Positions 1-64,000 of a stretch of 64,000 bases of DNA are shown here, in pieces (the stretch's first letter is position 1; each line of letters starts with the position of its first letter). The position numbers and the translations under genes are program-made. The stretch spans positions 496,001 through 560,000 of the forward strand of contig JAHCMK010000001.1 of the NCBI GenBank assembly GCA_019192445.1, read 5' to 3'. The notes under the pieces were generated by a model, which saw only the letters and a program-made list of their open reading frames with translations, had not been told where the DNA came from and made no database searches. The stretch is from Oceanococcus sp. HetDA_MAG_MS8. Its GTDB lineage: Bacteria > Pseudomonadota > Gammaproteobacteria > Nevskiales > Oceanococcaceae.

Positions 1-907
<907 letters not shown>

Positions 908-911
<4 letters not shown>

Positions 912-921
912 TCTAGATCAA
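908..921 (+). promoter_or_regulatory. Perfect FNR/Anr-type binding site upstream of bchE
   Basis: TTGATCTAGATCAA is an exact 14-bp palindrome and an exact match to the FNR consensus TTGAT-N4-ATCAA. It overlaps the stop codon of the upstream tetR gene and lies 55 bp before the bchE start. FNR-type Fe-S regulators activate genes when oxygen is low, which suits BchE, the oxygen-independent cyclase. Confidence 0.8.
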
Positions 922-942
922 TTTCTGCAGACATGGCTGCGG

Positions 943-956
943 TATAGCTGGAGGCA
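943..956 (+). promoter_or_regulatory. Probable -10 element and start of transcription for bchE
   Basis: TATAGC at 943-948 resembles a sigma-70 -10 box. A start at about 956 would centre the FNR box at -41.5, the exact class II activator position, and put the -10 box at -13 to -8. No good -35 is needed at such promoters. The start point is inferred from geometry only. Confidence 0.55.
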
Positions 957-976
957 CATTCGGTTGTGGTTCTCGC

Positions 977-2623
977 ATGCGCATTTGTCTTATCCATCCC
1001 AACTATCACTCGGGTGGAGCCGAAATCGCTGGTAGCTGGCCTCCGGCCTGGGTGGCATATATTGCCGGCGCCCTTAAAGCTGCGGGTTACAACGATGTGC
1101 ATTTCATTGATGCCATGACCGACCATCTCAGCCCTGAGGACCTGCGCTCAAAACTGCTTGAGCTACAACCTGATGTTGTAGGCACAACGGCAATTACACC
1201 GTCGATATACGTCGCCGAAGAAACCCTGCAGGTGGCGCAGGAGGCTGTGCCCCAGGCCGTCCGGATTCTGGGGGGCATCCACGCAACCTTTATGTACAAG
1301 CAGGTGCTCTCCGAGGCCCCATGGGTGGATGTGATTGTGCGCGGGGAAGGCGAAGAAATTATTGTCAATGTGGTCCGCAGTATTGAGCAGGGCCGCCTTG
1401 CCGATGAAAGGGAGGTCATTCATGGCATTGCCTTTAGAGATGGTCAGGACATCATCGCCACCCCGGCCGCACCCACGGTGAAAGATCTAGACGGAATCAC
1501 TCCGGATTGGTCCTTACTGAATTGGGAGCAGTACACCTACGTACCCCTCAATCGACGGGTCGCCATCCCCAATATGGCCCGTGGCTGCCCATTTACTTGC
1601 TCCTTTTGTTCGCAGTGGAAGTTCTGGCGCGACTACCGGGTGCGTGACCCGATCAAAGTGGTGGATGAGATCGAAACGTTGGTGAACGACCACGGGGTTG
1701 GTTTTTTCATCTTGGCCGATGAGGAACCCACTATTCACCGGAAAAAGTTCATTCAATTCTGTGAAGAGTTGATTCGGCGTGGCTTGCCCGAACGGGTGCA
1801 ATGGGGCATCAACACCCGAGTCACCGACATCATGCGCGATAAAAAGCTGTTGGGGCTGTACCGCAGAGCCGGTCTGGTGCATGTGTCTTTGGGTACCGAG
1901 GCTGCCGCTCAGCTCAAGCTGGATCGATTCAATAAGGAAACCAAGGTCGAGGAAAACAAAGAGGCGATTCGCTTGCTACGCGAGGCGGATATCTTTGTGG
2001 AAGCACAGTTCATTGTGGGCTTGGATAACGAAACCCCAGAAACGCTGGAGGAAACCTATCGCATGGCTTGGGATTGGCAGCCTGACCTTGCCAATTGGGC
2101 CATGTACACACCATGGCCTTTCACCAGCTTGTTCCAAGATCTGGGCGACAAGGTGGAGATTTTCGACTTCGAAAAATACAACTTCGTCACGCCCATCATG
2201 AAGCCGCAGTCCATGAGCCGCTCTGAACTGCTGGATGGGGTGATGAAGAATTACAGGCGCTTCTACATGCGCAAGGCTTTATTCCATTACCCCTGGCGCG
2301 GTACTGGTTATCGTCGCCGGTACTTGTTGGGCTGCCTGAAAGCCTTCTTGATGGCTGGCTTCAAACGCAGTTTCTACGACCTGGGCAAGGTGAATTATTG
2401 GGGGCCACAATCCAAGGGCCGGGTGGATTTCCATTTTGACCGTTCGCGAAAGATTGCGTCGGCGCAGATGGAGGATTGGCAGTCCAGCCAGGATATTGCG
2501 GCGCAGAAACGGGCGGCGAAAGCCTCTCAGGGAGTGGAGTTCCCGCTGGAGGCGATGCCCAAAGCATGCGGCGGCGGCGCGCAGCAAATGAGCGAGGCCA
2601 CCTTAACGCGATTGGAGCCTTGA
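977..2623 (+). CDS. bchE: Anaerobic Mg-protoporphyrin IX monomethyl ester cyclase BchE
   Basis: A 548-residue B12-dependent radical SAM protein. BchE forms the fifth (E) ring of bacteriochlorophyll from Mg-protoporphyrin monomethyl ester, taking oxygen from water. The N-terminus [20 protein letters not shown] is the characteristic BchE opening, followed by a cobalamin-binding domain to about residue 150. The radical SAM cysteines appear in [11 protein letters not shown] (CX3CX2C) near residue 210. The C-terminal domain is present and the length is normal for the family. No strong Shine-Dalgarno is visible before the ATG. bchJ follows directly after the stop codon, the same neighbour as in Rhodobacter. 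No other photosynthesis genes occur in this window. A generic B12 radical SAM protein is the alternative, but the bchJ neighbour argues for BchE. Confidence 0.88.
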
Positions 2624-3208
2624 GTGGCCGCTGCGGAAGCCGCTATTGGCCCAAACGCTATTTTGCAATTGCTCCCTGTTGTGAGCGAAAGACTAGGGCC
2701 AGGAGCAGCGGACTGTTTGCTGTTACGCGCCGGATTACAAAGCGCTCCTGATCCGGCCGCTGGTCTTATGCCCGAATTGCCGGTGATACGCATGCTCCAG
2801 GCGCTACGTAGTAGCTGGCCCAGCGTAGCCCCTGGGATTCAGGCCTTGGCGGGTGAGCGAACGGCTGAATATTTACTTGCCCATCGTATTCCGCGGCCAG
2901 TACAGCTGCTGCTACGCAGCCTTCCGTCCCGCCTCTCCGCCGCGCTGTTGAGCAAAGCCATTGCCAGCAACGCTTGGACTTTCTGCGGTTCCGGTGAGTT
3001 CAAATATGCCATGTGGCCATGGCCCAGCTTTGAGATTGCCAATAACCCCTTGGTCCGCGGCGAAAGTTCCCAAACTCCTCTGTGCGTGTGGCACCAAAGC
3101 GTGTTCTTAACCTTGTTCGATCGCCTATGTGGTGGAGGATGGTTGGTGCGGGAAACCCAATGTGGGGCACAAGGCGCTGCCTGCTGCCGCTTTGAGCTCC
3201 GCCGTTAG
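2624..3208 (+). CDS. bchJ: BchJ-like bacteriochlorophyll synthesis protein with V4R domain
   Basis: A 194-residue protein starting with GTG immediately after the bchE stop, so the two are surely co-transcribed and probably translationally coupled. The C-terminal part, about residues 110-193, is a V4R-type domain: it carries the closing pattern with Cys residues and ACCRFEL at the end. BchJ was first linked to 8-vinyl reduction and is now thought to be an accessory factor in the early Mg-branch, handling divinyl protochlorophyllide or Mg-porphyrin intermediates. The N-terminal part is divergent. Identification rests on size, the V4R end and linkage to bchE. Confidence 0.75.
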   Translation: MAAAEAAIGPNAILQLLPVVSERLGPGAADCLLLRAGLQSAPDPAAGLMPELPVIRMLQALRSSWPSVAPGIQALAGERTAEYLLAHRIPRPVQLLLRSLPSRLSAALLSKAIASNAWTFCGSGEFKYAMWPWPSFEIANNPLVRGESSQTPLCVWHQSVFLTLFDRLCGGGWLVRETQCGAQGAACCRFELRR

Positions 3209-3390
3209 GGCGAAGATGGCTGCGCGACATAGGCTTGGAGCACCGTGCGAGACCCATCGCGCAACATATCGCCATCTCGCAGGCAAGACTTGGGTTTGCG
3301 CCTGCGCCAGGTCGGCCCAGTTTTGCATGGCGAAATCCATGGGAACCGAGTGTATGCCCTGGCCAACAAGGCCTAGTTCAGATACGAAGC

Positions 3391-3822
3391 CTAGGAGTTG
3401 GCTGTAGAAGAAGTTCGACGGCTAAGCAAAAAGGCCAGCAAAAACAAGAGGCCGAATGCGAGGTCATTCAAACCATAGCCGGCGATAAAAATCGCCGTGA
3501 GCGGGTCGGCATCCCACAGATTGCTGAACTGCTCTGCACTTTGAGCCCACCAGATGGCCCATACCGCGACATACGCTAGTTTTTCCACACAAAACACCAA
3601 GCATAGCCAGGGAACGGCAGCGAATTGCTTGGCCACAGCAATATAGGCCAAACCCCATACCAGGATCATGACTTGGCCGAAGGTCGAGAACACCGCAGGA
3701 TCGGCTTGAACCAGATGCGGGTTGTTCATCCCCTTGGAGACCGCCAGCATCCCGAGGATATTGACTAGCCCAGCCAAAACAAAACCGGCCGAAACCCACG
3801 CGAATGTTTTGTTGTTAGTCAT
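3391..3822 (-). CDS. Small integral membrane protein of unknown function
   Basis: A 143-residue protein with four predicted membrane helices, roughly residues 8-30, 45-65, 68-95 and 108-132, and a short charged C-terminal tail ending RRTSSTANS. I do not recognise the family. It is convergent with bchJ across a 182-bp gap in which I see no gene. A weak AGG precedes the ATG at 3820-3822. The polytopic hydrophobic pattern and the clean upstream gap argue for a real gene. Confidence 0.7.
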   Translation of the reverse strand: MTNNKTFAWVSAGFVLAGLVNILGMLAVSKGMNNPHLVQADPAVFSTFGQVMILVWGLAYIAVAKQFAAVPWLCLVFCVEKLAYVAVWAIWWAQSAEQFSNLWDADPLTAIFIAGYGLNDLAFGLLFLLAFLLSRRTSSTANS

Positions 3823-3921
3823 TGCCTGCTTGTGGCCTTGATGATTGAGCGGCCACTGTAGCGGCTTGGGCCAGCATGTGGGCCCTCGACCGCGTTGAAT
3901 ACCTGCGGCTGCGTGCGGGGT

Positions 3922-5052
3922 TTATGCAGGTTGCACCCGTCTGGGCCTTGGGCTGGGCAAGGTGAGGCGTAGCAGTTGCAACAGGGTCGTCCCAAGTTGG
4001 CGGGTGAAGCCTGCGGCATTGTAAGGAACGCCGTAGCGCTGACAGATGTCCTCGACCTTAGGCGCCACAAGTGGGTAGCGGTTAGAAGGTAGGTCCGGGA
4101 AGAGGTGGTGCTCAATCTGATGGCTCAGATTACCGCTGAGGATATGAAAGAGCCGACCGCCGCGGATGTTGCAGGAGCCAAGAATCTGACGGTGGTACCA
4201 CTGTCCACGGGACTCACCAGCAATGTCCGCCTTGCGAAAGTGATGCACGCCTGCGGGGAAGTGGCCACAGAAAATAATGACGAAGGTCCAGATGTTGCGC
4301 AGGACATTGGCCGCGACATTAGCGCCGAGGATGATGCCGAAGAATGGCCCGGCGAGTAGCGGCCACAGCAGATAGTCCTTAACAATTTGACGGCGGGCCT
4401 TGCGCTTGATTTCACCGAGTATGGCGCGGGTTTTTTGGGGGTCTTGTTTGCCCTTGAGAATTCTGGCGATGTTGAGATCGTGAAGCGCAATGAACCACTC
4501 GAAGAACACGGCCATCAAAACTACATTGAGCGGCTGCAATAAATAAAAGGGATGCCAGCGCTGGTGGTCGGTGACTCGCAACATTCCATAACCAATATCG
4601 CGATCCATCCCTAGAACATTGGTCCAGGTGTGATGTTCTACATTGTGGGAATGCCGCCATTGCGATGAGGGGCAGGCATGGTCCCATTCCCAGCGGTCCG
4701 AGCGAATCTTGGGGTCGTTCATCCAATCCCACTGGCCATGCAGAATGTTGTGGCCAATTTCCATGTTGTCCAGGATCTTCGCCAAAGCCAGGCCAACGAC
4801 GCTCAGTGAGAGAAGCAGCCAAAAGCCGGTCGCGCTGGCAAAGGCATGCCCCCATTGCGGAAGCAAAGCCAGGCTGGCAAACAGGCCCAAGCGAGCCACC
4901 CACTCCAGGCCATTCCGAAACGTGAGCAGACGGAGTAGGTACTGCCGGTCTGCCGTTCCACGGTCTGCGAGATGGTGTTGATAGAGGGCATCTAGCTCCG
5001 CCGCGAAGGACTCCCTCATTTGTGGATTCATTGAGGAGTTGTGGTGACTCAT
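3922..5052 (-). CDS. desB: Membrane acyl-CoA/acyl-lipid fatty acid desaturase, DesB-like
   Basis: A 376-residue di-iron membrane desaturase. The three histidine clusters are intact: HNILH (residues 101-105), HSHNVEHH (134-141) and HQIEHH (311-316). Hydrophobic segments between them fit the usual four-helix layout. It introduces a double bond into saturated acyl chains using electrons from the adjacent reductase. Its ATG overlaps the reductase stop by 4 bases, so they are coupled. The trio with the divergent TetR matches the Pseudomonas aeruginosa DesT-controlled operon, in which the desaturase is DesB. Position specificity (delta-9 expected) is inferred. Confidence 0.88.
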   Translation of the reverse strand: MSHHNSSMNPQMRESFAAELDALYQHHLADRGTADRQYLLRLLTFRNGLEWVARLGLFASLALLPQWGHAFASATGFWLLLSLSVVGLALAKILDNMEIGHNILHGQWDWMNDPKIRSDRWEWDHACPSSQWRHSHNVEHHTWTNVLGMDRDIGYGMLRVTDHQRWHPFYLLQPLNVVLMAVFFEWFIALHDLNIARILKGKQDPQKTRAILGEIKRKARRQIVKDYLLWPLLAGPFFGIILGANVAANVLRNIWTFVIIFCGHFPAGVHHFRKADIAGESRGQWYHRQILGSCNIRGGRLFHILSGNLSHQIEHHLFPDLPSNRYPLVAPKVEDICQRYGVPYNAAGFTRQLGTTLLQLLRLTLPSPRPRRVQPA

Positions 5053-6164
5053 AGGGCAATCTCTACGGCTGTGATAGGAGTGCTCACACAGGGTTGGATG
5101 CGTTGTCCGGGCTGGCTGAGGATTTTGTTGCTACGCAGATCCCGCACTTGTCCGGCAACAAGTTCGCAGTCGCAGCTATGACAAATGCCCATGCGGCAAC
5201 CGTATTGGGGGCTTAAGCCCTGCTTTTCGGCGGCGTCTAATAATGTGGTTCCGTCGCGTACCTCGGCAGACTGTGCACTGCGTGCAAACTGCACCTTATG
5301 CGCCTCGGAGCTATGCGTCGGCGCAGCCTTCAGGGGTTGGTGAAAGCGCTCGGTATGCAGCCGGTGGGCTTGGCCGGCCTGTGACCAGTGATTTTCCAGC
5401 TCTTGCAGCCAAGCGTTTGGTCCACAGGCCCAGCTTTGCCGTTGCTGCCAGTCTGGGCATTCTCGCTGCTGCTGCTGCGCCGACCAGCGCTGCTGACTGA
5501 AGTTGGGCTGCGCCTCGCGGGTAAAAGACAAATGCAACTGATATGAGGGCCAAGTGGTCCTCAGTGCCTCTAATTCCTGGGCATAAATGAGGCGCTGGGG
5601 CGAAGGGGCATAGTGCATGTGACAGACTTTGGTCTGCGGCGCAGACGCGTGCACTTGCTTCAGCATGCTCAGGATGGGGGTGATACCGCTGCCGGCGCTC
5701 AGCATCAGCAAATTGTCGCTCTGGAGAGATTGCGGCAGGTGGAAACACCCGCTGGGCGCGCTCACATCAATGCGATCTCCCGCCTTGGCGCTGCGTAGTA
5801 GATGCGTTGACATCAGGCCCTGATCCACGATCTGCACAGCAACCCTCAGATGATTCGTGCGCTCGCTGGGTGCGTTGGTCAAGGAATAAAATCGCTCCAC
5901 GCGCCGGCCATTGAGGTACAGGCTGAGACGGATGTGTTGGCCAGCAAGATGGCCTTTCCAAGCCTTGGGTTTGAGTAGTGTGAGTTCCACACATTGGGCA
6001 GTCAGCTGCCGACGCGACACGATGTGGCTGGCCATCCACTCAGATTGGCTGGCCTGCTGTTGAGGTTCTGGGTCCAGTTGCCATTGAGCCGGCGTCGTGA
6101 GGGCCATCCAAGCCTTCGTAGCCCAGCCGTTCATTCGGGGTTTCGCTGAGGAAATGGTATTCAT
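5049..6164 (-). CDS. desC: Ferredoxin-type oxidoreductase supplying electrons to the desaturase
   Basis: A 371-residue reductase. An FAD-binding barrel (about residues 45-145, with the RxYS-like motif RFYSLTNAP) is followed by an NAD(P)H domain (about 150-260) and a C-terminal plant-type 2Fe-2S ferredoxin domain. The cluster ligands are CRMGICHSC (CX4CX2C) and a distal Cys in QPCVS. This is the PA4889 type, the redox partner of inducible desaturases. It is first in the operon, 73 bp from the divergent desT start, and overlaps the desaturase start by 4 bases. The start at 6164 gives a normal length; a Met at residue 11 is an alternative. Confidence 0.85.
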   Translation of the reverse strand: MNTISSAKPRMNGWATKAWMALTTPAQWQLDPEPQQQASQSEWMASHIVSRRQLTAQCVELTLLKPKAWKGHLAGQHIRLSLYLNGRRVERFYSLTNAPSERTNHLRVAVQIVDQGLMSTHLLRSAKAGDRIDVSAPSGCFHLPQSLQSDNLLMLSAGSGITPILSMLKQVHASAPQTKVCHMHYAPSPQRLIYAQELEALRTTWPSYQLHLSFTREAQPNFSQQRWSAQQQQRECPDWQQRQSWACGPNAWLQELENHWSQAGQAHRLHTERFHQPLKAAPTHSSEAHKVQFARSAQSAEVRDGTTLLDAAEKQGLSPQYGCRMGICHSCDCELVAGQVRDLRSNKILSQPGQRIQPCVSTPITAVEIAL

Positions 6165-6173
6165 GCGGCGACA

Positions 6174-6211
6174 ATATACACATGTATATACGTATGTGCA
6201 CGCATGTGTAC
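6174..6211. promoter_or_regulatory. 38-bp alternating purine-pyrimidine tract in the desT/desC divergent promoter
   Basis: Every base from 6174 to 6211 alternates purine and pyrimidine without exception, made of TA, CA/TG and CG steps. Within it are a near-palindrome around ACATGT (6180-6185) and ATGT motifs at 6182, 6194 and 6204. The tract lies between the two divergent genes, where the DesT operator is expected. It may be an operator array, a Z-DNA-prone element, or both. Confidence 0.6.
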
Positions 6212-6236
6212 TTTGAGCACCGCCTATACTTTGAAG

Positions 6237-6863
6237 ATGACAGCCCAGACCGAAGCCAAAGTTCTCAGCCGCAGAGCGCCCGTGACGCGCGAGCAGTTGC
6301 TCAACGCTGCGCTGCGCTTAGTTGGGCCCAGTCGTAGCGTGTCCAACCTGACTCTGAGGGAGGTGGCGCGTGAGGCAGGTGTGGCGCCCAATAGTTTTTA
6401 TCGGCACTTCCGAGATGTGGATGCACTCGCCATTGCATTGATTGACGAGGCGGGTGAATCTTTGCGGCGCATCATTTGGGAGGCACGCTCGCATGTGGGG
6501 CAGGGTGGCAGCCTGATTCGGAGCTCGGTGCAAACTTTTATGCAACAGCTTCATTCAGGGGATCAGCATTTACCGCTCCTTCTTCGGGAAGGGACAGCGG
6601 CCTCTGCAGCCTTTAAAGCGGCGGTGGATGCGCAATTGAGCTTTTTTGAAACGGAGCTCACCACCGACCTACAGCGCCTCGTAGCGGAGCAGGGCCAGCA
6701 CTTACCGCGCCCGGATCTGGTTGCCCGCGCGATTACCCGCTTGGTGTTCACCATGGGCGGGCAGGCCTTGGATGCTCCGGAGCCACGCTTAGAATCACTG
6801 ATTGATGACACCAGCGAGATGATTCGCATGATCATGCGTGGCGCGTTGCAGGCGGCCGAATAA
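6237..6863 (+). CDS. desT: TetR-family repressor of the desaturase operon, DesT-like
   Basis: A 208-residue TetR protein with the N-terminal helix-turn-helix LTLREVAREAGVAPNSFYRHF at about residues 39-59. DesT senses the ratio of saturated to unsaturated acyl-CoA and represses the desaturase operon; the assignment rests on divergent synteny with the reductase/desaturase pair. The ATG at 6237 is preferred over 6204, which lies inside the alternating tract. TATACT at 6225-6230 is a good -10 box whose transcript would begin at about 6237, so the mRNA may be leaderless (inference). A second TetR gene at 321 belongs to a different unit. Confidence 0.8.
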   Translation: MTAQTEAKVLSRRAPVTREQLLNAALRLVGPSRSVSNLTLREVAREAGVAPNSFYRHFRDVDALAIALIDEAGESLRRIIWEARSHVGQGGSLIRSSVQTFMQQLHSGDQHLPLLLREGTAASAAFKAAVDAQLSFFETELTTDLQRLVAEQGQHLPRPDLVARAITRLVFTMGGQALDAPEPRLESLIDDTSEMIRMIMRGALQAAE

Positions 6864-6998
6864 GGCAGAGCCGAAGTCACGCAACCTCAAATCGGCTGCG
6901 CTTGATAGCATCCACCCCAATACTCAGACCTCGCAGGCTAGTAACAAGCTCGCGGGTTCGAGCTTTTGAACGACTGCACTCACCCCTGGGAGACAACG

Positions 6999-8105
6999 AT
7001 GAAAACACGCGCTGCGGTGGCCATGCAGGCCGGCCAGTCTTTGCAAGTTTGCGATGTGGATTTGGAAGGGCCGCGGCCAGGGGAAGTCCTGGTAGAAATA
7101 AAGGCCACCGGTGTCTGCCATACGGATGCTTTTACTTTGTCCGGCGATGATCCAGAGGGGGCTTTTCCAGCCATCTTGGGCCACGAAGGCGCTGGCGTTG
7201 TTCTTGAGGTGGGTGCTGGGGTGAAGTCATTGAAGCCTGGCGATCACGTTATTCCCCTGTACACACCGGAGTGTCGGGAGTGTGATTATTGCTTGCACCC
7301 AAAAACCAATCTCTGTCAGGCCATTCGCAGTACTCAAGGGCAGGGGCTGATGCCTGACGGAAGCAGTCGCTTCAGCCTCGATGGACAGCCCATCCTGCAC
7401 TACATGGGTTGCTCCACCTTCGCCAACCACACGGTGTTGCCAGAGATTGCCTTGGCTAAGATTCGTTCAGATGCCCCCTTTGACAAGGTGTGCTACATCG
7501 GTTGCGGGGTCACCACCGGTGTAGGCGCAGTAGCCTTCGACATGAAGGTGGAGCCAGGCTCAACTGTGGCTGTGTTTGGCTTGGGTGGTATAGGTCTGAA
7601 TGTGATCCAGGGTGCACGGATGGTCGGTGCGGATCGGATTATTGGTGTCGACATCAATCCGGCCAAGGTCGAGCTTGCCAAGCAGTTCGGGATGACCGAT
7701 TTCATCAACCCCAAAGAGGTCAACAATGTTGTTGAGGCCATTATCGATCTCACCGACGGTGGAGTGGACTACAGCTTTGAGTGCATTGGCAATGTGCAGA
7801 CCATGCGCCAAGCTTTGGAGTGTTGTCACAAGGGCTGGGGAGAAAGCTGCATCATCGGAGTAGCAGGGGCCGGACAGGAGATCTCGACTCGGCCTTTCCA
7901 GCTGGTCACCGGGCGTAGCTGGCGGGGATCGGCGTTTGGTGGCGCACGGGGCCGCACAGACGTACCCAAGATCGTGGACTGGTATATGGACGGCAAGCTG
8001 AACATCGACGACCTCATTACCCACACCATGGGCCTGGATGAGATCAATACCGCCTTCGATTTGATGCACGCGGGCGAATCTATTCGCTCTGTAGTCGTCT
8101 ACTAG
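6999..8105 (+). CDS. frmA: S-(hydroxymethyl)glutathione dehydrogenase (class III alcohol dehydrogenase)
   Basis: A 368-residue zinc alcohol dehydrogenase of class III. It oxidises the glutathione adduct of formaldehyde with NAD+. Catalytic zinc ligands are seen in [13 protein letters not shown] and GHEGAG near residues 35-65, and the structural-zinc cysteines in [17 protein letters not shown] at about 90-106. The Rossmann motif [13 protein letters not shown] is near residue 193. Start chosen at 6999, behind the good ribosome site GGGAGA, rather than the in-frame 6966. The fghA gene follows after 10 bp, giving the complete two-step formaldehyde-to-formate pathway. Confidence 0.95.
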
Positions 8106-8115
8106 AGGCGCTGAG

Positions 8116-8973
8116 ATGGAGCTCATTGCCAACAACCGCTGCTTCGGCGGTGAACAACGCCGATACCGGCATAACTCCGCAGTGCTGAACTGTGAGATGA
8201 CATTCTCGGTTTATCTGCCCCCCAAAGTTTTGCGAGGCGAAAAAGCTGCTGTGGTTTACTGGCTGTCAGGGCTAACCTGCACCGACGAAAACTTCGTGCA
8301 GAAAGCGGGCGCGCAGCGCTACGCCGCCGAGCTGGGGCTGATTCTGGTGGCGCCCGATACCAGCCCGCGTGGCGACGAGGTGGCTGATGACGCTGAAGGC
8401 GCTTACGACTTGGGGCTTGGTGCTGGCTTTTATGTCAACGCCACGCAAAGCCCTTGGACTACGCATTACCGCATGTACGATTACATCCTCCAAGAGCTAC
8501 CCGAGGTCGTGGCTGAGGTGACACCGCATGCGAGCGATCGCGCCTCCATTTGCGGGCACTCTATGGGTGGGCATGGCGCCTTGGTTGTGGCACTGCGGAA
8601 TGAACAGCGCTTTTGCAGCGTGTCGGCCTTCGCACCCATTTCCTCGCCCACCCGTTGTCCTTGGGGACAAAAGGCCTTGCAGGCCTACCTTGGTGATGAT
8701 CAAACAACCTGGGCCGACTACGATGCCAGCCTGCTGTTGGAGCGCGAAGGCACAAGCCTGCCCATGCTTGTTGACCAAGGTACTGCGGACGACTTTTTAC
8801 AAGAACAGCTCTGTCCGGACTACCTACAGGATGCAGCGCAGACGGCAAGGTCCTCACTACAACTTCGCATGCAGGAAGGTTATGACCATTCCTATTTCTT
8901 CATCAGTAGCTTCATTGGCGAACATTTAAGTTTTCACGCCAAGCATCTCTACAAGGAGAACGATGAAGCGTGA
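8116..8973 (+). CDS. fghA: S-formylglutathione hydrolase
   Basis: A 285-residue esterase-D type alpha/beta hydrolase. It cleaves S-formylglutathione to formate and glutathione, the second step after the upstream dehydrogenase. Typical landmarks are LSGLTCTDENF at about residues 51-61, PDTSPRG near 80, and the nucleophile elbow GHSMGGHGAL with Ser at about residue 149. Length and the opening MELIANNRCFGGEQ fit the family. Cytoplasmic, in an operon with frmA. Confidence 0.94.
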   Translation: MELIANNRCFGGEQRRYRHNSAVLNCEMTFSVYLPPKVLRGEKAAVVYWLSGLTCTDENFVQKAGAQRYAAELGLILVAPDTSPRGDEVADDAEGAYDLGLGAGFYVNATQSPWTTHYRMYDYILQELPEVVAEVTPHASDRASICGHSMGGHGALVVALRNEQRFCSVSAFAPISSPTRCPWGQKALQAYLGDDQTTWADYDASLLLEREGTSLPMLVDQGTADDFLQEQLCPDYLQDAAQTARSSLQLRMQEGYDHSYFFISSFIGEHLSFHAKHLYKENDEA

Positions 8974-9344
8974 AGTTCAGCGAGATGCCTTGCCGCATCA
9001 GCTACGAAAATCCGAGCAATCTGCGTATGCGGCCATATTTGTGCCGATGAAAGTGAAACCTCGTTGGTGCCGCTGTTCCAGCCGTTGCGGTCAAGTATTT
9101 GCATGGTAGCGCTCTGAGTTTCATACAATCGTGGCCGCAGGATTCGGGGTCGGCATCATCGTGGTGTCGGTCCGATAAGTTCCAAACCTTCCAAACCCTC
9201 AATCGACGTAGCGCGTAACAGGGCATAGGTGTAGGTTGGGCCCATTGAAAAAGTCGTGGCGCTGCATGGGGGATCTATGCGAATAGATGAACTCCGGCGA
9301 GGGGTGTAGCACTCGTTTTATTGTTCGACTGCCGAGGAGAGGCT
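8974..9344. other. Intergenic region with no recognisable gene
   Basis: This 371-bp gap follows fghA and precedes the receiver gene. Short reading frames on both strands have no family signature. I see no terminator with a T-run and no clear promoter. Confidence 0.5.
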
Positions 9345-9758
9345 GTGAGTCGTTATAAAGAAGTGCTGTTGGTTGACGATAATGAGGCCGATCATTTCAT
9401 TAGCCGGAGGATCATGCAAAAGGTCGATCTGGCGGAAAACTACGTCGAGGTCTATAACGGCGAAGAGGCTCTGGAATACGTTCGTTCTGGCGGCCCCGGC
9501 GGAGCTCCGGGTCAGGCCGAGTTGATCTTCTTAGACATCAATATGCCGCGTATGAACGGTTGGGAATTTGTGGACGAGTTTCGACGCCTCCCACCCGAGC
9601 TACAGACGGCTCGGATCGTCATGATGCTCACCACGTCCAACAACGACCAAGACCGGGCCAAGGCTCGTGAGGCAGGAGTCATCAAGAGCTTCATTAACAA
9701 ACCATTGACGGTAGAGTCTTTGGAAGCCTGTTTGGCTGCAGACGAGTTTGATGCTTGA
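9345..9758 (+). CDS. Stand-alone response-regulator receiver protein, Rcp1-like
   Basis: A 137-residue single-domain receiver. The acidic pair is in LLVDDNEADHF near residue 10, the phospho-acceptor Asp in IFLDINMPRMNGWEF near residue 65, the conserved Thr in MLTTSNN and the Lys in FINKPLT. The long insert before the phosphorylation site and the NEADHFI motif are typical of Rcp1-type receivers that partner with phytochrome or hybrid kinases. No output domain or kinase is adjacent. The GTG at 9345 is chosen because GAGGAGAGG lies directly upstream; 9321 has no ribosome site. Confidence 0.85.
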   Translation: MSRYKEVLLVDDNEADHFISRRIMQKVDLAENYVEVYNGEEALEYVRSGGPGGAPGQAELIFLDINMPRMNGWEFVDEFRRLPPELQTARIVMMLTTSNNDQDRAKAREAGVIKSFINKPLTVESLEACLAADEFDA

Positions 9759-9979
9759 GCGTCGCTAGCTTTGCGCCGCCTTCGCATGCCGAACTGCGCG
9801 CATTGTTTTGCCTTCTATAGCCAACAAGATCTCAGTAGCCCCATCATCTCTTTCGCGCTTTGCCGGACTCCTTGGCTTTTCGTGGGGGTTACTTGATGGA
9901 GTGTGGGCAAACACTCAGACCGTAGTTTTCCCTCTTGGGCATCCTACAACGCACCGCCATTAGCCAGACCGCTGGAGAC

Positions 9980-11218
9980 CTAGTTGGCACGATCTCTCAT
10001 GGCGCAGGACGAACCGGGCATGGCTTCGGTCCAGATCGGATCCTTCAGATCATAGACTCGCGCTTGCATGTAGTCGACGGGGTCGCTGAGGTAATCAACT
10101 AAAGGGGGGTTCTCCAAGCTGGCCATTTCGCGTTGCCACTGTGTTTCATAGGCTGCTGCCCCGCCGCCAATAACAGGGGCCCAAGCGTCATGATGGCTGG
10201 GCAAAAACACCCTTGGGTGAGCATGTTCCACATAGAGGCGTGGATCTCGTAAACCAGACAAGGGTTGGTTGAACCCTACAATGGCTCCAATTTGCACATC
10301 GACGCATTGCGGAAACTGATTCAGTGCCTGTTGTACCGCTAGCCCTTCTTCCGTGGAATCGATGATCGGTCCCGTGGAATCGTGCCAAAGCAATGTGAAG
10401 TCGCCGATCTGGAAATGATAGGCCCAGGTGCCTCCTTGTTCGTCCCTCAAGGTTCCCAGGAAGCGGAGCAACTCTTCTGGGTCGCTATTGAGGTATCCAA
10501 GGTAAGGCAGAAGATTAGGAATATGGATGAAGGGCGTGTCTCCCGGCTCATAGGTTTGTGGCGATAATGCGCTATGGATGTGCTGAAGAATTGAAACCTC
10601 GCCCAAGCTTTGCCATAGCCTGACCTGTTGAGTGACTCCTGGGGCGGGTGTATCTGCCGTGCCTGTGATGAGGCAATCAAAGGACTGTTCCAAACCATCG
10701 GCTGCAGCATCTGCTTGTGCTGTTGAGCAGATCTCTTCAGAGCCAACGACCACAGCCCCACTTCGCCCAGCAATGTATCCCGCGTCCGCCATATGGTCGA
10801 AGTGTCCATGGCCCACGAAAATTGCCTCAGGTTGAATGGCAGCCAGTTCTTCTCGTCCAATTGGCACATAGTTGGCCTGTATGCCGATGGGTTCCCAGGC
10901 ATCCATCAGCCAAAGATGGCCGCCGGCGCTCATGATGAAGCTAGAAACGCCGAACCACCAAATTTTCACGGCATCGGGGTCTAGCGGCTTCGGTCCAAGT
11001 AGCTGCTCACGCGCAAGCTGCGTGTCAGAGCTGACTTTTTGTATTGGCAGTGCCTGCCACTCATCCAATGTGAAACGCTTACCCGAGGGTTTGTAGGTCT
11101 GCGATGGGAGAGTGGTCTGGGATTGCGTGAGTGGCTGTGAGGCTGTTTCGCAGCCGCTGAATGTTGTGGACACGACAATGCAGCACATACACGCGAATGC
11201 GTTCTTAGTCGCCATCAA
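9980..11218 (-). CDS. Predicted lipoprotein with metallo-beta-lactamase fold
   Basis: A 412-residue protein with a signal peptide ending in the lipobox FSGC at residues 20-23 and Glu at +2. The MBL zinc signature HGHFDHM is at about residues 137-143. The fold resembles the UlaG/RomA-type branch of L-ascorbate or N-acyl-phosphatidylethanolamine hydrolases, a weak impression. AGAAGG precedes the start. It stands divergent from the ceramidase-like lipoprotein at 11413, 194 bp away. Substrate unknown; a phosphodiester or lactone bond is typical for such proteins. Confidence 0.75.
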   Translation of the reverse strand: MMATKNAFACMCCIVVSTTFSGCETASQPLTQSQTTLPSQTYKPSGKRFTLDEWQALPIQKVSSDTQLAREQLLGPKPLDPDAVKIWWFGVSSFIMSAGGHLWLMDAWEPIGIQANYVPIGREELAAIQPEAIFVGHGHFDHMADAGYIAGRSGAVVVGSEEICSTAQADAAADGLEQSFDCLITGTADTPAPGVTQQVRLWQSLGEVSILQHIHSALSPQTYEPGDTPFIHIPNLLPYLGYLNSDPEELLRFLGTLRDEQGGTWAYHFQIGDFTLLWHDSTGPIIDSTEEGLAVQQALNQFPQCVDVQIGAIVGFNQPLSGLRDPRLYVEHAHPRVFLPSHHDAWAPVIGGGAAAYETQWQREMASLENPPLVDYLSDPVDYMQARVYDLKDPIWTEAMPGSSCAMRDRAN

Positions 11219-11412
11219 TAACCTTCTCTATTGCGTCTCCTCTGGTATGGCAGTTTAGCCTGATTCCCATTCATCGCTGGTCATTGATTGATCTCTGGCG
11301 AGCTGAAGAACACGCCTGGTTCGCAATATCCATACCTTGCCTTTTTCGACGGCCCGCCCTTAGTCTGCGGCCATGGGTGCGCGTGGGGCGCATCAATGAG
11401 GAGACAATTGCG

Positions 11413-13140
11413 ATGGTTTGGGGAATAGCTCGCCTGAGGGGCGCTGTTGCGGCTGTCCTAACGGGATTGATACTCGTAGGCTGTGGCACAGAGTCAGAGA
11501 ACGACTCTACCGGGCAACTCGTGGCTGCAGAGTCGTTCAAGGTTGGTACCGCGGAGGCATTGCATAATCCAAGCGGTGACATCTGTGTCGGAGGAGGAGC
11601 GACACTTTGTGGTCGACGTGTTGATGCCAGTTCCGCCGAAGCGATCGCTGATCCGCTGTTGGTCAAGGCGATGGCCATTACCGGGAAGAATGGCCAGTCT
11701 TTCGTTCTGGCGACCACGTCGAATATTGGCTACTTCGCCGCATATAAGCCTGAACAGGGCGGGCCGAATGGCATTTTCGACATGCGCTCAAGAATTAGCC
11801 AAGAGACTGGAGTGCCGATTAGCAACATTGTCGTCGTCAGCGACCATTCCCATAACGCCCCCGACACCATCGGTATCTGGGGTGGAGTGAGCCAAGATTA
11901 TCTTCGGATAACCGCAGAAGCGGTTGTGCAAGCTTCTGTACAAGCGGTTGCGAACCAAGTTCCCGCCAAACTGTTTGTGGCCGCCGTGAATCAAAATACC
12001 CAGCCGGTTGCAGGAGTCACCAAGGTTGAGTCTTCCGCCTACGCAGCGCCGCCTGCGGCGGATGAGTCCCGAGGCAATCCGAGTAATGAGTTTCGGGTGC
12101 TCGTCGCCGAAGCGGCGGAGGATGGGCGCCGCCTACTGACGTGGATGAACTACTCCCCGCATGCCACGGTTTGGAACGGCGTGGCCACCGACAAACTCAC
12201 CGGCGACTGGGCAGCCTGGGCTACCCAGGAGGCTGAGGCTCGCTACGGTGGTCGGGGCTTAGCAACTTTGGGCACCATGGGTGGAACCGACTGGAATAAG
12301 GGCGAGGGAGGCGCGCAAGAGCGCGAAGTCGAAGCTCGCGGCAGATTGCTTCGCTTGCTAGAAGCCGCCGAGAAGAATTTGCAGCCCGTCATTGGTGAGG
12401 ACGTTCTTGTACAAACCACCTTTATTCGCGAGTCAATCGCTCAGCCAGTACTGTTGCTCAACTACAAGCCGGGGCTACCAACCAATCAGCCGGGCACCCC
12501 TGGTGACGGCGTAGATGTACGCATTGATCGCACCCTCACCCCGCCTTTTTTACAAGGCACGGTGTTCGGTACCCACATTAGCGCTATTGCCATTGGCGAG
12601 GTTTTCATTTCCACATTTCCCGGCGAGCCCTTCGGAGAGCTTGAGCATGTGCTGCGTGAGCAGCAGCGGGTGATGGGTGCTCAAGCCTACTTTGTACTGG
12701 GGGCCGCCAACGATTTCTTCGGCTATATGGTCCATGAGCCAGAAACCTATGCTCAGTTATTCGAGGGGGGAGCGGCATGGCTGGCTGGGTGCCCGGAAAC
12801 GGAGATTCTCGATAGTCTAGGCGTCGCCAAGGAACCCGGTTGTGCCGACCATTGGACGCTGATGGTATCTCCCAGCATCGGGACACATATTATTTGCACA
12901 CTGCAAGACGCCGCGCAGGCTTTAGGTTTTGAGGTGCAAAACCGCAATGCGGAATGCCCTGTGCTCACTGCTTTGGACGGCGTAGCTGGGCCCGAAGACC
13001 TGCCGATGTTGCCAAGCGGAGCATGGGACCAATCGCACCCCGCAGTCGCTGCACTGGCCAAGGAGGCACTAAAGGAATGCGCTTCACGCGGGGCTTTGAG
13101 TAGCCTCTGCGCGAACTTAGTCGACATCCGCTATCCCTAG
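11413..13140 (+). CDS. Ceramidase-like lipoprotein with altered catalytic segment
   Basis: A 575-residue lipoprotein (lipobox LVGC at 21-24) related to the N-terminal domain of neutral ceramidases. Zinc-ligand motifs are recognisable: SDHSH (143-147), SPHAT with His 250, PGEPF with Glu 405, and GYMVHEPETY near 437-446. The segment that carries the nucleophilic serine in true ceramidases reads GGTDWNKG here (290-297), so the Ser-Pro-Asn signature is absent. The C-terminal domain of ceramidase is not obvious. Start chosen at 11413 after GAGGAG; an upstream in-frame start lacks a signal peptide. The TAG stop lies in the CTAG bordering the inverted-repeat element. Probably a secreted amide or ester hydrolase of unknown substrate, a remote paralogue of the gene at 23638. 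Confidence 0.7.
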   Translation: MVWGIARLRGAVAAVLTGLILVGCGTESENDSTGQLVAAESFKVGTAEALHNPSGDICVGGGATLCGRRVDASSAEAIADPLLVKAMAITGKNGQSFVLATTSNIGYFAAYKPEQGGPNGIFDMRSRISQETGVPISNIVVVSDHSHNAPDTIGIWGGVSQDYLRITAEAVVQASVQAVANQVPAKLFVAAVNQNTQPVAGVTKVESSAYAAPPAADESRGNPSNEFRVLVAEAAEDGRRLLTWMNYSPHATVWNGVATDKLTGDWAAWATQEAEARYGGRGLATLGTMGGTDWNKGEGGAQEREVEARGRLLRLLEAAEKNLQPVIGEDVLVQTTFIRESIAQPVLLLNYKPGLPTNQPGTPGDGVDVRIDRTLTPPFLQGTVFGTHISAIAIGEVFISTFPGEPFGELEHVLREQQRVMGAQAYFVLGAANDFFGYMVHEPETYAQLFEGGAAWLAGCPETEILDSLGVAKEPGCADHWTLMVSPSIGTHIICTLQDAAQALGFEVQNRNAECPVLTALDGVAGPEDLPMLPSGAWDQSHPAVAALAKEALKECASRGALSSLCANLVDIRYP

Positions 13141-13407
13141 TGTCCTGTCTCCGAAGTTCGTTGCATATCAGAGCCCCTCAAATCGTTCGATACAAGGCGC
13201 GCTCCGCCGGGAATGGTCATTCCCTTGCCAAGGAGCGCAACGCGGTAGCGGGCGATTTGAGGGGCTCCCTGCGGGCGAGCCAGAACGCGGCGTTCCGCGG
13301 TGTTGCGCTCGCTTGAAATGGAACAACCATTCCTGCGCGAGCGCGCCTAGCGGCACACCGCGTTCTGACTCGCTGATATGTAACGAACTTCGGAGACAGG
13401 ACACTAG
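13137..13407. mobile_element. MITE-like element with 31-bp terminal inverted repeats
   Basis: The ends are near-perfect inverted repeats: TGTCCTGTCTCCGAAGTTCG with continuation to about 13170, mirrored at about 13373-13403 with one mismatch in 30. A CTAG flanks each end (13137-13140 and 13404-13407), compatible with a 4-bp target duplication. Inside are two nested hairpins. The left one has arms 13171-13185 and 13253-13267 and a GGGAATG/CATTCCC core near 13209-13224; the right one has arms around 13275-13290 and 13357-13372. There is no coding sequence. The left left-half sequence recurs at about 47972-48032. It is a non-autonomous transposon or a REP/cruciform-type repeat. Confidence 0.75.
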
Positions 13408-13487
13408 AGAAACATCCGCCGCAAGGCCCAGAGTACGAAATTATCGAGCGGACAGAGATGTCGTAAAGCGAGCTTGGGGAGGCGCGT

Positions 13488-13799
13488 TTAACGCGGCTTG
13501 TACTGTCCATGAGCGTAGCCGCGGAGTACCCCTGATGGGCGTTTCTGACCATGCTTGGTTTTGCGTCCGGTCACGCGCTGACGCCATAAGCGAAAGGAGG
13601 AGGGTTTTAGCTCGCGGCGCATGAAGCGAATCACCTGTTTTTCCTGCAGGCCGTAGTTGCGCTCTATGGCTTCAAAAGGTGTGCGGTCCTCCCAGGCCAT
13701 TTCTATGATGCGGGATTTGTCTGCAGCACTCAAATCAGTGGCTTTTGAGCGTGCTTTGGGGCTGCCTGTTGTCTGCGCAGTCGGGGTGTTGGATCTCAT
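13488..13799 (-). CDS. DUF2805 / TIGR03643 family protein
   Basis: A 103-residue basic protein. The core from about residue 28 to 85, with IIEMAWEDRTPFEAIE and later FMRRELKPSSFRLWR and GRKTKH, is the signature of the TIGR03643 (DUF2805) family. The pattern looks like a small helix-turn-helix, so nucleic-acid binding is plausible; no function is established to my knowledge. Its ATG overlaps the stop of the upstream small gene by 4 bases. Genes of this family often sit near photolyase/cryptochrome-related genes, but none is here. Confidence 0.82.
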   Translation of the reverse strand: MRSNTPTAQTTGSPKARSKATDLSAADKSRIIEMAWEDRTPFEAIERNYGLQEKQVIRFMRRELKPSSFRLWRQRVTGRKTKHGQKRPSGVLRGYAHGQYKPR

Positions 13800-13996
13800 G
13801 ATTCGTCTAGACCAGACTGTTCATCGACCACCTTATGAAGTACGGCGGTTTGCAGTAACTGCTTCTCGTAATGGCGGTTACGTCGCTGCTTTTTGGCTTT
13901 GGCGCGTTTGCCGTAGCGCTTGTCCTGAATGATGTCGCTCATGCGGCTGAGATCATCGGCGCTGTGAATCTGGTTGGGTGATGTGCGACGCGTCAT
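13796..13996 (-). CDS. Small basic protein of unknown function coupled to the DUF2805 gene
   Basis: A 66-residue, strongly basic protein (MTRRTSPNQIHSADDLSRMS at the start, then a Lys/Arg-rich middle with KRAKAKKQRRNRHYEK). The ATG at 13996 follows GAGG at a good distance, and the gene overlaps DUF2805 by ATGA, so both should be translated together. I do not recognise the family. Charge suggests RNA or DNA binding. A longer in-frame start at 14059 has no ribosome site. Confidence 0.65.
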   Translation of the reverse strand: MTRRTSPNQIHSADDLSRMSDIIQDKRYGKRAKAKKQRRNRHYEKQLLQTAVLHKVVDEQSGLDES

Positions 13997-14149
13997 AACG
14001 GCCTCGAATGAGTGTGAAGCACGAAGACCACGACTTGGCCTCCGGTGGATCCCTCCCAATGCCTAATCTTTTGCGCGGAGTACTATCTCAGTGGGTTCAG
14101 AAGACGATTCCGCGGAAGTACAGCGAATGCTCCTTTGCTATTGCAGGGC

Positions 14150-14863
14150 TTAGCGCAGGTGCCGCCCGCCATCTAATGCCAATACGCGCCCAGTGATGTA
14201 CTCGCTTTGCATCAGGTAATCCACTGTTGCTTGCAGTTCACCGAAGCCACCTTCCTTTTCCATCAAGCTTTTGGCTTTGGCTTTGGCTTGGTAGGCCTCA
14301 TCGTCACCTTCGTTGAAGAGAAGCAGGGCTGGTGCAATGCTGTTGACCTTGATCTTGGGGGCGAGCTTTTGGGCGAAAGACATGGTGAGATTGTCCTGTG
14401 CAGCTTTGCTGGCTGCGTAGGCAATATGCTTCTTGCTGCCGTGACTGCTGACGTAGTCTCCAATATGGATGATGTCAGCGGGTGCGCCTGGGTGTTTCTG
14501 CAGCAGTGCCGCCAGCGACATATTGAGCTGGTAGGGTACGCCAACATGCACACGCATCATGGTGGCCATAATCTCGGGCAGGGCCAGGTCGGCGCTATCG
14601 CTGAGCCATTGCGATGCATTGTGAATCATGCATCGCAGATCAGCATGTTGAGCCTGAACAGCTTCAATCAAAGCGTGGACGCTGCCTTCATCGTTAAAGT
14701 CGCAGCGGTGCAGCTCTGCACCTCGCTCACGTAGCTTTTCTAAGCTGGGGTATTCCGTGCGAAAAGTCCCAATCACGGGGATCCCGCGCTGCAGCATTGT
14801 CTGCGCCAGAAATAAGCCAGCCCGACGCCCTACGCCGGTAATCAGCACATGCCCAGTTTTCAT
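14150..14863 (-). CDS. folM: Dihydromonapterin reductase FolM (short-chain dehydrogenase)
   Basis: A 237-residue SDR protein. The nucleotide motif is [16 protein letters not shown] (about residues 6-21); the GRRAG form, rather than TGxxxGIG, is typical of FolM and PTR1-like pteridine reductases. The active-site YAASKAA is at about 147-153 and the C-terminal end [13 protein letters not shown] is also FolM-like. It reduces dihydromonapterin to tetrahydromonapterin, the cofactor of bacterial phenylalanine hydroxylase. The ATG overlaps the folE stop by 4 bases, which sets the start at 14863. Confidence 0.88.
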
Positions 14864-15537
14864 GTGTTGAGAAACTCGGAACGCCGGTACGGATTCTCGG
14901 AGAAGCAGCCTCCCAGTGCCACAGTGCTGGTGTTGGAGTTGGCATCCTGTACGCCGCGAGACTTCACGCAATAGTGTGTCGCGTCAATGCTGACACCCAC
15001 ATCGTCGGTGTCCAGCAGGGTTTGCAGGGCCACCAGAATCTGGCGGGTGAGGCGTTCTTGTACCTGGGGTCGTTGCGCGAAGAAACGAACCACCCGGTTA
15101 ATTTTGGATAGGCCAATAATTTTATTCTTCGGGATGTAGGCCACTTTGGCGCTACCGTCGATGGTCACAAAGTGGTGCTCGCAGGTGCTGATCAGGTCGA
15201 TATCCCGAATTTTCACCATTTCATCCACGCGCATTTTGTTGTCGATGACGGACAACTTGGGGAATTTGGTGTAGTCCAAGCCGGAGAAGATCTCGTGCAC
15301 ATACATCTTGGCGATGCGGTGCGGAGTTTCCATAAGACTGTCGTCAGCGAGGTCTAAACCGAGCGTGCGCATCACCTCGGTCATGGAAGATTTGATGCGC
15401 TCATACTTCTGCTCGGCGCTTAGGCCATTGTCCAACATTGGGGTTTCAAGCCCCTGCTCGATGAGGGCATCGCGCACAAGTCGGGCTTCTGGGCTCAGCT
15501 CAGGCTGAGTCGCAAGACGAACAGCATTCATGGTCAT
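14860..15537 (-). CDS. folE: GTP cyclohydrolase I, type FolE
   Basis: A 225-residue GTP cyclohydrolase I that converts GTP to 7,8-dihydroneopterin triphosphate. Family features include [17 protein letters not shown] (about 70-86), the zinc and active-site motif [12 protein letters not shown] (about 116-127), [20 protein letters not shown] and CVKSRGVQD with the zinc Cys. It is the middle gene of folX-folE-folM, so in this cell the product is probably steered to tetrahydromonapterin as well as folate. Confidence 0.95.
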
Positions 15538-15559
15538 TGTGGTTCTCTGCAGGGTAGGG

Positions 15560-15937
15560 TTAATCGGTTTTTTTATGTTCTAGAGTGACCGCGACAGAGT
15601 CTGCAAATCGCAGTGCATGCGGCTTATCAATAGTGACTTGCGCTCTACGCACGGCGGAGTGTGTACAGCAAATGTTCAACACCTCGTGCACCAATCGTTC
15701 CAGCAGCAGGAATCGGCCATTCTCCACATGGGCGATGATTGCTTTGGTGATGGTCTTGTAATTCAGTGCAGCGTCTACCTCGTCATCCACAATACCCGGA
15801 TTGATGAGGTGGTCAATCTCCACTTGAATCACCACATCTTGTGGCTTCGCTTGCTCCTCGGGGTTGAAGCCGATGAAGGTGCGCAGCCGTAAATTCGTGA
15901 TGCGTATGGTGGCAATGGAACAAAGAACGGCGCTCAC
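15560..15937 (-). CDS. folX: Dihydroneopterin triphosphate 2'-epimerase FolX
   Basis: A 125-residue tunnelling-fold protein. Core motifs are [18 protein letters not shown] (about residues 9-26), [30 protein letters not shown] and the closing [18 protein letters not shown]. The NLRLRTFIG segment and RFADSV distinguish FolX from the related aldolase FolB. It epimerises dihydroneopterin triphosphate to the monapterin form. The GTG at 15937 is preferred, since GGAG stands 6 bases upstream and the remaining N-terminus then matches FolX length. FolB is the alternative. Confidence 0.82.
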
Positions 15938-16162
15938 GGCAACTCCACAGGTGTACAAAACCAAGACAGGGCAACCAAAAGATAGCAGAGGCTGGCAGAA
16001 AATGGGAGGGGATAGGCCCAAAAATGTGAATGGCCGTCGTTCATGGGCCTATACAAGACCTAGACGACGGATCGATGCAAGCAGACGGCGGCGGGATAGA
16101 GCCCCTCGAGTCATCAAGTAAAGCGACCGTTGCCCACGGAGCGCAGGCTAGGTATGCCAGAC

Positions 16163-16200
16163 AAAAAAAGGCCCCGCCGTACACGAGGTAGGGCGGGGCC
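16163..16200 (-). terminator. Strong Rho-independent terminator after the 16216 lipoprotein gene
   Basis: GGCCCCGCC (16170-16178) pairs with GGCGGGGCC (16192-16200) around a 13-base loop. On the minus strand the stem is followed by seven T (complement of 16163-16169). It lies 16 bp after the lipoprotein stop. Confidence 0.92.
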
Positions 16201-16215
16201 GCGGTATGTGTAGGC

Positions 16216-17106
16216 TTATTGTGTGGCCGGAGGCTCTACAAAGCGGCCATCCGTGCAGATTTCATGCACAAATACGTTCTGGCCCAGATCGGCGCTTAGC
16301 AAATCTGAACTGAAACTCAGACGAACTTGGTCGTAAGGTTGGCTGGTACGGTAACCCACCAAGGCATGGGTGCCACCAGCGATTTGGTCCGTGCTGAAGC
16401 CCAGCAGGGATAAGCCGCTGGCGTCAATCTGGGCGCCACTTTCCTGCACCTCTCCATCCAGCAACGTATCTAAGGAAATACTGGATAGCAGGCCAAGGTC
16501 GAGCAAAGAGGGCGGGAAGCTTACAGTGGCAACTGCGAAGCGGTTCAAACCGATCTGCTGTCCTTCCGGTAACGAAAACAAGATATCCAGGGAATTCAAC
16601 GACCCTAATAGCCCGGCTGCGGTTTGAGTGACAACTGCTGCGGTGGTGAGGTCGCCATCGAGAGCAAGCACGCGATCGTTCACGCTGTTGAGCAGAGCAT
16701 TGACGCTATCGCCGGAGAGCAGGTCTAAAAGCCCACCCACAACGCTACCCACTAAGCCCCCGGCTGAGACCTCAAGGTCAACGCCACCGAAAGTGCTTAA
16801 GCTTCGGGTACAAACGAAGCCCAGGGTTTGCTCCTCAAAGGGGCCGCTGGAGACAACGACTTCACCGTTTTGAACAATCTGACCACCAACACTTCCGTCG
16901 TTGGGGAAGGCTGTTTGGCTATTGCTCCCGTCGCCCGTGGTGTTGCCCTGGTCATCAATGCCAGAATCCGGATTGACGGATTGCTCAAAGGGCCCACTAC
17001 CCCCATCAAAGCCACTACCAGCTGAGCCACTGTTGGCTTCTAAACAGCCTGTTAAGGGTATGGTCACACCCATAGCGAGCAGCAGGGGAATAAAACGGTT
17101 GGTCAT
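16216..17106 (-). CDS. Predicted lipoprotein of unknown function
   Basis: A 296-residue protein with a signal peptide and lipobox LTGC near residues 18-21, followed by a Gly/Ser/Asp-rich linker to about residue 90 that probably spans away from the membrane. The rest is rich in Leu/Gly/Ser with regular leucine spacing, suggesting a beta or amphipathic structure. Only two further cysteines are visible (FVCTRS and HEICTD), which could form a disulphide joining both ends of the domain. I recognise no family. It is monocistronic, with its own strong terminator. Confidence 0.7.
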   Translation of the reverse strand: MTNRFIPLLLAMGVTIPLTGCLEANSGSAGSGFDGGSGPFEQSVNPDSGIDDQGNTTGDGSNSQTAFPNDGSVGGQIVQNGEVVVSSGPFEEQTLGFVCTRSLSTFGGVDLEVSAGGLVGSVVGGLLDLLSGDSVNALLNSVNDRVLALDGDLTTAAVVTQTAAGLLGSLNSLDILFSLPEGQQIGLNRFAVATVSFPPSLLDLGLLSSISLDTLLDGEVQESGAQIDASGLSLLGFSTDQIAGGTHALVGYRTSQPYDQVRLSFSSDLLSADLGQNVFVHEICTDGRFVEPPATQ

Positions 17107-17345
17107 CAGGAGCCTGTCCCATAGTGTTAAACGATAGCCTGAACTTTAGCCATTAGGGCAAGGTGTATAGCCCGCCGTATGCAGGCAGCTGCTGTCATCT
17201 GCGTCTGATTTTGTGTGGGCCTTGTCTGACAGGCTAGCCAGGGTGCACTCGGCCATGACTAACCTGGCTTGCAGAATGACCTTGGCCAAAGTCCCGCGGA
17301 GGGGTGCCAGCAACGGCCGTCTGGGCCAGAACCAATGAGGTCTAA

Positions 17346-17930
17346 CTATGGATTGACCTCCTGATACACCCAATCGCCCTCTACACCCCGCTGCGATTGC
17401 CACCGCTGTTGTGGCTTTTGCAGGCGTAGGTGATCGACAGCCTCAATCTGCAATATCAAAGCGCAAAAGTTTGGAGGTGGCTTGTCTAAGCAGACGCTCT
17501 CCCATTCGTGGCGTTCATCACTCACAGGCTCTCCCGGACTGAGCCAATGAAACTGGGCGCGCGCACTGTCTGAGAGCGTCGCCCACAGTTCCAGGCGGCT
17601 TTGGGCTGCATGATGCTCAGCGTGGATGAGGCGGAGCGTGCCGGCTAAGCGGAATTGCTCCCGCGTGCGCGTGAAATACCAGCAGGCTTCGGCGGCCGGG
17701 TTTGTGCGTATATGTTCTGTTTTCTGGCTGCGTTGATCCGTCACCATCAACAGCCGGTGTTGCTGATGGTCGAATTGTCTACAGACTAAGGTCCGAACGG
17801 CCGGTTGCCCATTGCTACCAACAGTTGCGATTTGCACATAGCGGTTATGCGCCTCGCGCCGGTTCTTTTTGATGGCTTGTCGCAAGGAGTTGACCCAGTT
17901 GTAGGGTGCCTCTGCTGCCGCTTGGTTCAT
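17346..17930 (-). CDS. Pyridoxamine 5'-phosphate oxidase-like flavin protein
   Basis: A 194-residue split-barrel protein of the Alr4036/Pyridox_oxase_2 group. Signs are the opening with ATVGSNGQPAVRTLVCR near 35-51, DQRSQKTEHI (65-74), AEACWYFTRTREQFRLAG (80-97), WLSPGEP and the family ending in RLQKPQQRWQSQRG. It binds FMN in this family; the usual substrate is unknown and true PdxH activity is not implied. A monocistronic gene in the lipoprotein region, with no signal peptide. Confidence 0.82.
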   Translation of the reverse strand: MNQAAAEAPYNWVNSLRQAIKKNRREAHNRYVQIATVGSNGQPAVRTLVCRQFDHQQHRLLMVTDQRSQKTEHIRTNPAAEACWYFTRTREQFRLAGTLRLIHAEHHAAQSRLELWATLSDSARAQFHWLSPGEPVSDERHEWESVCLDKPPPNFCALILQIEAVDHLRLQKPQQRWQSQRGVEGDWVYQEVNP

Positions 17931-18060
17931 GGAGTTGCTCGCCCGGCAATGTGTGCTGAGTTACGCCGGCAGCATGGGTTTAGTTGCGCGCGAACCGCCT
18001 GGGCAAGCGGTGAAAATCGCGACGCTTATCATCAATACGCCAAAAATGGATGGGCTGGCG

Positions 18061-20421
18061 TTATCGGAGTATTAGCTGCGTTTGTCCTGTCTCGTAGGAA
18101 AAAACTGCAGCGTTGTGCTCAAACATCACGCTGCCAGGCGAGTCGGAGCTGATGTTAATGATGACTTCGTCTTGAATATCAATACCCGACCGCGCCAGAT
18201 CCAGTCGGAGGGCGGCAACATTGGTCAGGCTAAGGCTGAGCTTATTTTCGGGTGGGGTGGCTGGAGCATCGCCCCAGCTATTGTTCACTTCTGCATAAGG
18301 CAGCGGCAAAAACCCTGCTGTGGCACCCGGCGTGCCGGTGGGGCTGGCATAGCCGCAAGCATGCGATATGGCATCGACGGTACCTTTGGCGACCGTGTCA
18401 TTACTATTGGCCAAGGCGATGTCTGATATCCAGTAGGCATGGTCATGAACTAAGCCATAGTCCAGGTTGTCTTCTGCCGGTAGGTAGCTATAAGTCACCC
18501 GCGCCGGGTTTCGGTCCACGCTGACGTCCTTGAGGAACTCCGTCGCCATGGGGTAGTTGTCGAGCAGGAACAGGGTGTAATGCTCGGCCGTAGGAAAGCT
18601 GAGAAACCGGTACTGGTAGTCCAAATCCGCAAAACCGCGAATTCCAAGCAGGGGATTACCGAGATTTTGCGCCTGTGGGCCAGGGTAGGGGACGAGCTCA
18701 TCTAGCGCTGCGGCAATGTTCATGTAGGGAATGTGCCGAACATTCTCCAGTAAGCGATTGGTGAGCGTGCTAGCGCCCGCCGTAGGCTCATTGGGTGGCA
18801 ACCACATGCCCTCTCCGGGTGGGCCGACCTGGGTGAAGGCTTTGCCAAAGAGGTCGGGATAAAGCATGGGCAGGCGATAACTGGCGTAACCGCCCATGGA
18901 GTATCCGGTGGCGGCTACTCTGTTGGCGTCAACGTCAAAGTGGCGGGCGATGTCGGCCCACACCTCAAACACATCCGCTTCGGCCTCATTGTCATACCAG
19001 TTGGTGGGGCTTCGCCCCAGGGTTGTAGGAACAAAGGCGTTGAGGGCCTCGCCGATCTGCTGCACATAAGTCGACCCGTTGTATTGCCAATGCTCCTGGG
19101 CGTTGGAATGAAAGGCCCAGTGAATGGGTAAGGGCTGGCCGGTCTCGGCGGCTTGCGGTATGTACAGAGCATAGGGCTGAAGCACCCCGAGATAATCCGG
19201 TTCGGCGCTGAGATCACGCCCCTCGGCAGTGCCGTTCCTGTTGATCGTCCCATCGCGATTTACGGAGAAGTGACTGGCCAGAATCCGGTTCTGAGTCCCA
19301 ACACCTGGGATGTTGTCTCGATTGATGCCCTGCGCGAGGTCGTCATAGGCAATGACATGTTTGTACGAGCCAATGTCCTTGCTGCGTATGGCGGCAGATT
19401 GCAGGGTGTCGGGCGGAGTGTTTTGCGAGCGGATGGGCTCATCAAAGCGAAATCCCAGGTTGAAGACCGCGCTGGGGTTGGGGTCGAAAAGCCCCTGCTT
19501 GATGGTTCCGGGCTGCGTTTCGGTAGGAGCGCTGGTTAAGGGCATTAACCAGCCCCCGGTTTGCAGGTCGTAAAGCCCGGCAGCGACAGTGACACCGACC
19601 TTGCCGCTTGGGTCATGGATCGAGCGTGGCACCGTGACCCACATTTGGTTCGCATCCAGTCGCGTGGTGATCGGCAGTGCGCTGGCCACGGAGCCATCGG
19701 GGGTAAACCGCACATGCTCAGCACCGCTTCCCCAGAGGTAGATCACCTCATCGGTGCCTGGAAAAGGCAAGCCGGGGTCGCGGCTAAGAGTGGCTACGCC
19801 TGTGGCCTCACTGGTATCCATGTCGAATGCGATGGCGACCATGGTGGTATCCGGCTCTAGCAATGTGTTGAGCGTGACCCGGTAAGCAATGTCGCTATCA
19901 CCATGACTGATGCGGAACTCCACTAAATCTGCGGCATTGCCACCGTAGCGGTCGAAGTTGGTGGGGTAGTCGATGTCTCCAACCCGTTGCTCCAGGCCAT
20001 TCAGGCCGGAGTTTCCTACGGTGACCGGAATTTCGTTGAGGTCATCATTGCTGACGTCTGAGCCGTAGTCGTCGTAGATGTAATCCTGGTAGAGGTACTC
20101 GCCATCCACGTAGGCTTCGGCTCCTTGCACCAAGATCGGCTGGGCTCGAAAGCGAGGGTCGTGGTTCTGTAGTACGGCAGGCTGAGGCGCGGGGGCGTAG
20201 AGAATATCGGGCCCCGGTCGTGGCCCACTGGCAACGGAAGGCAGTCCAGGGTCCACGGGAATCTGGCTCTTGTCGGTGACGCAGGTCATCAAGGGCGGTG
20301 GAAGCTCAGAACCCTCAGCAGAGCTGTCTGCAGGGGTCGCTGCGGAGTTCCCGCCCCCACAACCAACAACGAGAGCGCAGATTGATAGAGGCAGGAGGCC
20401 CTTTGGGCTGACGGTATTCAT
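18061..20421 (-). CDS. Large lipoprotein alpha/beta hydrolase
   Basis: A 786-residue protein starting MNTVSPKGLLPLSICALVVG with lipobox VVGC. Residues of about 60-330 look like a beta-rich glucodextranase-type accessory region. A peptidase/esterase-like alpha/beta hydrolase domain follows, with nucleophile elbow GYSMGGY (Ser about 508) and later PYPGPQAQN and HYTLFLLDNYP. A short beta domain ends the chain. The start at 20421 gives a proper signal peptide, while the longer frame to 20565 does not. It lies 28 bp after the PLC-like gene on the same strand, so both are probably co-transcribed with the hydrolase at 21848. Secreted esterase or peptidase, substrate unknown. Confidence 0.75.
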   Translation of the reverse strand: MNTVSPKGLLPLSICALVVGCGGGNSAATPADSSAEGSELPPPLMTCVTDKSQIPVDPGLPSVASGPRPGPDILYAPAPQPAVLQNHDPRFRAQPILVQGAEAYVDGEYLYQDYIYDDYGSDVSNDDLNEIPVTVGNSGLNGLEQRVGDIDYPTNFDRYGGNAADLVEFRISHGDSDIAYRVTLNTLLEPDTTMVAIAFDMDTSEATGVATLSRDPGLPFPGTDEVIYLWGSGAEHVRFTPDGSVASALPITTRLDANQMWVTVPRSIHDPSGKVGVTVAAGLYDLQTGGWLMPLTSAPTETQPGTIKQGLFDPNPSAVFNLGFRFDEPIRSQNTPPDTLQSAAIRSKDIGSYKHVIAYDDLAQGINRDNIPGVGTQNRILASHFSVNRDGTINRNGTAEGRDLSAEPDYLGVLQPYALYIPQAAETGQPLPIHWAFHSNAQEHWQYNGSTYVQQIGEALNAFVPTTLGRSPTNWYDNEAEADVFEVWADIARHFDVDANRVAATGYSMGGYASYRLPMLYPDLFGKAFTQVGPPGEGMWLPPNEPTAGASTLTNRLLENVRHIPYMNIAAALDELVPYPGPQAQNLGNPLLGIRGFADLDYQYRFLSFPTAEHYTLFLLDNYPMATEFLKDVSVDRNPARVTYSYLPAEDNLDYGLVHDHAYWISDIALANSNDTVAKGTVDAISHACGYASPTGTPGATAGFLPLPYAEVNNSWGDAPATPPENKLSLSLTNVAALRLDLARSGIDIQDEVIINISSDSPGSVMFEHNAAVFSYETGQTQLILR

Positions 20422-20449
20422 AGTTGTTCTCTTGATCAAATCCATCGCC

Positions 20450-21775
20450 TCAGTGCCAGAGGTTGTCTTCGGTTTCAGAGCTGTTGATCCAGAGTTCGGT
20501 GATTCCAAACTCGGTCTTGCGTTGAACCAGTTGCTGGCTGCGCGATGCAGAGCGTGGAACGGCAAAACGCGCGCTCAAAGCCGTGCAGGTTTGTGCGGCT
20601 GCGTCCCAACTCACAGGTGTGCGCGCAATGAGGTACTCACCATCGTTCCGGGTACAAGCTACCGGCAGGCGCGTTTGGCAATCGATGGCTTCAAAGCGGC
20701 CGCTGGCATTGTGTTTGGCACACAAGCTTTGCCCGTCGTGCACAGGGGGTTGTTCAGCCGCCCAGGACCAAATCACGCCGGTTAATACATCATCCTGCGG
20801 CTGGAGCATGTCCACTGAAATCATGTTGACGCCGCAGCGCTGCATCTGCGCGGCGACTCCGCCATCGATGGCTTCTAGCGGCCGGAAGGACCCGATGAAG
20901 GTGGCGTCTTCCCAAAGCCGTATATAGCGATTGGCGTAATCCTCGGCGCTGAAGAACTCAGACTCGCAGTCGGGGAAGGCGTCAAAACCATCATTGGCTT
21001 TTTGCTTGCGGTCGTTGGCCCACACGGTCGCGGTCCACGACTCGCCAATCCCGCAGCCACCATGGATGAGCACATGTTTGCCGGCTTCAAGGATGTCTTG
21101 CTTGCTGAGCTGCAGGGGAAAGGTATGGCAGCTGCCGTCCGCAGGGGGTCGAAAAATGATGCCGCCCAAAGTGGCTTCGATGTCGTCGAGAATGGCGAGA
21201 TGGCCAGCCTGGTCGCCTTTGTCGCCATCGCCAATATCCAGCAGCACCACCTCGCGGCTGTTGGCGGGCTCCATGAAGAAATCGGCGATCTCTTGCAGGC
21301 CCTTGCGCAGCAGCCGGTCGTTTCCGGAGCACACGCTATGGCAAAGCAGGGCTTGCTGGGATAAAGAGGGGATATGCCAGTTGAAATGCACATCGAACTC
21401 CAGCCCGCGGGCGCCCAGCCGTAGCTGGTCCAGAATGCTGATCTGCTGATTCGGATCAGCCTGGGCAATCCCTCCCTCCAAGCTGTTGAAATAGTGGGTG
21501 GAGTTATAAGAGTTGTGGGTAGCCAGCGTTTCCGAGGCGACCAGCGGCAGCGTTAAGCCCAGCTTGTTCTGCAGAAAGAGCGCGCGATACTCCCAGCGGC
21601 ACTGATAGTCAGCGATGGGGTCGCTGCCCCCAGAGTCCGCACATTCTGGGAGGCGGTCACCCGGCGTATTGGCGGCGAAATGATCCACCAACGGTGAATC
21701 ATCCGGCGGCACCTCACCAGAACTGCAGCCCCCCAAAATGAGGCCAAAGGCAGCCACTTTGAGAAAATCACGCAT
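20450..21775 (-). CDS. PI-PLC-like phosphodiesterase lipoprotein with lectin-like tail
   Basis: A 441-residue protein, lipobox LGGC after a signal peptide starting MRDFLKVAAFGL. The PLC X-type barrel is marked by ATHNSYNSTHYF (first catalytic His), LGARGLEFDVHFNW and LLCHSVC (second His), resembling the calcium-dependent PI-PLC group. The last 70 residues, containing PVSWDAAAQTC and ELWINSSETEDNLW, look like a C-type-lectin fold. It should cleave a glycerophospho- or sphingophospholipid head group outside the cell. Start at 21775 rather than 21841, because only this one gives a signal peptide. Middle member of a three-hydrolase tandem. Confidence 0.72.
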   Translation of the reverse strand: MRDFLKVAAFGLILGGCSSGEVPPDDSPLVDHFAANTPGDRLPECADSGGSDPIADYQCRWEYRALFLQNKLGLTLPLVASETLATHNSYNSTHYFNSLEGGIAQADPNQQISILDQLRLGARGLEFDVHFNWHIPSLSQQALLCHSVCSGNDRLLRKGLQEIADFFMEPANSREVVLLDIGDGDKGDQAGHLAILDDIEATLGGIIFRPPADGSCHTFPLQLSKQDILEAGKHVLIHGGCGIGESWTATVWANDRKQKANDGFDAFPDCESEFFSAEDYANRYIRLWEDATFIGSFRPLEAIDGGVAAQMQRCGVNMISVDMLQPQDDVLTGVIWSWAAEQPPVHDGQSLCAKHNASGRFEAIDCQTRLPVACTRNDGEYLIARTPVSWDAAAQTCTALSARFAVPRSASRSQQLVQRKTEFGITELWINSSETEDNLWH

Positions 21776-21847
21776 GAATGTCACCCACGAGCGCAAACAT
21801 CCGCGTTGTAATGTGGGTGCAAACGCGCAGAGCAAAACCACGCCGCC

Positions 21848-23440
21848 TTAGCGATTAACCAGGGGAATACGCAGGCTGGCGCTGAGGTTGACCAGAGTCG
21901 GCAGCAGCGTTCCGGAGCTAGGGTATTGAGTGGTTTGAGAGGGGTAGATCAACAAGGCTAAGCGGTCGCCGGGCTCCAAGGACACCGACAAGCCCACCAT
22001 GTCATCGGTGAACACGCCATAGCCACGGAAGGGCTGGTACTGATCCATCAAGGCTTCCCAGCTTGCGCCGCCGTCGCTGGACCGGCCAATAGCTGCAAAC
22101 AGAATAGGGTCGCCCAAGCCCTCCAAGCCCAAAATGGGGTCGCGCACCGCCAACTGAATATGTGGCAAACCCACCAGAGCTTGCGGCCTGGAAATCTCTA
22201 TGCCGAGGTCCATGACCACCGGCCCACTGAGTTGATCTGCCGCTTCATGCAGCACCACATTGCTGGCTTCAACCTCGACCGCAGCGCTCTGCGGCTGCTT
22301 CGCTCCGCGTGGGATCTCATCCAGAATGATGGCCGCATCCCCGCCAGCGTCCAGGTGGAAGCAATACTGGGGCACGGCGTCTGCCGCGCCTTTACGGTTG
22401 TAGAGATGCTCTTCAAAGAAGGCAAAGCGTGCGTCGTCGAGTTCTAATGCGCCGCAACGTGAATGTTCGCCGCCGGAGTGGCCGGAGGGCTTCACCATCA
22501 GTCGTACATCACCGCCCAGGGCGCCGACACAGTCCACGTTATTGATGGCTTCATTGAAATTGAAGAGGGTATCGATGGCGCTTTGTGAATACAGCGCGTC
22601 GATGGGCCTTAAGGGCCGGCCGTTGCCTTCACAGTTGTAGGCCAAGCTGTTGCGATACAGCAGAAACTGCTGCTCTGCAGTGAGTTGGTTGGCCGCAAGG
22701 CCAAGCGCCAAGCCGGCGTTCACCTCAGGGTGTTGCCCATTGGCAATGACATTTCCCCCGGCCGACAACAAGGTGCCCCAATAGGTTTTGAACACGCGAT
22801 TGGGGTAGAGGCTGTCGTTAAGGTCATACCAGGTGATGTCCGGTGCCATCACATCCAGCCGGTCTTTGGGGTCGATGCGGTAAATCAGCTGCTGGAATCC
22901 GCCGCCGTAGCTACCACCGTAGGCGCCGAGCAACAGATTGGCTTCGCCATCAGGGCCATTAGGAGCGGCGACCCAGGGTAGGTTGGCCTCGGCCCAGTCG
23001 AGGACCTGCAGCCAATCGGCGCCGGCGTAGTCGGGGTCGAGCACGCGAATCAGGCCGCCGCTTTCTCCATGACCCCGTTCATCCAGACTCAGAATGCCGT
23101 AACCGCTGCTAAGAACGCGCCCATCGAAGCTTTCTGAGCCAGTGGCTCTCTGCTCCGCGTTGGTTCGCGTTCCGGAATAGCCATGGCTGTGCAGCAGCAA
23201 GGGGTAGGCGGCACCCACTTGCAGCATGTCGGGTTCATGCACGGTGAAGGCAATGGTCTCTCCATCCACCTCGGACTCCAGATACACGTCATAACTCAGC
23301 CCTTGACGTGTTTCTTGTGCGCCAGCAGCCAATGTTGCCGCCCGCGTTTGGGAGTGATCCCCACCACAGCCTACGAAGCCGAACAAAAGAAGGCTGCACA
23401 GCAGGCCGCACGAGGCCCGCGCAGGGGGAAAACTCAGCAT
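21848..23440 (-). CDS. Lipoprotein hydrolase of CocE / X-Pro dipeptidyl-peptidase type
   Basis: A 530-residue lipoprotein (FVGC lipobox) with an alpha/beta hydrolase domain. Motifs are HSHGYSGTR (oxyanion region), SLDERGHGESGG and the nucleophile elbow GAYGGSYGGG at about residues 180-189, as in CocE/NonD-type hydrolases. The C-terminal part is beta-rich, like the XPD C-terminal jelly-roll. GGAG lies ahead of the ATG at 23440. First gene of the tandem 21848-20450-18061; 72 bp separate it from the PLC-like gene. Peptidase or ester substrate cannot be told apart here. Confidence 0.78.
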   Translation of the reverse strand: MLSFPPARASCGLLCSLLLFGFVGCGGDHSQTRAATLAAGAQETRQGLSYDVYLESEVDGETIAFTVHEPDMLQVGAAYPLLLHSHGYSGTRTNAEQRATGSESFDGRVLSSGYGILSLDERGHGESGGLIRVLDPDYAGADWLQVLDWAEANLPWVAAPNGPDGEANLLLGAYGGSYGGGFQQLIYRIDPKDRLDVMAPDITWYDLNDSLYPNRVFKTYWGTLLSAGGNVIANGQHPEVNAGLALGLAANQLTAEQQFLLYRNSLAYNCEGNGRPLRPIDALYSQSAIDTLFNFNEAINNVDCVGALGGDVRLMVKPSGHSGGEHSRCGALELDDARFAFFEEHLYNRKGAADAVPQYCFHLDAGGDAAIILDEIPRGAKQPQSAAVEVEASNVVLHEAADQLSGPVVMDLGIEISRPQALVGLPHIQLAVRDPILGLEGLGDPILFAAIGRSSDGGASWEALMDQYQPFRGYGVFTDDMVGLSVSLEPGDRLALLIYPSQTTQYPSSGTLLPTLVNLSASLRIPLVNR

Positions 23441-23637
23441 GAAATGTCTCCAAGGTTGTCGATGCGCGAGCAAGAACAGCTACTAACGCAATAGCCCATA
23501 ACTTTAAGGCCTTACACCCAAACTGTCGATGCAGAAGATGTAGTAATAACGAGGGATTTGTGAATTCCTGGCGCTGGCGGCCTCTGTGTTTGCGGCGTGC
23601 TTGCTAAGCTCGCGTCTGAGGCGACAGGGACGGATAC

Positions 23638-26007
23638 ATGACCACGAATAGCTATTTACGCAACACGACACGACTGCTGGTTATCAGCCTCAGTCTTTTT
23701 GCCGCTTGCAACTCCGATGATCGCCGCTCTGGCTCCGCCGAAGGCGCCCGTGCAAACATCGTTGATCAAGCCGCTAGTCAATGCATCCTTGCTGATCCCG
23801 GCCGCGCCATTGGCGTCGGCATCGACGCCCCCAGCCTGAACCCCGATTATGGCGATTATGTGGCTGACGGCGATGGTCCCTGTTCACAAAGCGATGCGTT
23901 TCGGTTTGGCATGGGGCGCAGTGACGTGACCGGCGTGATTGCCGATACGGCCAGCCCGGCCTGGGTGAACCCGCTGCAGGTGTTTGACTCCCTGCATACC
24001 CGCGTATACGCCCGGGCCTTCGCCATCGAATCGGCCTGCAATGGCAAACGGGTGATGTTTGTTTCCATCGATACCGGGCTGATGAGCGCAGCGCTGCGCA
24101 ACGCCATCCTGGCCGAAATTGCGGCCGACGCCGAGTTACAGGGCAGCTATGACGGCGCCAATGTGATGTTATCGGTCACGCATACACACTCCGATCCGAA
24201 TACGGGCTTTATATCCAGCAATAATGGCCTGCAGGTGCTCACCTTGGGCACTGTGGATGCCATTCGCCGGGCGCATCGAAGTCTGCAAACCCAGCAAGGC
24301 TCCGGCCAGCTGAGGCTGGCCAAGGGCGAGCTGCTCAATACCAGCATCAACCGCTCCAAGCCGGCTTATGCCAATAACCCCGAAGCGGAGAGGCTGGCCT
24401 TTTTGAATGTTGATGGTGCGGAGTCCCAGGTGGACAAATCCATGATCCAGCTGGAAATGCTGCGGGGGGATAACAGCATTGCCAGCCTCATCAATTGGTA
24501 CGGCATTCATCCGACGGTCATTGGTCCTAGTCAATCGACTGTGAGTGGCGATAACAAGGGCGTTGCAGCCCTAGGCATGGAGGCCTTGTTCGACGCGGAC
24601 TATGCCGCAGCTCCGGGTGAAGACAATTTTGTGGCCGCCTTCGCGCAGGCGGTAGAAGGCGATGCCTCGCCCAATATCTTCATTGAAGACTTCCCACACC
24701 CCGACTCGCGACGCGGCGGTGGCGTTGATGATTTCGACTCTAATCGCATCTCCGCACTCAAGCAGCTGGCACGGTCTATAGAGTTGCTGGGAACGGGTGA
24801 GGCTGTGGTGGGCCCCGTGGATTATCGGCTGATCTGGGTGCCGATGAATGCAATCACCGTGACCGACCCGCAAGTGCTTGCGTCTTTGAACCACCCCAGT
24901 GGCATGGATGCCGAGCCCAAACGTACCTGCGATGGCATTTTGGGAGTGTCATTTGGGGCCGGTGCCGAAGATGGGCCTGGCCCCACGGTGGAAGGCTTGA
25001 GCTGCGACTCCGATCAGTCTTTGTTGGACGCGGCTGCTCAAGATATCTCCACACTGGCCAATGCCAGGCTGGAGGGCTTCCCAGGGGGATGGCCTGCGCA
25101 GACCATCCCGGGACAGCTCTTGTCGTCCGCGGTGTTCTGTAATGTAGCGGCCCTGCCACCTCTGCTGGGCGACTTTAGTTGCCAAGGCAACAAGCCCGTA
25201 CTGCTGCCGCGCGGGGCCGCAGAGCTGCCATTTCAGTTATTTCAAATTGGCAATGTGGGCTTATTAGGCCTGCCCTGGGAAGTGACCACCATGGCGGCCC
25301 GCCGATTGCGTGACACCCTCATGCCAGAGCTCAGCCGTGCCGGCATCGACACCTTGGTCATTGCCGGGCTGGTCAATGACTATGTGCATTATCTGACCAC
25401 CCGCGAAGAATATGAGTCGCAGCAGTATGAGGGGGCCTCGACGCTATACGGGCCATGGACCTTGGCAGCCGTGCAGCAGGAGTCGCTTTATCTCGCCCGC
25501 GCCCTGGTCAACCAAGAAGAGCAACCTGAGCTTCGTAACCCTGGACCAAGAGCCGATCTGGCTTTGGTGGCCGGCCCCATAGAAGCGCCGCATCCCGCAG
25601 GTGCTCCCGGCACTGTACTCGCTCAACCCGCAGATTCCATGCAGGGCGACGCCGTCGTGTTTTCCATTGTTGCTGGACACCCCGGAAATGACCTGCAGCT
25701 AAATGGCTCCTACGTCGATGTTGAACGCCAAAACGCCGCCGGAGATTGGGAGCTTGTCAGCACCGACAAAAGCCCCGAGCTGGTCTACCGCTGGAACGCG
25801 ACGCAGCTTCCCGTGGCCATTGAACTGCCGGTGTCCAGCTTCGGCGCAGGCGAAGCCCGCTGGACCATCCCCGCAAACACCCCGGATGGGACCTACCGTA
25901 TGGTGATGCGCGGCGTCTCGCGTTCCAACCTCATGGCCCAGCCCCAAGCTTATGAAATGACTTCTAATAGCTTTCGCGTAGAGGGGGGCTTCGAGGTTTG
26001 CCCTTAG
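23638..26007 (+). CDS. Neutral ceramidase, lipoprotein-anchored
   Basis: A 789-residue neutral/alkaline ceramidase, which hydrolyses the amide of ceramide to a fatty acid and sphingoid base. Lipobox FAAC is at 21-24. Zinc ligands can be assigned to THTHSDP (181-187), NWYGIHPT (His 291), LPWEVTTMAARR (Glu 548) and the Tyr region NDYVHYLTTREEY (580-592). The likely nucleophile is Ser 344 in GDASPN, and the SGDNKGVA motif precedes it. The C-terminal immunoglobulin-like domain is present from about residue 630. Length is slightly above the bacterial norm. It is alone on the plus strand, divergent from the hydrolase tandem. Bacterial ceramidases are often secreted and act on host or environmental sphingolipids. 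Confidence 0.92.
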   Translation: MTTNSYLRNTTRLLVISLSLFAACNSDDRRSGSAEGARANIVDQAASQCILADPGRAIGVGIDAPSLNPDYGDYVADGDGPCSQSDAFRFGMGRSDVTGVIADTASPAWVNPLQVFDSLHTRVYARAFAIESACNGKRVMFVSIDTGLMSAALRNAILAEIAADAELQGSYDGANVMLSVTHTHSDPNTGFISSNNGLQVLTLGTVDAIRRAHRSLQTQQGSGQLRLAKGELLNTSINRSKPAYANNPEAERLAFLNVDGAESQVDKSMIQLEMLRGDNSIASLINWYGIHPTVIGPSQSTVSGDNKGVAALGMEALFDADYAAAPGEDNFVAAFAQAVEGDASPNIFIEDFPHPDSRRGGGVDDFDSNRISALKQLARSIELLGTGEAVVGPVDYRLIWVPMNAITVTDPQVLASLNHPSGMDAEPKRTCDGILGVSFGAGAEDGPGPTVEGLSCDSDQSLLDAAAQDISTLANARLEGFPGGWPAQTIPGQLLSSAVFCNVAALPPLLGDFSCQGNKPVLLPRGAAELPFQLFQIGNVGLLGLPWEVTTMAARRLRDTLMPELSRAGIDTLVIAGLVNDYVHYLTTREEYESQQYEGASTLYGPWTLAAVQQESLYLARALVNQEEQPELRNPGPRADLALVAGPIEAPHPAGAPGTVLAQPADSMQGDAVVFSIVAGHPGNDLQLNGSYVDVERQNAAGDWELVSTDKSPELVYRWNATQLPVAIELPVSSFGAGEARWTIPANTPDGTYRMVMRGVSRSNLMAQPQAYEMTSNSFRVEGGFEVCP

Positions 26008-26106
26008 TTGATGGACTCGCTCGTTGATAAATCGTGGGTTTGGAAATCATGGTTGGCGCGGCAAATTCTGCTTTGGGCCCGAAGCAGCCGTTGAGAAATG
26101 AACTTC

Positions 26107-26169
26107 TGAGGCGATTACTTACCAAAACACCTCATTCCATGAGGCGATTGGGTGCTACAATCGCTTCAT
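26107..26169 (+). promoter_or_regulatory. Repeat-rich, probably leaderless promoter of the fic gene
   Basis: TGAGGCGATT occurs at 26107-26116 and 26140-26149. The second copy is also one arm of an inverted repeat, ATGAGGCGATTG (26139-26150) with CAATCGCTTCAT (26158-26169), one mismatch and 7-base spacer. TACAAT at 26156-26161 is a good -10 box inside this structure, placing transcription start at or near the ATG at 26168. CTCATTCCATGAG (26131-26143) is a further small palindrome. Three copies of one motif around a promoter suggest a regulator site. Confidence 0.6.
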
Positions 26170-27319
26170 GGCTTATATTTGGGAAGATAACGACTGGCCC
26201 CGTGCCTTATTCGAGGCACCCAGCAGCGAGTGCCTAGCATTAGAGGAAACGGCCAAGAATGAGTTGCTTCGCCTAGCCGGATTTACCAAAGGCTTGTCCC
26301 AGACATCGCGGGCGATGACTGAAGCCAGGCTCATCACTGATGAGGGTATTGGATCAAACGAAGTCGAAGGCATCATGATGTCTCGTGACAGCTTCTTCGC
26401 ATCGGCCCTTCGTCGAAAAGGTTTGATTACGTCTCAACAGATTGACCGCAATCACGCGCCGATCATTGACGCCCTCTTGGACGCTATCGAAAACGCCAAT
26501 GACGCTATTACTGCCGAGACGCTGCACCAGTGGCAAGAAGCATCTATCGCTGGGGCGAACCCCTTCGACACCACACTCAGGGGCGCTTTTCGCTATCAAG
26601 CCGATGACATGCAGATCGTGACGCCGACACCCACTGGCAAGCCCGACATCGTTCATTACCAAGCGCCTCCAAGCGATCGGGTCGAATCAGAAATTGATCG
26701 CATGCTTGAATGGATCGAGTCCGTTCAAACATCTAGAACACTCAGAAACGCCACGCTCGCTCACCTATGGTTTGAAACCATTCACCCGTACGAGGACGGC
26801 AATGGCCGAACGGGACGCCTTCTATGGGACCGACTTGTTGCTCGTGCCTCTCATGAAGTTATAGGCCTTGCTGGCAGATGGTGGGCTCTTTCGCACGAAA
26901 TCATGCGTGAAAAATCCGCCTACTACGATGCGCTGAATGGAACCCAGAAAGGCGAATTAAGCATTGACGAATTCTGCCAATGGGGCATCCAGGCAATAAC
27001 CAAGAGCATTGATCGGACATTAACCGTTGGCCAAGACGTTGTCCGATCCGAAGAACTCATGGCGCTGGCCGGACGTACAAATCTAAACGTACGTCAGAAA
27101 GAAATTCTGGAACTTCTCATCAAGCACGGTCGAGACGGATTTAAGCAAGGTATGACAAATCGGCGGTACATGAGGACGACTCGTTGTTCTGACGCCACGG
27201 CCTCCCGAGACTTGGCCGACCTAGTGGATAAGGGATTCTTGAGCCCTGAAGGGCAAGGACGCGGGCGCGCCTACCATGTCGCATGGGACAAGAGCCATGT
27301 CTCTAACAGTCAGGGTTGA
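26168..27319 (+). CDS. Fic family protein with DUF4172-type N-terminus and winged-helix tail
   Basis: A 383-residue Fic protein. The active-site loop HPYEDGNGRTGRLLWDRL at about residues 200-217 keeps the canonical HPFx(D/E)GNGRxxR residues, so AMP transfer from ATP to a hydroxyl side chain is expected. The N-terminal helix carries GSNEVEGI near residue 62, the glutamate-containing self-inhibition motif of class II Fic proteins. The last 80 residues look like a winged helix, starting NVRQKEILELL. The opening MAYIWEDNDWPRALF fits DUF4172. No ribosome site precedes the ATG. No separate antitoxin gene is present. Confidence 0.87.
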   Translation: MAYIWEDNDWPRALFEAPSSECLALEETAKNELLRLAGFTKGLSQTSRAMTEARLITDEGIGSNEVEGIMMSRDSFFASALRRKGLITSQQIDRNHAPIIDALLDAIENANDAITAETLHQWQEASIAGANPFDTTLRGAFRYQADDMQIVTPTPTGKPDIVHYQAPPSDRVESEIDRMLEWIESVQTSRTLRNATLAHLWFETIHPYEDGNGRTGRLLWDRLVARASHEVIGLAGRWWALSHEIMREKSAYYDALNGTQKGELSIDEFCQWGIQAITKSIDRTLTVGQDVVRSEELMALAGRTNLNVRQKEILELLIKHGRDGFKQGMTNRRYMRTTRCSDATASRDLADLVDKGFLSPEGQGRGRAYHVAWDKSHVSNSQG

Positions 27320-27560
27320 GGCCTCCATCGATCGTTTCACCCATGAGGATCAAGGTCCGAAAAAAGGCACCATACAGGCACTCCCATGTCGCCTTCAGAG
27401 GCTTGGGGACGCTTCATCAAATTTTTCAGAGCGGTTCCAAACTGAGCGTCAGCATTGAAAGTGCTTAAAGGGGTCTTCATTTGCCGACTGGTTTGGGCGG
27501 CGTCTAGGAGTCGGTCTCCACGATGTCAGCGTTCCGCAGACGGTGAATGGCCTCTGTCGC

Positions 27561-29345
27561 TCAGTTCTCGCTCCACGGCATCACAAAACCCAGATTCACA
27601 TTGCGGTCGGCAGGGTTGCCTTCAGTTACGCCGCCGCCCAGGCAGGCCGAGCCCTGGCTGAGGGCGGTGATGGCGTTAGTGACGTCATCCGGGCCAGTTG
27701 GGAAGAGGGTACATCCGCGATCGATGCGGGCGAGGTCCTGGAATTCTGTGAGGGTGTGGCCGAAAACTGGGGCGCGGATGGTGCCGGTGCCGTCGCCGTT
27801 GTCGTAGACCTCGATGAGGCGCTGTTCCTGGGGGTGATCCAGCAAGGACGCGGTTTCGATCTGCCAGAAGCCGCGGCAGGCCCCTTCGACCTTGCACAGC
27901 ACCGGCGTGTCGATGGAGCCGTTGCTGCCCAGGCCGTCGCTGACGGTGAAGGCGCGGATTTTGTGTTGATGCGTATGCCCGGCCACCCAGGCCAGCACAT
28001 GGGGCCAACTGGCCAGTTCGGCATCGATGGCAGCCGGGGAGACATTCGCGGGCAGCAGCAGTTCGGCGCCGGTGGCAAAGGAGGTGTCGGGATGGTGGCT
28101 GAACACCATCACCAGCTGGCGCTGGGCATAGGCTTGCTCCAGCTCGGCCTGCAGCCATGCAAACTGGTCTGCATCCAGCCAGCCCGAGGCCACGGCTGTG
28201 GGGTTGCGGACCAGATCGGTGCCCAGGCGGTCGTCAATGCCGTCGAACATGGTGTTCAGCACAATCATGCGCAGGCGGTCATTGCCGGCATCAAAGGCGT
28301 AGTAACCGTCGTTGCGGACGTTGTCATCATTGCGCCGCTGGTCATCGGCGAAATTGAAGCCATGGCCGATGGGGCCGGGGAAGGGCTGGGTAAAGAAGAA
28401 CTCGTCGATGAACTCGTTCTGCTGAATGATGAAATGCCGGCCCGTGACCAGACTGGCTTCGTTGAAGCCAAAGCCACCGGCGACGGTGCCGCGAATGTAG
28501 CCGTCATGGTTGCCAAAGGCGGCCATCCAGGGGATCTGCATCTGAGTGTTCGGACAATCCCCTTGGCCGGCATCGCAGCGCAGCGGCTGAGGCAGCCCCG
28601 GAGCCTGGGTCAGGGTTTGCCGGCTGGGGTCGGTGCTGCCATCGGCCCAACGCCCAGTGGCTGCGGCGGTTTCGGTGTTGATGACTTGCAGCACCGTCCG
28701 GCTCACCTGAAATTGGTAAGCCGGGTTGTCGATGTCGGGCATGGTGGATTCGGTATCGGCCACGCCCAGGCCGGTGGGTCGCTGACACAGGCTGCGCACC
28801 AGCTCCTCGGGAGCGCCTTCCGGCAGGTTCTGTCTACAGGCCATTTCAAAGGCCGAAGGGCCGTCGAAGGTGCCGTCCATGTTGTCGATGAAACGGCGGG
28901 TTTCGGCGATGGTCCCCAGATCGGTAATGTCGCCGGTGGCCAGCATGAACTCGATGGGGTACTGCGCATGGCAGGCATTCATATGCCCGATCATGTTGTT
29001 CAGGATTTCATCGCTGTATTCCTCTTGCAGCCGCTGCGCCGAAGGGTAGGCGGGGTCGATGACGCTGGCCCCGTTGGTGAACTGGCCATCATCGTCGGTG
29101 ATGTGCGTGTCCGACATATGGATGAAGCGCAGCATGAGCTGCGATTGCGCCGAGAGGTTCACGGGGGCCAGCTCTGTGTGGCTGACGAAATCATCCGGAG
29201 CAAAGGTGGCGCATTGGGCGAAGGGGCTGACGGCCGAGGGCTGCGTCGCGACCTGCGCGCCTGAGTTTGTCGGACCATCGCCCATACATGAAGCCAGGCA
29301 GAGGGTGAGGGCGAGCGCCGCCCCAGGGCGAGCAGAGAATGTCAT
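27561..29345 (-). CDS. Calcineurin-like metallophosphoesterase lipoprotein
   Basis: A 594-residue lipoprotein (lipobox LASC) with all five metallophosphoesterase metal motifs in order: SDTHITD, GDITD, GNHD, SHHPD and GHTHQH. Metal ions are therefore likely bound and a phosphate ester or diester cleaved outside the cell. The long inserts between motifs are typical of the secreted TIGR03767-like group. GGAGA lies before the ATG at 29345, preferred over 29405. A long open frame on the other strand is a codon-bias shadow. It follows the acylase gene in the same direction with an 87-bp gap, so they may be co-transcribed. Confidence 0.85.
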   Translation of the reverse strand: MTFSARPGAALALTLCLASCMGDGPTNSGAQVATQPSAVSPFAQCATFAPDDFVSHTELAPVNLSAQSQLMLRFIHMSDTHITDDDGQFTNGASVIDPAYPSAQRLQEEYSDEILNNMIGHMNACHAQYPIEFMLATGDITDLGTIAETRRFIDNMDGTFDGPSAFEMACRQNLPEGAPEELVRSLCQRPTGLGVADTESTMPDIDNPAYQFQVSRTVLQVINTETAAATGRWADGSTDPSRQTLTQAPGLPQPLRCDAGQGDCPNTQMQIPWMAAFGNHDGYIRGTVAGGFGFNEASLVTGRHFIIQQNEFIDEFFFTQPFPGPIGHGFNFADDQRRNDDNVRNDGYYAFDAGNDRLRMIVLNTMFDGIDDRLGTDLVRNPTAVASGWLDADQFAWLQAELEQAYAQRQLVMVFSHHPDTSFATGAELLLPANVSPAAIDAELASWPHVLAWVAGHTHQHKIRAFTVSDGLGSNGSIDTPVLCKVEGACRGFWQIETASLLDHPQEQRLIEVYDNGDGTGTIRAPVFGHTLTEFQDLARIDRGCTLFPTGPDDVTNAITALSQGSACLGGGVTEGNPADRNVNLGFVMPWSEN

Positions 29346-29360
29346 GACTTGTCTCCTAGT

Positions 29361-29430
29361 CATACGCCGGCTTTTACTCCCCAGAGAACAAAACCCGGGA
29401 AGCAAACCGGGGAAGCAAACCGGGCGTATG
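29361..29430 (-). repeat. Inverted repeat with tandem 12-13-mer in the acylase-phosphoesterase gap
   Basis: CATACGCCGG (29361-29370) is mirrored by CCGGGCGTATG (29420-29430). Between them CCGGGAAGCAAA (29395-29406) is repeated as CCGGGGAAGCAAA (29407-29419). On the transcript the stem would close just before the ribosome site of the phosphoesterase (complement of 29354-29357). It may be an mRNA processing or attenuation structure; no T-run follows. Confidence 0.5.
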
Positions 29431-29432
29431 TG

Positions 29433-31904
29433 TTATTGCCTGAGCTCCATCACTGATAGCGCCTGCGCGTTGATGTCTTCGCGGCAGAATGGAACCTCGA
29501 TCCATTGCTTGTCGCTGTAGAGTCGGGTTTGGTCGGCGAACCAGGGCGATGTGGGGTCTTGGGATTGCCCATAGGTGGTAATGGTTGAAAGCCTGGGGCA
29601 GTTCTCATTGGCAAAGCTCACCACTTGGGTATAGGTGTTGCCATGCTGAGGATTGGCGTACACCCCGTTGTCTGGGTCCCATTCCATGCGGTAGACAGAA
29701 AACAGGCCTTGCCGATCGATACCGCCGTGCAGTGGGATTCTTTGGCCGTCACGCTCTACAAACTGATGATCACCAAGTTTGGCATCCAGGGGAATGCCCA
29801 GGTCGCGCAGTTCGGCCACCGCGTCGGCGAGGGCCTGGATGACCAACGGGCTAGCAATGTTGAGCCCGCGGGGTGTATTCACGGGGTCGCTAGGCAAGAA
29901 GGGAACCAAGAATGCGGAAGTTCCTGGCAGCCGTGTCTGTGTGGTTGTGCCGGAGGGCAGTGTTTGCCCCAGCAAGCCGGATACGATGCGACGGAAGAGC
30001 AGGGCGCCGTGCGCTTCAATGTCATCGCGGCGATTCCAGCTGGCCAGAATGGGGCAGGCTTCAGAGACATCCACCGGACCGCTACTGCCAATCGCAATAG
30101 GCAGGCTTTCACATAAGCTCAGCAAATCATCCAGCCAGAGTTCCGCCAGATATTGGCGGGAGTTGAACATCATCTCCATCATGTTCTGGTGATCGAAACG
30201 GTCACCTTCCATGCCGTCTTGCCCTTGCAAACGATCAGCGATCATGGTCAGACCAATACGGGTCCGCAGGCGGCGCTCGGTGTTTTCGTCTCCGAGCACG
30301 CGCGCAAAGCCGCTTAAGGGCTGCTCTGGGTTAGACAACCAGTAACTATCGTTGGCGTTCAGGACGTAGTCGTTCCGAATCAGAGAGGGAAGCTGGCTTA
30401 GCCCCATGGTGCCCGGTTGACGGGCATCAGGCGCGTCCCCCGGTGCACATTCCGAGCGGCTGCCGTCTAAAACGGGCAGGCCCACTGCGGCAAATACGGC
30501 AGCCCCCGCGGGGGTGCTGCAGCTGAGGGCATGTGCGTCCGGCACATTCGCGATGACGGTAATGTCGGCAAACAGCGCCTCCCCGGCACGGTCGGCGGCG
30601 ACCGTATTAGCCCAGGGTATGCCGTGGAGGTCTTCCAGCAAGGCCTTGAGCTCGCGCACCGTGCGCACCTCAGCAATCTCCAGGAAATGCTCCAGGTAGC
30701 GCATGTGCTCGCTGTTCACGTCCGAAATGGCAAAGCCTGTAGCCGGAGTCCAGGCAAAAGCGTCCAGCCCCGCAATGTTGGTGACCATGGGTCCATAGCG
30801 GGTGGTGTACAGCGTGCGCTGCAGCGTACTTAGGCTGCCATCGGCCTGGCGGGCGGCAATTTCTAGCGGCCATGGCTGCAGGTCTTCAGGCTGCCCATCT
30901 ACCAGGTAGGTATAGGGCCCTACCATGGTCAGCTGTATGGGCAGAAATCTGAAGGCGGCCGAGGTGGTGTGAGACCAGGCCATGGTCGGGGTCGTACCAA
31001 TCACTACAAAGGGCAAGCCTAGAAAGCTGGTACCACTCATATCAAAGCTGCCCGGAATGCTCAGGTGCACTTGGTAGAAAAGCGCAGCATCGATCCAACC
31101 CTGGTGGGGGTTACCCAGCAATAAGCCGCGGCCATCTTTGGTGGCTTCTTTGCCCACAGCCAGGGCATTGCTGGCCATGGCAGGCTGCAGGGCCTGTTTG
31201 ACCGCCCGCGCTTTTGTGGCGTCGGAAAGGCTGGCGGCGAAGTCCGAAAAAGGGTTCGCCCCTAAGGGCACATCTACGGTGGGTTGAGCGCTGCCAATTC
31301 CCCCTGCAGAGGCAGCCCATCCCGCAAAAATGCCCAAAGTGTGGACCAGCCTGTAAACGTCGGTTTCATCAATTGGGCGCACCCACTCGGCGCCCCGGCA
31401 GTTGGGGTCGGAAAGATTGTCCACACCGGTATCCGCCAAGTAACGGTTATAACCGGCAATATGCCCACGAAGCAGCTCGCGCATACGGGCGCTGGGGCCG
31501 TTTGGCGGCGGCGCCTCCAACAAGGATTCAATCTGGCCGGTGGCATGAATGAGCTTGAAGAAGAAGTCGCTATCGGCATTGCGAAACTCGAAAAGGTTCG
31601 CCGGAAAGGCAAAGGTCGCATCGGGACCATGAAACCGAGAGCGCTCCCCGTTCACCGTGAGGTAGAAATCGGCCAGCCGGCAAATATTGTCCTCAGCCAC
31701 CGCATAACCGTAGCCAAACCCCAGGCCTGCCCAATCGTTGGCTTCAATATGGGGAATGCCGTGGGCGGTGCGGGTGATTGTCGCGGCAAGACTATTCGTA
31801 ACCTCTGAGGACTCGGTCACTGTGCGTCCGCCGCCGCAGGCCGTGCTGAGAATAATGCCGACGACGGCCAGAGCCATCGCCGCCTTGGCAGCAAGAAATT
31901 TCAT
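29433..31904 (-). CDS. Penicillin-acylase-family Ntn hydrolase, lipoprotein
   Basis: An 823-residue protein with signal peptide and lipobox STAC (20-23). It belongs to the penicillin G / acyl-homoserine lactone acylase family: TRTAHGIPHIEAND (45-58), GLGFGYGYAVAEDNICRLADF (60-80) and the mature beta-chain start at Ser 245 in AMASNALAVGKEATKDGRG. The autocatalytic Ser and the downstream NPHQGW are intact, as is the Asn of NANDSYWLSN. Such enzymes remove acyl chains from amides; candidates are AHL signals, lipopeptides or N-acyl amino lipids. It lies upstream of the phosphoesterase. Confidence 0.87.
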   Translation of the reverse strand: MKFLAAKAAMALAVVGIILSTACGGGRTVTESSEVTNSLAATITRTAHGIPHIEANDWAGLGFGYGYAVAEDNICRLADFYLTVNGERSRFHGPDATFAFPANLFEFRNADSDFFFKLIHATGQIESLLEAPPPNGPSARMRELLRGHIAGYNRYLADTGVDNLSDPNCRGAEWVRPIDETDVYRLVHTLGIFAGWAASAGGIGSAQPTVDVPLGANPFSDFAASLSDATKARAVKQALQPAMASNALAVGKEATKDGRGLLLGNPHQGWIDAALFYQVHLSIPGSFDMSGTSFLGLPFVVIGTTPTMAWSHTTSAAFRFLPIQLTMVGPYTYLVDGQPEDLQPWPLEIAARQADGSLSTLQRTLYTTRYGPMVTNIAGLDAFAWTPATGFAISDVNSEHMRYLEHFLEIAEVRTVRELKALLEDLHGIPWANTVAADRAGEALFADITVIANVPDAHALSCSTPAGAAVFAAVGLPVLDGSRSECAPGDAPDARQPGTMGLSQLPSLIRNDYVLNANDSYWLSNPEQPLSGFARVLGDENTERRLRTRIGLTMIADRLQGQDGMEGDRFDHQNMMEMMFNSRQYLAELWLDDLLSLCESLPIAIGSSGPVDVSEACPILASWNRRDDIEAHGALLFRRIVSGLLGQTLPSGTTTQTRLPGTSAFLVPFLPSDPVNTPRGLNIASPLVIQALADAVAELRDLGIPLDAKLGDHQFVERDGQRIPLHGGIDRQGLFSVYRMEWDPDNGVYANPQHGNTYTQVVSFANENCPRLSTITTYGQSQDPTSPWFADQTRLYSDKQWIEVPFCREDINAQALSVMELRQ

Positions 31905-32057
31905 TGTTGTCTCCTCGGTCCCTGAACAGTCAGGCTCTTTTCATTTGCCGCCAATACCCGGTACCTAGACCATAGCGAAAATCCGCTTGGCGTTCTAGGA
32001 CGACAGCTGAATGAGGGATGCGCTCCTCGCGCATCAATTTGCCACGCAAAAAAGGCC

Positions 32058-32106
32058 GCACAAAAAAAGGACCAGACCACTGCACAAAAAAAAGGACCAG
32101 ACCACT
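32058..32106. repeat. Tandem duplication of a terminator arm
   Basis: GCACAAAAAAAGGACCAGAC with trailing CACT at 32058-32081 is repeated with one more A at 32082-32106. The right copy forms the distal arm and T-run of the tRNA-Arg terminator; the left copy is a spare of the same arm. Confidence 0.75.
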
Positions 32107-32123
32107 GAAGGGCTGATCCTTTT
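32086..32123 (-). terminator. Rho-independent terminator of tRNA-Arg
   Basis: AGGACCAG (32093-32100) pairs with CTGATCCT (32113-32120), one G-T wobble, with a 12-base loop. On the minus strand the T-run (complement of 32086-32093) follows. It sits 11 bp after the tRNA 3' end. Confidence 0.85.
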
Positions 32124-32133
32124 GTTGTCTTTA

Positions 32134-32210
32134 TGGCGGGCCCGGAGAGATTCGAACTCCCGACCTTCTGGTTCGTAGCCAGACACTCTATCCAACTGAG
32201 CTACGGGCCC
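32134..32210 (-). tRNA. tRNA-Arg (ACG), 77 nt, CCA encoded
   Basis: Acceptor GGGCCCG/CGGGCCC, D-stem GCTC/GAGT, anticodon stem TCTGG/CCAGA with loop CTACGAA, giving anticodon ACG, T-stem GGGAG/CTCTC with TTCGAAT loop, discriminator G and encoded CCA at 32134-32136. A34 would be deaminated to inosine, as is usual for this tRNA. Confidence 0.97.
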
Positions 32211-32239
32211 GCGCGTCACCATGTCTTGGTGAAGCGCGC

Positions 32240-32267
32240 ATTATATACAGCTTTGCGAATTCAGCAA
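32240..32267 (-). promoter_or_regulatory. Sigma-70 promoter of tRNA-Arg
   Basis: Read on the minus strand: TTGCTG (-35, 32262-32267), 16-bp spacer, TATAAT (-10, 32240-32245). Expected start is near 32233, about 22 bp before the mature tRNA. A GC-rich discriminator (GCGCGC) follows the -10, typical of stringently controlled stable RNA genes. Confidence 0.85.
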
Positions 32268-32323
32268 GGGTTTGTGGGCAAACTTTGTTGAAACCATGAC
32301 AAGGGCGGGCTGACGATGAAAGT

Positions 32324-34054
32324 TTAGCCAAGCAGCGCCCAGGCCGCGTGCCCGACTCCGGCCAAGCTTTCCCCGGCCACCAAGCCTGCGGCGACGGGCA
32401 GGGTATAGCTTCGTGCGTGTGCAGGTGCAACACGAGCAAAGAACAGGGCAAGTGCGGCACCGGTGAACATGCCTACGCTGATCCAGGCCGGAATCACAAA
32501 TGCGAGCCCTAGGGCTGGTCCGCTTGGTAGCCAGGCTTGCGCAGTTGGTCCAAGGCGCTTCTGCAGAACCAGCAGAGCAACCGCAACCACAGCGGCAGAG
32601 GCGCTAGCAGTGGCGGCATGTGGGGGCAGAGCCTCCCAGCCACCCGCCAAAACTTCTGCCACGGCTTTCCATGTGGCAACAGCCGGGGCGGGCCACTGTG
32701 CGCTGAGCAGCTGTGTGTGTGGATCCGGAATCAGTACCAGGTAGCTCAGGCTACCCACCACGCTGCCGCAAAGAATGCCTAAAGTTTGCGCTAATATCTG
32801 GGACTGCGGGCAGGCACCAATGGCATAACCAGTTTTGAGGTCATTGAGTAAATCTGCACTCTGGCCCGCAGCGCCACCGGTGACATTGGCACCCATCAAG
32901 TTGCTACTGACGCTGCCAGGCGCAATGGCGCCAAAGCCTAACTGCGCAACTTTCCCGATGGCGCCAATGGGGGGAATCCCGGTTTCCCCCACCACCCGCG
33001 CGGCCACGACGGCGAGTCCAAAGCTCATGGTTACGCCCGCAGTTGCGGCCCACCAACGAATGCCGAAGAGGTGTTGTTGCAGGATGACAGCGGCAATAGC
33101 GGCCAACACGAATCCACCCACCATCCAGCTGCGGCTTAGGTCAGAGCGAGGGGCTGCAGGCTCGCCTTGCCGTATTTTTGTCGGGCTGTTGGTTGCTAGG
33201 TAAAGCAAAAAACTGCCCAAGGAACTCACCACCATGAGTGTGACCCCAGGCCATAGCAGCCATTCGACCAGGGGGCCGAACCAGAGCTCTGCATCGGGCG
33301 ATGCTTGTACCCAGCCGCGCCTAATCACTTCAGGGGCTAGTAGGCCCCAGGCCAGCAGGGCGCCCAGCAGTAGGCTGAGGCCAGCACGCCAGCCAATGAT
33401 GGCTCCGAACCCCAGCATGAGTAATGACGGGTCGAGGGCGATGCCAAGCTTTTGCAGACTGAGCCCATGCAGTCCTGTTCCAGGAGGGCTCCAGCGCGCA
33501 AGACCCAAGCCCAAGGACTGAGCCCAGCTATTACCAGCCGCGATTAATAGCGCCGCCACTAAGGCGCGTAACTTGAGCACGGCAGCACGCCCACCGCGGT
33601 AAATTTGGGTGATTGTTTCGGCAGTGGCTACGCCTGCTGGAAACCGGAGTTTTTGTTCAATAATCAGGCTGCGTCTGAGGCTAGCAGCCACTCCAATACC
33701 CAGGGCGCTAACGGTAAAGACCCACAGAACTAACCAAGTGATGGGCAGAGTTTGGCCGGTAAGTAATGTCCATGCCGGAATGGGTGCAACTAAGCCCCCA
33801 GAGATGATGGAGGCGGCCGCCGACGCCGTTGTTTGGTTGATGTTGTTCTCGTACAAGCCCCACTCGGCGCTACCGCATAGCTGCTGCGCCAAGCGCCAGA
33901 AGCCCAGAGAAAGTAATGCAGCGGCGATGGACATATTAAAAGACCAGCCAATCTTCAAGCCGCTATACACGTTGCAGGGGGTCAGTATCAGCCCTAGAAC
34001 AACACCAGTCATCAGGGCGCGTGCGGTGAGCTGAGGTTGGTGCTGAGCGCTCAT
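32324..34054 (-). CDS. OPT family oligopeptide/metal-chelate transporter
   Basis: A 576-residue membrane protein with about 14-16 hydrophobic segments. The family motif NVYSGLKIGWSF is near residue 28, and YENNINQTTASAAASIISGG near residue 69 is also typical of OPT/YSL proteins. It should be a proton-coupled importer of oligopeptides or metal chelates in the inner membrane. The gene is monocistronic, starting 79 bp from the divergent HDOD gene. No helper gene is adjacent, as is normal for this family. Confidence 0.88.
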   Translation of the reverse strand: MSAQHQPQLTARALMTGVVLGLILTPCNVYSGLKIGWSFNMSIAAALLSLGFWRLAQQLCGSAEWGLYENNINQTTASAAASIISGGLVAPIPAWTLLTGQTLPITWLVLWVFTVSALGIGVAASLRRSLIIEQKLRFPAGVATAETITQIYRGGRAAVLKLRALVAALLIAAGNSWAQSLGLGLARWSPPGTGLHGLSLQKLGIALDPSLLMLGFGAIIGWRAGLSLLLGALLAWGLLAPEVIRRGWVQASPDAELWFGPLVEWLLWPGVTLMVVSSLGSFLLYLATNSPTKIRQGEPAAPRSDLSRSWMVGGFVLAAIAAVILQQHLFGIRWWAATAGVTMSFGLAVVAARVVGETGIPPIGAIGKVAQLGFGAIAPGSVSSNLMGANVTGGAAGQSADLLNDLKTGYAIGACPQSQILAQTLGILCGSVVGSLSYLVLIPDPHTQLLSAQWPAPAVATWKAVAEVLAGGWEALPPHAATASASAAVVAVALLVLQKRLGPTAQAWLPSGPALGLAFVIPAWISVGMFTGAALALFFARVAPAHARSYTLPVAAGLVAGESLAGVGHAAWALLG

Positions 34055-34133
34055 GGCAAAAGGTTATTGACAGGCTTTTAACTGATGGCAAGGTATCACG
34101 TGGGTTTTTACCTCAGGGCACTTCCTTTCAGCT

Positions 34134-35882
34134 ATGCATTCGGCAGCGCAAGATCGACCCAGCCAGGCACAGGAAATGTGGATACTCCGCCTTCGCGCCG
34201 TAGCGCCTGATGTGCAGTACCCCAAGCTGTTGCCTTACTTGCAAAGGTCTTTAGAGGCCCAGCGGCATGAGCTCAAAGATGTCCTGAACCACCTGCCCGT
34301 ACAGCTACGCGTGTTCTCCGATAAGGAAGCTGCTCGTAAACACCAATTGGCTTTGAGCTCCTTAGGCGCAGTTGCGCTCACAGATCGTGCGCAGATGCTC
34401 GGCGACTGGCTGCTGGAAGAGGTGTGGCTACAGCAATTTCGCAGTCAGATGCGTTGGGCCATGGATGGAGAGGTGCAACTTTTATACGCCATGCTGCGCT
34501 GTGACCAACCGCAGGCTACTTGGCGTTTGGCCCAGGCCTGCGCACGCAGCTTGGACGAAGGCTACCAAGTGCTCAACGGCACGGACATTGTCGTGAAATG
34601 CCCCCTAGCCGGCGAACAGGGCGCAGCCGCATGGTTGGCCAAACTCAAGCGTGAACTGGTTGCTCACCTCGGCGGCGAACTGCGCTTTGCTTCGGCGATG
34701 GCGATTTGTCCAGATGATGGCACGCAGGTTGAGGAGGTGTTGGCCAAGCTCTCCCAGCGTATCTCCGCGCGCGCCGCCTGGGATGCCAACCGCAGCGCGG
34801 CGACTCCGCCCTTTGTACGCTGGCCGCTCGCTGGCGAGTTGTGGCGTGAATGTGTGTCTTTGGGCCCCTTGCGTAGCCGCGAGGGTTTACCCGAAGACAC
34901 CGTACGTTGGCTGCGCAGCTCCTGGCCTGTGGGTATAGAGCAAGATTGGTCGCAATTTAGTGTGGCCGACGAGCGTATTCTGGAGCAGCGCAATGCGCTG
35001 CTGATTGCTTATGCCAACCGCCAAGACAAAAGGCGCCAGCTGCGAGACGACCTCCTGCAGCGCTTGGAAACCATGAGCAAGGTGCCCACACTTCCTACGC
35101 ATGCCCTGGAAATCTACAAACTCGCCCAAGACCGTGATTACGACACTAACACTTTAGCGGCCATCGTGGAGCGAGACCCTGGACTGAGTACGCGCATACT
35201 TGCGGTCGTCAACAGCCCGCATTTTGGGCTGTCTAGCACCGTCGATTCGATTCGTCATGCCTTGGTTTTATTGGGCGGTGAGGAAATTGCCCATATTGCC
35301 TTGTCGGTCAGTACCGAAACTGTCTTCAGCCAGCTCAAGAGTCGATCAGGTGCTGCCCTGTGGAAACATTCCTTTAAAGTGGCTGAGATCAGCCGATCTC
35401 TAGCCCGACGGGTCGATTCCGCTCTGGTTCCTATGGTGTTCACTGCGGGCTTGTTACATGACGTTGGTAAGGTCTGCCTGCATGTAGTGGCCAGCCGAGA
35501 GATGCAAGCATGTGAAGCCCGCGCTCAGGAGCTGTGCTTACCCAGCATGCTGATTGAGCGTTCGGAGTTGGGTATAGACCATGCCGAGCTTGCAGGACTG
35601 ATGATGGCGCGCTGGGGGCTACCGCAAAATCTGATTGAAACCGTTAACCGCCACCATGGTGTATGGCCTGGAGACTCAGAGTTGCCGCTAGGTGCTGCCT
35701 TGGTGGGACTGGCCGACCATATGGCCCATCGACTAGACGACAGCGACAACAGCGGTGATGAAATGCGACTGAGCCAAGTTCAGCTGCAGGTGCTGAGTCC
35801 GCATTTCGGGATGCTGGATGGCACCGGGGTGGACTTGCTGGCTCAAGATATACGCGAAGGATTAGGGCAGCAGGCGGCTTAG
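34134..35882 (+). CDS. HDOD domain protein with a degenerate GGDEF-like N-terminal region
   Basis: A 582-residue cytoplasmic protein. The HDOD domain spans about residues 310-500: KVPTLPTHALEIYKL, ERDPGLSTRILAVVNSPHFG and GLLHDVGKV, ending with NRHHG. HDOD proteins link to cell-cycle, motility or c-di-GMP signalling. The segment ASAMAICPDDGTQVEEVLAK near residue 186 resembles the end of GGDEF domains, without a GGDEF signature, so any such domain is inactive. TTGACA at 34067-34072 is a perfect -35 but I see only a weak -10. Divergent from the OPT gene. Confidence 0.82.
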   Translation: MHSAAQDRPSQAQEMWILRLRAVAPDVQYPKLLPYLQRSLEAQRHELKDVLNHLPVQLRVFSDKEAARKHQLALSSLGAVALTDRAQMLGDWLLEEVWLQQFRSQMRWAMDGEVQLLYAMLRCDQPQATWRLAQACARSLDEGYQVLNGTDIVVKCPLAGEQGAAAWLAKLKRELVAHLGGELRFASAMAICPDDGTQVEEVLAKLSQRISARAAWDANRSAATPPFVRWPLAGELWRECVSLGPLRSREGLPEDTVRWLRSSWPVGIEQDWSQFSVADERILEQRNALLIAYANRQDKRRQLRDDLLQRLETMSKVPTLPTHALEIYKLAQDRDYDTNTLAAIVERDPGLSTRILAVVNSPHFGLSSTVDSIRHALVLLGGEEIAHIALSVSTETVFSQLKSRSGAALWKHSFKVAEISRSLARRVDSALVPMVFTAGLLHDVGKVCLHVVASREMQACEARAQELCLPSMLIERSELGIDHAELAGLMMARWGLPQNLIETVNRHHGVWPGDSELPLGAALVGLADHMAHRLDDSDNSGDEMRLSQVQLQVLSPHFGMLDGTGVDLLAQDIREGLGQQAA

Positions 35883-36033
35883 GGCGGCGGTTTCTCCATC
35901 GCTTTGCTTGCGGATGTCGTCAGCGCTTCCGTCGTGGCCGGCTTAGACTCAAAGCGTGCGCTATTGGCGTCCGGATCATACGGAGTTGTGAAGCTTCGCT
36001 ATAGTGACGACCCATTTACCTGAACGGCGCGCC

Positions 36034-36480
36034 ATGCCTGCGCTTCACTTAGACGCCTTGCGTCAGGGATTTACTGAGGCCATTCCTCATAGCCGCCATC
36101 TGGGGCAGGTGATAGAGGAATTGCAGCCAGGCCAAGGCACTCTGCGTCAACCCTACCGGCCGGAACTCCTTGGCGATGTGGAGCAGGGGCTCATTCATTC
36201 TTCAGTGCAGACCAGCCTCATGGACACCACCTTTGGGGTGACGGTCTTCAGTGCCTTGGGCAACAGCGAGTCTATTGCCACTTTGGATTTGCGCATGGAT
36301 TACCTGCAACCAGCCCTGGCCGCGAAGGACTTATGGGCACGCGCCAGCATTGACCGTATCACCAAGCAGGTTGCTTTTGTGAGCGGGGTAATTTGGCAAG
36401 ACGACCCGGAACAGCCCATTACTCTGGGCCGTGCCTGTTTTATGCGGGCAGCCAACACCAAGTCGACAGCAGGACGCTGA
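36034..36480 (+). CDS. PaaI-type hotdog thioesterase, first of a pair
   Basis: A 148-residue hotdog-fold protein. The landmark LIHSSVQTSLMDTTFGVTVFSAL at about residues 50-72 corresponds to the HGGxxxxLxD helix of PaaI thioesterases, and LDLRMDYLQPA matches the strand with T/D-L-x-Y. Here His-Ser-Ser replaces the usual His-Gly-Gly. It should hydrolyse an acyl-CoA. Start at 36034 (ATG) is chosen over a GTG at 36004; neither has a good ribosome site. It overlaps the next thioesterase by one base. Confidence 0.75.
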   Translation: MPALHLDALRQGFTEAIPHSRHLGQVIEELQPGQGTLRQPYRPELLGDVEQGLIHSSVQTSLMDTTFGVTVFSALGNSESIATLDLRMDYLQPALAAKDLWARASIDRITKQVAFVSGVIWQDDPEQPITLGRACFMRAANTKSTAGR

Positions 36481-36905
36481 TGCTTGATTCACAGTTAGAG
36501 CCAACTCAGGGCGTTCCGTACGCGCAGCTGCTAGGGATTGTCTATAACCGCCAGGAGGGCTGCTACTGCTTGCCCTTCAGGCCCGATTTAGTCGGCAATG
36601 CCAAGTTGCCGGCCCTGCATGGCGGAGTGGTTGCCGGCTTTGCCGAAACGGCGGCAGTACTCTGGCTTATGCGCAGTGAGTCGGTCCAGGGTGTGCCCAA
36701 GCCGGTCGATTTCTCCATTGATTATTTGCGTAGCGCTGGTGCGCAGCAGAGCTTTGCCCGGTGTGAGGTGCTAAAGCAAGGGCGACGCGTAGCGCAGGTG
36801 GTTGTACGGGTGTGGCAGCAAGACCCCAACGCGCTGGTAGCCGTGGCTCGAATGCACTGTTTGCTCCCTGCACCTGCGCAGTCTGCTGAAGGTGGCGCGA
36901 CTTAG
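36480..36905 (+). CDS. PaaI-type hotdog thioesterase, second of a pair
   Basis: A 141-residue hotdog protein with the canonical motif ALHGGVVAGFAETAAVLWL near residues 43-61 and VDFSIDYLRSA. Its ATG shares one base with the stop codon of the upstream paralogue (TGATG), so both are surely co-translated. Hotdog proteins act as dimers of dimers, and the tandem paralogues may form a heteromer with only this subunit carrying the full motif (inference). Substrate unknown. Confidence 0.8.
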   Translation: MLDSQLEPTQGVPYAQLLGIVYNRQEGCYCLPFRPDLVGNAKLPALHGGVVAGFAETAAVLWLMRSESVQGVPKPVDFSIDYLRSAGAQQSFARCEVLKQGRRVAQVVVRVWQQDPNALVAVARMHCLLPAPAQSAEGGAT

Positions 36906-36946
36906 CGCAGCTCACTAAAAGGGCATGGCCTTGCTTGGCGCCATCC

Positions 36947-37471
36947 TTAAATCCGAAGACCAAAGAGCCCCGCAATCAATGAGAGGGCCAGCAAATAGCC
37001 CAGAAAGCCCAGCATGACCACCACGATGGCGCGCGCTGTTGAGCTGAAGTCCAAAGCTTGGCGTACGGCAATAATCATGGACGCCAACATCCATACTTGG
37101 GCCACCAGCACGACCAAACCGCCGAGCAGGGGAATAACACCGAAGATGCGTAGTACCCCCGGCGCTTGGGCTAGGCCCATAGTGCGCAGCAATTGCCCCA
37201 TATCTACCTGAGTTTGGCTTTGGGCCAGTAATCGCCCTCCAACCAAGTAAATAATGGCCGCCCAGAGTAACCAACCCACCAGACTGCCAATCACCAAAGC
37301 GATGACACCCTGTAAGCCACCCAAACCGGCACCACCAATACCCGCGCAGACGGCGGCCAGAACCACAACCAACAAGGCCTGACCGGTTGCGGTGTCATCT
37401 TTCTCGATGTCTTCGAAGACCTCTGGGTCCAGCCTCATGGCCCGCTGCATTCGCTGGGTAAGCACGCTCAT
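36947..37471 (-). CDS. YIP1-family inner-membrane protein
   Basis: A 174-residue protein with a short cytoplasmic N-terminus (MSVLTQRMQRAMRLDPEVFE) and five predicted membrane helices. The pattern of helices and the DFSSTARAI segment before the last helix fit YIP1-domain proteins, whose bacterial role is unknown. GGGAGAG stands before the ATG at 37471. Convergent with the thioesterase pair; the sdaA end lies 77 bp upstream on the same strand, so it could be the last gene of that operon. Confidence 0.75.
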   Translation of the reverse strand: MSVLTQRMQRAMRLDPEVFEDIEKDDTATGQALLVVVLAAVCAGIGGAGLGGLQGVIALVIGSLVGWLLWAAIIYLVGGRLLAQSQTQVDMGQLLRTMGLAQAPGVLRIFGVIPLLGGLVVLVAQVWMLASMIIAVRQALDFSSTARAIVVVMLGFLGYLLALSLIAGLFGLRI

Positions 37472-37548
37472 CTCTCCCTCCGTACACAATCGTGTTGCGT
37501 AGCAGTGTGGCATATCGCCAGATCAATAAGCAGCCGCTTAGACTCCCT

Positions 37549-38982
37549 TCAGCACTCGGCAAGGCCTACCGGGATGTTCACCGCCAATCCCCCTTGGCTG
37601 GTTTCTTTGTACTTGATGCTCATGTCGTGGGCGGTTTGACTCATGGTGCGGATGACTTCATCCAGACTCACTCTGGCTTGAGCCGGGTCGCTAACCAAAG
37701 CGATCTGCGCTGCGTTGACCGCCTTCACGGCCCCCATGGTGTTGCGCTCTATACAGGGCACCTGCACCAAGCCGGCAACCGGGTCGCAGGTCATGCCTAG
37801 ATGATGTTCCATGGCTATTTCAGCCGCCATCAAGCATTGGTCCACACTGCCGCCTGATACTTCGGTGAGCGCTGCCGCCGCCATAGCGGAGCTCACCCCA
37901 ATTTCTGCTTGGCAACCTCCGAGTGCGGCGGAAATGGTGGCGCCCTTCTTAAAGTGGCTGCCAATTTCTCCGGCCACCAATAAAAAATCTTCAATGTGCT
38001 GTGGCGCCTGAGCATCGCTGTTGAAGCATAGGTGCCACATGAGTACTGCGGGGATCACGCCTGCAGCCCCATTGGTGGGGGCGGTCACGACGCGCCCTAG
38101 ACTGGCGTTCTCCTCATTCGTGGCTAGCGCAAAGGTTGAAATCCAACGCAGGGTCTGGGTGAAGCCAGGGGTGCTGGTTTGAATCGCCCGCAGCCATGCT
38201 TGGGCGCCCTCAAGCTGCGCATAGTCTTCACCCATCAAGCTCTGACAGATGCCAGCAGCCCGGCGACTGACCTTGAGACCACCGGGCAAGTGACCATTCC
38301 TATGGCAGCCGCGGTACATGGTCTCCAGCATGACCGCCCAAATATCGGCCAGGCCTTGCTTGACCTCTTCGGCGCTGCGCCAGGCGGCTTCATTGAGTCG
38401 CGTAAGTTGGCTGATGCTCAACCCTTGCTGCTGGCAATGACGACGCAGCTCAGCCGCCGATTGTGCTGGGTAGGGCAGGCGCACATGGGCCGAATCGGTC
38501 GTAGTCTCGCCCCGCATTAATACGAAGCCACCGCCCACGGAGAAATAGCTAGCTTGCACTTCGCCTTCGCCGACCTGTGCCCTAAAGCGAAGCCCGTTGG
38601 GATGCTCCGGCAGGCTTTGATCCTTATGAAAGCGAATATCCCGCCCCGGGTCGAAATTCAACTCAGCCCCATTGAGCTGCAAGGTCTTGCTTTGCTGCAG
38701 CTGTTGAATATCTGTGTGGATGCGATCCAGGGCGATAGTGACAGGGTCGTGGCCCATGAGGGCCAAACAGAGGGCGGTATCAGTATGGTGGCCTTTGCCC
38801 GTTAGGGCTAGTGAGCCGTAGAGGTCAATTTGCAGATGCGTAGGCTGTTGTTGACCAAGCTGTTCCTGCAGAAAGCGCTGGGCGGCTCGCCATGGCCCCA
38901 AAGTATGCGAACTGGAGGGGCCCACACCGATTTTGAGCATGTCAAAGACGCTGATCGCCTCCACCGACTGTGCTTCAGCCAC
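37549..38982 (-). CDS. sdaA: L-serine ammonia-lyase
   Basis: A 477-residue iron-sulfur L-serine dehydratase, converting serine to pyruvate and ammonia. Signatures are [24 protein letters not shown] (about 11-34), the alpha-chain motif NGAAGVIPA and the 4Fe-4S cysteines including [12 protein letters not shown]. Both alpha and beta parts are fused, as usual in proteobacteria. It follows kbl after 12 bp. Threonine broken by tdh-kbl yields glycine, which can enter serine and be removed by this enzyme, so the three act in one catabolic route. Confidence 0.95.
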
Positions 38983-38994
38983 CTCCGATCACCC

Positions 38995-40179
38995 TTATTC
39001 GGCCAGGTGGCGGACGCGGCTGAAGGCATCAATCGCGAAATCGATATCCGCATGGCTGAGCGCGGCCGACATTTGCGTGCGAATGCGGGCCTGACCCTTT
39101 GGCACCACCGGGTAGGAGAAAGCAATCACGTACAGCCCCTCCTCGAGCAATGCTTCCGCCACACCTGCGGCCTTGGGCGCGTCAAAAAGCATGACCGGAA
39201 CAATGGGGTGGGTGCCCGGTTTGAGCACATAGCCCAGATCATCCATGCCCTCACGAAAGCGCTGCGTCAAATCGTGTAGATGGCTAATCAGGCGACCTTG
39301 GCGGACAAGCTCTAGAGCCTTGCGAGCGCCAGCAACGGCGACGGGGGCAACCGTGTTGGAGAACAGATAAGGACGCGAGCGTTGGCGGAGAAGAGCGACG
39401 ATATCTGCGGAAGCACAGGTGAAGCCGCCGCTGGCTCCGCCAAGCGCCTTGCCCAAGGTGCCGGTGAGAATATCGACCTCGCCCAGTACCTCGCAGTGCT
39501 CGGCACTACCGCGCCCCTGAGCACCCACAAACCCCGTTGCATGACTATCGTCCACATGAACCAGCGCGTCGTATTTTTTTGCCAAGCTGCAAATATCAGC
39601 CAGGGGGGCGATGGTGCCATCCATGGAAAACACGCCATCGGTGGTGATGAGCTTAAAGCGGGCGCCAGCAGCGGTTGCCTCTTGCAGCCGGGCTTCCAGC
39701 TCAGCCATATCGCAATTGGCGTAGCGGTAGCGCTGGGCTTTGCATAGCCGTACACCGTCGATAATGCTGGCATGGTTCAGCGCATCGGAGATGATGGCGT
39801 CATCCGGGCCCAGCAGAACCTCAAACAAGCCGCCATTGGCGTCAAAGCAGCTGGGGTACAGAATACAGTCGGGGTAGCCCGAAAACTCGGCCAATTCGGC
39901 TTCAAACTGAGTATGAAGTTCTTGAGTGCCGCAGATAAACCGCACGGAGGCCATGCCAAAGCCCCAGTCATCCAGGGCCTGGGCTGCCGCTTTGCGAACC
40001 TCAGGGTGCTGCGCCAAGCCTAGATAATTGTTGGCACATAGATTCAGCACTTTACGCCCAGGCTGAACTTCGACATAGCTGGCCTGAGGCCCTCGGATGC
40101 GGCGCTCGTTCTTATACAGACCAGAGTCGCGAATGTCTTGCAGCTGCGCAGCGATGTGCTCTGCGAATGCGGCGTTCAT
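38995..40179 (-). CDS. kbl: 2-amino-3-ketobutyrate CoA ligase (glycine C-acetyltransferase)
   Basis: A 394-residue alpha-oxoamine synthase using PLP. It splits 2-amino-3-ketobutyrate with CoA to glycine and acetyl-CoA. The opening [32 protein letters not shown]-like motif, [10 protein letters not shown] and the PLP lysine in [12 protein letters not shown] all match Kbl. The ATG at 40179 overlaps the tdh stop by 4 bases, the standard coupling with threonine dehydrogenase. A Met four residues upstream is not needed. Confidence 0.96.
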
Positions 40180-41207
40180 ACAGCCTCCCAATTGAGAATG
40201 ACTTTGCCTGCCTGTCCAGCACGCATGGCCTCAAAACCGGCCTGAAACTCGGTAAACGGGAGTCGGTGGGAAATAACCGGCGTAACGTCCAGCCCAGACT
40301 CCACCATCACACTCATTTTGTACCAAGTTTCGTACATCTCTCGGCCGTATATGCCTTTGAGCGTCAACATATTAAAGATCACGGTGTTCCAATCGATGGC
40401 GACATCATCACTGGGGATGCCCAGCATGGCCACCTTGCCGCCATGGCACATGCTGGCTAAGAGATCGCGAAAGGCTTGGGGGTTGCCGCTCATCTCCAGG
40501 CCCACATCAAAGCCCTCAGCCATGCCCAAATCTTGTTGTGCCTGGGCTATGGATTCGCTGCGAACATCAACCGTACGGTTGGCCCCCATCTGAGCTGCCA
40601 ATGCTAAGCGCTGCGGATTCACATCCGTGATGACGACATGGCGTGCACCGGCATGACGGCAAACGGCGGCGGCCATCAAGCCTATGGGCCCGGCGCCGGT
40701 AATCAACACATCTTCGCCCAGCAGATCGAAGCTCAGCGCCGTATGAACCGCATTCCCTAGCGGGTCGAACATAGCCGCCACATCCAAGTCGATGCCGGGA
40801 CGATGCTCCCAGACATTACTCATGGGCAAGGCCAGATACTCGGCAAATGCGCCAGGACGGTTGACCCCTACACCACTCGTCTTGGCGCAGAGGTGCCGTC
40901 GGCCAGCCATGCAGTTGCGGCACCGGCCACAGACCACATGGCCCTCTCCGGAGACTATTTGACCAGCCTCGAAATCGTTCACGTTACTGCCAACGGCCAC
41001 GATTTCGCCAACGAACTCATGGCCCACCACCATAGGCACCGGAATCGTTTGCTGCGCCCAGGCGTCCCAGTTGTAGATGTGCAGATCGGTCCCACAGATG
41101 GCCGTTTTTTTGACCCGAATCAGGACATCATTAATACCTATAGCTGGTTCGGGGACATCCTCCAGCCATAGCCCAGGCTCGGCCCGGGACTTTACAAGGG
41201 CTTTCAT
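40176..41207 (-). CDS. tdh: L-threonine 3-dehydrogenase
   Basis: A 343-residue zinc medium-chain dehydrogenase, oxidising threonine to 2-amino-3-ketobutyrate with NAD+. Motifs include [19 protein letters not shown] (33-51), [10 protein letters not shown], the structural-zinc cysteines [15 protein letters not shown], and [12 protein letters not shown] for NAD. It overlaps kbl downstream and the lytic transglycosylase upstream by 4 bases each. Confidence 0.96.
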
Positions 41208-42412
41208 GGTGTTGCTTCAAGCACTCCAAGTTGTTCTAGCAATGGCAGGTCTAAATGGCCGTCTGCGACCAGACCTTGTTGTTGTTGATAAGCGCGGATG
41301 GCAGCGCGTGTTCCAGAGCCGGCAATACCGTCCGCCGGACCGGCGTTGTAACCCAAGTCGTTAAGGCGCTGCTGGGCGCGTTGAATATCAGCCAAGGCCA
41401 TCCGTTCGCTAGGTATGGGGGCAGGTCGGTGCAATTCCGGGGCCCTAACCAAACGGTCGGCCAGATGGCCTACGGCGATCGCATAATAATCGGAATTATT
41501 CCAACGTTTAATCACGGAAAAATTGGGGTAAACCAAGAATGCAGGGCCATCGGCGCCAGCGGGCACCAACAAGCGTGCTTGCAGGTCTGCAGCAGGAAGT
41601 GCCGAGCCATCAATGCGGCGAACTCCCTTTTGCTGCCATTGGCCTAGGCTGCGCTGCGTTTTGCCATCGGCCAAGGCGTAGTCAAAACCAGTGGGCAGAA
41701 GCACCTCCCGTCCCCAGCGCTCACCGCGCTGCCAGCCGAGCTGAGACAGGAAATGAGCCGCGGAGGTGAGTGCATCGGCGGTGCTGCTGAATAGGTCAAC
41801 GCGCCCATCGGAATCCCCGTCGCGGCCGTAGCGCACATAGTTAGAGGGCATAAATTGCACCTGGCCTAAAGCGCCGGCCCATGAACCACGCAGCTCGGCG
41901 GGGTCTAGGCCATGCACATGCAAGACCTTCAGTGCATTCAGCAGTTCTTCGCGGAAAAAACCACTGCGCCGGGTGTCACAGGCCAATGTCGCTAGCGCAT
42001 CCAGGCTGGGTGTATTCCCCATGTAGCCACCGTAGTTGGTTTCCATCCCCCAAAAAGCCACCAAGTAACGGCCGGGAACCCCATACTCTCGCGTAAGTTC
42101 TTTTAACAGCGAGCGCTGCTCAGCCAGCTTCTCTTGACCCATGCGGACGCGTTCGGCACTGACCGCGCGATCGAAGTAGCGACCAAAACTTAAGCTGAAC
42201 TCGGGCTGACGGCGATCCAGCTCAATCACACGGCTTTGCCATTGCAGGGCGCCAATCAGGTTTTGCGCGCCAGGGGGTAGGCCTCGCTGCGCGGCCAGAT
42301 CTTGCAAGGACTCCAAACATTGCGGGTAATTGCTGGGCTGCTCGCTTGGAATGGGGTTCGCCCAAGCACTGAGGCTGATGCTCGCAACAACACAGGCGCA
42401 GAGTTTTTTCAC
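41204..42412 (-). CDS. MltB-type lytic murein transglycosylase with peptidoglycan-binding domain
   Basis: A 402-residue periplasmic enzyme with a signal peptide (cleavage near SLSAWA-NP). The catalytic Glu is in [13 protein letters not shown] at about residues 115-127, followed by [17 protein letters not shown] and [14 protein letters not shown], the MltB/SLT_2 hallmarks. A peptidoglycan-binding repeat ([20 protein letters not shown]) ends the protein. No lipobox, so soluble. It starts with GTG, overlapping the DAHP synthase stop by 4 bases, and in turn overlaps tdh. Confidence 0.9.
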
Positions 42413-43719
42413 GGGGTTTTCACCATATTCAAAGCTAGTTCTAGGGCTTGCTCCGCATTCAACCTTGGGTCGACGCGCGATAAATAAGCCCTTTCTAAGT
42501 CGGCGCTTTGCAGATCACGGGCACCGCCAATGCATTCGGTCACATTATCGCCGGTGAGTTCCAGATGAACGCCACCCAAGTGGCTTTCGCAATCACTATG
42601 AATGGCAAAGCTGCTGCGTATTTCGGCCAAAATGTCGTCAAACGGCCGCGTTTTGTAGCCATTGTCGGTTGCGATGGTATTGCCGTGCATGGGGTCGCAG
42701 ACCCATAAGGCCTTGCACTTTGCCGCTTGTACTGCACGAACCAATGCTGGCAGCTTGGCGTCGACGTGATTCGCTCCGAAGCGGTGGATGAGGACGATCT
42801 TGCCGGCTTGGTTATCCGGGTTCAGGCGTCGACAGAGTTCCACCACCCATTCGGCATCCATCTGCGGCCCGACCTTGATGCCAATGGGGTTGGCAACCCC
42901 TTCAAAAAAGCGTACATGCGCGCCGTCTAGAGCCGCTGTGCGCACACCAATCCAGGGCAGGTGGGTGGACAGCAGGTAGGCGCGGCCATCCATGCTTTGA
43001 ACCTGGGCAGCCTCGTAGGGCAGTAACAAGGCTTCGTGAGAGGCATAAAAATCGATGCGCTCCAAATCACTGGAACGCTGGTGAGTCAGTCCCTCCATAA
43101 AGGCGATGGCATCCTGAACTTCACGCACACGCGCGCTGTAGGTCTGGGCCTGGGGGCTACCCTGCATCCAATCGAAACTCCAGGACTGGGGGTGGCGCAG
43201 GTCCGCAAAGCCGCCGTCGATAAGGCCGCGTAGATGATTCATGGTCATGCCAGCCAAAAAGTGGCCGCGTAACAAGCGCTGGGGATCCGGGCGTCGGGCA
43301 GAGGCTGTAAAGGCCGGTGCGTTGACGTTATCGCCACGGTAACTCGGGAGCGTAAGGCCATCCTTGGTTTCTGTGGGAGCGGACCGTGGCTTGGCGTATT
43401 GGCCTCCAATACGTGCGATGCGCAAAACGCCCTGACGGCGTCCATGGACCAATAACAGGCTCATCTGCAGCAAAATCTTGAGCTGGCTGGTGAGCCTTGC
43501 ACTGGTGCACTCGGCGAAAGATTCGGCACAGTCACCCCCCTGCAGCACGAAGAGCTCACCAGATTCCGCGCGCGCCAAGGCCTGGCTGAGCCGGTGAACC
43601 TCGGGGACGGTCACCAGGCTGGGCAGCTCGCGTATCAGCCCTAGCACCTGTTCCAGGGCATGGGGGTCTGGCCATTCAGGTTGCTGCGCGGCCGGGAGTT
43701 TCTCCCATGTGGTTTTCAT
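42409..43719 (-). CDS. Class II 3-deoxy-7-phosphoheptulonate (DAHP) synthase
   Basis: A 436-residue plant/actinobacterial-type DAHP synthase, the first step of the shikimate pathway. Typical motifs are LQGGDCAESF (about 59-68), RIGGQYAKPRS, FLAGMTMNHLRG, DLERIDFYASHEALLLPYE and the CDPMHGNT metal region; LGGVHLELTGDNVTEC follows. Slightly shorter than plant enzymes. Such enzymes are found both in primary metabolism and in phenazine clusters (PhzC); no phenazine genes are here. Part of the overlapping operon between GST and transglycosylase genes. Confidence 0.93.
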   Translation of the reverse strand: MKTTWEKLPAAQQPEWPDPHALEQVLGLIRELPSLVTVPEVHRLSQALARAESGELFVLQGGDCAESFAECTSARLTSQLKILLQMSLLLVHGRRQGVLRIARIGGQYAKPRSAPTETKDGLTLPSYRGDNVNAPAFTASARRPDPQRLLRGHFLAGMTMNHLRGLIDGGFADLRHPQSWSFDWMQGSPQAQTYSARVREVQDAIAFMEGLTHQRSSDLERIDFYASHEALLLPYEAAQVQSMDGRAYLLSTHLPWIGVRTAALDGAHVRFFEGVANPIGIKVGPQMDAEWVVELCRRLNPDNQAGKIVLIHRFGANHVDAKLPALVRAVQAAKCKALWVCDPMHGNTIATDNGYKTRPFDDILAEIRSSFAIHSDCESHLGGVHLELTGDNVTECIGGARDLQSADLERAYLSRVDPRLNAEQALELALNMVKTP

Positions 43720-44825
43720 CTCACCCCCGGCAGTATGCGATTGCTAATGCGTTGCAGCCGCGGCCAGTCCGCGTCGCGCAATGCGGCCAAGCCACCTGTT
43801 CGTTGCAGCCAAGCAGATTGATCTAACGCACCTGATTGCTGCATGACCTGGGCTTGGTTCAAGCTACGCTGCGCCATCCAGACGCTGTAGGGCGTGACGG
43901 CTCTTTGGCTTTGGATCGGGCCAAGTTCAAAGGCAATGTTGCCAACCCCACGCGGCAAGACACGCCCCGGATGTTCCTTGATCCACTCCTGGACTCGCGT
44001 TGCGCTGTTTTGCAAGAAAGGCCAGAAGTCCTCGAAGAGCTGCTTGAACACAGCATCCAGACTGGAGGGTACAGCCTCTAACCAATCTCCCCCTGGGGAG
44101 ACCGCAGCTCCCTCATGGACGCGTTGCACCCAGTCGAACACGGCTGGGCTGCGTTCCTGCATCAGCCTGCGCGGCACCAAATCGCGCCCAAGATGAGCAT
44201 GTAAAGGGCCCATCATGGCGACATCAGCCAAACTCGGACGGCTACCAAGCAAGTAGGGGTATTGGCGCAAGTGGGCCTGCAAGGTGTCGAGCAGGTTGCC
44301 GTAGCGCTGCTGAATCACCGGCCGCGTACGCTCGTTAATACCCAGTCCTGGCAGGAACTGATGAAATGTCTTGCCCAGCATGGACCCCACCTGACGTCTG
44401 AGCCATTGCGGCGCTTGCGCAGACAACAGCAAACCAAAATGTGCCTCTATGTCGGCACGATGCTCCGGGTCGGCAAGATAGTCCCAGCGATAGTGCATGG
44501 CGGGCAACAATAGCCATTCATCGGCAAACAACTCTAATAAGTAAGCCGCCAAGCGCATTTCGGGGTGACTGGGTAACAACGCGGGCTCTGGGTACAAGCC
44601 TTCCAGAGCGTCAAAGATCACGCTGGTGTCTTGGATGAGAACACCATTGCCCAATTCCAACACCGGAATCATCGCCAGGCCCGTACGGGGCTGGAGCACG
44701 CGCTTAATGCGCAGCAAAGTGGCAGGGGTTTCGGCAAAGGCTAGGCCTTTGCAACGCAAATTCGCCCGTGTTTTGGCGCTGTAGAGCGAGTGGGGTAGGG
44801 CATAAAGCCTAAGGTCTGCGCTCAT
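43716..44825 (-). CDS. Glutathione S-transferase family protein, long form
   Basis: A 369-residue protein. The thioredoxin-like N-terminal domain has LYALPHSLYSAKTRANLR (6-23) with Ser in the position of the active residue, and VPVLE-like MIPVLELGNGVLIQDTSVIFD. The alpha-helical domain follows to about residue 240 with SRPSLADVAMMGPL. The last 120 residues are unusual for GST and of unknown fold. Function in detoxification is inferred only. Overlaps neighbours by 4 bases on both sides. Confidence 0.82.
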   Translation of the reverse strand: MSADLRLYALPHSLYSAKTRANLRCKGLAFAETPATLLRIKRVLQPRTGLAMIPVLELGNGVLIQDTSVIFDALEGLYPEPALLPSHPEMRLAAYLLELFADEWLLLPAMHYRWDYLADPEHRADIEAHFGLLLSAQAPQWLRRQVGSMLGKTFHQFLPGLGINERTRPVIQQRYGNLLDTLQAHLRQYPYLLGSRPSLADVAMMGPLHAHLGRDLVPRRLMQERSPAVFDWVQRVHEGAAVSPGGDWLEAVPSSLDAVFKQLFEDFWPFLQNSATRVQEWIKEHPGRVLPRGVGNIAFELGPIQSQRAVTPYSVWMAQRSLNQAQVMQQSGALDQSAWLQRTGGLAALRDADWPRLQRISNRILPGVR

Positions 44826-45607
44826 GAAGTCTCCGGTGGAATTGTCAGGAGGAGGTCGCGGGTGCGCACATAGTCGCGCCAGGGGAGCAAATGGCCGCTG
44901 TGGTCCCAGACGAGGTGCTCGCGTGGCAATGTTGTTGGCAAGTGGTCGAGCAGAACGGCTGGACTTGCCGGGTTGACCAAGCGGTCTTGAGCCCCCTGTA
45001 CGATGGTCAAATGGGCATGTAGCTGCGGAGTATGCTGCAAGAGTGCCTGCAATTGGGTGCTCAAAGCCATGACTTCGCGGTTACTTCGCCGCCAACTCCG
45101 TGGCAAAACCCAACGAATTGGGGCGCTAGCCGCCATATGGTTAAACCAGCGTGGGTGCTCGTATTCGGGCGCTAGTGATGCAGCAAGCAGCACAACGCGG
45201 CGCACCTGTTTCGGAGCCAATATTGCCATCCATAGGGCTACGGGCCCGCCCAAAGAGTGGCCGGCCAGCGTCAATGGCTGGGAGGTTGGCAATTGCTTCA
45301 GCAGCTGTTGTGCCTGTACGCGAAGATCTGGTGTGAATGGCACTGGGCTGCGCCCAAAACCTGGGCGGTCCAGGGCGAATACATCCCAACGGTCGGCTAG
45401 GGCAGAATCTTCGAGATAACGCGCAAAGTGCCCAGCGCGGCCTGGGCTGCCGTGAATGAATACCAAGGCCGGGCGCTGGCCCTGATTGGCAGGGTGTTCG
45501 AGGCAGCCCTGCTCAGGATGACATTCGAGGCCCAGTACCGGGCTACTCAACCCAGCCAGTAGGCAGAAGATGACCTGGCGCAGAATGGTCCTGACGAAAG
45601 CATTCAC
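44822..45607 (-). CDS. Alpha/beta hydrolase, secreted
   Basis: A 261-residue alpha/beta hydrolase with a signal sequence (MNAFVRTILRQVIFCLLAGL; probable cleavage near VLG-LE). HGSPG is the oxyanion loop near residue 52, LDRPGFGRSP follows, and the nucleophile elbow is AGHSLGGPVALW, Ser near residue 117. The catalytic His is in DHSGHLLPW. Substrate unknown. It overlaps both neighbours by 4 bases. Confidence 0.85.
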   Translation of the reverse strand: MNAFVRTILRQVIFCLLAGLSSPVLGLECHPEQGCLEHPANQGQRPALVFIHGSPGRAGHFARYLEDSALADRWDVFALDRPGFGRSPVPFTPDLRVQAQQLLKQLPTSQPLTLAGHSLGGPVALWMAILAPKQVRRVVLLAASLAPEYEHPRWFNHMAASAPIRWVLPRSWRRSNREVMALSTQLQALLQHTPQLHAHLTIVQGAQDRLVNPASPAVLLDHLPTTLPREHLVWDHSGHLLPWRDYVRTRDLLLTIPPETS

Positions 45608-46440
45608 GTCCCTGGGTCAGGCTCCAGGTAAGGGCGCAAGAAAGTGGCAATATCGTCCCAGTCATCCTTGCCTAGCAGGAAATTACTCAAGTGCCCACGT
45701 GCGGTTCGCTCGCGCAGGACCACGGGGACGTTATAAGCCTTCAAGGCCAAGGCCATCCGCTCGGACTGACCTTGGTCGACAAGTAAGTCCCAGTTCCCGT
45801 GCCACAAGTAGGCCGGTGGTGCCAAGCTATGGACCTTGAGTAAGGGGGAGGCATCTCTATAAATAGAGCTGCCCACAGCGGCGGGCACGCCGCCCAAAAA
45901 GGCGTTGACGAGTTTGGATTGCGGGTACTGCGTGAGATCATAAGGTCCGGCTCCGCCCACCCACGCCACAGGAGGCAACAAGCGCGGAGGCGAGTCCAAG
46001 GCCGCAACAGCTGCTAAATGGGCACCCGCCGAATAACCTAAGATGGCGATACGGCTGGGGTCTAGACCATATTCCTGGGCGTTGGCGTGGATACTGCTGA
46101 GAGCCGCATACAGATCTTGTTTTTGGGCCGGCCAAGTGTGTTTAGGTGCCAGTCTGTAGGCCATATTGATGGCGACCCAGCCTTCGGCGACCACGCGATC
46201 GACATAGGTTTGCATGTCGCTTGGCTCACCGCGCTGCCAGCCACCGCCGTGAATAATGACCACAGCAGGCCTGACTTTGGCATCTTGTGGGCGGTGTACA
46301 GTGTAGTAAGTGCGGGACGAGTTACCATCCGGTCGATAGTTAAACGTTCCTAAAGACTGTGCGGCGGGCAAATCTGGGGCTGAGGCGCAAGATGCAATCA
46401 ATGCGCAAAGCAGCGCGGCTGGTAGGGCAATCAGTCGCAT
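45604..46440 (-). CDS. Alpha/beta hydrolase lipoprotein, carboxylesterase/kynurenine-formamidase type
   Basis: A 278-residue protein; lipobox IASC near residues 15-18. The oxyanion motif VVIIHGGGWQRGEP, AINMAYRLAP and nucleophile elbow ILGYSAGAHLAA identify an HSL/BD-FAE-like esterase. The catalytic His is in RGHLSNFL. GGAG lies before the ATG at 46440. It is the first gene of the eight-gene operon running down to sdaA, with 111 bp of divergent promoter region against rmuC. Confidence 0.85.
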   Translation of the reverse strand: MRLIALPAALLCALIASCASAPDLPAAQSLGTFNYRPDGNSSRTYYTVHRPQDAKVRPAVVIIHGGGWQRGEPSDMQTYVDRVVAEGWVAINMAYRLAPKHTWPAQKQDLYAALSSIHANAQEYGLDPSRIAILGYSAGAHLAAVAALDSPPRLLPPVAWVGGAGPYDLTQYPQSKLVNAFLGGVPAAVGSSIYRDASPLLKVHSLAPPAYLWHGNWDLLVDQGQSERMALALKAYNVPVVLRERTARGHLSNFLLGKDDWDDIATFLRPYLEPDPGT

Positions 46441-46551
46441 AACATTCTCCGATGCGGGGGCAATATGGCGCATCCCATCGCCATTGCAGGCTCAGCGTTT
46501 GAGCCAGTGATATTAGAAGATGGATGTATTTTAACGAGAGGACCAAAAAGG

Positions 46552-47967
46552 ATGATGTGGGATGCAGCGACCTTGCTGGTGGGTCTGGGCGGAGCGCTCT
46601 TAGGAGCCAGCCTCATCAGCATTGTGGCGGCTGCCATTTGGCGCCAGCAAAAACGGGTCCACATTGAGGCTCTAGCCACAGCTGAAGACACCGCGACACA
46701 ACTGCAAAGGCAGAATCAGCAGGCCGCCATCGAGTTAGCTGAGCTGCGCGCAGTCGCTCAGCAGCTGGAGAATGCGAATGCAGACAAGCAGCGGCTTACA
46801 GAGCAGGTCCAGCACTGGCGGGAGGCTCACGGCCGGCTGGAAGAGCAGCTCAGGGCAAGCCAGGAGCAAGCCAAAGAAAAGTTAGAGCTGTTAGAGCAGG
46901 CCAAAGAGCAGCTCAGCCAGCAATTTAAGCTCCTGGCCCAAGATATCTTAGAAGACAAAAGCCGTCGCTTTACCGAACTGAATCAAAAGAACCTGGGGGA
47001 GCTCCTCAATCCAGTGCGCTCCAAACTGGGTGAGTTTCAAGCCAAGGTAGAGCAGTTCTATGACAGCGAAGGAAAGCAGCGCAGTGCGCTCGCAGCCCAG
47101 GTGCGCGAGCTGTTTAGCCTGAACCGCAGCCTTTCAGAAGATGCCCAGAACCTCACACGCGCGCTCAAAGGCGAGTCCAAAACGCGCGGCAACTGGGGGG
47201 AGCTGGTATTAGAGCGCATTCTCCAAAGCCTAGGTCTGGAGAGAGGGCGCGAGTATGAGGTGCAGGTCAGCCAAATGGTTGATGGCGTGCGCCTGCAACC
47301 TGATGTGGTCATCCATCTGCCAGAGGACCGTCATATTGTGGTCGACTCCAAGGTGTCGTTGGTGGACTGGGAGGCCGCGCATGCCGCCGAAGACGACGCC
47401 AGCCGCCAAGCCGCGTTGCGCCGCCATCGCGATAGCTTACGCACCCACATACGCCAACTGGCCAGCAAAAACTACCAAGATTTGTACGGCATTCAATCTT
47501 TGGATTGTGTGGTCATGTTTGTCCCCATTGAGCCAGCCCTGCTCAGTGTGGTGGCAGACGATGGGGACTTGTTTCAGCACGCATGGCAGCAACAAGTTTT
47601 GCTGGTGAGTGCTAGTACCTTGTTCTTCGCGTTGCGGACCGTGGCTTACCTATGGCGTCAGGATGCGCAGAACCGCAATGCCCAGGAGATTGCCAGCCGC
47701 GGTGCGGAGCTCTACGACAAACTCAACGGTTTTGTGCAGGAGATGGACCGGGTTGGGGACCACCTACAACGTGCGCAGGATGCCTTCGGCACCGCGAGTA
47801 AACGCTTGGTGGCCGGCCGGGGCAACGTGATCCGACAGGCCGAAATGCTGCGTGAGCTGGGTGTCAAACCCAAAAAGTTGTTGCCCCAAAGCTGGCGCGA
47901 CGACGCCCAGCGCGAAGCTGCCGCGCTGGCACCGTCGGAGGCGGAGTCTAAAACTGAGTCACCCTAG
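46552..47967 (+). CDS. rmuC: DNA recombination protein RmuC
   Basis: A 471-residue protein with one N-terminal membrane helix (about residues 5-28), a long coiled coil rich in Gln/Glu (about 35-170) and the RmuC nuclease-like domain: LKGESKTRGNWGELVLERIL, LQPDVVIHLPEDRHIVVDSKVSL, and MFVPIEPA. RmuC limits inversion and recombination at repeats, and is proposed to act as a nuclease. Start chosen at 46552, where the helix begins; ATG at 46555 is equally possible. GAGAGG stands 10 bases upstream. Its TAG stop abuts a degenerate repeat. Confidence 0.92.
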   Translation: MMWDAATLLVGLGGALLGASLISIVAAAIWRQQKRVHIEALATAEDTATQLQRQNQQAAIELAELRAVAQQLENANADKQRLTEQVQHWREAHGRLEEQLRASQEQAKEKLELLEQAKEQLSQQFKLLAQDILEDKSRRFTELNQKNLGELLNPVRSKLGEFQAKVEQFYDSEGKQRSALAAQVRELFSLNRSLSEDAQNLTRALKGESKTRGNWGELVLERILQSLGLERGREYEVQVSQMVDGVRLQPDVVIHLPEDRHIVVDSKVSLVDWEAAHAAEDDASRQAALRRHRDSLRTHIRQLASKNYQDLYGIQSLDCVVMFVPIEPALLSVVADDGDLFQHAWQQQVLLVSASTLFFALRTVAYLWRQDAQNRNAQEIASRGAELYDKLNGFVQEMDRVGDHLQRAQDAFGTASKRLVAGRGNVIRQAEMLRELGVKPKKLLPQSWRDDAQREAAALAPSEAESKTESP

Positions 47968-48065
47968 TTGCCTTGCCAAGGGATTGATCATTTCCCGTGG
48001 AGCGTTCCTCGCATCGGACGATTTGAGGGGCTTATACAAGAAATGAACTTCCGTTAAGAGGCACC
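47968..48065. repeat. Degenerate, inverted copy of the 13.1-kb MITE-like element
   Basis: Bases about 47972-48032 align to the reverse complement of 13169-13228 at roughly 80 percent, sharing the core CGATTTGAGGGGCT and the GGGATTGATCATTTCCC hairpin region. A looser match to the terminal repeat (GAACTTCCG for GAACTTCGG) lies near 48044-48052. The copy begins directly after CCCTAG, the rmuC stop, just as the intact copy begins after CCCTAG. Confidence 0.6.
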
Positions 48066-48103
48066 AAGACCGGTGGCGTGTGCTGGAAGCAGAAGCGCGG
48101 CGT

Positions 48104-49207
48104 TCATGCTGCGGGCTGCTGTTTGATCCGGCCCCCGCTGCGCTGGGCTAGCCACGCAGCACTAGGCTCCCAAATACTACTAGGTGCCTTGCTACCAGAC
48201 ACGATGCTCATGTGCCCTCCGGGAACCTGCATGGTTTCCAGCTCGGTGCTACCCAGCAGTTCGCGCAGCCGCTGGCTGGATGCAGGAGAAATAATGGGGT
48301 CACTCTTGCCGAGTACCATCAGTACAGGTTGTTTTACAGACTGCAGCGAAGCCGCGCAGTCGCGAATAGGCAAACGCCCGGACGCAAGCACGTTATCGGT
48401 GAGCAAATACTGGAGTACGTCTTGGATCACGCCGCCTGGATAGGCGACCATGTCATCCAAAAATGCAGCATGGGTGGCGTGGTTGGTCACAAACTCCCGG
48501 TCATGGAGGTTGCGCAGCAGGTCTGTGTAGCCACGCATGGTTCCAGCGGGGCTCGCCAATTTGAAAGCCAAACTGTTGGCCCATCCCGGGCTGCGCCACC
48601 AGCGTGGATGTGTGCCGTGCACATTCCAACCCACGCGCTCTAGTTGGCGCATCTGCTTGGCAAGTAGTCGGTTTTGCCAATTGACACCGCCTGGGGCGTG
48701 GTAATCGCAAGGAGGGCCGAGCAGCACCAAGTTGGCAATGTCGGGGTCACCAAGGGCTGCGTAGCAGTAGCTAAAAATGCCGCCCATGCTCCAGCCGTGC
48801 AGGGAAAGAGTCCGGGTTCCTGCATCCTGGCGAATTTGCTCCAGACACTCCGGCATCAGCTGCTTGAGGTAAGTGGCAAAGTTCCAGCTGTTTTGCCGGC
48901 TACCGGGCCGACCCCAGTCAATCATGTACACCCGGAAACCCTGCTCCTGATAAAAGCGCACCAGAGAGCGCTGCGGGAACAGGTCATAAATCAACATGTT
49001 GACCGCCAGCGGCGGGACGATCACCAAAGGGGTTGCGTGGGCGTCCTCAAGTGCCGGATAGGCGCGCACGCTCACGATGTCATGGCGATGGATGATGCGG
49101 TGCTGGGTCTTCCCAGCCTGGATCAAGTCGCGCGCATGTAGAAATCGATCACGAGCGTTGCGCAGGCTATGGAGAGGACGGCGAGGAGTCGGGAGACGGG
49201 CTTTCAC
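48104..49207 (-). CDS. PhaC-like alpha/beta hydrolase with serine nucleophile
   Basis: A 367-residue cytoplasmic protein with the architecture of class III PHA synthases and their relatives: PLVIVPPLAVNMLIYDLFP, VYMIDWGRPG (near 94-103), the elbow LHGWSMGG (Ser 140), PVLMVLGKSDPIISP and GGHMSIVSG near the end. True PHA synthases have Cys in the elbow (GxCxGG); here it is Ser. It is therefore more likely an esterase, depolymerase or acyltransferase. Lies convergent with rmuC; no phasin or phaE gene is near. Confidence 0.8.
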   Translation of the reverse strand: MKARLPTPRRPLHSLRNARDRFLHARDLIQAGKTQHRIIHRHDIVSVRAYPALEDAHATPLVIVPPLAVNMLIYDLFPQRSLVRFYQEQGFRVYMIDWGRPGSRQNSWNFATYLKQLMPECLEQIRQDAGTRTLSLHGWSMGGIFSYCYAALGDPDIANLVLLGPPCDYHAPGGVNWQNRLLAKQMRQLERVGWNVHGTHPRWWRSPGWANSLAFKLASPAGTMRGYTDLLRNLHDREFVTNHATHAAFLDDMVAYPGGVIQDVLQYLLTDNVLASGRLPIRDCAASLQSVKQPVLMVLGKSDPIISPASSQRLRELLGSTELETMQVPGGHMSIVSGSKAPSSIWEPSAAWLAQRSGGRIKQQPAA

Positions 49208-49384
49208 GCAGTTTTCGGGGAGTGGGCTCGGGCGCGCATTGTGCCGCAGATCAGCTGCCCGCGCAGGAGCACTGCAGTCAGCACTGCGACCAAAGAGTGA
49301 TTGTCAGGATCCCCGGCAAGCCACAACACTGAGCTGTTGATCGTGGCTAAACCTTATCCACGCCGAGTCGGAGGAGCGCAGAAC

Positions 49385-51298
49385 ATGGCTTATCAAGACG
49401 AGTGCGAACTCGCACGGACCAACCCCCAGCAGTTCTGGGCGCGGCAGGCGCGCAGCCTGCATTGGGACAAAGCCTGGAGCAGCACCTACGACCCTGGCCT
49501 AGGCCCCCTCGGAGAATGGTTCGCCGACGGCGAGCTCAACACCTGCTTCAACGCTCTGGACCGACATGTGGCCGCGGGCCGTGCCGACCAACCGGCTTTG
49601 GTGTACGACTCGCCCATGTCTGGTAAGTCACGTAGCTACAGCTACCGAGAGCTACGGGATCATGTAGCGCGGGTGGCGGGCATGCTGCGCAGTCATGGCG
49701 TAAGCCCTGGCGACCGGGTGGTCATCTACATGCCAATGGTGCCCGAGGCCGTCATGGCGATGTTGGCCTGCGCCCGTATTGGCGCCGTGCATTCCGTGGT
49801 TTTTGGTGGCTTTGCGGCAGCAGAGCTCGCCAAGCGTATTGACGATGCAAAACCGGTCCTCATCCTCAGCGCATCTTGTGGTTTAGAACCAGGCAAAACC
49901 ATTGCCTACAAGCCTTTGTTGGATCAGGCTTTGGATGAAGCGCATTGGCCGGTTAGCCGTTGCATTATTCTGCAGCGAGAAGAACTAGAAGCACGCTTAC
50001 ATCCCGTGCGCGACCGCAACTGGGACCAGGAAGTCTTAGCAGCAGACTCGGTGGGTTGCGTGGCCGTCAAGGCCTCCAGCCCTCTGTACATCTTGTATAC
50101 CAGTGGAACGACCGGTCAGCCCAAAGGAGTGGTGCGGGATCATGGTGGTCACGCCGTGGCATTGGATTACTCCATGCGGGCGGTCTATGACGCTGCACCC
50201 GGAGATGTGTTCTGGGCGGCATCGGATGTGGGTTGGGTGGTGGGCCACTCGTATATTGTCTATGCGCCCTTAATTCGAGGGTGCACAACCGTTTTGTATG
50301 AGGGTAAGCCGGTAGGCACACCCGATGCGGGGGCTTTTTGGCGGGTGGTCTATGAGCATCAGGTGAATATTTTGTTCACCGCTCCCACAGCCATTCGGGC
50401 CATTAAGAAAGCGGACCCCCAGGGGCTCAAGCTCAGTGAGTACCCCATGCCCAGCTTGCGCAGCTTATTCTTAGCGGGAGAGCGCAGTGATCCAGACACT
50501 ATTCAATGGGCTCAAGATCAGTTGCAAATACCCGTCATCGACCATTGGTGGCAAACCGAACTGGGCTGGCCAGCCGCCGCCGTTCCCTTGGGTTTAAAAG
50601 GGGTTGCGCCAAAGTCGGGTGCTGCGGGCAAGGCCATGCCCGGGTTTCACTTCAAGGTGTTGAGCGACGATGGTGCACCTGCGCCGGCAGGCCAAGTGGG
50701 GAGTTTAGTGCTAGAACAGCCGCTGCCCCCAGGAACGCTGCTCACGCTGTGGAACAACGAGACCGGGCTGCAGCAAAGCTATTTGCAACAACACCCCGGC
50801 CATTATTTGAGCGGAGATGCGGGTATTCAGGATGAAGACGGATACTTGTGGTTTTTGTCGCGTACCGATGACGTCATTAATGTCGCGGGGCACCGCCTCT
50901 CTACCGGCACCATCGAAGAGATTGTGGCGGGGCATGACTGCGTGGCCGAGTGCGCTGTGTTTGGTGTGGCCGATGCCTTAAAAGGGCAGCTGCCGCTGGC
51001 CTTAGTTGTTCTCAAAGACGGCAAGCAGGTCGACCCAGAAAGTTTAGAGAAAGACCTCGTACAGCGGACCCGGGCGCAACTGGGTGCGGTGGCCTGCTTA
51101 CGCCAGGTGGGTGTGGTCAAACGCCTTCCCAAAACCCGTTCCGGAAAAGTGCTCAGAAAGACCTTGCGCCAATTGGCCGATGGCGAAGCGCCATGCGCTC
51201 CCGCCACAATTGATGACCCAGCAATCTTGCAGGAAATTGAGATCGTGCTCGTGGGAATGGGCTATGCCCAACCGCAGTCACAGCGTGCAGCGGGCTGA
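49385..51298 (+). CDS. prpE: Propionate-CoA ligase PrpE-type acyl-CoA synthetase
   Basis: A 637-residue AMP-forming acyl-CoA synthetase. Signatures are YILYTSGTTGQPKGVVRDHGGHAVAL (near residues 237-262), SLFLAGERSDPDTIQWAQ, VIDHWWQTELGWPAA and the catalytic Lys in KTRSGKVLRKTLR. The DHWWQTE and ERSDP motifs separate PrpE-like enzymes from acetyl-CoA synthetase. It makes propionyl-CoA from propionate; other short-chain acids are possible. GGAGGA precedes the ATG at 49385; the in-frame TTG at 49301 is unlikely. No methylcitrate-cycle genes are adjacent. Confidence 0.88.
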   Translation: MAYQDECELARTNPQQFWARQARSLHWDKAWSSTYDPGLGPLGEWFADGELNTCFNALDRHVAAGRADQPALVYDSPMSGKSRSYSYRELRDHVARVAGMLRSHGVSPGDRVVIYMPMVPEAVMAMLACARIGAVHSVVFGGFAAAELAKRIDDAKPVLILSASCGLEPGKTIAYKPLLDQALDEAHWPVSRCIILQREELEARLHPVRDRNWDQEVLAADSVGCVAVKASSPLYILYTSGTTGQPKGVVRDHGGHAVALDYSMRAVYDAAPGDVFWAASDVGWVVGHSYIVYAPLIRGCTTVLYEGKPVGTPDAGAFWRVVYEHQVNILFTAPTAIRAIKKADPQGLKLSEYPMPSLRSLFLAGERSDPDTIQWAQDQLQIPVIDHWWQTELGWPAAAVPLGLKGVAPKSGAAGKAMPGFHFKVLSDDGAPAPAGQVGSLVLEQPLPPGTLLTLWNNETGLQQSYLQQHPGHYLSGDAGIQDEDGYLWFLSRTDDVINVAGHRLSTGTIEEIVAGHDCVAECAVFGVADALKGQLPLALVVLKDGKQVDPESLEKDLVQRTRAQLGAVACLRQVGVVKRLPKTRSGKVLRKTLRQLADGEAPCAPATIDDPAILQEIEIVLVGMGYAQPQSQRAAG

Positions 51299-51376
51299 GA
51301 ACTACAGCGCTTCAGCGACCGGCTCTGCTAGGCTGCCGGTAACGAACTAACAGGTTGTCCTGATTGGAGTGGCCAG

Positions 51377-52762
51377 ATGCTTTGGCCCAGCTCGGCGTAT
51401 TTGGTCGTCGCTTTAATGATGTCTGGTACTGCCCTGATTTTCTGGTGGCAGGACCGGGACAACCCCGCAACTCGAGCGCTGTCCTTGTGCATGGGCATGA
51501 TTGGCGCTCGGCTATTACTGAGTGGTCCGGACGAGCAAAACCTGCCGGTGTCTGTGGTCTTTCAACTGATCTACGGACTGTGTGAGGGGCTCGCGATTCT
51601 GGCGGGTATTGAGTGGGGACGGCGAATCGCCCGTACGGGAACCTATGCGCCTTCTGTGTGGGTGTTGTGGCTGTTTAGAGTGGCGCAATTGCTCATCGTC
51701 ATTTACATGATCATGGGCCTGGTATTCACCTTGGCTTGGCCAGAAACAGCGGGGCAGGAAACCGATGGTTTAAATCGAGTTCCCGGACTGCAATGGGCCA
51801 TATTCGCGCCTATTCTCGGCACGGCCATTTTGTGCGTCACCATTGCTATTGTGGGTTTGCGCCTGGTGCAGATTGATGCAGCGGAGTCGGTGCGTCTGCA
51901 ATCGCTGTCCTTGGCTGGGCCGGTACTGTTGACTGCGCTATTTATTCATCAGGATTACATCCCGCTCACATTAACAGCGGGCTTGTTGGTCTTCTTGTGG
52001 GGCTCGGTCCGCTACCTATTGCTGCAGGGCCGGCGCGGTCAATTTATGCGCCAGTTTTTGGCCCCTGAAGTGGCACGGCTGGTGCAAACCGAAGGCATGG
52101 AGCGCACCATGCAGCGCCAACGTCGGGTCTTAAGCGTGGTGAGTGTGGACCTGCGGGGCTTTACCGCCTTTGCACGCACCGAAAGCACCGATGTGGTGAT
52201 GGATCTGCTGGCTGCCTACTACCAACTGGTTGGCGATGTCACCAGCCGCCACGGCGGCACGGTCAAGGATCACGCCGGCGATGGAGTTCTGATATTAGTT
52301 GGCGCTCCGGCGGCTTGTGACGATCACGCACAGCGTGCACTACGCCTAGCGATGGAGCTTTGTGCCCAAGCGCGGGAGCTACTCATTAGCAGCCAACATC
52401 CCTTAGGAGTGGGCGCTGGGGTCGCCACAGGCACCGTCACCGTGGGCGCCATCCATGGTGCCAGTCGGCTGGAATATGTTGCTGTGGGGAATCCAGTCAA
52501 TCTAGCCAGTCGGCTCTGCGACCGTGCTGAGGACGGTGAGGTCTATGTGGATGATCGCACCTTGCAGCAGGTGGATGAAGCGGTGTTGTCCACCCTGGAC
52601 ATTCGCCAGAGCCGTCCTCAACCGTTGAAAGGCTTCCCAGAACCCGTGCCGGTCAGCTGCATTCGCGCCCAGGCACCTAGCGATGCTTCTTTAGAGGGGC
52701 AGCGTAGTAGCCGTGCCCGGCGTATGGCACGGCGCCTAAAGCGACGGATATCCCGGGCCTAA
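51377..52762 (+). CDS. Membrane-bound class III adenylate/guanylate cyclase
   Basis: A 461-residue protein with six to seven N-terminal membrane helices (residues about 5-215), then a class III cyclase domain at about 250-420. The metal-binding aspartates are in SVVSVDLRGFTAF and KDHAGDGVLILVG, and GVATGTVTVGAI and YVAVGNPVNLASRL are conserved. The nucleotide-selecting residues cannot be certain by eye. The C-terminal tail is Arg-rich (SSRARRMARRLKRR). The membrane domain suggests sensing of a lipid, ion or voltage change (inference). 78 bp after prpE, so possibly co-transcribed. Confidence 0.85.
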   Translation: MLWPSSAYLVVALMMSGTALIFWWQDRDNPATRALSLCMGMIGARLLLSGPDEQNLPVSVVFQLIYGLCEGLAILAGIEWGRRIARTGTYAPSVWVLWLFRVAQLLIVIYMIMGLVFTLAWPETAGQETDGLNRVPGLQWAIFAPILGTAILCVTIAIVGLRLVQIDAAESVRLQSLSLAGPVLLTALFIHQDYIPLTLTAGLLVFLWGSVRYLLLQGRRGQFMRQFLAPEVARLVQTEGMERTMQRQRRVLSVVSVDLRGFTAFARTESTDVVMDLLAAYYQLVGDVTSRHGGTVKDHAGDGVLILVGAPAACDDHAQRALRLAMELCAQARELLISSQHPLGVGAGVATGTVTVGAIHGASRLEYVAVGNPVNLASRLCDRAEDGEVYVDDRTLQQVDEAVLSTLDIRQSRPQPLKGFPEPVPVSCIRAQAPSDASLEGQRSSRARRMARRLKRRISRA

Positions 52763-52778
52763 ACCCAAAAGCGCTTGC

Positions 52779-52925
52779 TCAGGCTTGGGAACGAGGACTA
52801 CGCTGCCGCGTTAGCTGCACGGCACGGTGCTTGGGTTTCCAGGCAAAGAAGTAAATGCCGCCAACCGCATAGGCCGCCCAGGCCAGCCCAATGAGTGCCA
52901 TATCAGTCAGAGTGAAGAGTTCCAT
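52779..52925 (-). CDS. Small single-helix membrane protein
   Basis: A 48-residue protein, MELFTLTDMALIGLAWAAYA at the start, with one hydrophobic helix (about 6-28) and a basic tail ending RQRSPRSQA. GGAG lies about 10 bases before the ATG at 52925. It is convergent with the cyclase. No family recognised; membrane-protein-like composition is the main support. Confidence 0.5.
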   Translation of the reverse strand: MELFTLTDMALIGLAWAAYAVGGIYFFAWKPKHRAVQLTRQRSPRSQA

Positions 52926-53051
52926 CGCAGGCTCCATTGATGTCAGCTTTTTGTGGGCTTGCAAGCCATATGCCGCGAGCCTTGGAGTCAGTATTCCTGA
53001 GACCCTGTCAATGATCCGTCAACAACGTCGGGTCGACCTTGAGCAAAGCCG

Positions 53052-55502
53052 TTACCACTCCAAACGCAGCCCGATAAAGGGGAGGGCGTTGCCCTCTTCG
53101 ATCTCAATGGTGCCCAGCCGCTCATCAAAATTTTCAGAGTCCGGATTAGGGGCTCCGGTGACATTGATGACGTCCAGGAAGCTCACCAGATCGCCAAACC
53201 CCAGATTGCGCCGATAATCCACGCGTATATTGAGGCTACGGTAAGCGGCGAAACGATCGACGTTGGGGGCCACAATCTCTTGGGCAAATCGCAGTGGCTC
53301 GCCTTGCGGCAGGACATCCGAGAAGATGACAAAGGCATCGCGTGGCAAACCAGAGGCCCACTTCCAGCGCGCGGCCACTTTCCAACGGGAATTTATCTCC
53401 CAGACACCACCAATGTTCACTGCGTGAGGCCGGGAAAAGTCGGCAGGCCGTCGCGCTTGGCCTTGGCCGGGGTCGATATCTGTATGGTTGTAGGAGTAGG
53501 TGAGGTCCATGGACCAGCCTTGATTCAGTCGGCGGTTAAAGCCCACATCCACGCCTTGGGACAGGCCTTCGCCGCTATTGGCAAAGCGTTGGTCGACGGC
53601 GTCTGTCTCCAGAATCAAGCGATCCAGCTGCTGGTGGTAAGCCTCGGCAAGTAGCAGCCAATCTCGCGAGAGGCTGTACTGAAAGCCCAGACTCACTTGA
53701 TCAACGCGCTCATTGAGCAGGGCGGTATTGCTGGCGTCGCTGGCACGTTCTTCCAGCCGTGGGGGTTGATGAAAGCGGCCCGCCGTTGCATTCAGAGTCC
53801 AGCGCGGGCTCAAACGCCAACTTGCGCCCAGACGGGGGGAGAGCAGTTCTTCCTGTGTGAGGCCGTCAGAATCCAGACGCAGGCCTGCTCGATACTCTGC
53901 GGTAGGCCGAGACCAGGTGTATTCGGCAAAGCCGGTCGCCAACCAGTGGGAGGAACGCGAGCGGTTGTTAATCAGGGCCGGGGTCAGCTCAATAAAGCGC
54001 TGATCAGGTTCCGGACGGAAGTCGCTGCGGTTGTATACGTAGCGAATCCAGTTGTCCTGCAAGGACAGCTCCAGATCCGTTTGTTGATAGACCAACCGTA
54101 GCCCCCAATGCGCACGCGAAGTACTTTGTATCCGCTCAAAATCCGAGCGCCAGCCCCACTCATCCACCGCTTGCCGACTGCGTAAGATATCGGGCCGCTG
54201 GAGCACATCTGCGGGGGCCGGGTCCGGGCCGGCCAGATCGGGATAAGCCTCCCCGGTTCGACTCCGCTGGTCCAACTGGGTCGCGTAAACACGGTTGGTC
54301 CAGCGCAGGTCTTCACTGAGCCAAGCTTCCAGGCGCATAGCCAAGAGGTTGTTGTCGCGCTCACTGCTGTTGAGCAGGACATTACCGAAGTTTCCAGGGT
54401 CCTCATCGTCGCTGGCCAATACGTTGGAAATATCGCGCTCGAAGCTTTCCGGAGCGTGCAGCAGGAGAAGACTGAATTCCCCATCATTGTCCAGCCGCGT
54501 GGTGGTTTTGAATATGAGGTCACGTGTGCGTGGCGTGCCTAGGTCATCCACACCCACGCTCTCGAACAGCCGCCCAAAGTTGAGTTGACGGGCCGAGAAC
54601 AGCACGCTGGTATTGGCGTCGAAGCCGCTGGGTCCGTCGTAGGTGAGTTCAGGCCCAGTCAAATCCAAACGCAAGCTAGTCGCCGCCGTATCCGGATTAC
54701 CTTCCGCGACATCGACGAGCAACAAGGACCCGGCGCGCCCGCCATAGGCCGCGCTCCAACCCCCGGGCTGAAACTCCGCGCCACCTATGGTGTTGGGGGC
54801 GAACACCGAATAGCGACCGCCGCCTTCGGAATCTGCCTCGGTAGAGCCAAAGTTGTCGTCGAAGTGGACGATGTTGGCGAAAGGAATTCCGTCCACAAGA
54901 ATCAGATTGTCGCGGGGGCCTCGGCCGCGCACGGTGAAGCTGGAAAAGGCCCCGCTGGTAAACAGCCCCAAGGTGCCGTCTAGCGCGCGCAAAACATCGC
55001 CGCCACTACCCACGGCGCTGCGTATCTCTTCGCGGTTGAGGTAGGTCGAGCCGGCCGAGCTCAAAGCATCAGCGCGCTGGGCGTCGGCAACCACCACCAC
55101 AGCGCTAGACGCCCGATCCGCCGCACTGAGGGGGCGTAGCCGCACAACCACTGGGGTGGTTTTGTCAGCAACCACCCGCACAGACCGTAGTTCGGCGATT
55201 TGATAGCCCTCAAGGCGTACTGACAGCGAATACAGCCCGGCGACCAAGCCAGTCAAGCGGGCAATGCCATCAGAGCCGCTGCGTACCTGGCCGACCAGCT
55301 CAGCAGAGGGGTTGCGCCGCAGTAGTAGCTCCGCCTGCGCCAGCGGGCGCTGACCCAGGGCCGCTTCCACTTTGACGCGCAAGACCCCGCGACCCTCGTT
55401 AGCATCATTCTGCGCAAGAGCCGGGATTGCAAAGCTCAGCGCGCAGAGCGCGATGAGGCGCAGGGCCCAAGCCGCGGTCGCGTGACGATGAGTATGGAGC
55501 AT
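53052..55502 (-). CDS. TonB-dependent outer-membrane receptor with CarboxypepD_reg-like N-terminus
   Basis: An 816-residue receptor. A signal peptide (about residues 14-30, cleaving near ALA-QN) is followed by an Ig-like carboxypeptidase-regulatory domain (about 35-125). The plug domain is next with AGSTYLNREEIRSAVGSGGDVLRALD and RGRGPRDNLILVDGIP, and then a 22-strand barrel ends in GLRLEW with aromatic C-terminus. The CarboxypepD-type N-terminus is frequent in oligopeptide/oar-like receptors. No SusD, TonB or transport partner is adjacent, so the substrate is unknown. Start 55502 chosen because it gives the signal peptide. Confidence 0.88.
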   Translation of the reverse strand: MLHTHRHATAAWALRLIALCALSFAIPALAQNDANEGRGVLRVKVEAALGQRPLAQAELLLRRNPSAELVGQVRSGSDGIARLTGLVAGLYSLSVRLEGYQIAELRSVRVVADKTTPVVVRLRPLSAADRASSAVVVVADAQRADALSSAGSTYLNREEIRSAVGSGGDVLRALDGTLGLFTSGAFSSFTVRGRGPRDNLILVDGIPFANIVHFDDNFGSTEADSEGGGRYSVFAPNTIGGAEFQPGGWSAAYGGRAGSLLLVDVAEGNPDTAATSLRLDLTGPELTYDGPSGFDANTSVLFSARQLNFGRLFESVGVDDLGTPRTRDLIFKTTTRLDNDGEFSLLLLHAPESFERDISNVLASDDEDPGNFGNVLLNSSERDNNLLAMRLEAWLSEDLRWTNRVYATQLDQRSRTGEAYPDLAGPDPAPADVLQRPDILRSRQAVDEWGWRSDFERIQSTSRAHWGLRLVYQQTDLELSLQDNWIRYVYNRSDFRPEPDQRFIELTPALINNRSRSSHWLATGFAEYTWSRPTAEYRAGLRLDSDGLTQEELLSPRLGASWRLSPRWTLNATAGRFHQPPRLEERASDASNTALLNERVDQVSLGFQYSLSRDWLLLAEAYHQQLDRLILETDAVDQRFANSGEGLSQGVDVGFNRRLNQGWSMDLTYSYNHTDIDPGQGQARRPADFSRPHAVNIGGVWEINSRWKVAARWKWASGLPRDAFVIFSDVLPQGEPLRFAQEIVAPNVDRFAAYRSLNIRVDYRRNLGFGDLVSFLDVINVTGAPNPDSENFDERLGTIEIEEGNALPFIGLRLEW

Positions 55503-55818
55503 GGCACTGGAGCTGACGGTGACCGGGGCTATTGTCGCCGTCTGGGCCATGTCTGGTGCAATAGGCTCGGCAATAGTGCTTGTGTGGTGTGACTGCGCTC
55601 AGGGGCGAGGACACTGCATAAGGCCACCACTGTGGTTTCTTTGCGCCATAGCCGCATCTGATTTACCAGGTGCATCAGCTGCTATGCATTGGGCGGAGCA
55701 GGACCTGTTGCGCAGTTATGAGTGGCTATGTGGGGGTAGCGTTGCTCTCGGCTAGTGCTGGAAGGGCACATGGCTTCAGTGGAGCATAGAGCTGGCTGGC
55801 ATGCGCAGCTTTTCAAGG
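55503..55818. other. Intergenic region between TonB receptor and tRNA-Leu
   Basis: About 316 bp without a convincing gene. A forward frame at 55501-55755 starts on top of the receptor's start codon and lacks a family signature. No terminator or clear promoter recognised. Confidence 0.5.
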
Positions 55819-55905
55819 TGGTGCCCGGGGCGAGAATCGAACTCGCACTCTGTTGCCAGAACCGGATTTTGAATCCGGCGCGTCTACCAGTTCCGCCACC
55901 CGGGC
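55819..55905 (-). tRNA. tRNA-Leu (CAA), 87 nt, CCA encoded
   Basis: Acceptor GCCCGGG/CCCGGGC with discriminator A and CCA (55819-55821). Class II with long variable arm; anticodon stem CCGGA/TCCGG and loop TTCAAAA, anticodon CAA. T-arm GCGAG/CTCGC with TTCGATT. It is divergent from queA 58 bp away. Confidence 0.96.
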
Positions 55906-55963
55906 ATCATCGAGGACGCGAAGTCTACCAATAGCCGAAGCAAAACGGTAGTCTTTGCGCGCC

Positions 55964-58083
<2,120 letters not shown>

Positions 58084-58113
58084 TCCGGCGCCTCTACAGC
58101 AAGTATAGAAACC

Positions 58114-58443
58114 ATGGATTTCCTGATTTCCGCCGCGCATGCTCAGGCAGGCGCTGCACCGCAGCCCTCACTCGTCGCCCAGCTGCTCCCGCTGATCATC
58201 CTCGTGGTGTTGTTCTACTTCATGCTGATTCGCCCGCAGATGAAGCGCAGCAAAGAACACAAACAGCTCGTGAGCAGTATCGCCAAAGGCGATGAAATCG
58301 TGATCACTGGCGGCGTGGCCGGCAAGGTGCTGGAAGTAGGAGAGGTTTACCTTACGGTTGAAATCGCCGAGAACACCGCCATCAAAGTCCAAAAGGCGGC
58401 TGTTGCTCAAGTGTTGCCGAAGGGCACGCTGAAAACGCTGTAA
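58114..58443 (+). CDS. yajC: Preprotein translocase subunit YajC
   Basis: A 109-residue membrane protein with one helix at about residues 21-41 (LLPLIILVVLFYFMLIRPQM) and a cytoplasmic tail with the family pattern KGDEIVITGGVAGKV. It binds SecDF and helps export; it is usually directly upstream of secD. Here a 235-bp gap separates them, longer than typical. Confidence 0.95.
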   Translation: MDFLISAAHAQAGAAPQPSLVAQLLPLIILVVLFYFMLIRPQMKRSKEHKQLVSSIAKGDEIVITGGVAGKVLEVGEVYLTVEIAENTAIKVQKAAVAQVLPKGTLKTL

Positions 58444-58678
58444 GCCAGCCCAGGCCCCTAGCAGGGCGTTCATTGAATTCGCTTGCGACGCCTGGCGGCT
58501 AATGACCGCGTTAATGGCGAAGTGGGTGGGTGTTACTGATATCCACCCATAGTCGTGGTGGAAACTTAGGTAGTCCCCGACCGCGGCCGCATTGAATCAA
58601 TCAGCGTAAGCTTAGGGGGAGGACCTTCAGCGCCGTTATTGAGGCGCAAGTATGCCGCTTGGGGCGGCGAAGTGTGTG
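58444..58678 (+). other. 235-bp yajC-secD spacer with two hairpins
   Basis: No convincing gene. GGGTGG...CCACCC (about 58526-58551) and GCGCC...GGCGC (about 58630-58647) can form stems. Neither has a T-run, so they are not obvious terminators. The second hairpin lies about 31 bp before secD. The gap may hold an extra secD promoter. Confidence 0.45.
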
Positions 58679-60553
58679 ATGAATCAAAATCCATTTTGGA
58701 AGGTGTTGCTGTTGCTGACTTTGGTCGTCGGTGGCGCCTTATATGCCTTACCCAATGTCTTCGGGGAAGCGCCGTCATTGGTGATATCCGCCGATTCTGG
58801 TGAGGCCTTGACCCGAGCTGACGAGGCTAAAGTGCGCCGCCTCCTAGAGCAGGCCGGCGTGACTGTAGAGCGCGAGGCGCTCACCGATGATGGGCGTATG
58901 GAGGTCGTCGTTGCCGACGAGTCAGCCCAGCTGTTGGCCTCTGATGCACTCAAGCGGGAGTTGGGTTTTGAGTACATCGTGGCTCTGTCCTTGTCACCAC
59001 GCAGTCCGGCGTGGCTGCGCGAGGGCCTCGGCGCTGAACCCATGGCTTTGGGTCTGGACCTACGCGGCGGGGTGCACTTCCTCATGGAGGTGGATATCGA
59101 GCATGTGCTGAAGAAGGCGGCAGAAGGGTACGCCCGAGACCTCCCTGCCTATTTGCGCCGCCATGAACCGCCGCTGCGGTATACCGCTCGCCGCTTGAAT
59201 GGCTCCGTTGTGGAATTGGAGTTTCGGGATGTAGACACGCGCGATGCCGCTATTCAAGCATTGCGCCGCGAATTCAACGAGCTCGACGTGCAAAGCATGG
59301 ACGGCGATGGCGCGGTCATCGGCCTGCGCGCCCAGATGCAAGAATCTGAGGTTGAGCGCCTGGTGGAGTTTTCGGTCAAACAAAACCTCACCACATTGCG
59401 CAATCGGGTGAATCAGCTGGGTGTGGCCGAGCCTGTGGTTCAGCGCCAAGGCAAAGACAGAATTTTGGTTCAGCTACCCGGCGTGAAAGACCCCACCCAA
59501 GCCAAGTCCATTCTTGATGCCACAGCCACTTTGGAATATCGCGCTGTGGCCGAAGACGAGGATGCTCGTCTGGCGGCTGAGACCGGTATTGTGCCGCTGG
59601 ACTCGGAGCTCTTTTATGAGCGCGATACCGGGCGCCCTTTGTTGCTGAAAAGTGAGGTCATCGCCACCGGTAGCCAAATTGTGGATGCGGCGTCGACTGT
59701 GGACACGGAATCTGGAACGCCTGCCGTATCTGTGACCCTCAATGGGCAGGGTGCGAAGCGCATGTTTGATTTCACAGCCGACAATGTGGGCCGGCTAATG
59801 GCCGTGTTATTCCGCGAAACGGATATCCGCATCAGCTACGACCAAGATGGCAATGCCGTGCGCGAACGCCAGGAAACTGCCGAGGTCATCTCTGTGGCAA
59901 CGGTACGGGGGGTGTTTGGTAAGCGTTTTCAAACGACTGGGCTCACCAGCCAAGAAGCCAAAGACCTCGCGCTGTTGCTGCGCGCCGGGGCTCTAGCCGC
60001 GCCAGTGGCAATCGTCGAAGAGCGCACCATTGGTCCCAGCCTGGGGCAGGACAACATCGATAAGGGCTTCAAGGCCGTGATCATCGGCCTGGCCTTGGTC
60101 ATGGTGTTTATGGTCGTGTACTACCGCGTATTCGGGCTGTTTGCCAACCTAGCTCTGCTGGTCAATCTGGTTTTGGTGGTCGCAGCCTTGTCGATCCTGC
60201 AGGCGACGCTCACGCTTCCTGGCATTGCCGGCATCGTGCTCACAGTCGGCATGGCGGTGGATGCCAATGTATTGATTTTTGAGCGCATCCGCGAAGAGCT
60301 CTTCAGCGGCAGTTCTACCCAAAAGGCCATCAGTGCCGGTTACGACAAGGCCTTCGTCACCATTGCGGATGCCAACGTCACCACCTTTATTGCGGCTCTG
60401 GTGCTGTTTGTCTTCGGTACGGGTCCGATTAAAGGTTTTGCGGTCACCTTGTCGTTGGGGATCCTGTCCTCAATGTTCACCGCAATCATGGGCACGCGCG
60501 TGCTCGCCAATGCACTGTACGGGCGCCGCCGTTTGGCGGACTTGCCGGTCTGA
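58679..60553 (+). CDS. secD: Protein translocase subunit SecD
   Basis: A 624-residue SecD with six membrane helices: one at the N-terminus (about 5-25) and five near the C-terminus from about residue 455 on. The RND-type motif GLDLRGGVHFLMEVD is at about residues 122-136, followed by the large periplasmic P1 domain. VVYYRVFG and GMAVDANVLIFERIREE lie in the membrane region. With SecF it drives late steps of secretion using the proton gradient. Start 58679 gives the proper N-terminal helix. Confidence 0.97.
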   Translation: MNQNPFWKVLLLLTLVVGGALYALPNVFGEAPSLVISADSGEALTRADEAKVRRLLEQAGVTVEREALTDDGRMEVVVADESAQLLASDALKRELGFEYIVALSLSPRSPAWLREGLGAEPMALGLDLRGGVHFLMEVDIEHVLKKAAEGYARDLPAYLRRHEPPLRYTARRLNGSVVELEFRDVDTRDAAIQALRREFNELDVQSMDGDGAVIGLRAQMQESEVERLVEFSVKQNLTTLRNRVNQLGVAEPVVQRQGKDRILVQLPGVKDPTQAKSILDATATLEYRAVAEDEDARLAAETGIVPLDSELFYERDTGRPLLLKSEVIATGSQIVDAASTVDTESGTPAVSVTLNGQGAKRMFDFTADNVGRLMAVLFRETDIRISYDQDGNAVRERQETAEVISVATVRGVFGKRFQTTGLTSQEAKDLALLLRAGALAAPVAIVEERTIGPSLGQDNIDKGFKAVIIGLALVMVFMVVYYRVFGLFANLALLVNLVLVVAALSILQATLTLPGIAGIVLTVGMAVDANVLIFERIREELFSGSSTQKAISAGYDKAFVTIADANVTTFIAALVLFVFGTGPIKGFAVTLSLGILSSMFTAIMGTRVLANALYGRRRLADLPV

Positions 60554-60574
60554 TCTCGATATCTGGAATAGCAC

Positions 60575-61513
60575 ATGCGTTTTTTATCGCAACCGCGCAA
60601 TATTGATTTTCTCAAGGTGCGCAAAGTCACTGGGCTGGTGTCCATCGTGTTGGTGGTGTTGTCGTTAGGCAGCTTGTTTACCAAGGGCCTGAATTTCGGT
60701 ATCGATTTCACCGGTGGAGTACTGGTGGAGGTGGAATATCCCACGCCACCGGACCTGAATCAGGTACGCGCCACATTGGAGCAGGGCGGATTTGGCGGGG
60801 CTGTCGTGCAAAACTTTGGGTCGGCCCAGGATGTGCTGGTCCGTTTGTTGCCGCAGGACAACATCTCTTCGGCGCAACTCTCCGAACAAATCTTAGGCGT
60901 CTTACAGGCTGCAAATTCCGGTGTAGAACTCCGCCGGATTGAATATGTGGGCCCGCAAGTGGGAGAAGAGTTGGCCGTTAATGGCGGGCTGGCCATGCTC
61001 TGGGCGCTGGGCTGTATTTTTGTCTACATCGTGTTTCGTTTCCATTGGAAGTTTTCTGCCGGCGCTGTGGCTGCGCTGGGGCACGATGTCATTTTGACCT
61101 TGGGCGCTTTCTCGGTCTTCGGCTGGGATTTCGATCTGGCGGTCCTTGCGGCAGTGCTGGCCGTGATTGGTTACTCCTTGAATGACACCATCGTGGTCTT
61201 TGACCGTTGCCGGGAAAACTTCCGCCGCAAGGGCGCTGGTGATGAAGTCAGCACCATGAACCGAGCTATCAACGAAATGTTGTCGCGTACGCTGATGACG
61301 TCGCTGACCACCCTGCTAGTCTTGGGTGCGCTGTTCACCATTGGTGGCGAGGCCTTAACCGGCTTCTCGTTGGCCCTGATTCTGGGCGTGATTATCGGGA
61401 CATACTCCTCGACCTATGTCGCAGGAGCTTCGGCTCTGGCCTTGGGCCTGCAGCGAGAAGACCTTATTCCCGTACAAATTGAGGAAGGCGACGATTCTGG
61501 AGCGCGGGTCTAG
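60575..61513 (+). CDS. secF: Protein translocase subunit SecF
   Basis: A 312-residue SecF, partner of SecD. Motifs are FGIDFTGGVLVEV (about residues 42-54), EELAVNGGLAML, YSLNDTIVVFDRCREN and LLVLGALFTIGGEAL. Six membrane helices as expected. It starts 21 bp after secD in the same operon. The C-terminal acidic tail (QIEEGDDSGARV) ends the operon; I see no clear terminator before the convergent HIT gene. Confidence 0.97.
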   Translation: MRFLSQPRNIDFLKVRKVTGLVSIVLVVLSLGSLFTKGLNFGIDFTGGVLVEVEYPTPPDLNQVRATLEQGGFGGAVVQNFGSAQDVLVRLLPQDNISSAQLSEQILGVLQAANSGVELRRIEYVGPQVGEELAVNGGLAMLWALGCIFVYIVFRFHWKFSAGAVAALGHDVILTLGAFSVFGWDFDLAVLAAVLAVIGYSLNDTIVVFDRCRENFRRKGAGDEVSTMNRAINEMLSRTLMTSLTTLLVLGALFTIGGEALTGFSLALILGVIIGTYSSTYVAGASALALGLQREDLIPVQIEEGDDSGARV

Positions 61514-61538
61514 TCCCACCGATTAGGCTGCCCCCGCC

Positions 61539-62000
61539 CTAAGTAGCCGAGGTCTTCAGGGCCTCGGCAATGCTTCGTGCCTGCTGGTCTAGACGTCGGC
61601 GCGCTCGCGCGCTGATCGGAGGCGATAAGGCCACAATGCCAACATGGCCAATCATGCGCCAGAGGCTACGCAGGCCGTCGCCCTGATAACGGGGAATCAC
61701 ATGGATGTGCACATGCGGCACGGTTTGGTTCGCCCCAGGTCCATCGTTGACGAGAAAGTGTTGCGCGTGGCTGCCTAAGGCGTGTTGCTGAGCCTTGGCA
61801 AGTTTGCGCGCGACTTCCCAGAGGTGACCGTACAAAGACGCGTCAAGCTCGCTCAAACACATGAGCTCTTGCCGCGGTACGACCAGAACATGGCCAGGGC
61901 TGATGGGGTGAATGTCCATAAAGGCCAAGCAGTGCTCGTCTCTATAGACTTCGCTGGCTGGTAACTCGCCGGCGATGATCCGGCTAAAAATACTCGGCAT
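61539..62000 (-). CDS. HIT family hydrolase
   Basis: A 153-residue histidine-triad protein. The triad is VPHVHIHVIPR near residues 96-106, with the upstream IFSRIIAGELPASEVYRDE and PGHVLVVPR typical of HinT/HIT hydrolases acting on purine nucleotide phosphoramidates. The start at 62000 (MPSIFSRII) matches family length; the longer frame to 62099 overlaps the permease end. About 40 bp after the permease gene, same strand. Confidence 0.92.
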   Translation of the reverse strand: MPSIFSRIIAGELPASEVYRDEHCLAFMDIHPISPGHVLVVPRQELMCLSELDASLYGHLWEVARKLAKAQQHALGSHAQHFLVNDGPGANQTVPHVHIHVIPRYQGDGLRSLWRMIGHVGIVALSPPISARARRRLDQQARSIAEALKTSAT

Positions 62001-62041
62001 TGGATGCTTATCCGGTAAGAGGGAATTCTGCGCCCTGAAGG

Positions 62042-64000
62042 CTAGCTCTCCTGGAGCAGACGCGTGGGCGGTGTGGTTGTGGTGCTGCGCAGCTGCCACC
62101 AGCCCAGAGCTGCACTCAGTGCCACCCCAGCCATAATCGGCACCGTGATCAGTGCAGGCTGTGGAACCCAGGCCATATCAAATTGCTGCTGCGCCAGCAC
62201 CGCCAGGCAAGTTTGGGCGAGGAGCACGCTACCGACACTCGCTAGAAGTCCTAGCAAGGCATATTCGCGCAGTAGCAATCCCCGCAGGCGTTGGCGTGAC
62301 AAGCCCATAGCCCGCAACACAGCGCTTTGTTGGCGCCGCTGCGGAACACTCGCGCGTAACATCACCAGCACCAATAAGGCGCCGCTCACCAGAGTGAAGC
62401 CGAACACAATCTGTAGGGCAAGCAGGGCGCGTGCTGTGATTTGTCGAATCTCAGCAATAAGGCTGTCTAGGTTCAAGATGGTGAGATTGGGCATGCTCTG
62501 CGCCAGCTTACGGTCCAAACCCGCTTTCTCTGGGGGCTGGTAATAGGCGGTGATCCAACTCGCTTGATCTTGTGGCAGAGCTGCGGGTGGCACCAGTAAG
62601 AAGAAGTTGGGCTGCAAACTGTCCCATTGAACGTCGCGAATGCTCGTCACGGTGTACTGTCGGCGCTGGCCCGCAAAATCCAAGCTGAGGGTGCTGTCCA
62701 AGGTGAGATCCAGACGTTCTACAGCGTAGGTGTCCACCGAAAGCTCCAAGGCGGTGGAGTCGGCATCCCAAAAACGGCCCTGCAATAGCTGATTATCGGA
62801 AGGCAGCTGCGCGGCGCTCGACAGGTTGAAATCCCGATTGATCCAGCGCTGCGTATCGGGGTCACTGAAATCTTCACTGCGCACCTCAGCGCCGTTCAAG
62901 CCCACCAGCCGGCCCCGAACCATAGGCATCATCCGCGGAGATGGTATGTCCGCGGCCGCCAGTAGGTCTTCAAATTCGCGCTGCTGTTGCGGCTGGATGT
63001 TAATGACGAAGCGGTTGGGCGCATCGGCCGGGAGCTGACTCTGCCAGGGGGCAATAATTTGCCCTTGTAGTCCTGCCAGTAGCCCAATGATGGCGATACC
63101 CAGCCCTAAGCTTGCGGCCTGAGTGGCGCTAAAGATCGGCTGCGCAGCAAGTTGAGCACGTGCGCTCAGCGGAGCGACGCCACGCCCTAGCAGCCCCAAG
63201 AACGCCATACTTAACAGCCCCAGCAAAGCGGCTCCCAGGACCATCACGCCCAGGCTCGCCCCCACAATCACCCAACCAATTCCCAAGATTCGGCTGGCGA
63301 TGAGTACACACAGCAAGGTCCACAGTAGGGCGACGCTGAGCTGCGGCGCAGTATCCTCAGCGCTTTGGTGAAAAATTCGCGTGGGCGGAGTTCGCGCGGC
63401 CTGATAAAGGCTGGGCAATAAAGCCAAAGACAAACTAAAGCCCGCGGCCATACTCAGGACCACAGGCTCCCAGCGCCACATAGGCAAGGCGACGTCTAGC
63501 CGTGGAAGCATCAGATCCAGGACTTCCTGGACGGCAATGGCGACACCTCCGCCAACAACCACGGCCGCCAGGCCATCGCGGAGCCAAGGCCAGGCGAGCA
63601 GGGTCCACAGCTTCTTTTGAGTAGCGCCCAAGCTGCGTAGAACGGCGGTTTGATAGGCCCATTGAGGCAGTTGAAAGCGCCCCAACAAAAACACAACCAC
63701 AGCAAGCAGAATCAGGCTGCTCAGACTGGCCAGGTCCAAGAGCCCCTTGGCGCGCTCCAGGGCATTCCCGAGCTCCGGCCGCAGCTCCCCTGGGCGCTGC
63801 GCCTTAAGCTTGGCTGACTGCGCCCAAAGACGGAGCTGTTCCAAGCCAGATGCTGGCCCGCTCGCATAGAGAATGTGGCGACTCCGTGCACCGGCTTGTG
63901 TGAGCCCAGTACCTGGCAAATCGTCCAAGCGCATGATGAGTTCTGGCGCCAGCGATGCAAAGCCGGCATTACCGCGTCCGGGATACTGGCGGATCACGCC
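62042..64000 (-). CDS. FtsX-type ABC transporter permease (YbbP/COG3127-like), C-terminal portion
   Basis: The 652 visible residues include two FtsX-type membrane modules. Each starts with a helix followed by the motif of FtsX proteins (QTAVLRSLGATQKKLWTLL; QSAVLRAMGLSRQRLRGLL), and a large extracytoplasmic domain lies between them. This double-FtsX design is the YbbP type, paired with YbbA ATPase and TesA in many gammaproteobacteria. The start lies beyond the right edge, where the ATPase gene probably also lies. The stop is at 62042. Confidence 0.85.
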   Translation of the reverse strand, partial: GVIRQYPGRGNAGFASLAPELIMRLDDLPGTGLTQAGARSRHILYASGPASGLEQLRLWAQSAKLKAQRPGELRPELGNALERAKGLLDLASLSSLILLAVVVFLLGRFQLPQWAYQTAVLRSLGATQKKLWTLLAWPWLRDGLAAVVVGGGVAIAVQEVLDLMLPRLDVALPMWRWEPVVLSMAAGFSLSLALLPSLYQAARTPPTRIFHQSAEDTAPQLSVALLWTLLCVLIASRILGIGWVIVGASLGVMVLGAALLGLLSMAFLGLLGRGVAPLSARAQLAAQPIFSATQAASLGLGIAIIGLLAGLQGQIIAPWQSQLPADAPNRFVINIQPQQQREFEDLLAAADIPSPRMMPMVRGRLVGLNGAEVRSEDFSDPDTQRWINRDFNLSSAAQLPSDNQLLQGRFWDADSTALELSVDTYAVERLDLTLDSTLSLDFAGQRRQYTVTSIRDVQWDSLQPNFFLLVPPAALPQDQASWITAYYQPPEKAGLDRKLAQSMPNLTILNLDSLIAEIRQITARALLALQIVFGFTLVSGALLVLVMLRASVPQRRQQSAVLRAMGLSRQRLRGLLLREYALLGLLASVGSVLLAQTCLAVLAQQQFDMAWVPQPALITVPIMAGVALSAALGWWQLRSTTTTPPTRLLQES

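Follow-up and report, generated by a model that had tools for sequence, protein, structure and literature searches.

A 265-bp IS630-ended repeat of Oceanococcus whose hairpin-module interior is probably combined with the ends of unrelated transposase families in other bacteria

The window analysed here is a stretch of 64,000 nucleotides from Oceanococcus sp. HetDA_MAG_MS8 (assembly GCA_019192445.1, contig JAHCMK010000001.1, positions 496,001 to 560,000). At positions 11284-13140 it carries an ORF of 618 aa with homologues in 3/3 other genomes of the family (57-62% identity); the label "ceramidase-like" that an earlier note had attached to this ORF finds no backing, as no Pfam family matches it at E<=1 and the sole PDB match has an E-value of 0.068. 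A small DUF2805 gene (13488-13799, minus strand) lies just downstream of the feature of interest, a short mobile DNA element of 265 bp (13140-13404, no strand assigned) with TA on either side and terminal inverted repeats (TIRs) of about 32 bp. The left TIR (13140-13171, plus strand) is IS630-like and begins GTGTCCTGTCTCCGAAGTTCG..., and the right TIR occupies 13373-13404 on the minus strand. The flanking TA dinucleotides, at 13138-13139 and 13405-13406, each lie inside a CTAG, and the left one together with the next G gives the upstream ORF its stop codon, TAG. Along 13137-13407 the order is CTAG, TIR, hairpin, linker, hairpin, TIR and CTAG. From its sequence, inverted arms, copies and ends we classify the element as a miniature inverted-repeat transposable element (MITE) of a two-module type.

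The outer inverted arms (13134-13171 and 13373-13410) are 38 nt long, 95% complementary and enclose two hairpins, with arms at 13171-13193/13245-13267 and 13275-13298/13350-13373. Folded as DNA, the stretch reaches -108 kcal/mol versus -49 for shuffles (z -14.9); folded as RNA, its z-score against shuffled sequence is -16.6. These arms and this fold bear out the earlier description of an element with inverted ends, CTAG at both sides and two nested hairpins; its terminal repeats are real, and its dimensions, given as 263 bp with 31-bp TIRs, are here refined. The interior consists of two hairpin modules of about 97 bp in inverted order around a mini-hairpin of the form CCC(TNC)GGG. Module A (13171-13267) is core-forward on the plus strand and is matched at 13177-13261 with 91.9 bits by R2, a covariance model of the hairpin module; module B (13275-13373) is core-forward on the minus strand and is matched at 13282-13366 with 75.2 bits. 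The linker between them (13267-13275) reads CCC(TGC)GGG and forms the mini-hairpin CCCTGCGGG. Neither hairpin is a simple one, each having conserved internal loops. ORFs of at least 80 aa overlap the 265-bp element.

The element is a dispersed repeat. BLAST recovered seven full-length copies in the window's genome (3.53 Mb, 20 contigs) and an eighth cut by a contig end, all about 89-100% identical, along with many contig-end halves and decayed relicts. Short, ended by 32-bp TIRs and scattered at unrelated sites, these copies agree with the earlier assignment to the MITEs and with insertion at CTAG. They fall into two subfamilies with similar interiors, whose whole elements are about 90% identical to each other; the difference is a 7-nt block, TGTCTCC or CTTAACA, present as the same block in both TIRs, with a few single-copy variants besides. 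The window itself also holds a decayed relict of a second copy (47971-48051, minus strand; 81 bp, 78% identical by BLAST), of the CTTAACA type by eye. Eleven contigs (C1, C3, C4, C6, C7, C8, C10, C11, C13, C14 and C15) start or stop inside the element, so that the count of copies is too low and gaps in the assembly fall at the element. Two shortened copies in another genome (L067 and L069 of G037) have kept module A and both TIRs and lost module B, showing how one-module elements can arise.

At 29 distinct element ends in the window's genome the base immediately outside is C in 25, T in three and A in one, and the four-base ends are CTAG (23), TTAG (3), CTGG (2) and ATAG (1). In three of the seven two-ended copies (L003, L004 and L008) the 4-mers at one side and the other differ. 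Given these unequal 4-mers and the variation of the outside base, the duplicated unit would most simply be TA, with the G...C part belonging to the element and a length of 265 bp; a TA duplication within a CTAG-like target would account for the ends, which a 4-bp duplication does not.

The position of the element at a stop codon had suggested that its insertion set or trimmed the end of the upstream protein. Collapsing the insertion in silico, with either TA or CTAG as the duplicated unit, gives back ...CCC TAG AGA...; CTAG is restored on removal of the element, and the TAG stop of ORF 11284-13140 is therefore the same with and without it. A same-genus homologue (62% identical) that lacks an element at this place has its end at most about three residues away, 10 residues past the aligned part versus 13, and the supposed effect on the C-terminus finds no support. 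Nor are element ends enriched in stop codons: 39/168 ends of the collected elements provide an in-frame stop, compared with 111/471 of all CTAG in the loci L154-L233. No empty site was seen directly in the relatives, in which the region downstream is not syntenic, and none was found through plasmid flanks in Azotobacter and P. aeruginosa.

The TIR of the element resembles the ends of a 1139-bp IS630-family insertion sequence (IS) on a Streptomycetaceae plasmid, agreeing in 22/24 bases at one end and 18/24 at the other; the transposase of this IS has the Pfam domains DDE_3 and HTH_32. By itself the match has a BLAST E-value of about 1, and it carries weight because it is found at both inverted ends of an IS630 element. 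The window's element hence shares its TIR with an IS630 element, and its ends point to the TA duplication of that family. The full-length partner transposase that the earlier note had sought was not found in the assembly: the assembled genome, whose contigs break inside the element and of which two small contigs are wholly masked, contains no IS630 DDE_3 transposase, and the partner would thus be lost, unassembled or masked. Among the matches listed for this genome no TIR pair surrounds an IS, and among those listed for 85 genomes of the order, three of which have a TIR match, none forms a pair of IS length. The sole DDE_Tnp_1 gene of the window's genome (C3:100361-101080) has other ends than the element; it lies between inverted repeats of the CTGTTGAAAAAC type, about 1.6 kb apart and unrelated to the element ends.

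Segments of the element also match other genomes and plasmids, and the matches that were opened proved mostly to be complete elements built alike but with different ends. Fifteen modules, drawn from four genomes and from three plasmids, were aligned, and their stems are nearly wholly different in sequence yet covary: 85.9% of cells are paired, 23/28 stem pairs have changes on both sides, and the covariation score of 0.636 compares with 0.110-0.178 when the columns are slid by one to three, a value reached by 0/500 shuffles. Conservation is highest within the internal loop and next to it: the loop strands, CAAGGCG and GCAAC, are 84-100% conserved per base in 73 modules without the exact search pattern described below, a set obtained, however, with a model that favours internal-loop bases. 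The linker has the form CCC(TNC/GNA)GGG in 38/46 cases. TNC/GNA is compatible with cUNCGg tetraloops. In alignment A2 two adjacent stem pairs, 10/76 and 11/75, are wobbles of the G·T type in 18 and 24 of 56 modules, a possible conserved tandem wobble. An AT-rich element of about 360 bp in Catenovulum (L114:1501-1866) has a similar plan, with a CCCTTCGGG linker and ACAAGG...GCAACAC, and a weak R2 score of 21.3 bits. No match reached the Rfam gathering score in eight loci, and in the window (12500-14200) Rfam returned two miRNA matches only, both far below gathering.

Genome scans with R2 at E<=1e-5 gave matches in 121/369 genomes of the window's class and in 71/239 of its phylum; the two samples overlap, and the numbers of matches per genome are lower bounds. 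Searches with an exact pattern of the core found at least 119 stretches in named genomes, of which 80 were made into loci. R2 scores at least 40 bits in 69 of these 80, and 48 of the 69 also have a TIR. With the bacterial groups taken from record titles, many of them of MAGs, these 48 loci include Alpha-, Beta- and Gammaproteobacteria, 8/8 loci of Planctomycetota, 1/6 of Acidobacteriota, the one Fibrobacterota locus and one further bacterium; loci of Gemmatimonadota (2/3), Myxococcota (1/1) and the Desulfobacterota type (1/3) pass on R2 only. Run on 398 genomes of the phylum, the exact pattern matched 12 and its reversed control none; the pattern also gives chance matches, and some of the 12 look like coding sequence. 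On viral contigs R2 confirms 2/10 pattern matches.

TIRs scoring at least 14 surround 28/30 model-found and 53/80 pattern-found loci, as against 2/800 random placements. With such TIRs, two-module elements measure 264-278 bp in 44/46 cases (usually about 268 bp) and one-module elements 158-170 bp in 20/28 (usually about 165 bp); in 14 more elements a single detected module adjoins the stretch of an undetected partner. The TIR sequences are very diverse, and two types could be tied to a transposase. The type CTAGTGTCCTG... goes with IS630, and the type CTAGGGTCTGTTGACG..., from an Azotobacter element, agrees in 17-18/19 bases with the ends of three 861-862-bp IS5-family elements, on two of which Pfam was run. 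The ends of L220, L229, L168 and L196 gave no recognisable IS in plasmids, four loci from scans of viral contigs for TIRs had no IS partner, and two IS5-type matches (L113 and L111) had no TIR pair. The opened IS loci (L109-L113 and L115) contain no R2 match, which indicates that the module-bearing MITEs did not arise by simple deletion from those IS. Module identity and TIR identity correlate weakly (0.22; 3828 pairs from 88 elements). In six pairs the modules are 80% or more alike while the TIRs are unlike; four of these were discounted by eye as boundary artefacts, which leaves L199/L175 and L145/L126. On an Azotobacter plasmid (L087:2445-2715) an IS5-ended element adjoins IS630 transposase-like sequence, with a shared CTAG by eye. 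Nesting at a common target could offer a route for the exchange of ends.

The stems also bear a strand signature. If only double-stranded DNA or a cruciform mattered, G·T and A·C mismatches would be expected to be equally frequent in a given orientation, and an excess of one of them needs a strand-specific process. Read core-forward, the model-aligned modules have 198 G·T versus 24 A·C, a count that leans towards G·T as the model allows G·U. A structure-blind test used pattern-found elements in a fixed register and took those 56 of 83 pattern matches that lie away from contig ends and have at least 9/16 Watson-Crick pairs. Here G·T exceeds A·C in 33 elements and falls short of it in five, with 18 ties (p about 4e-6); by cells the counts are 81 and 34, with 42 of the 81 at two neighbouring positions, and they become 76 versus 10 if the outermost two positions, at which the stem mostly stops, are left out (an exclusion chosen after looking). 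In two-module elements, with each module read in its own orientation, the ratios of G·T to A·C are 56:18 on the left and 49:15 on the right, though the two face in opposite directions. Single-hit elements have a weaker excess (103:54; 38 elements versus 14). A wider fixed-register count that runs beyond the stem ends gives no G·T excess (136:165), and so the register matters. The TIRs follow suit in one-module elements oriented by their core (29:7; 17 elements versus 3), and those of two-module elements give 15:7 (12 versus 6) without any orientation. On these counts the excess suggests that the core-forward strand is selected for how it folds when single-stranded, as ssDNA or as RNA. Single-module elements have no bias in their orientation by GC skew (12 versus 15).

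Taken together, we consider it quite probable that the element is a non-autonomous, IS630-ended MITE with a conserved hairpin-module interior that elsewhere is combined with the ends of unrelated transposase families. It was very likely mobilised in trans, by cut-and-paste, by an IS630-family transposase duplicating TA within CTAG. Its interior is two inverted copies of a conserved hairpin module rather than the remains of a shrunken IS, and this module family has been joined in many bacteria to ends that belong to at least two, and probably more, unrelated families of transposases, likely through an exchange of ends between lineages. As the weakest step, which we hold at well under even chances, the modules and the CCC(TNC/GNA)GGG mini-hairpin of an element that is single-stranded, or of a folded RNA of the same sense when it is transcribed, might fold back and bring both TIRs together, and such a fold-back of a very short element would help whichever transposase owns the ends. 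More broadly, we tentatively envisage a cross-phylum superfamily of structured mobile modules bound to no one transposase, in which the core is a heritable selfish unit swapping IS630, IS5 and other ends, and in which both opposing modules are selected as a core-forward single-stranded fold during mobilisation rather than for the host; this too is rather less than an even proposition.

The strand signature would equally be expected if the modules acted as RNA. Read-through from either side of a two-module element meets a core-forward module first, so that two inverted modules would make the effect independent of direction; the loops could bind an RNA-binding factor or RNA polymerase, shielding a host gene or aiding the element. 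The prevalence of G·T over A·C throughout these counts, the high conservation of the internal-loop bases and the TNC/GNA form of most linkers all fit such a role. However, folding of ssDNA could yield the same G·T excess, no Rfam family matches, and single-hit elements are not oriented with the flanking genes (++ 8, -- 15, +- 14, -+ 8, with 5 within an ORF), nor is there a preference by GC skew. Moreover, the modules usually lie inside TIRs (28/30 model-found loci and 48/69 pattern loci with R2 of at least 40 bits), leaving little sign of host use, and we regard an RNA function as unlikely.

Somewhat less likely again is that the modules have no function, the MITEs that carry them all descending from a single ancient MITE, with stems kept perfect by template-switch repair of quasi-palindromes and with each TIR changing alongside its transposase. 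Two accounts describe fold-back transcripts as usual for MITEs of such a size (PMC10969869, PMC2229807), and the weak correlation between TIR and module identity is compatible with this history. Yet conservation peaks in and beside the internal loop, with the caveat on the model given above; the TIRs match two unrelated transposase families, and the G·T excess calls for a strand-specific process.

The earlier proposal of an IS5-family MITE with a 4-bp CTAG/YTAR duplication now seems very improbable. CTAG does stand at both ends, interiors of this kind carry IS5-like ends in other genomes, and MITEPsy1 of Pseudomonas syringae, an element of this IS5-type, 4-bp kind, has been proven to move (PMC3189936). 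However, the ends of the window's copy match IS630 and not IS5, they fit TA while the 4-mers of three copies are unequal, and the genome's one DDE_Tnp_1 gene sits between different inverted repeats; neither a 4-bp duplication nor an IS5-type TIR was found, and by its ends the IS5 reading appears largely refuted for this copy. That the structure is a palindrome arising by chance or artefact, or else a local structure conserved as part of the neighbouring genes, is refuted by the copies dispersed at unrelated sites and by the fold z-score of -14.9, with no point found in its favour.

The common view of bacterial MITEs is that each derives by deletion from a single IS and has a narrow host range. 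If a structured core is indeed maintained across phyla as its ends vary, then what lies between the ends of a MITE can be selected, and can be passed on independently of the transposase. The module would make it testable why very short elements transpose and whether folding of DNA or RNA plays a part in DDE transposition, and R2 with one exact pattern is a ready tool for finding many unannotated elements.

Among known systems, REPINs and BIMEs consist of paired inverted REP hairpins, the REPs being of 20-40 bp and the GTAG type, and are moved by RAYT transposases. They share with the window's element the presence of two inverted hairpins per element, whereas the latter has DDE-type TIRs, TA flanks and 97-bp modules with two internal loops. 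MITEPsy2, the ends of which we take to be Tn3-like, was set aside as a candidate. The repeat families R178 and R200 of Pseudomonas fluorescens are considered here by description. In open-licence literature, including the available text of PMC12457610, PMC10969869, PMC2229807, PMC5896051, PMC3189936 and PMC2718517, we found no description of the hairpin module; the search being limited to that literature, an earlier description elsewhere is possible. The closest kinds described in that text are Correia, QMITE, MITEPsy1 and RUP. Correia/NEMIS and QMITE are likewise small MITEs with stable RNA hairpins, and Correia elements carry an IHF-binding insert, but no TIR-independent cross-phylum core is described for them in the text available (PMC2229807; PMC5896051). 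MITEPsy1 and other IS5-type MITEs resemble the element in their CTAG/YTAA target and short TIRs, and transposition of MITEPsy1 has been demonstrated; by its description, as available, MITEPsy1 differs in its 100 nt, its 4-nt duplication and its probable IS5 partner, ISPsy2 (PMC3189936). RUP of Streptococcus pneumoniae comes near in being non-autonomous and short, with IS630-type TIRs, a TA target and a foldable transcript, and in the available text is proposed to be mobilised by IS630-Spn1 (PMC2229807); unlike RUP, the element in the window has a cloverleaf interior of two modules, which is met again in other phyla and between TIRs of other families.
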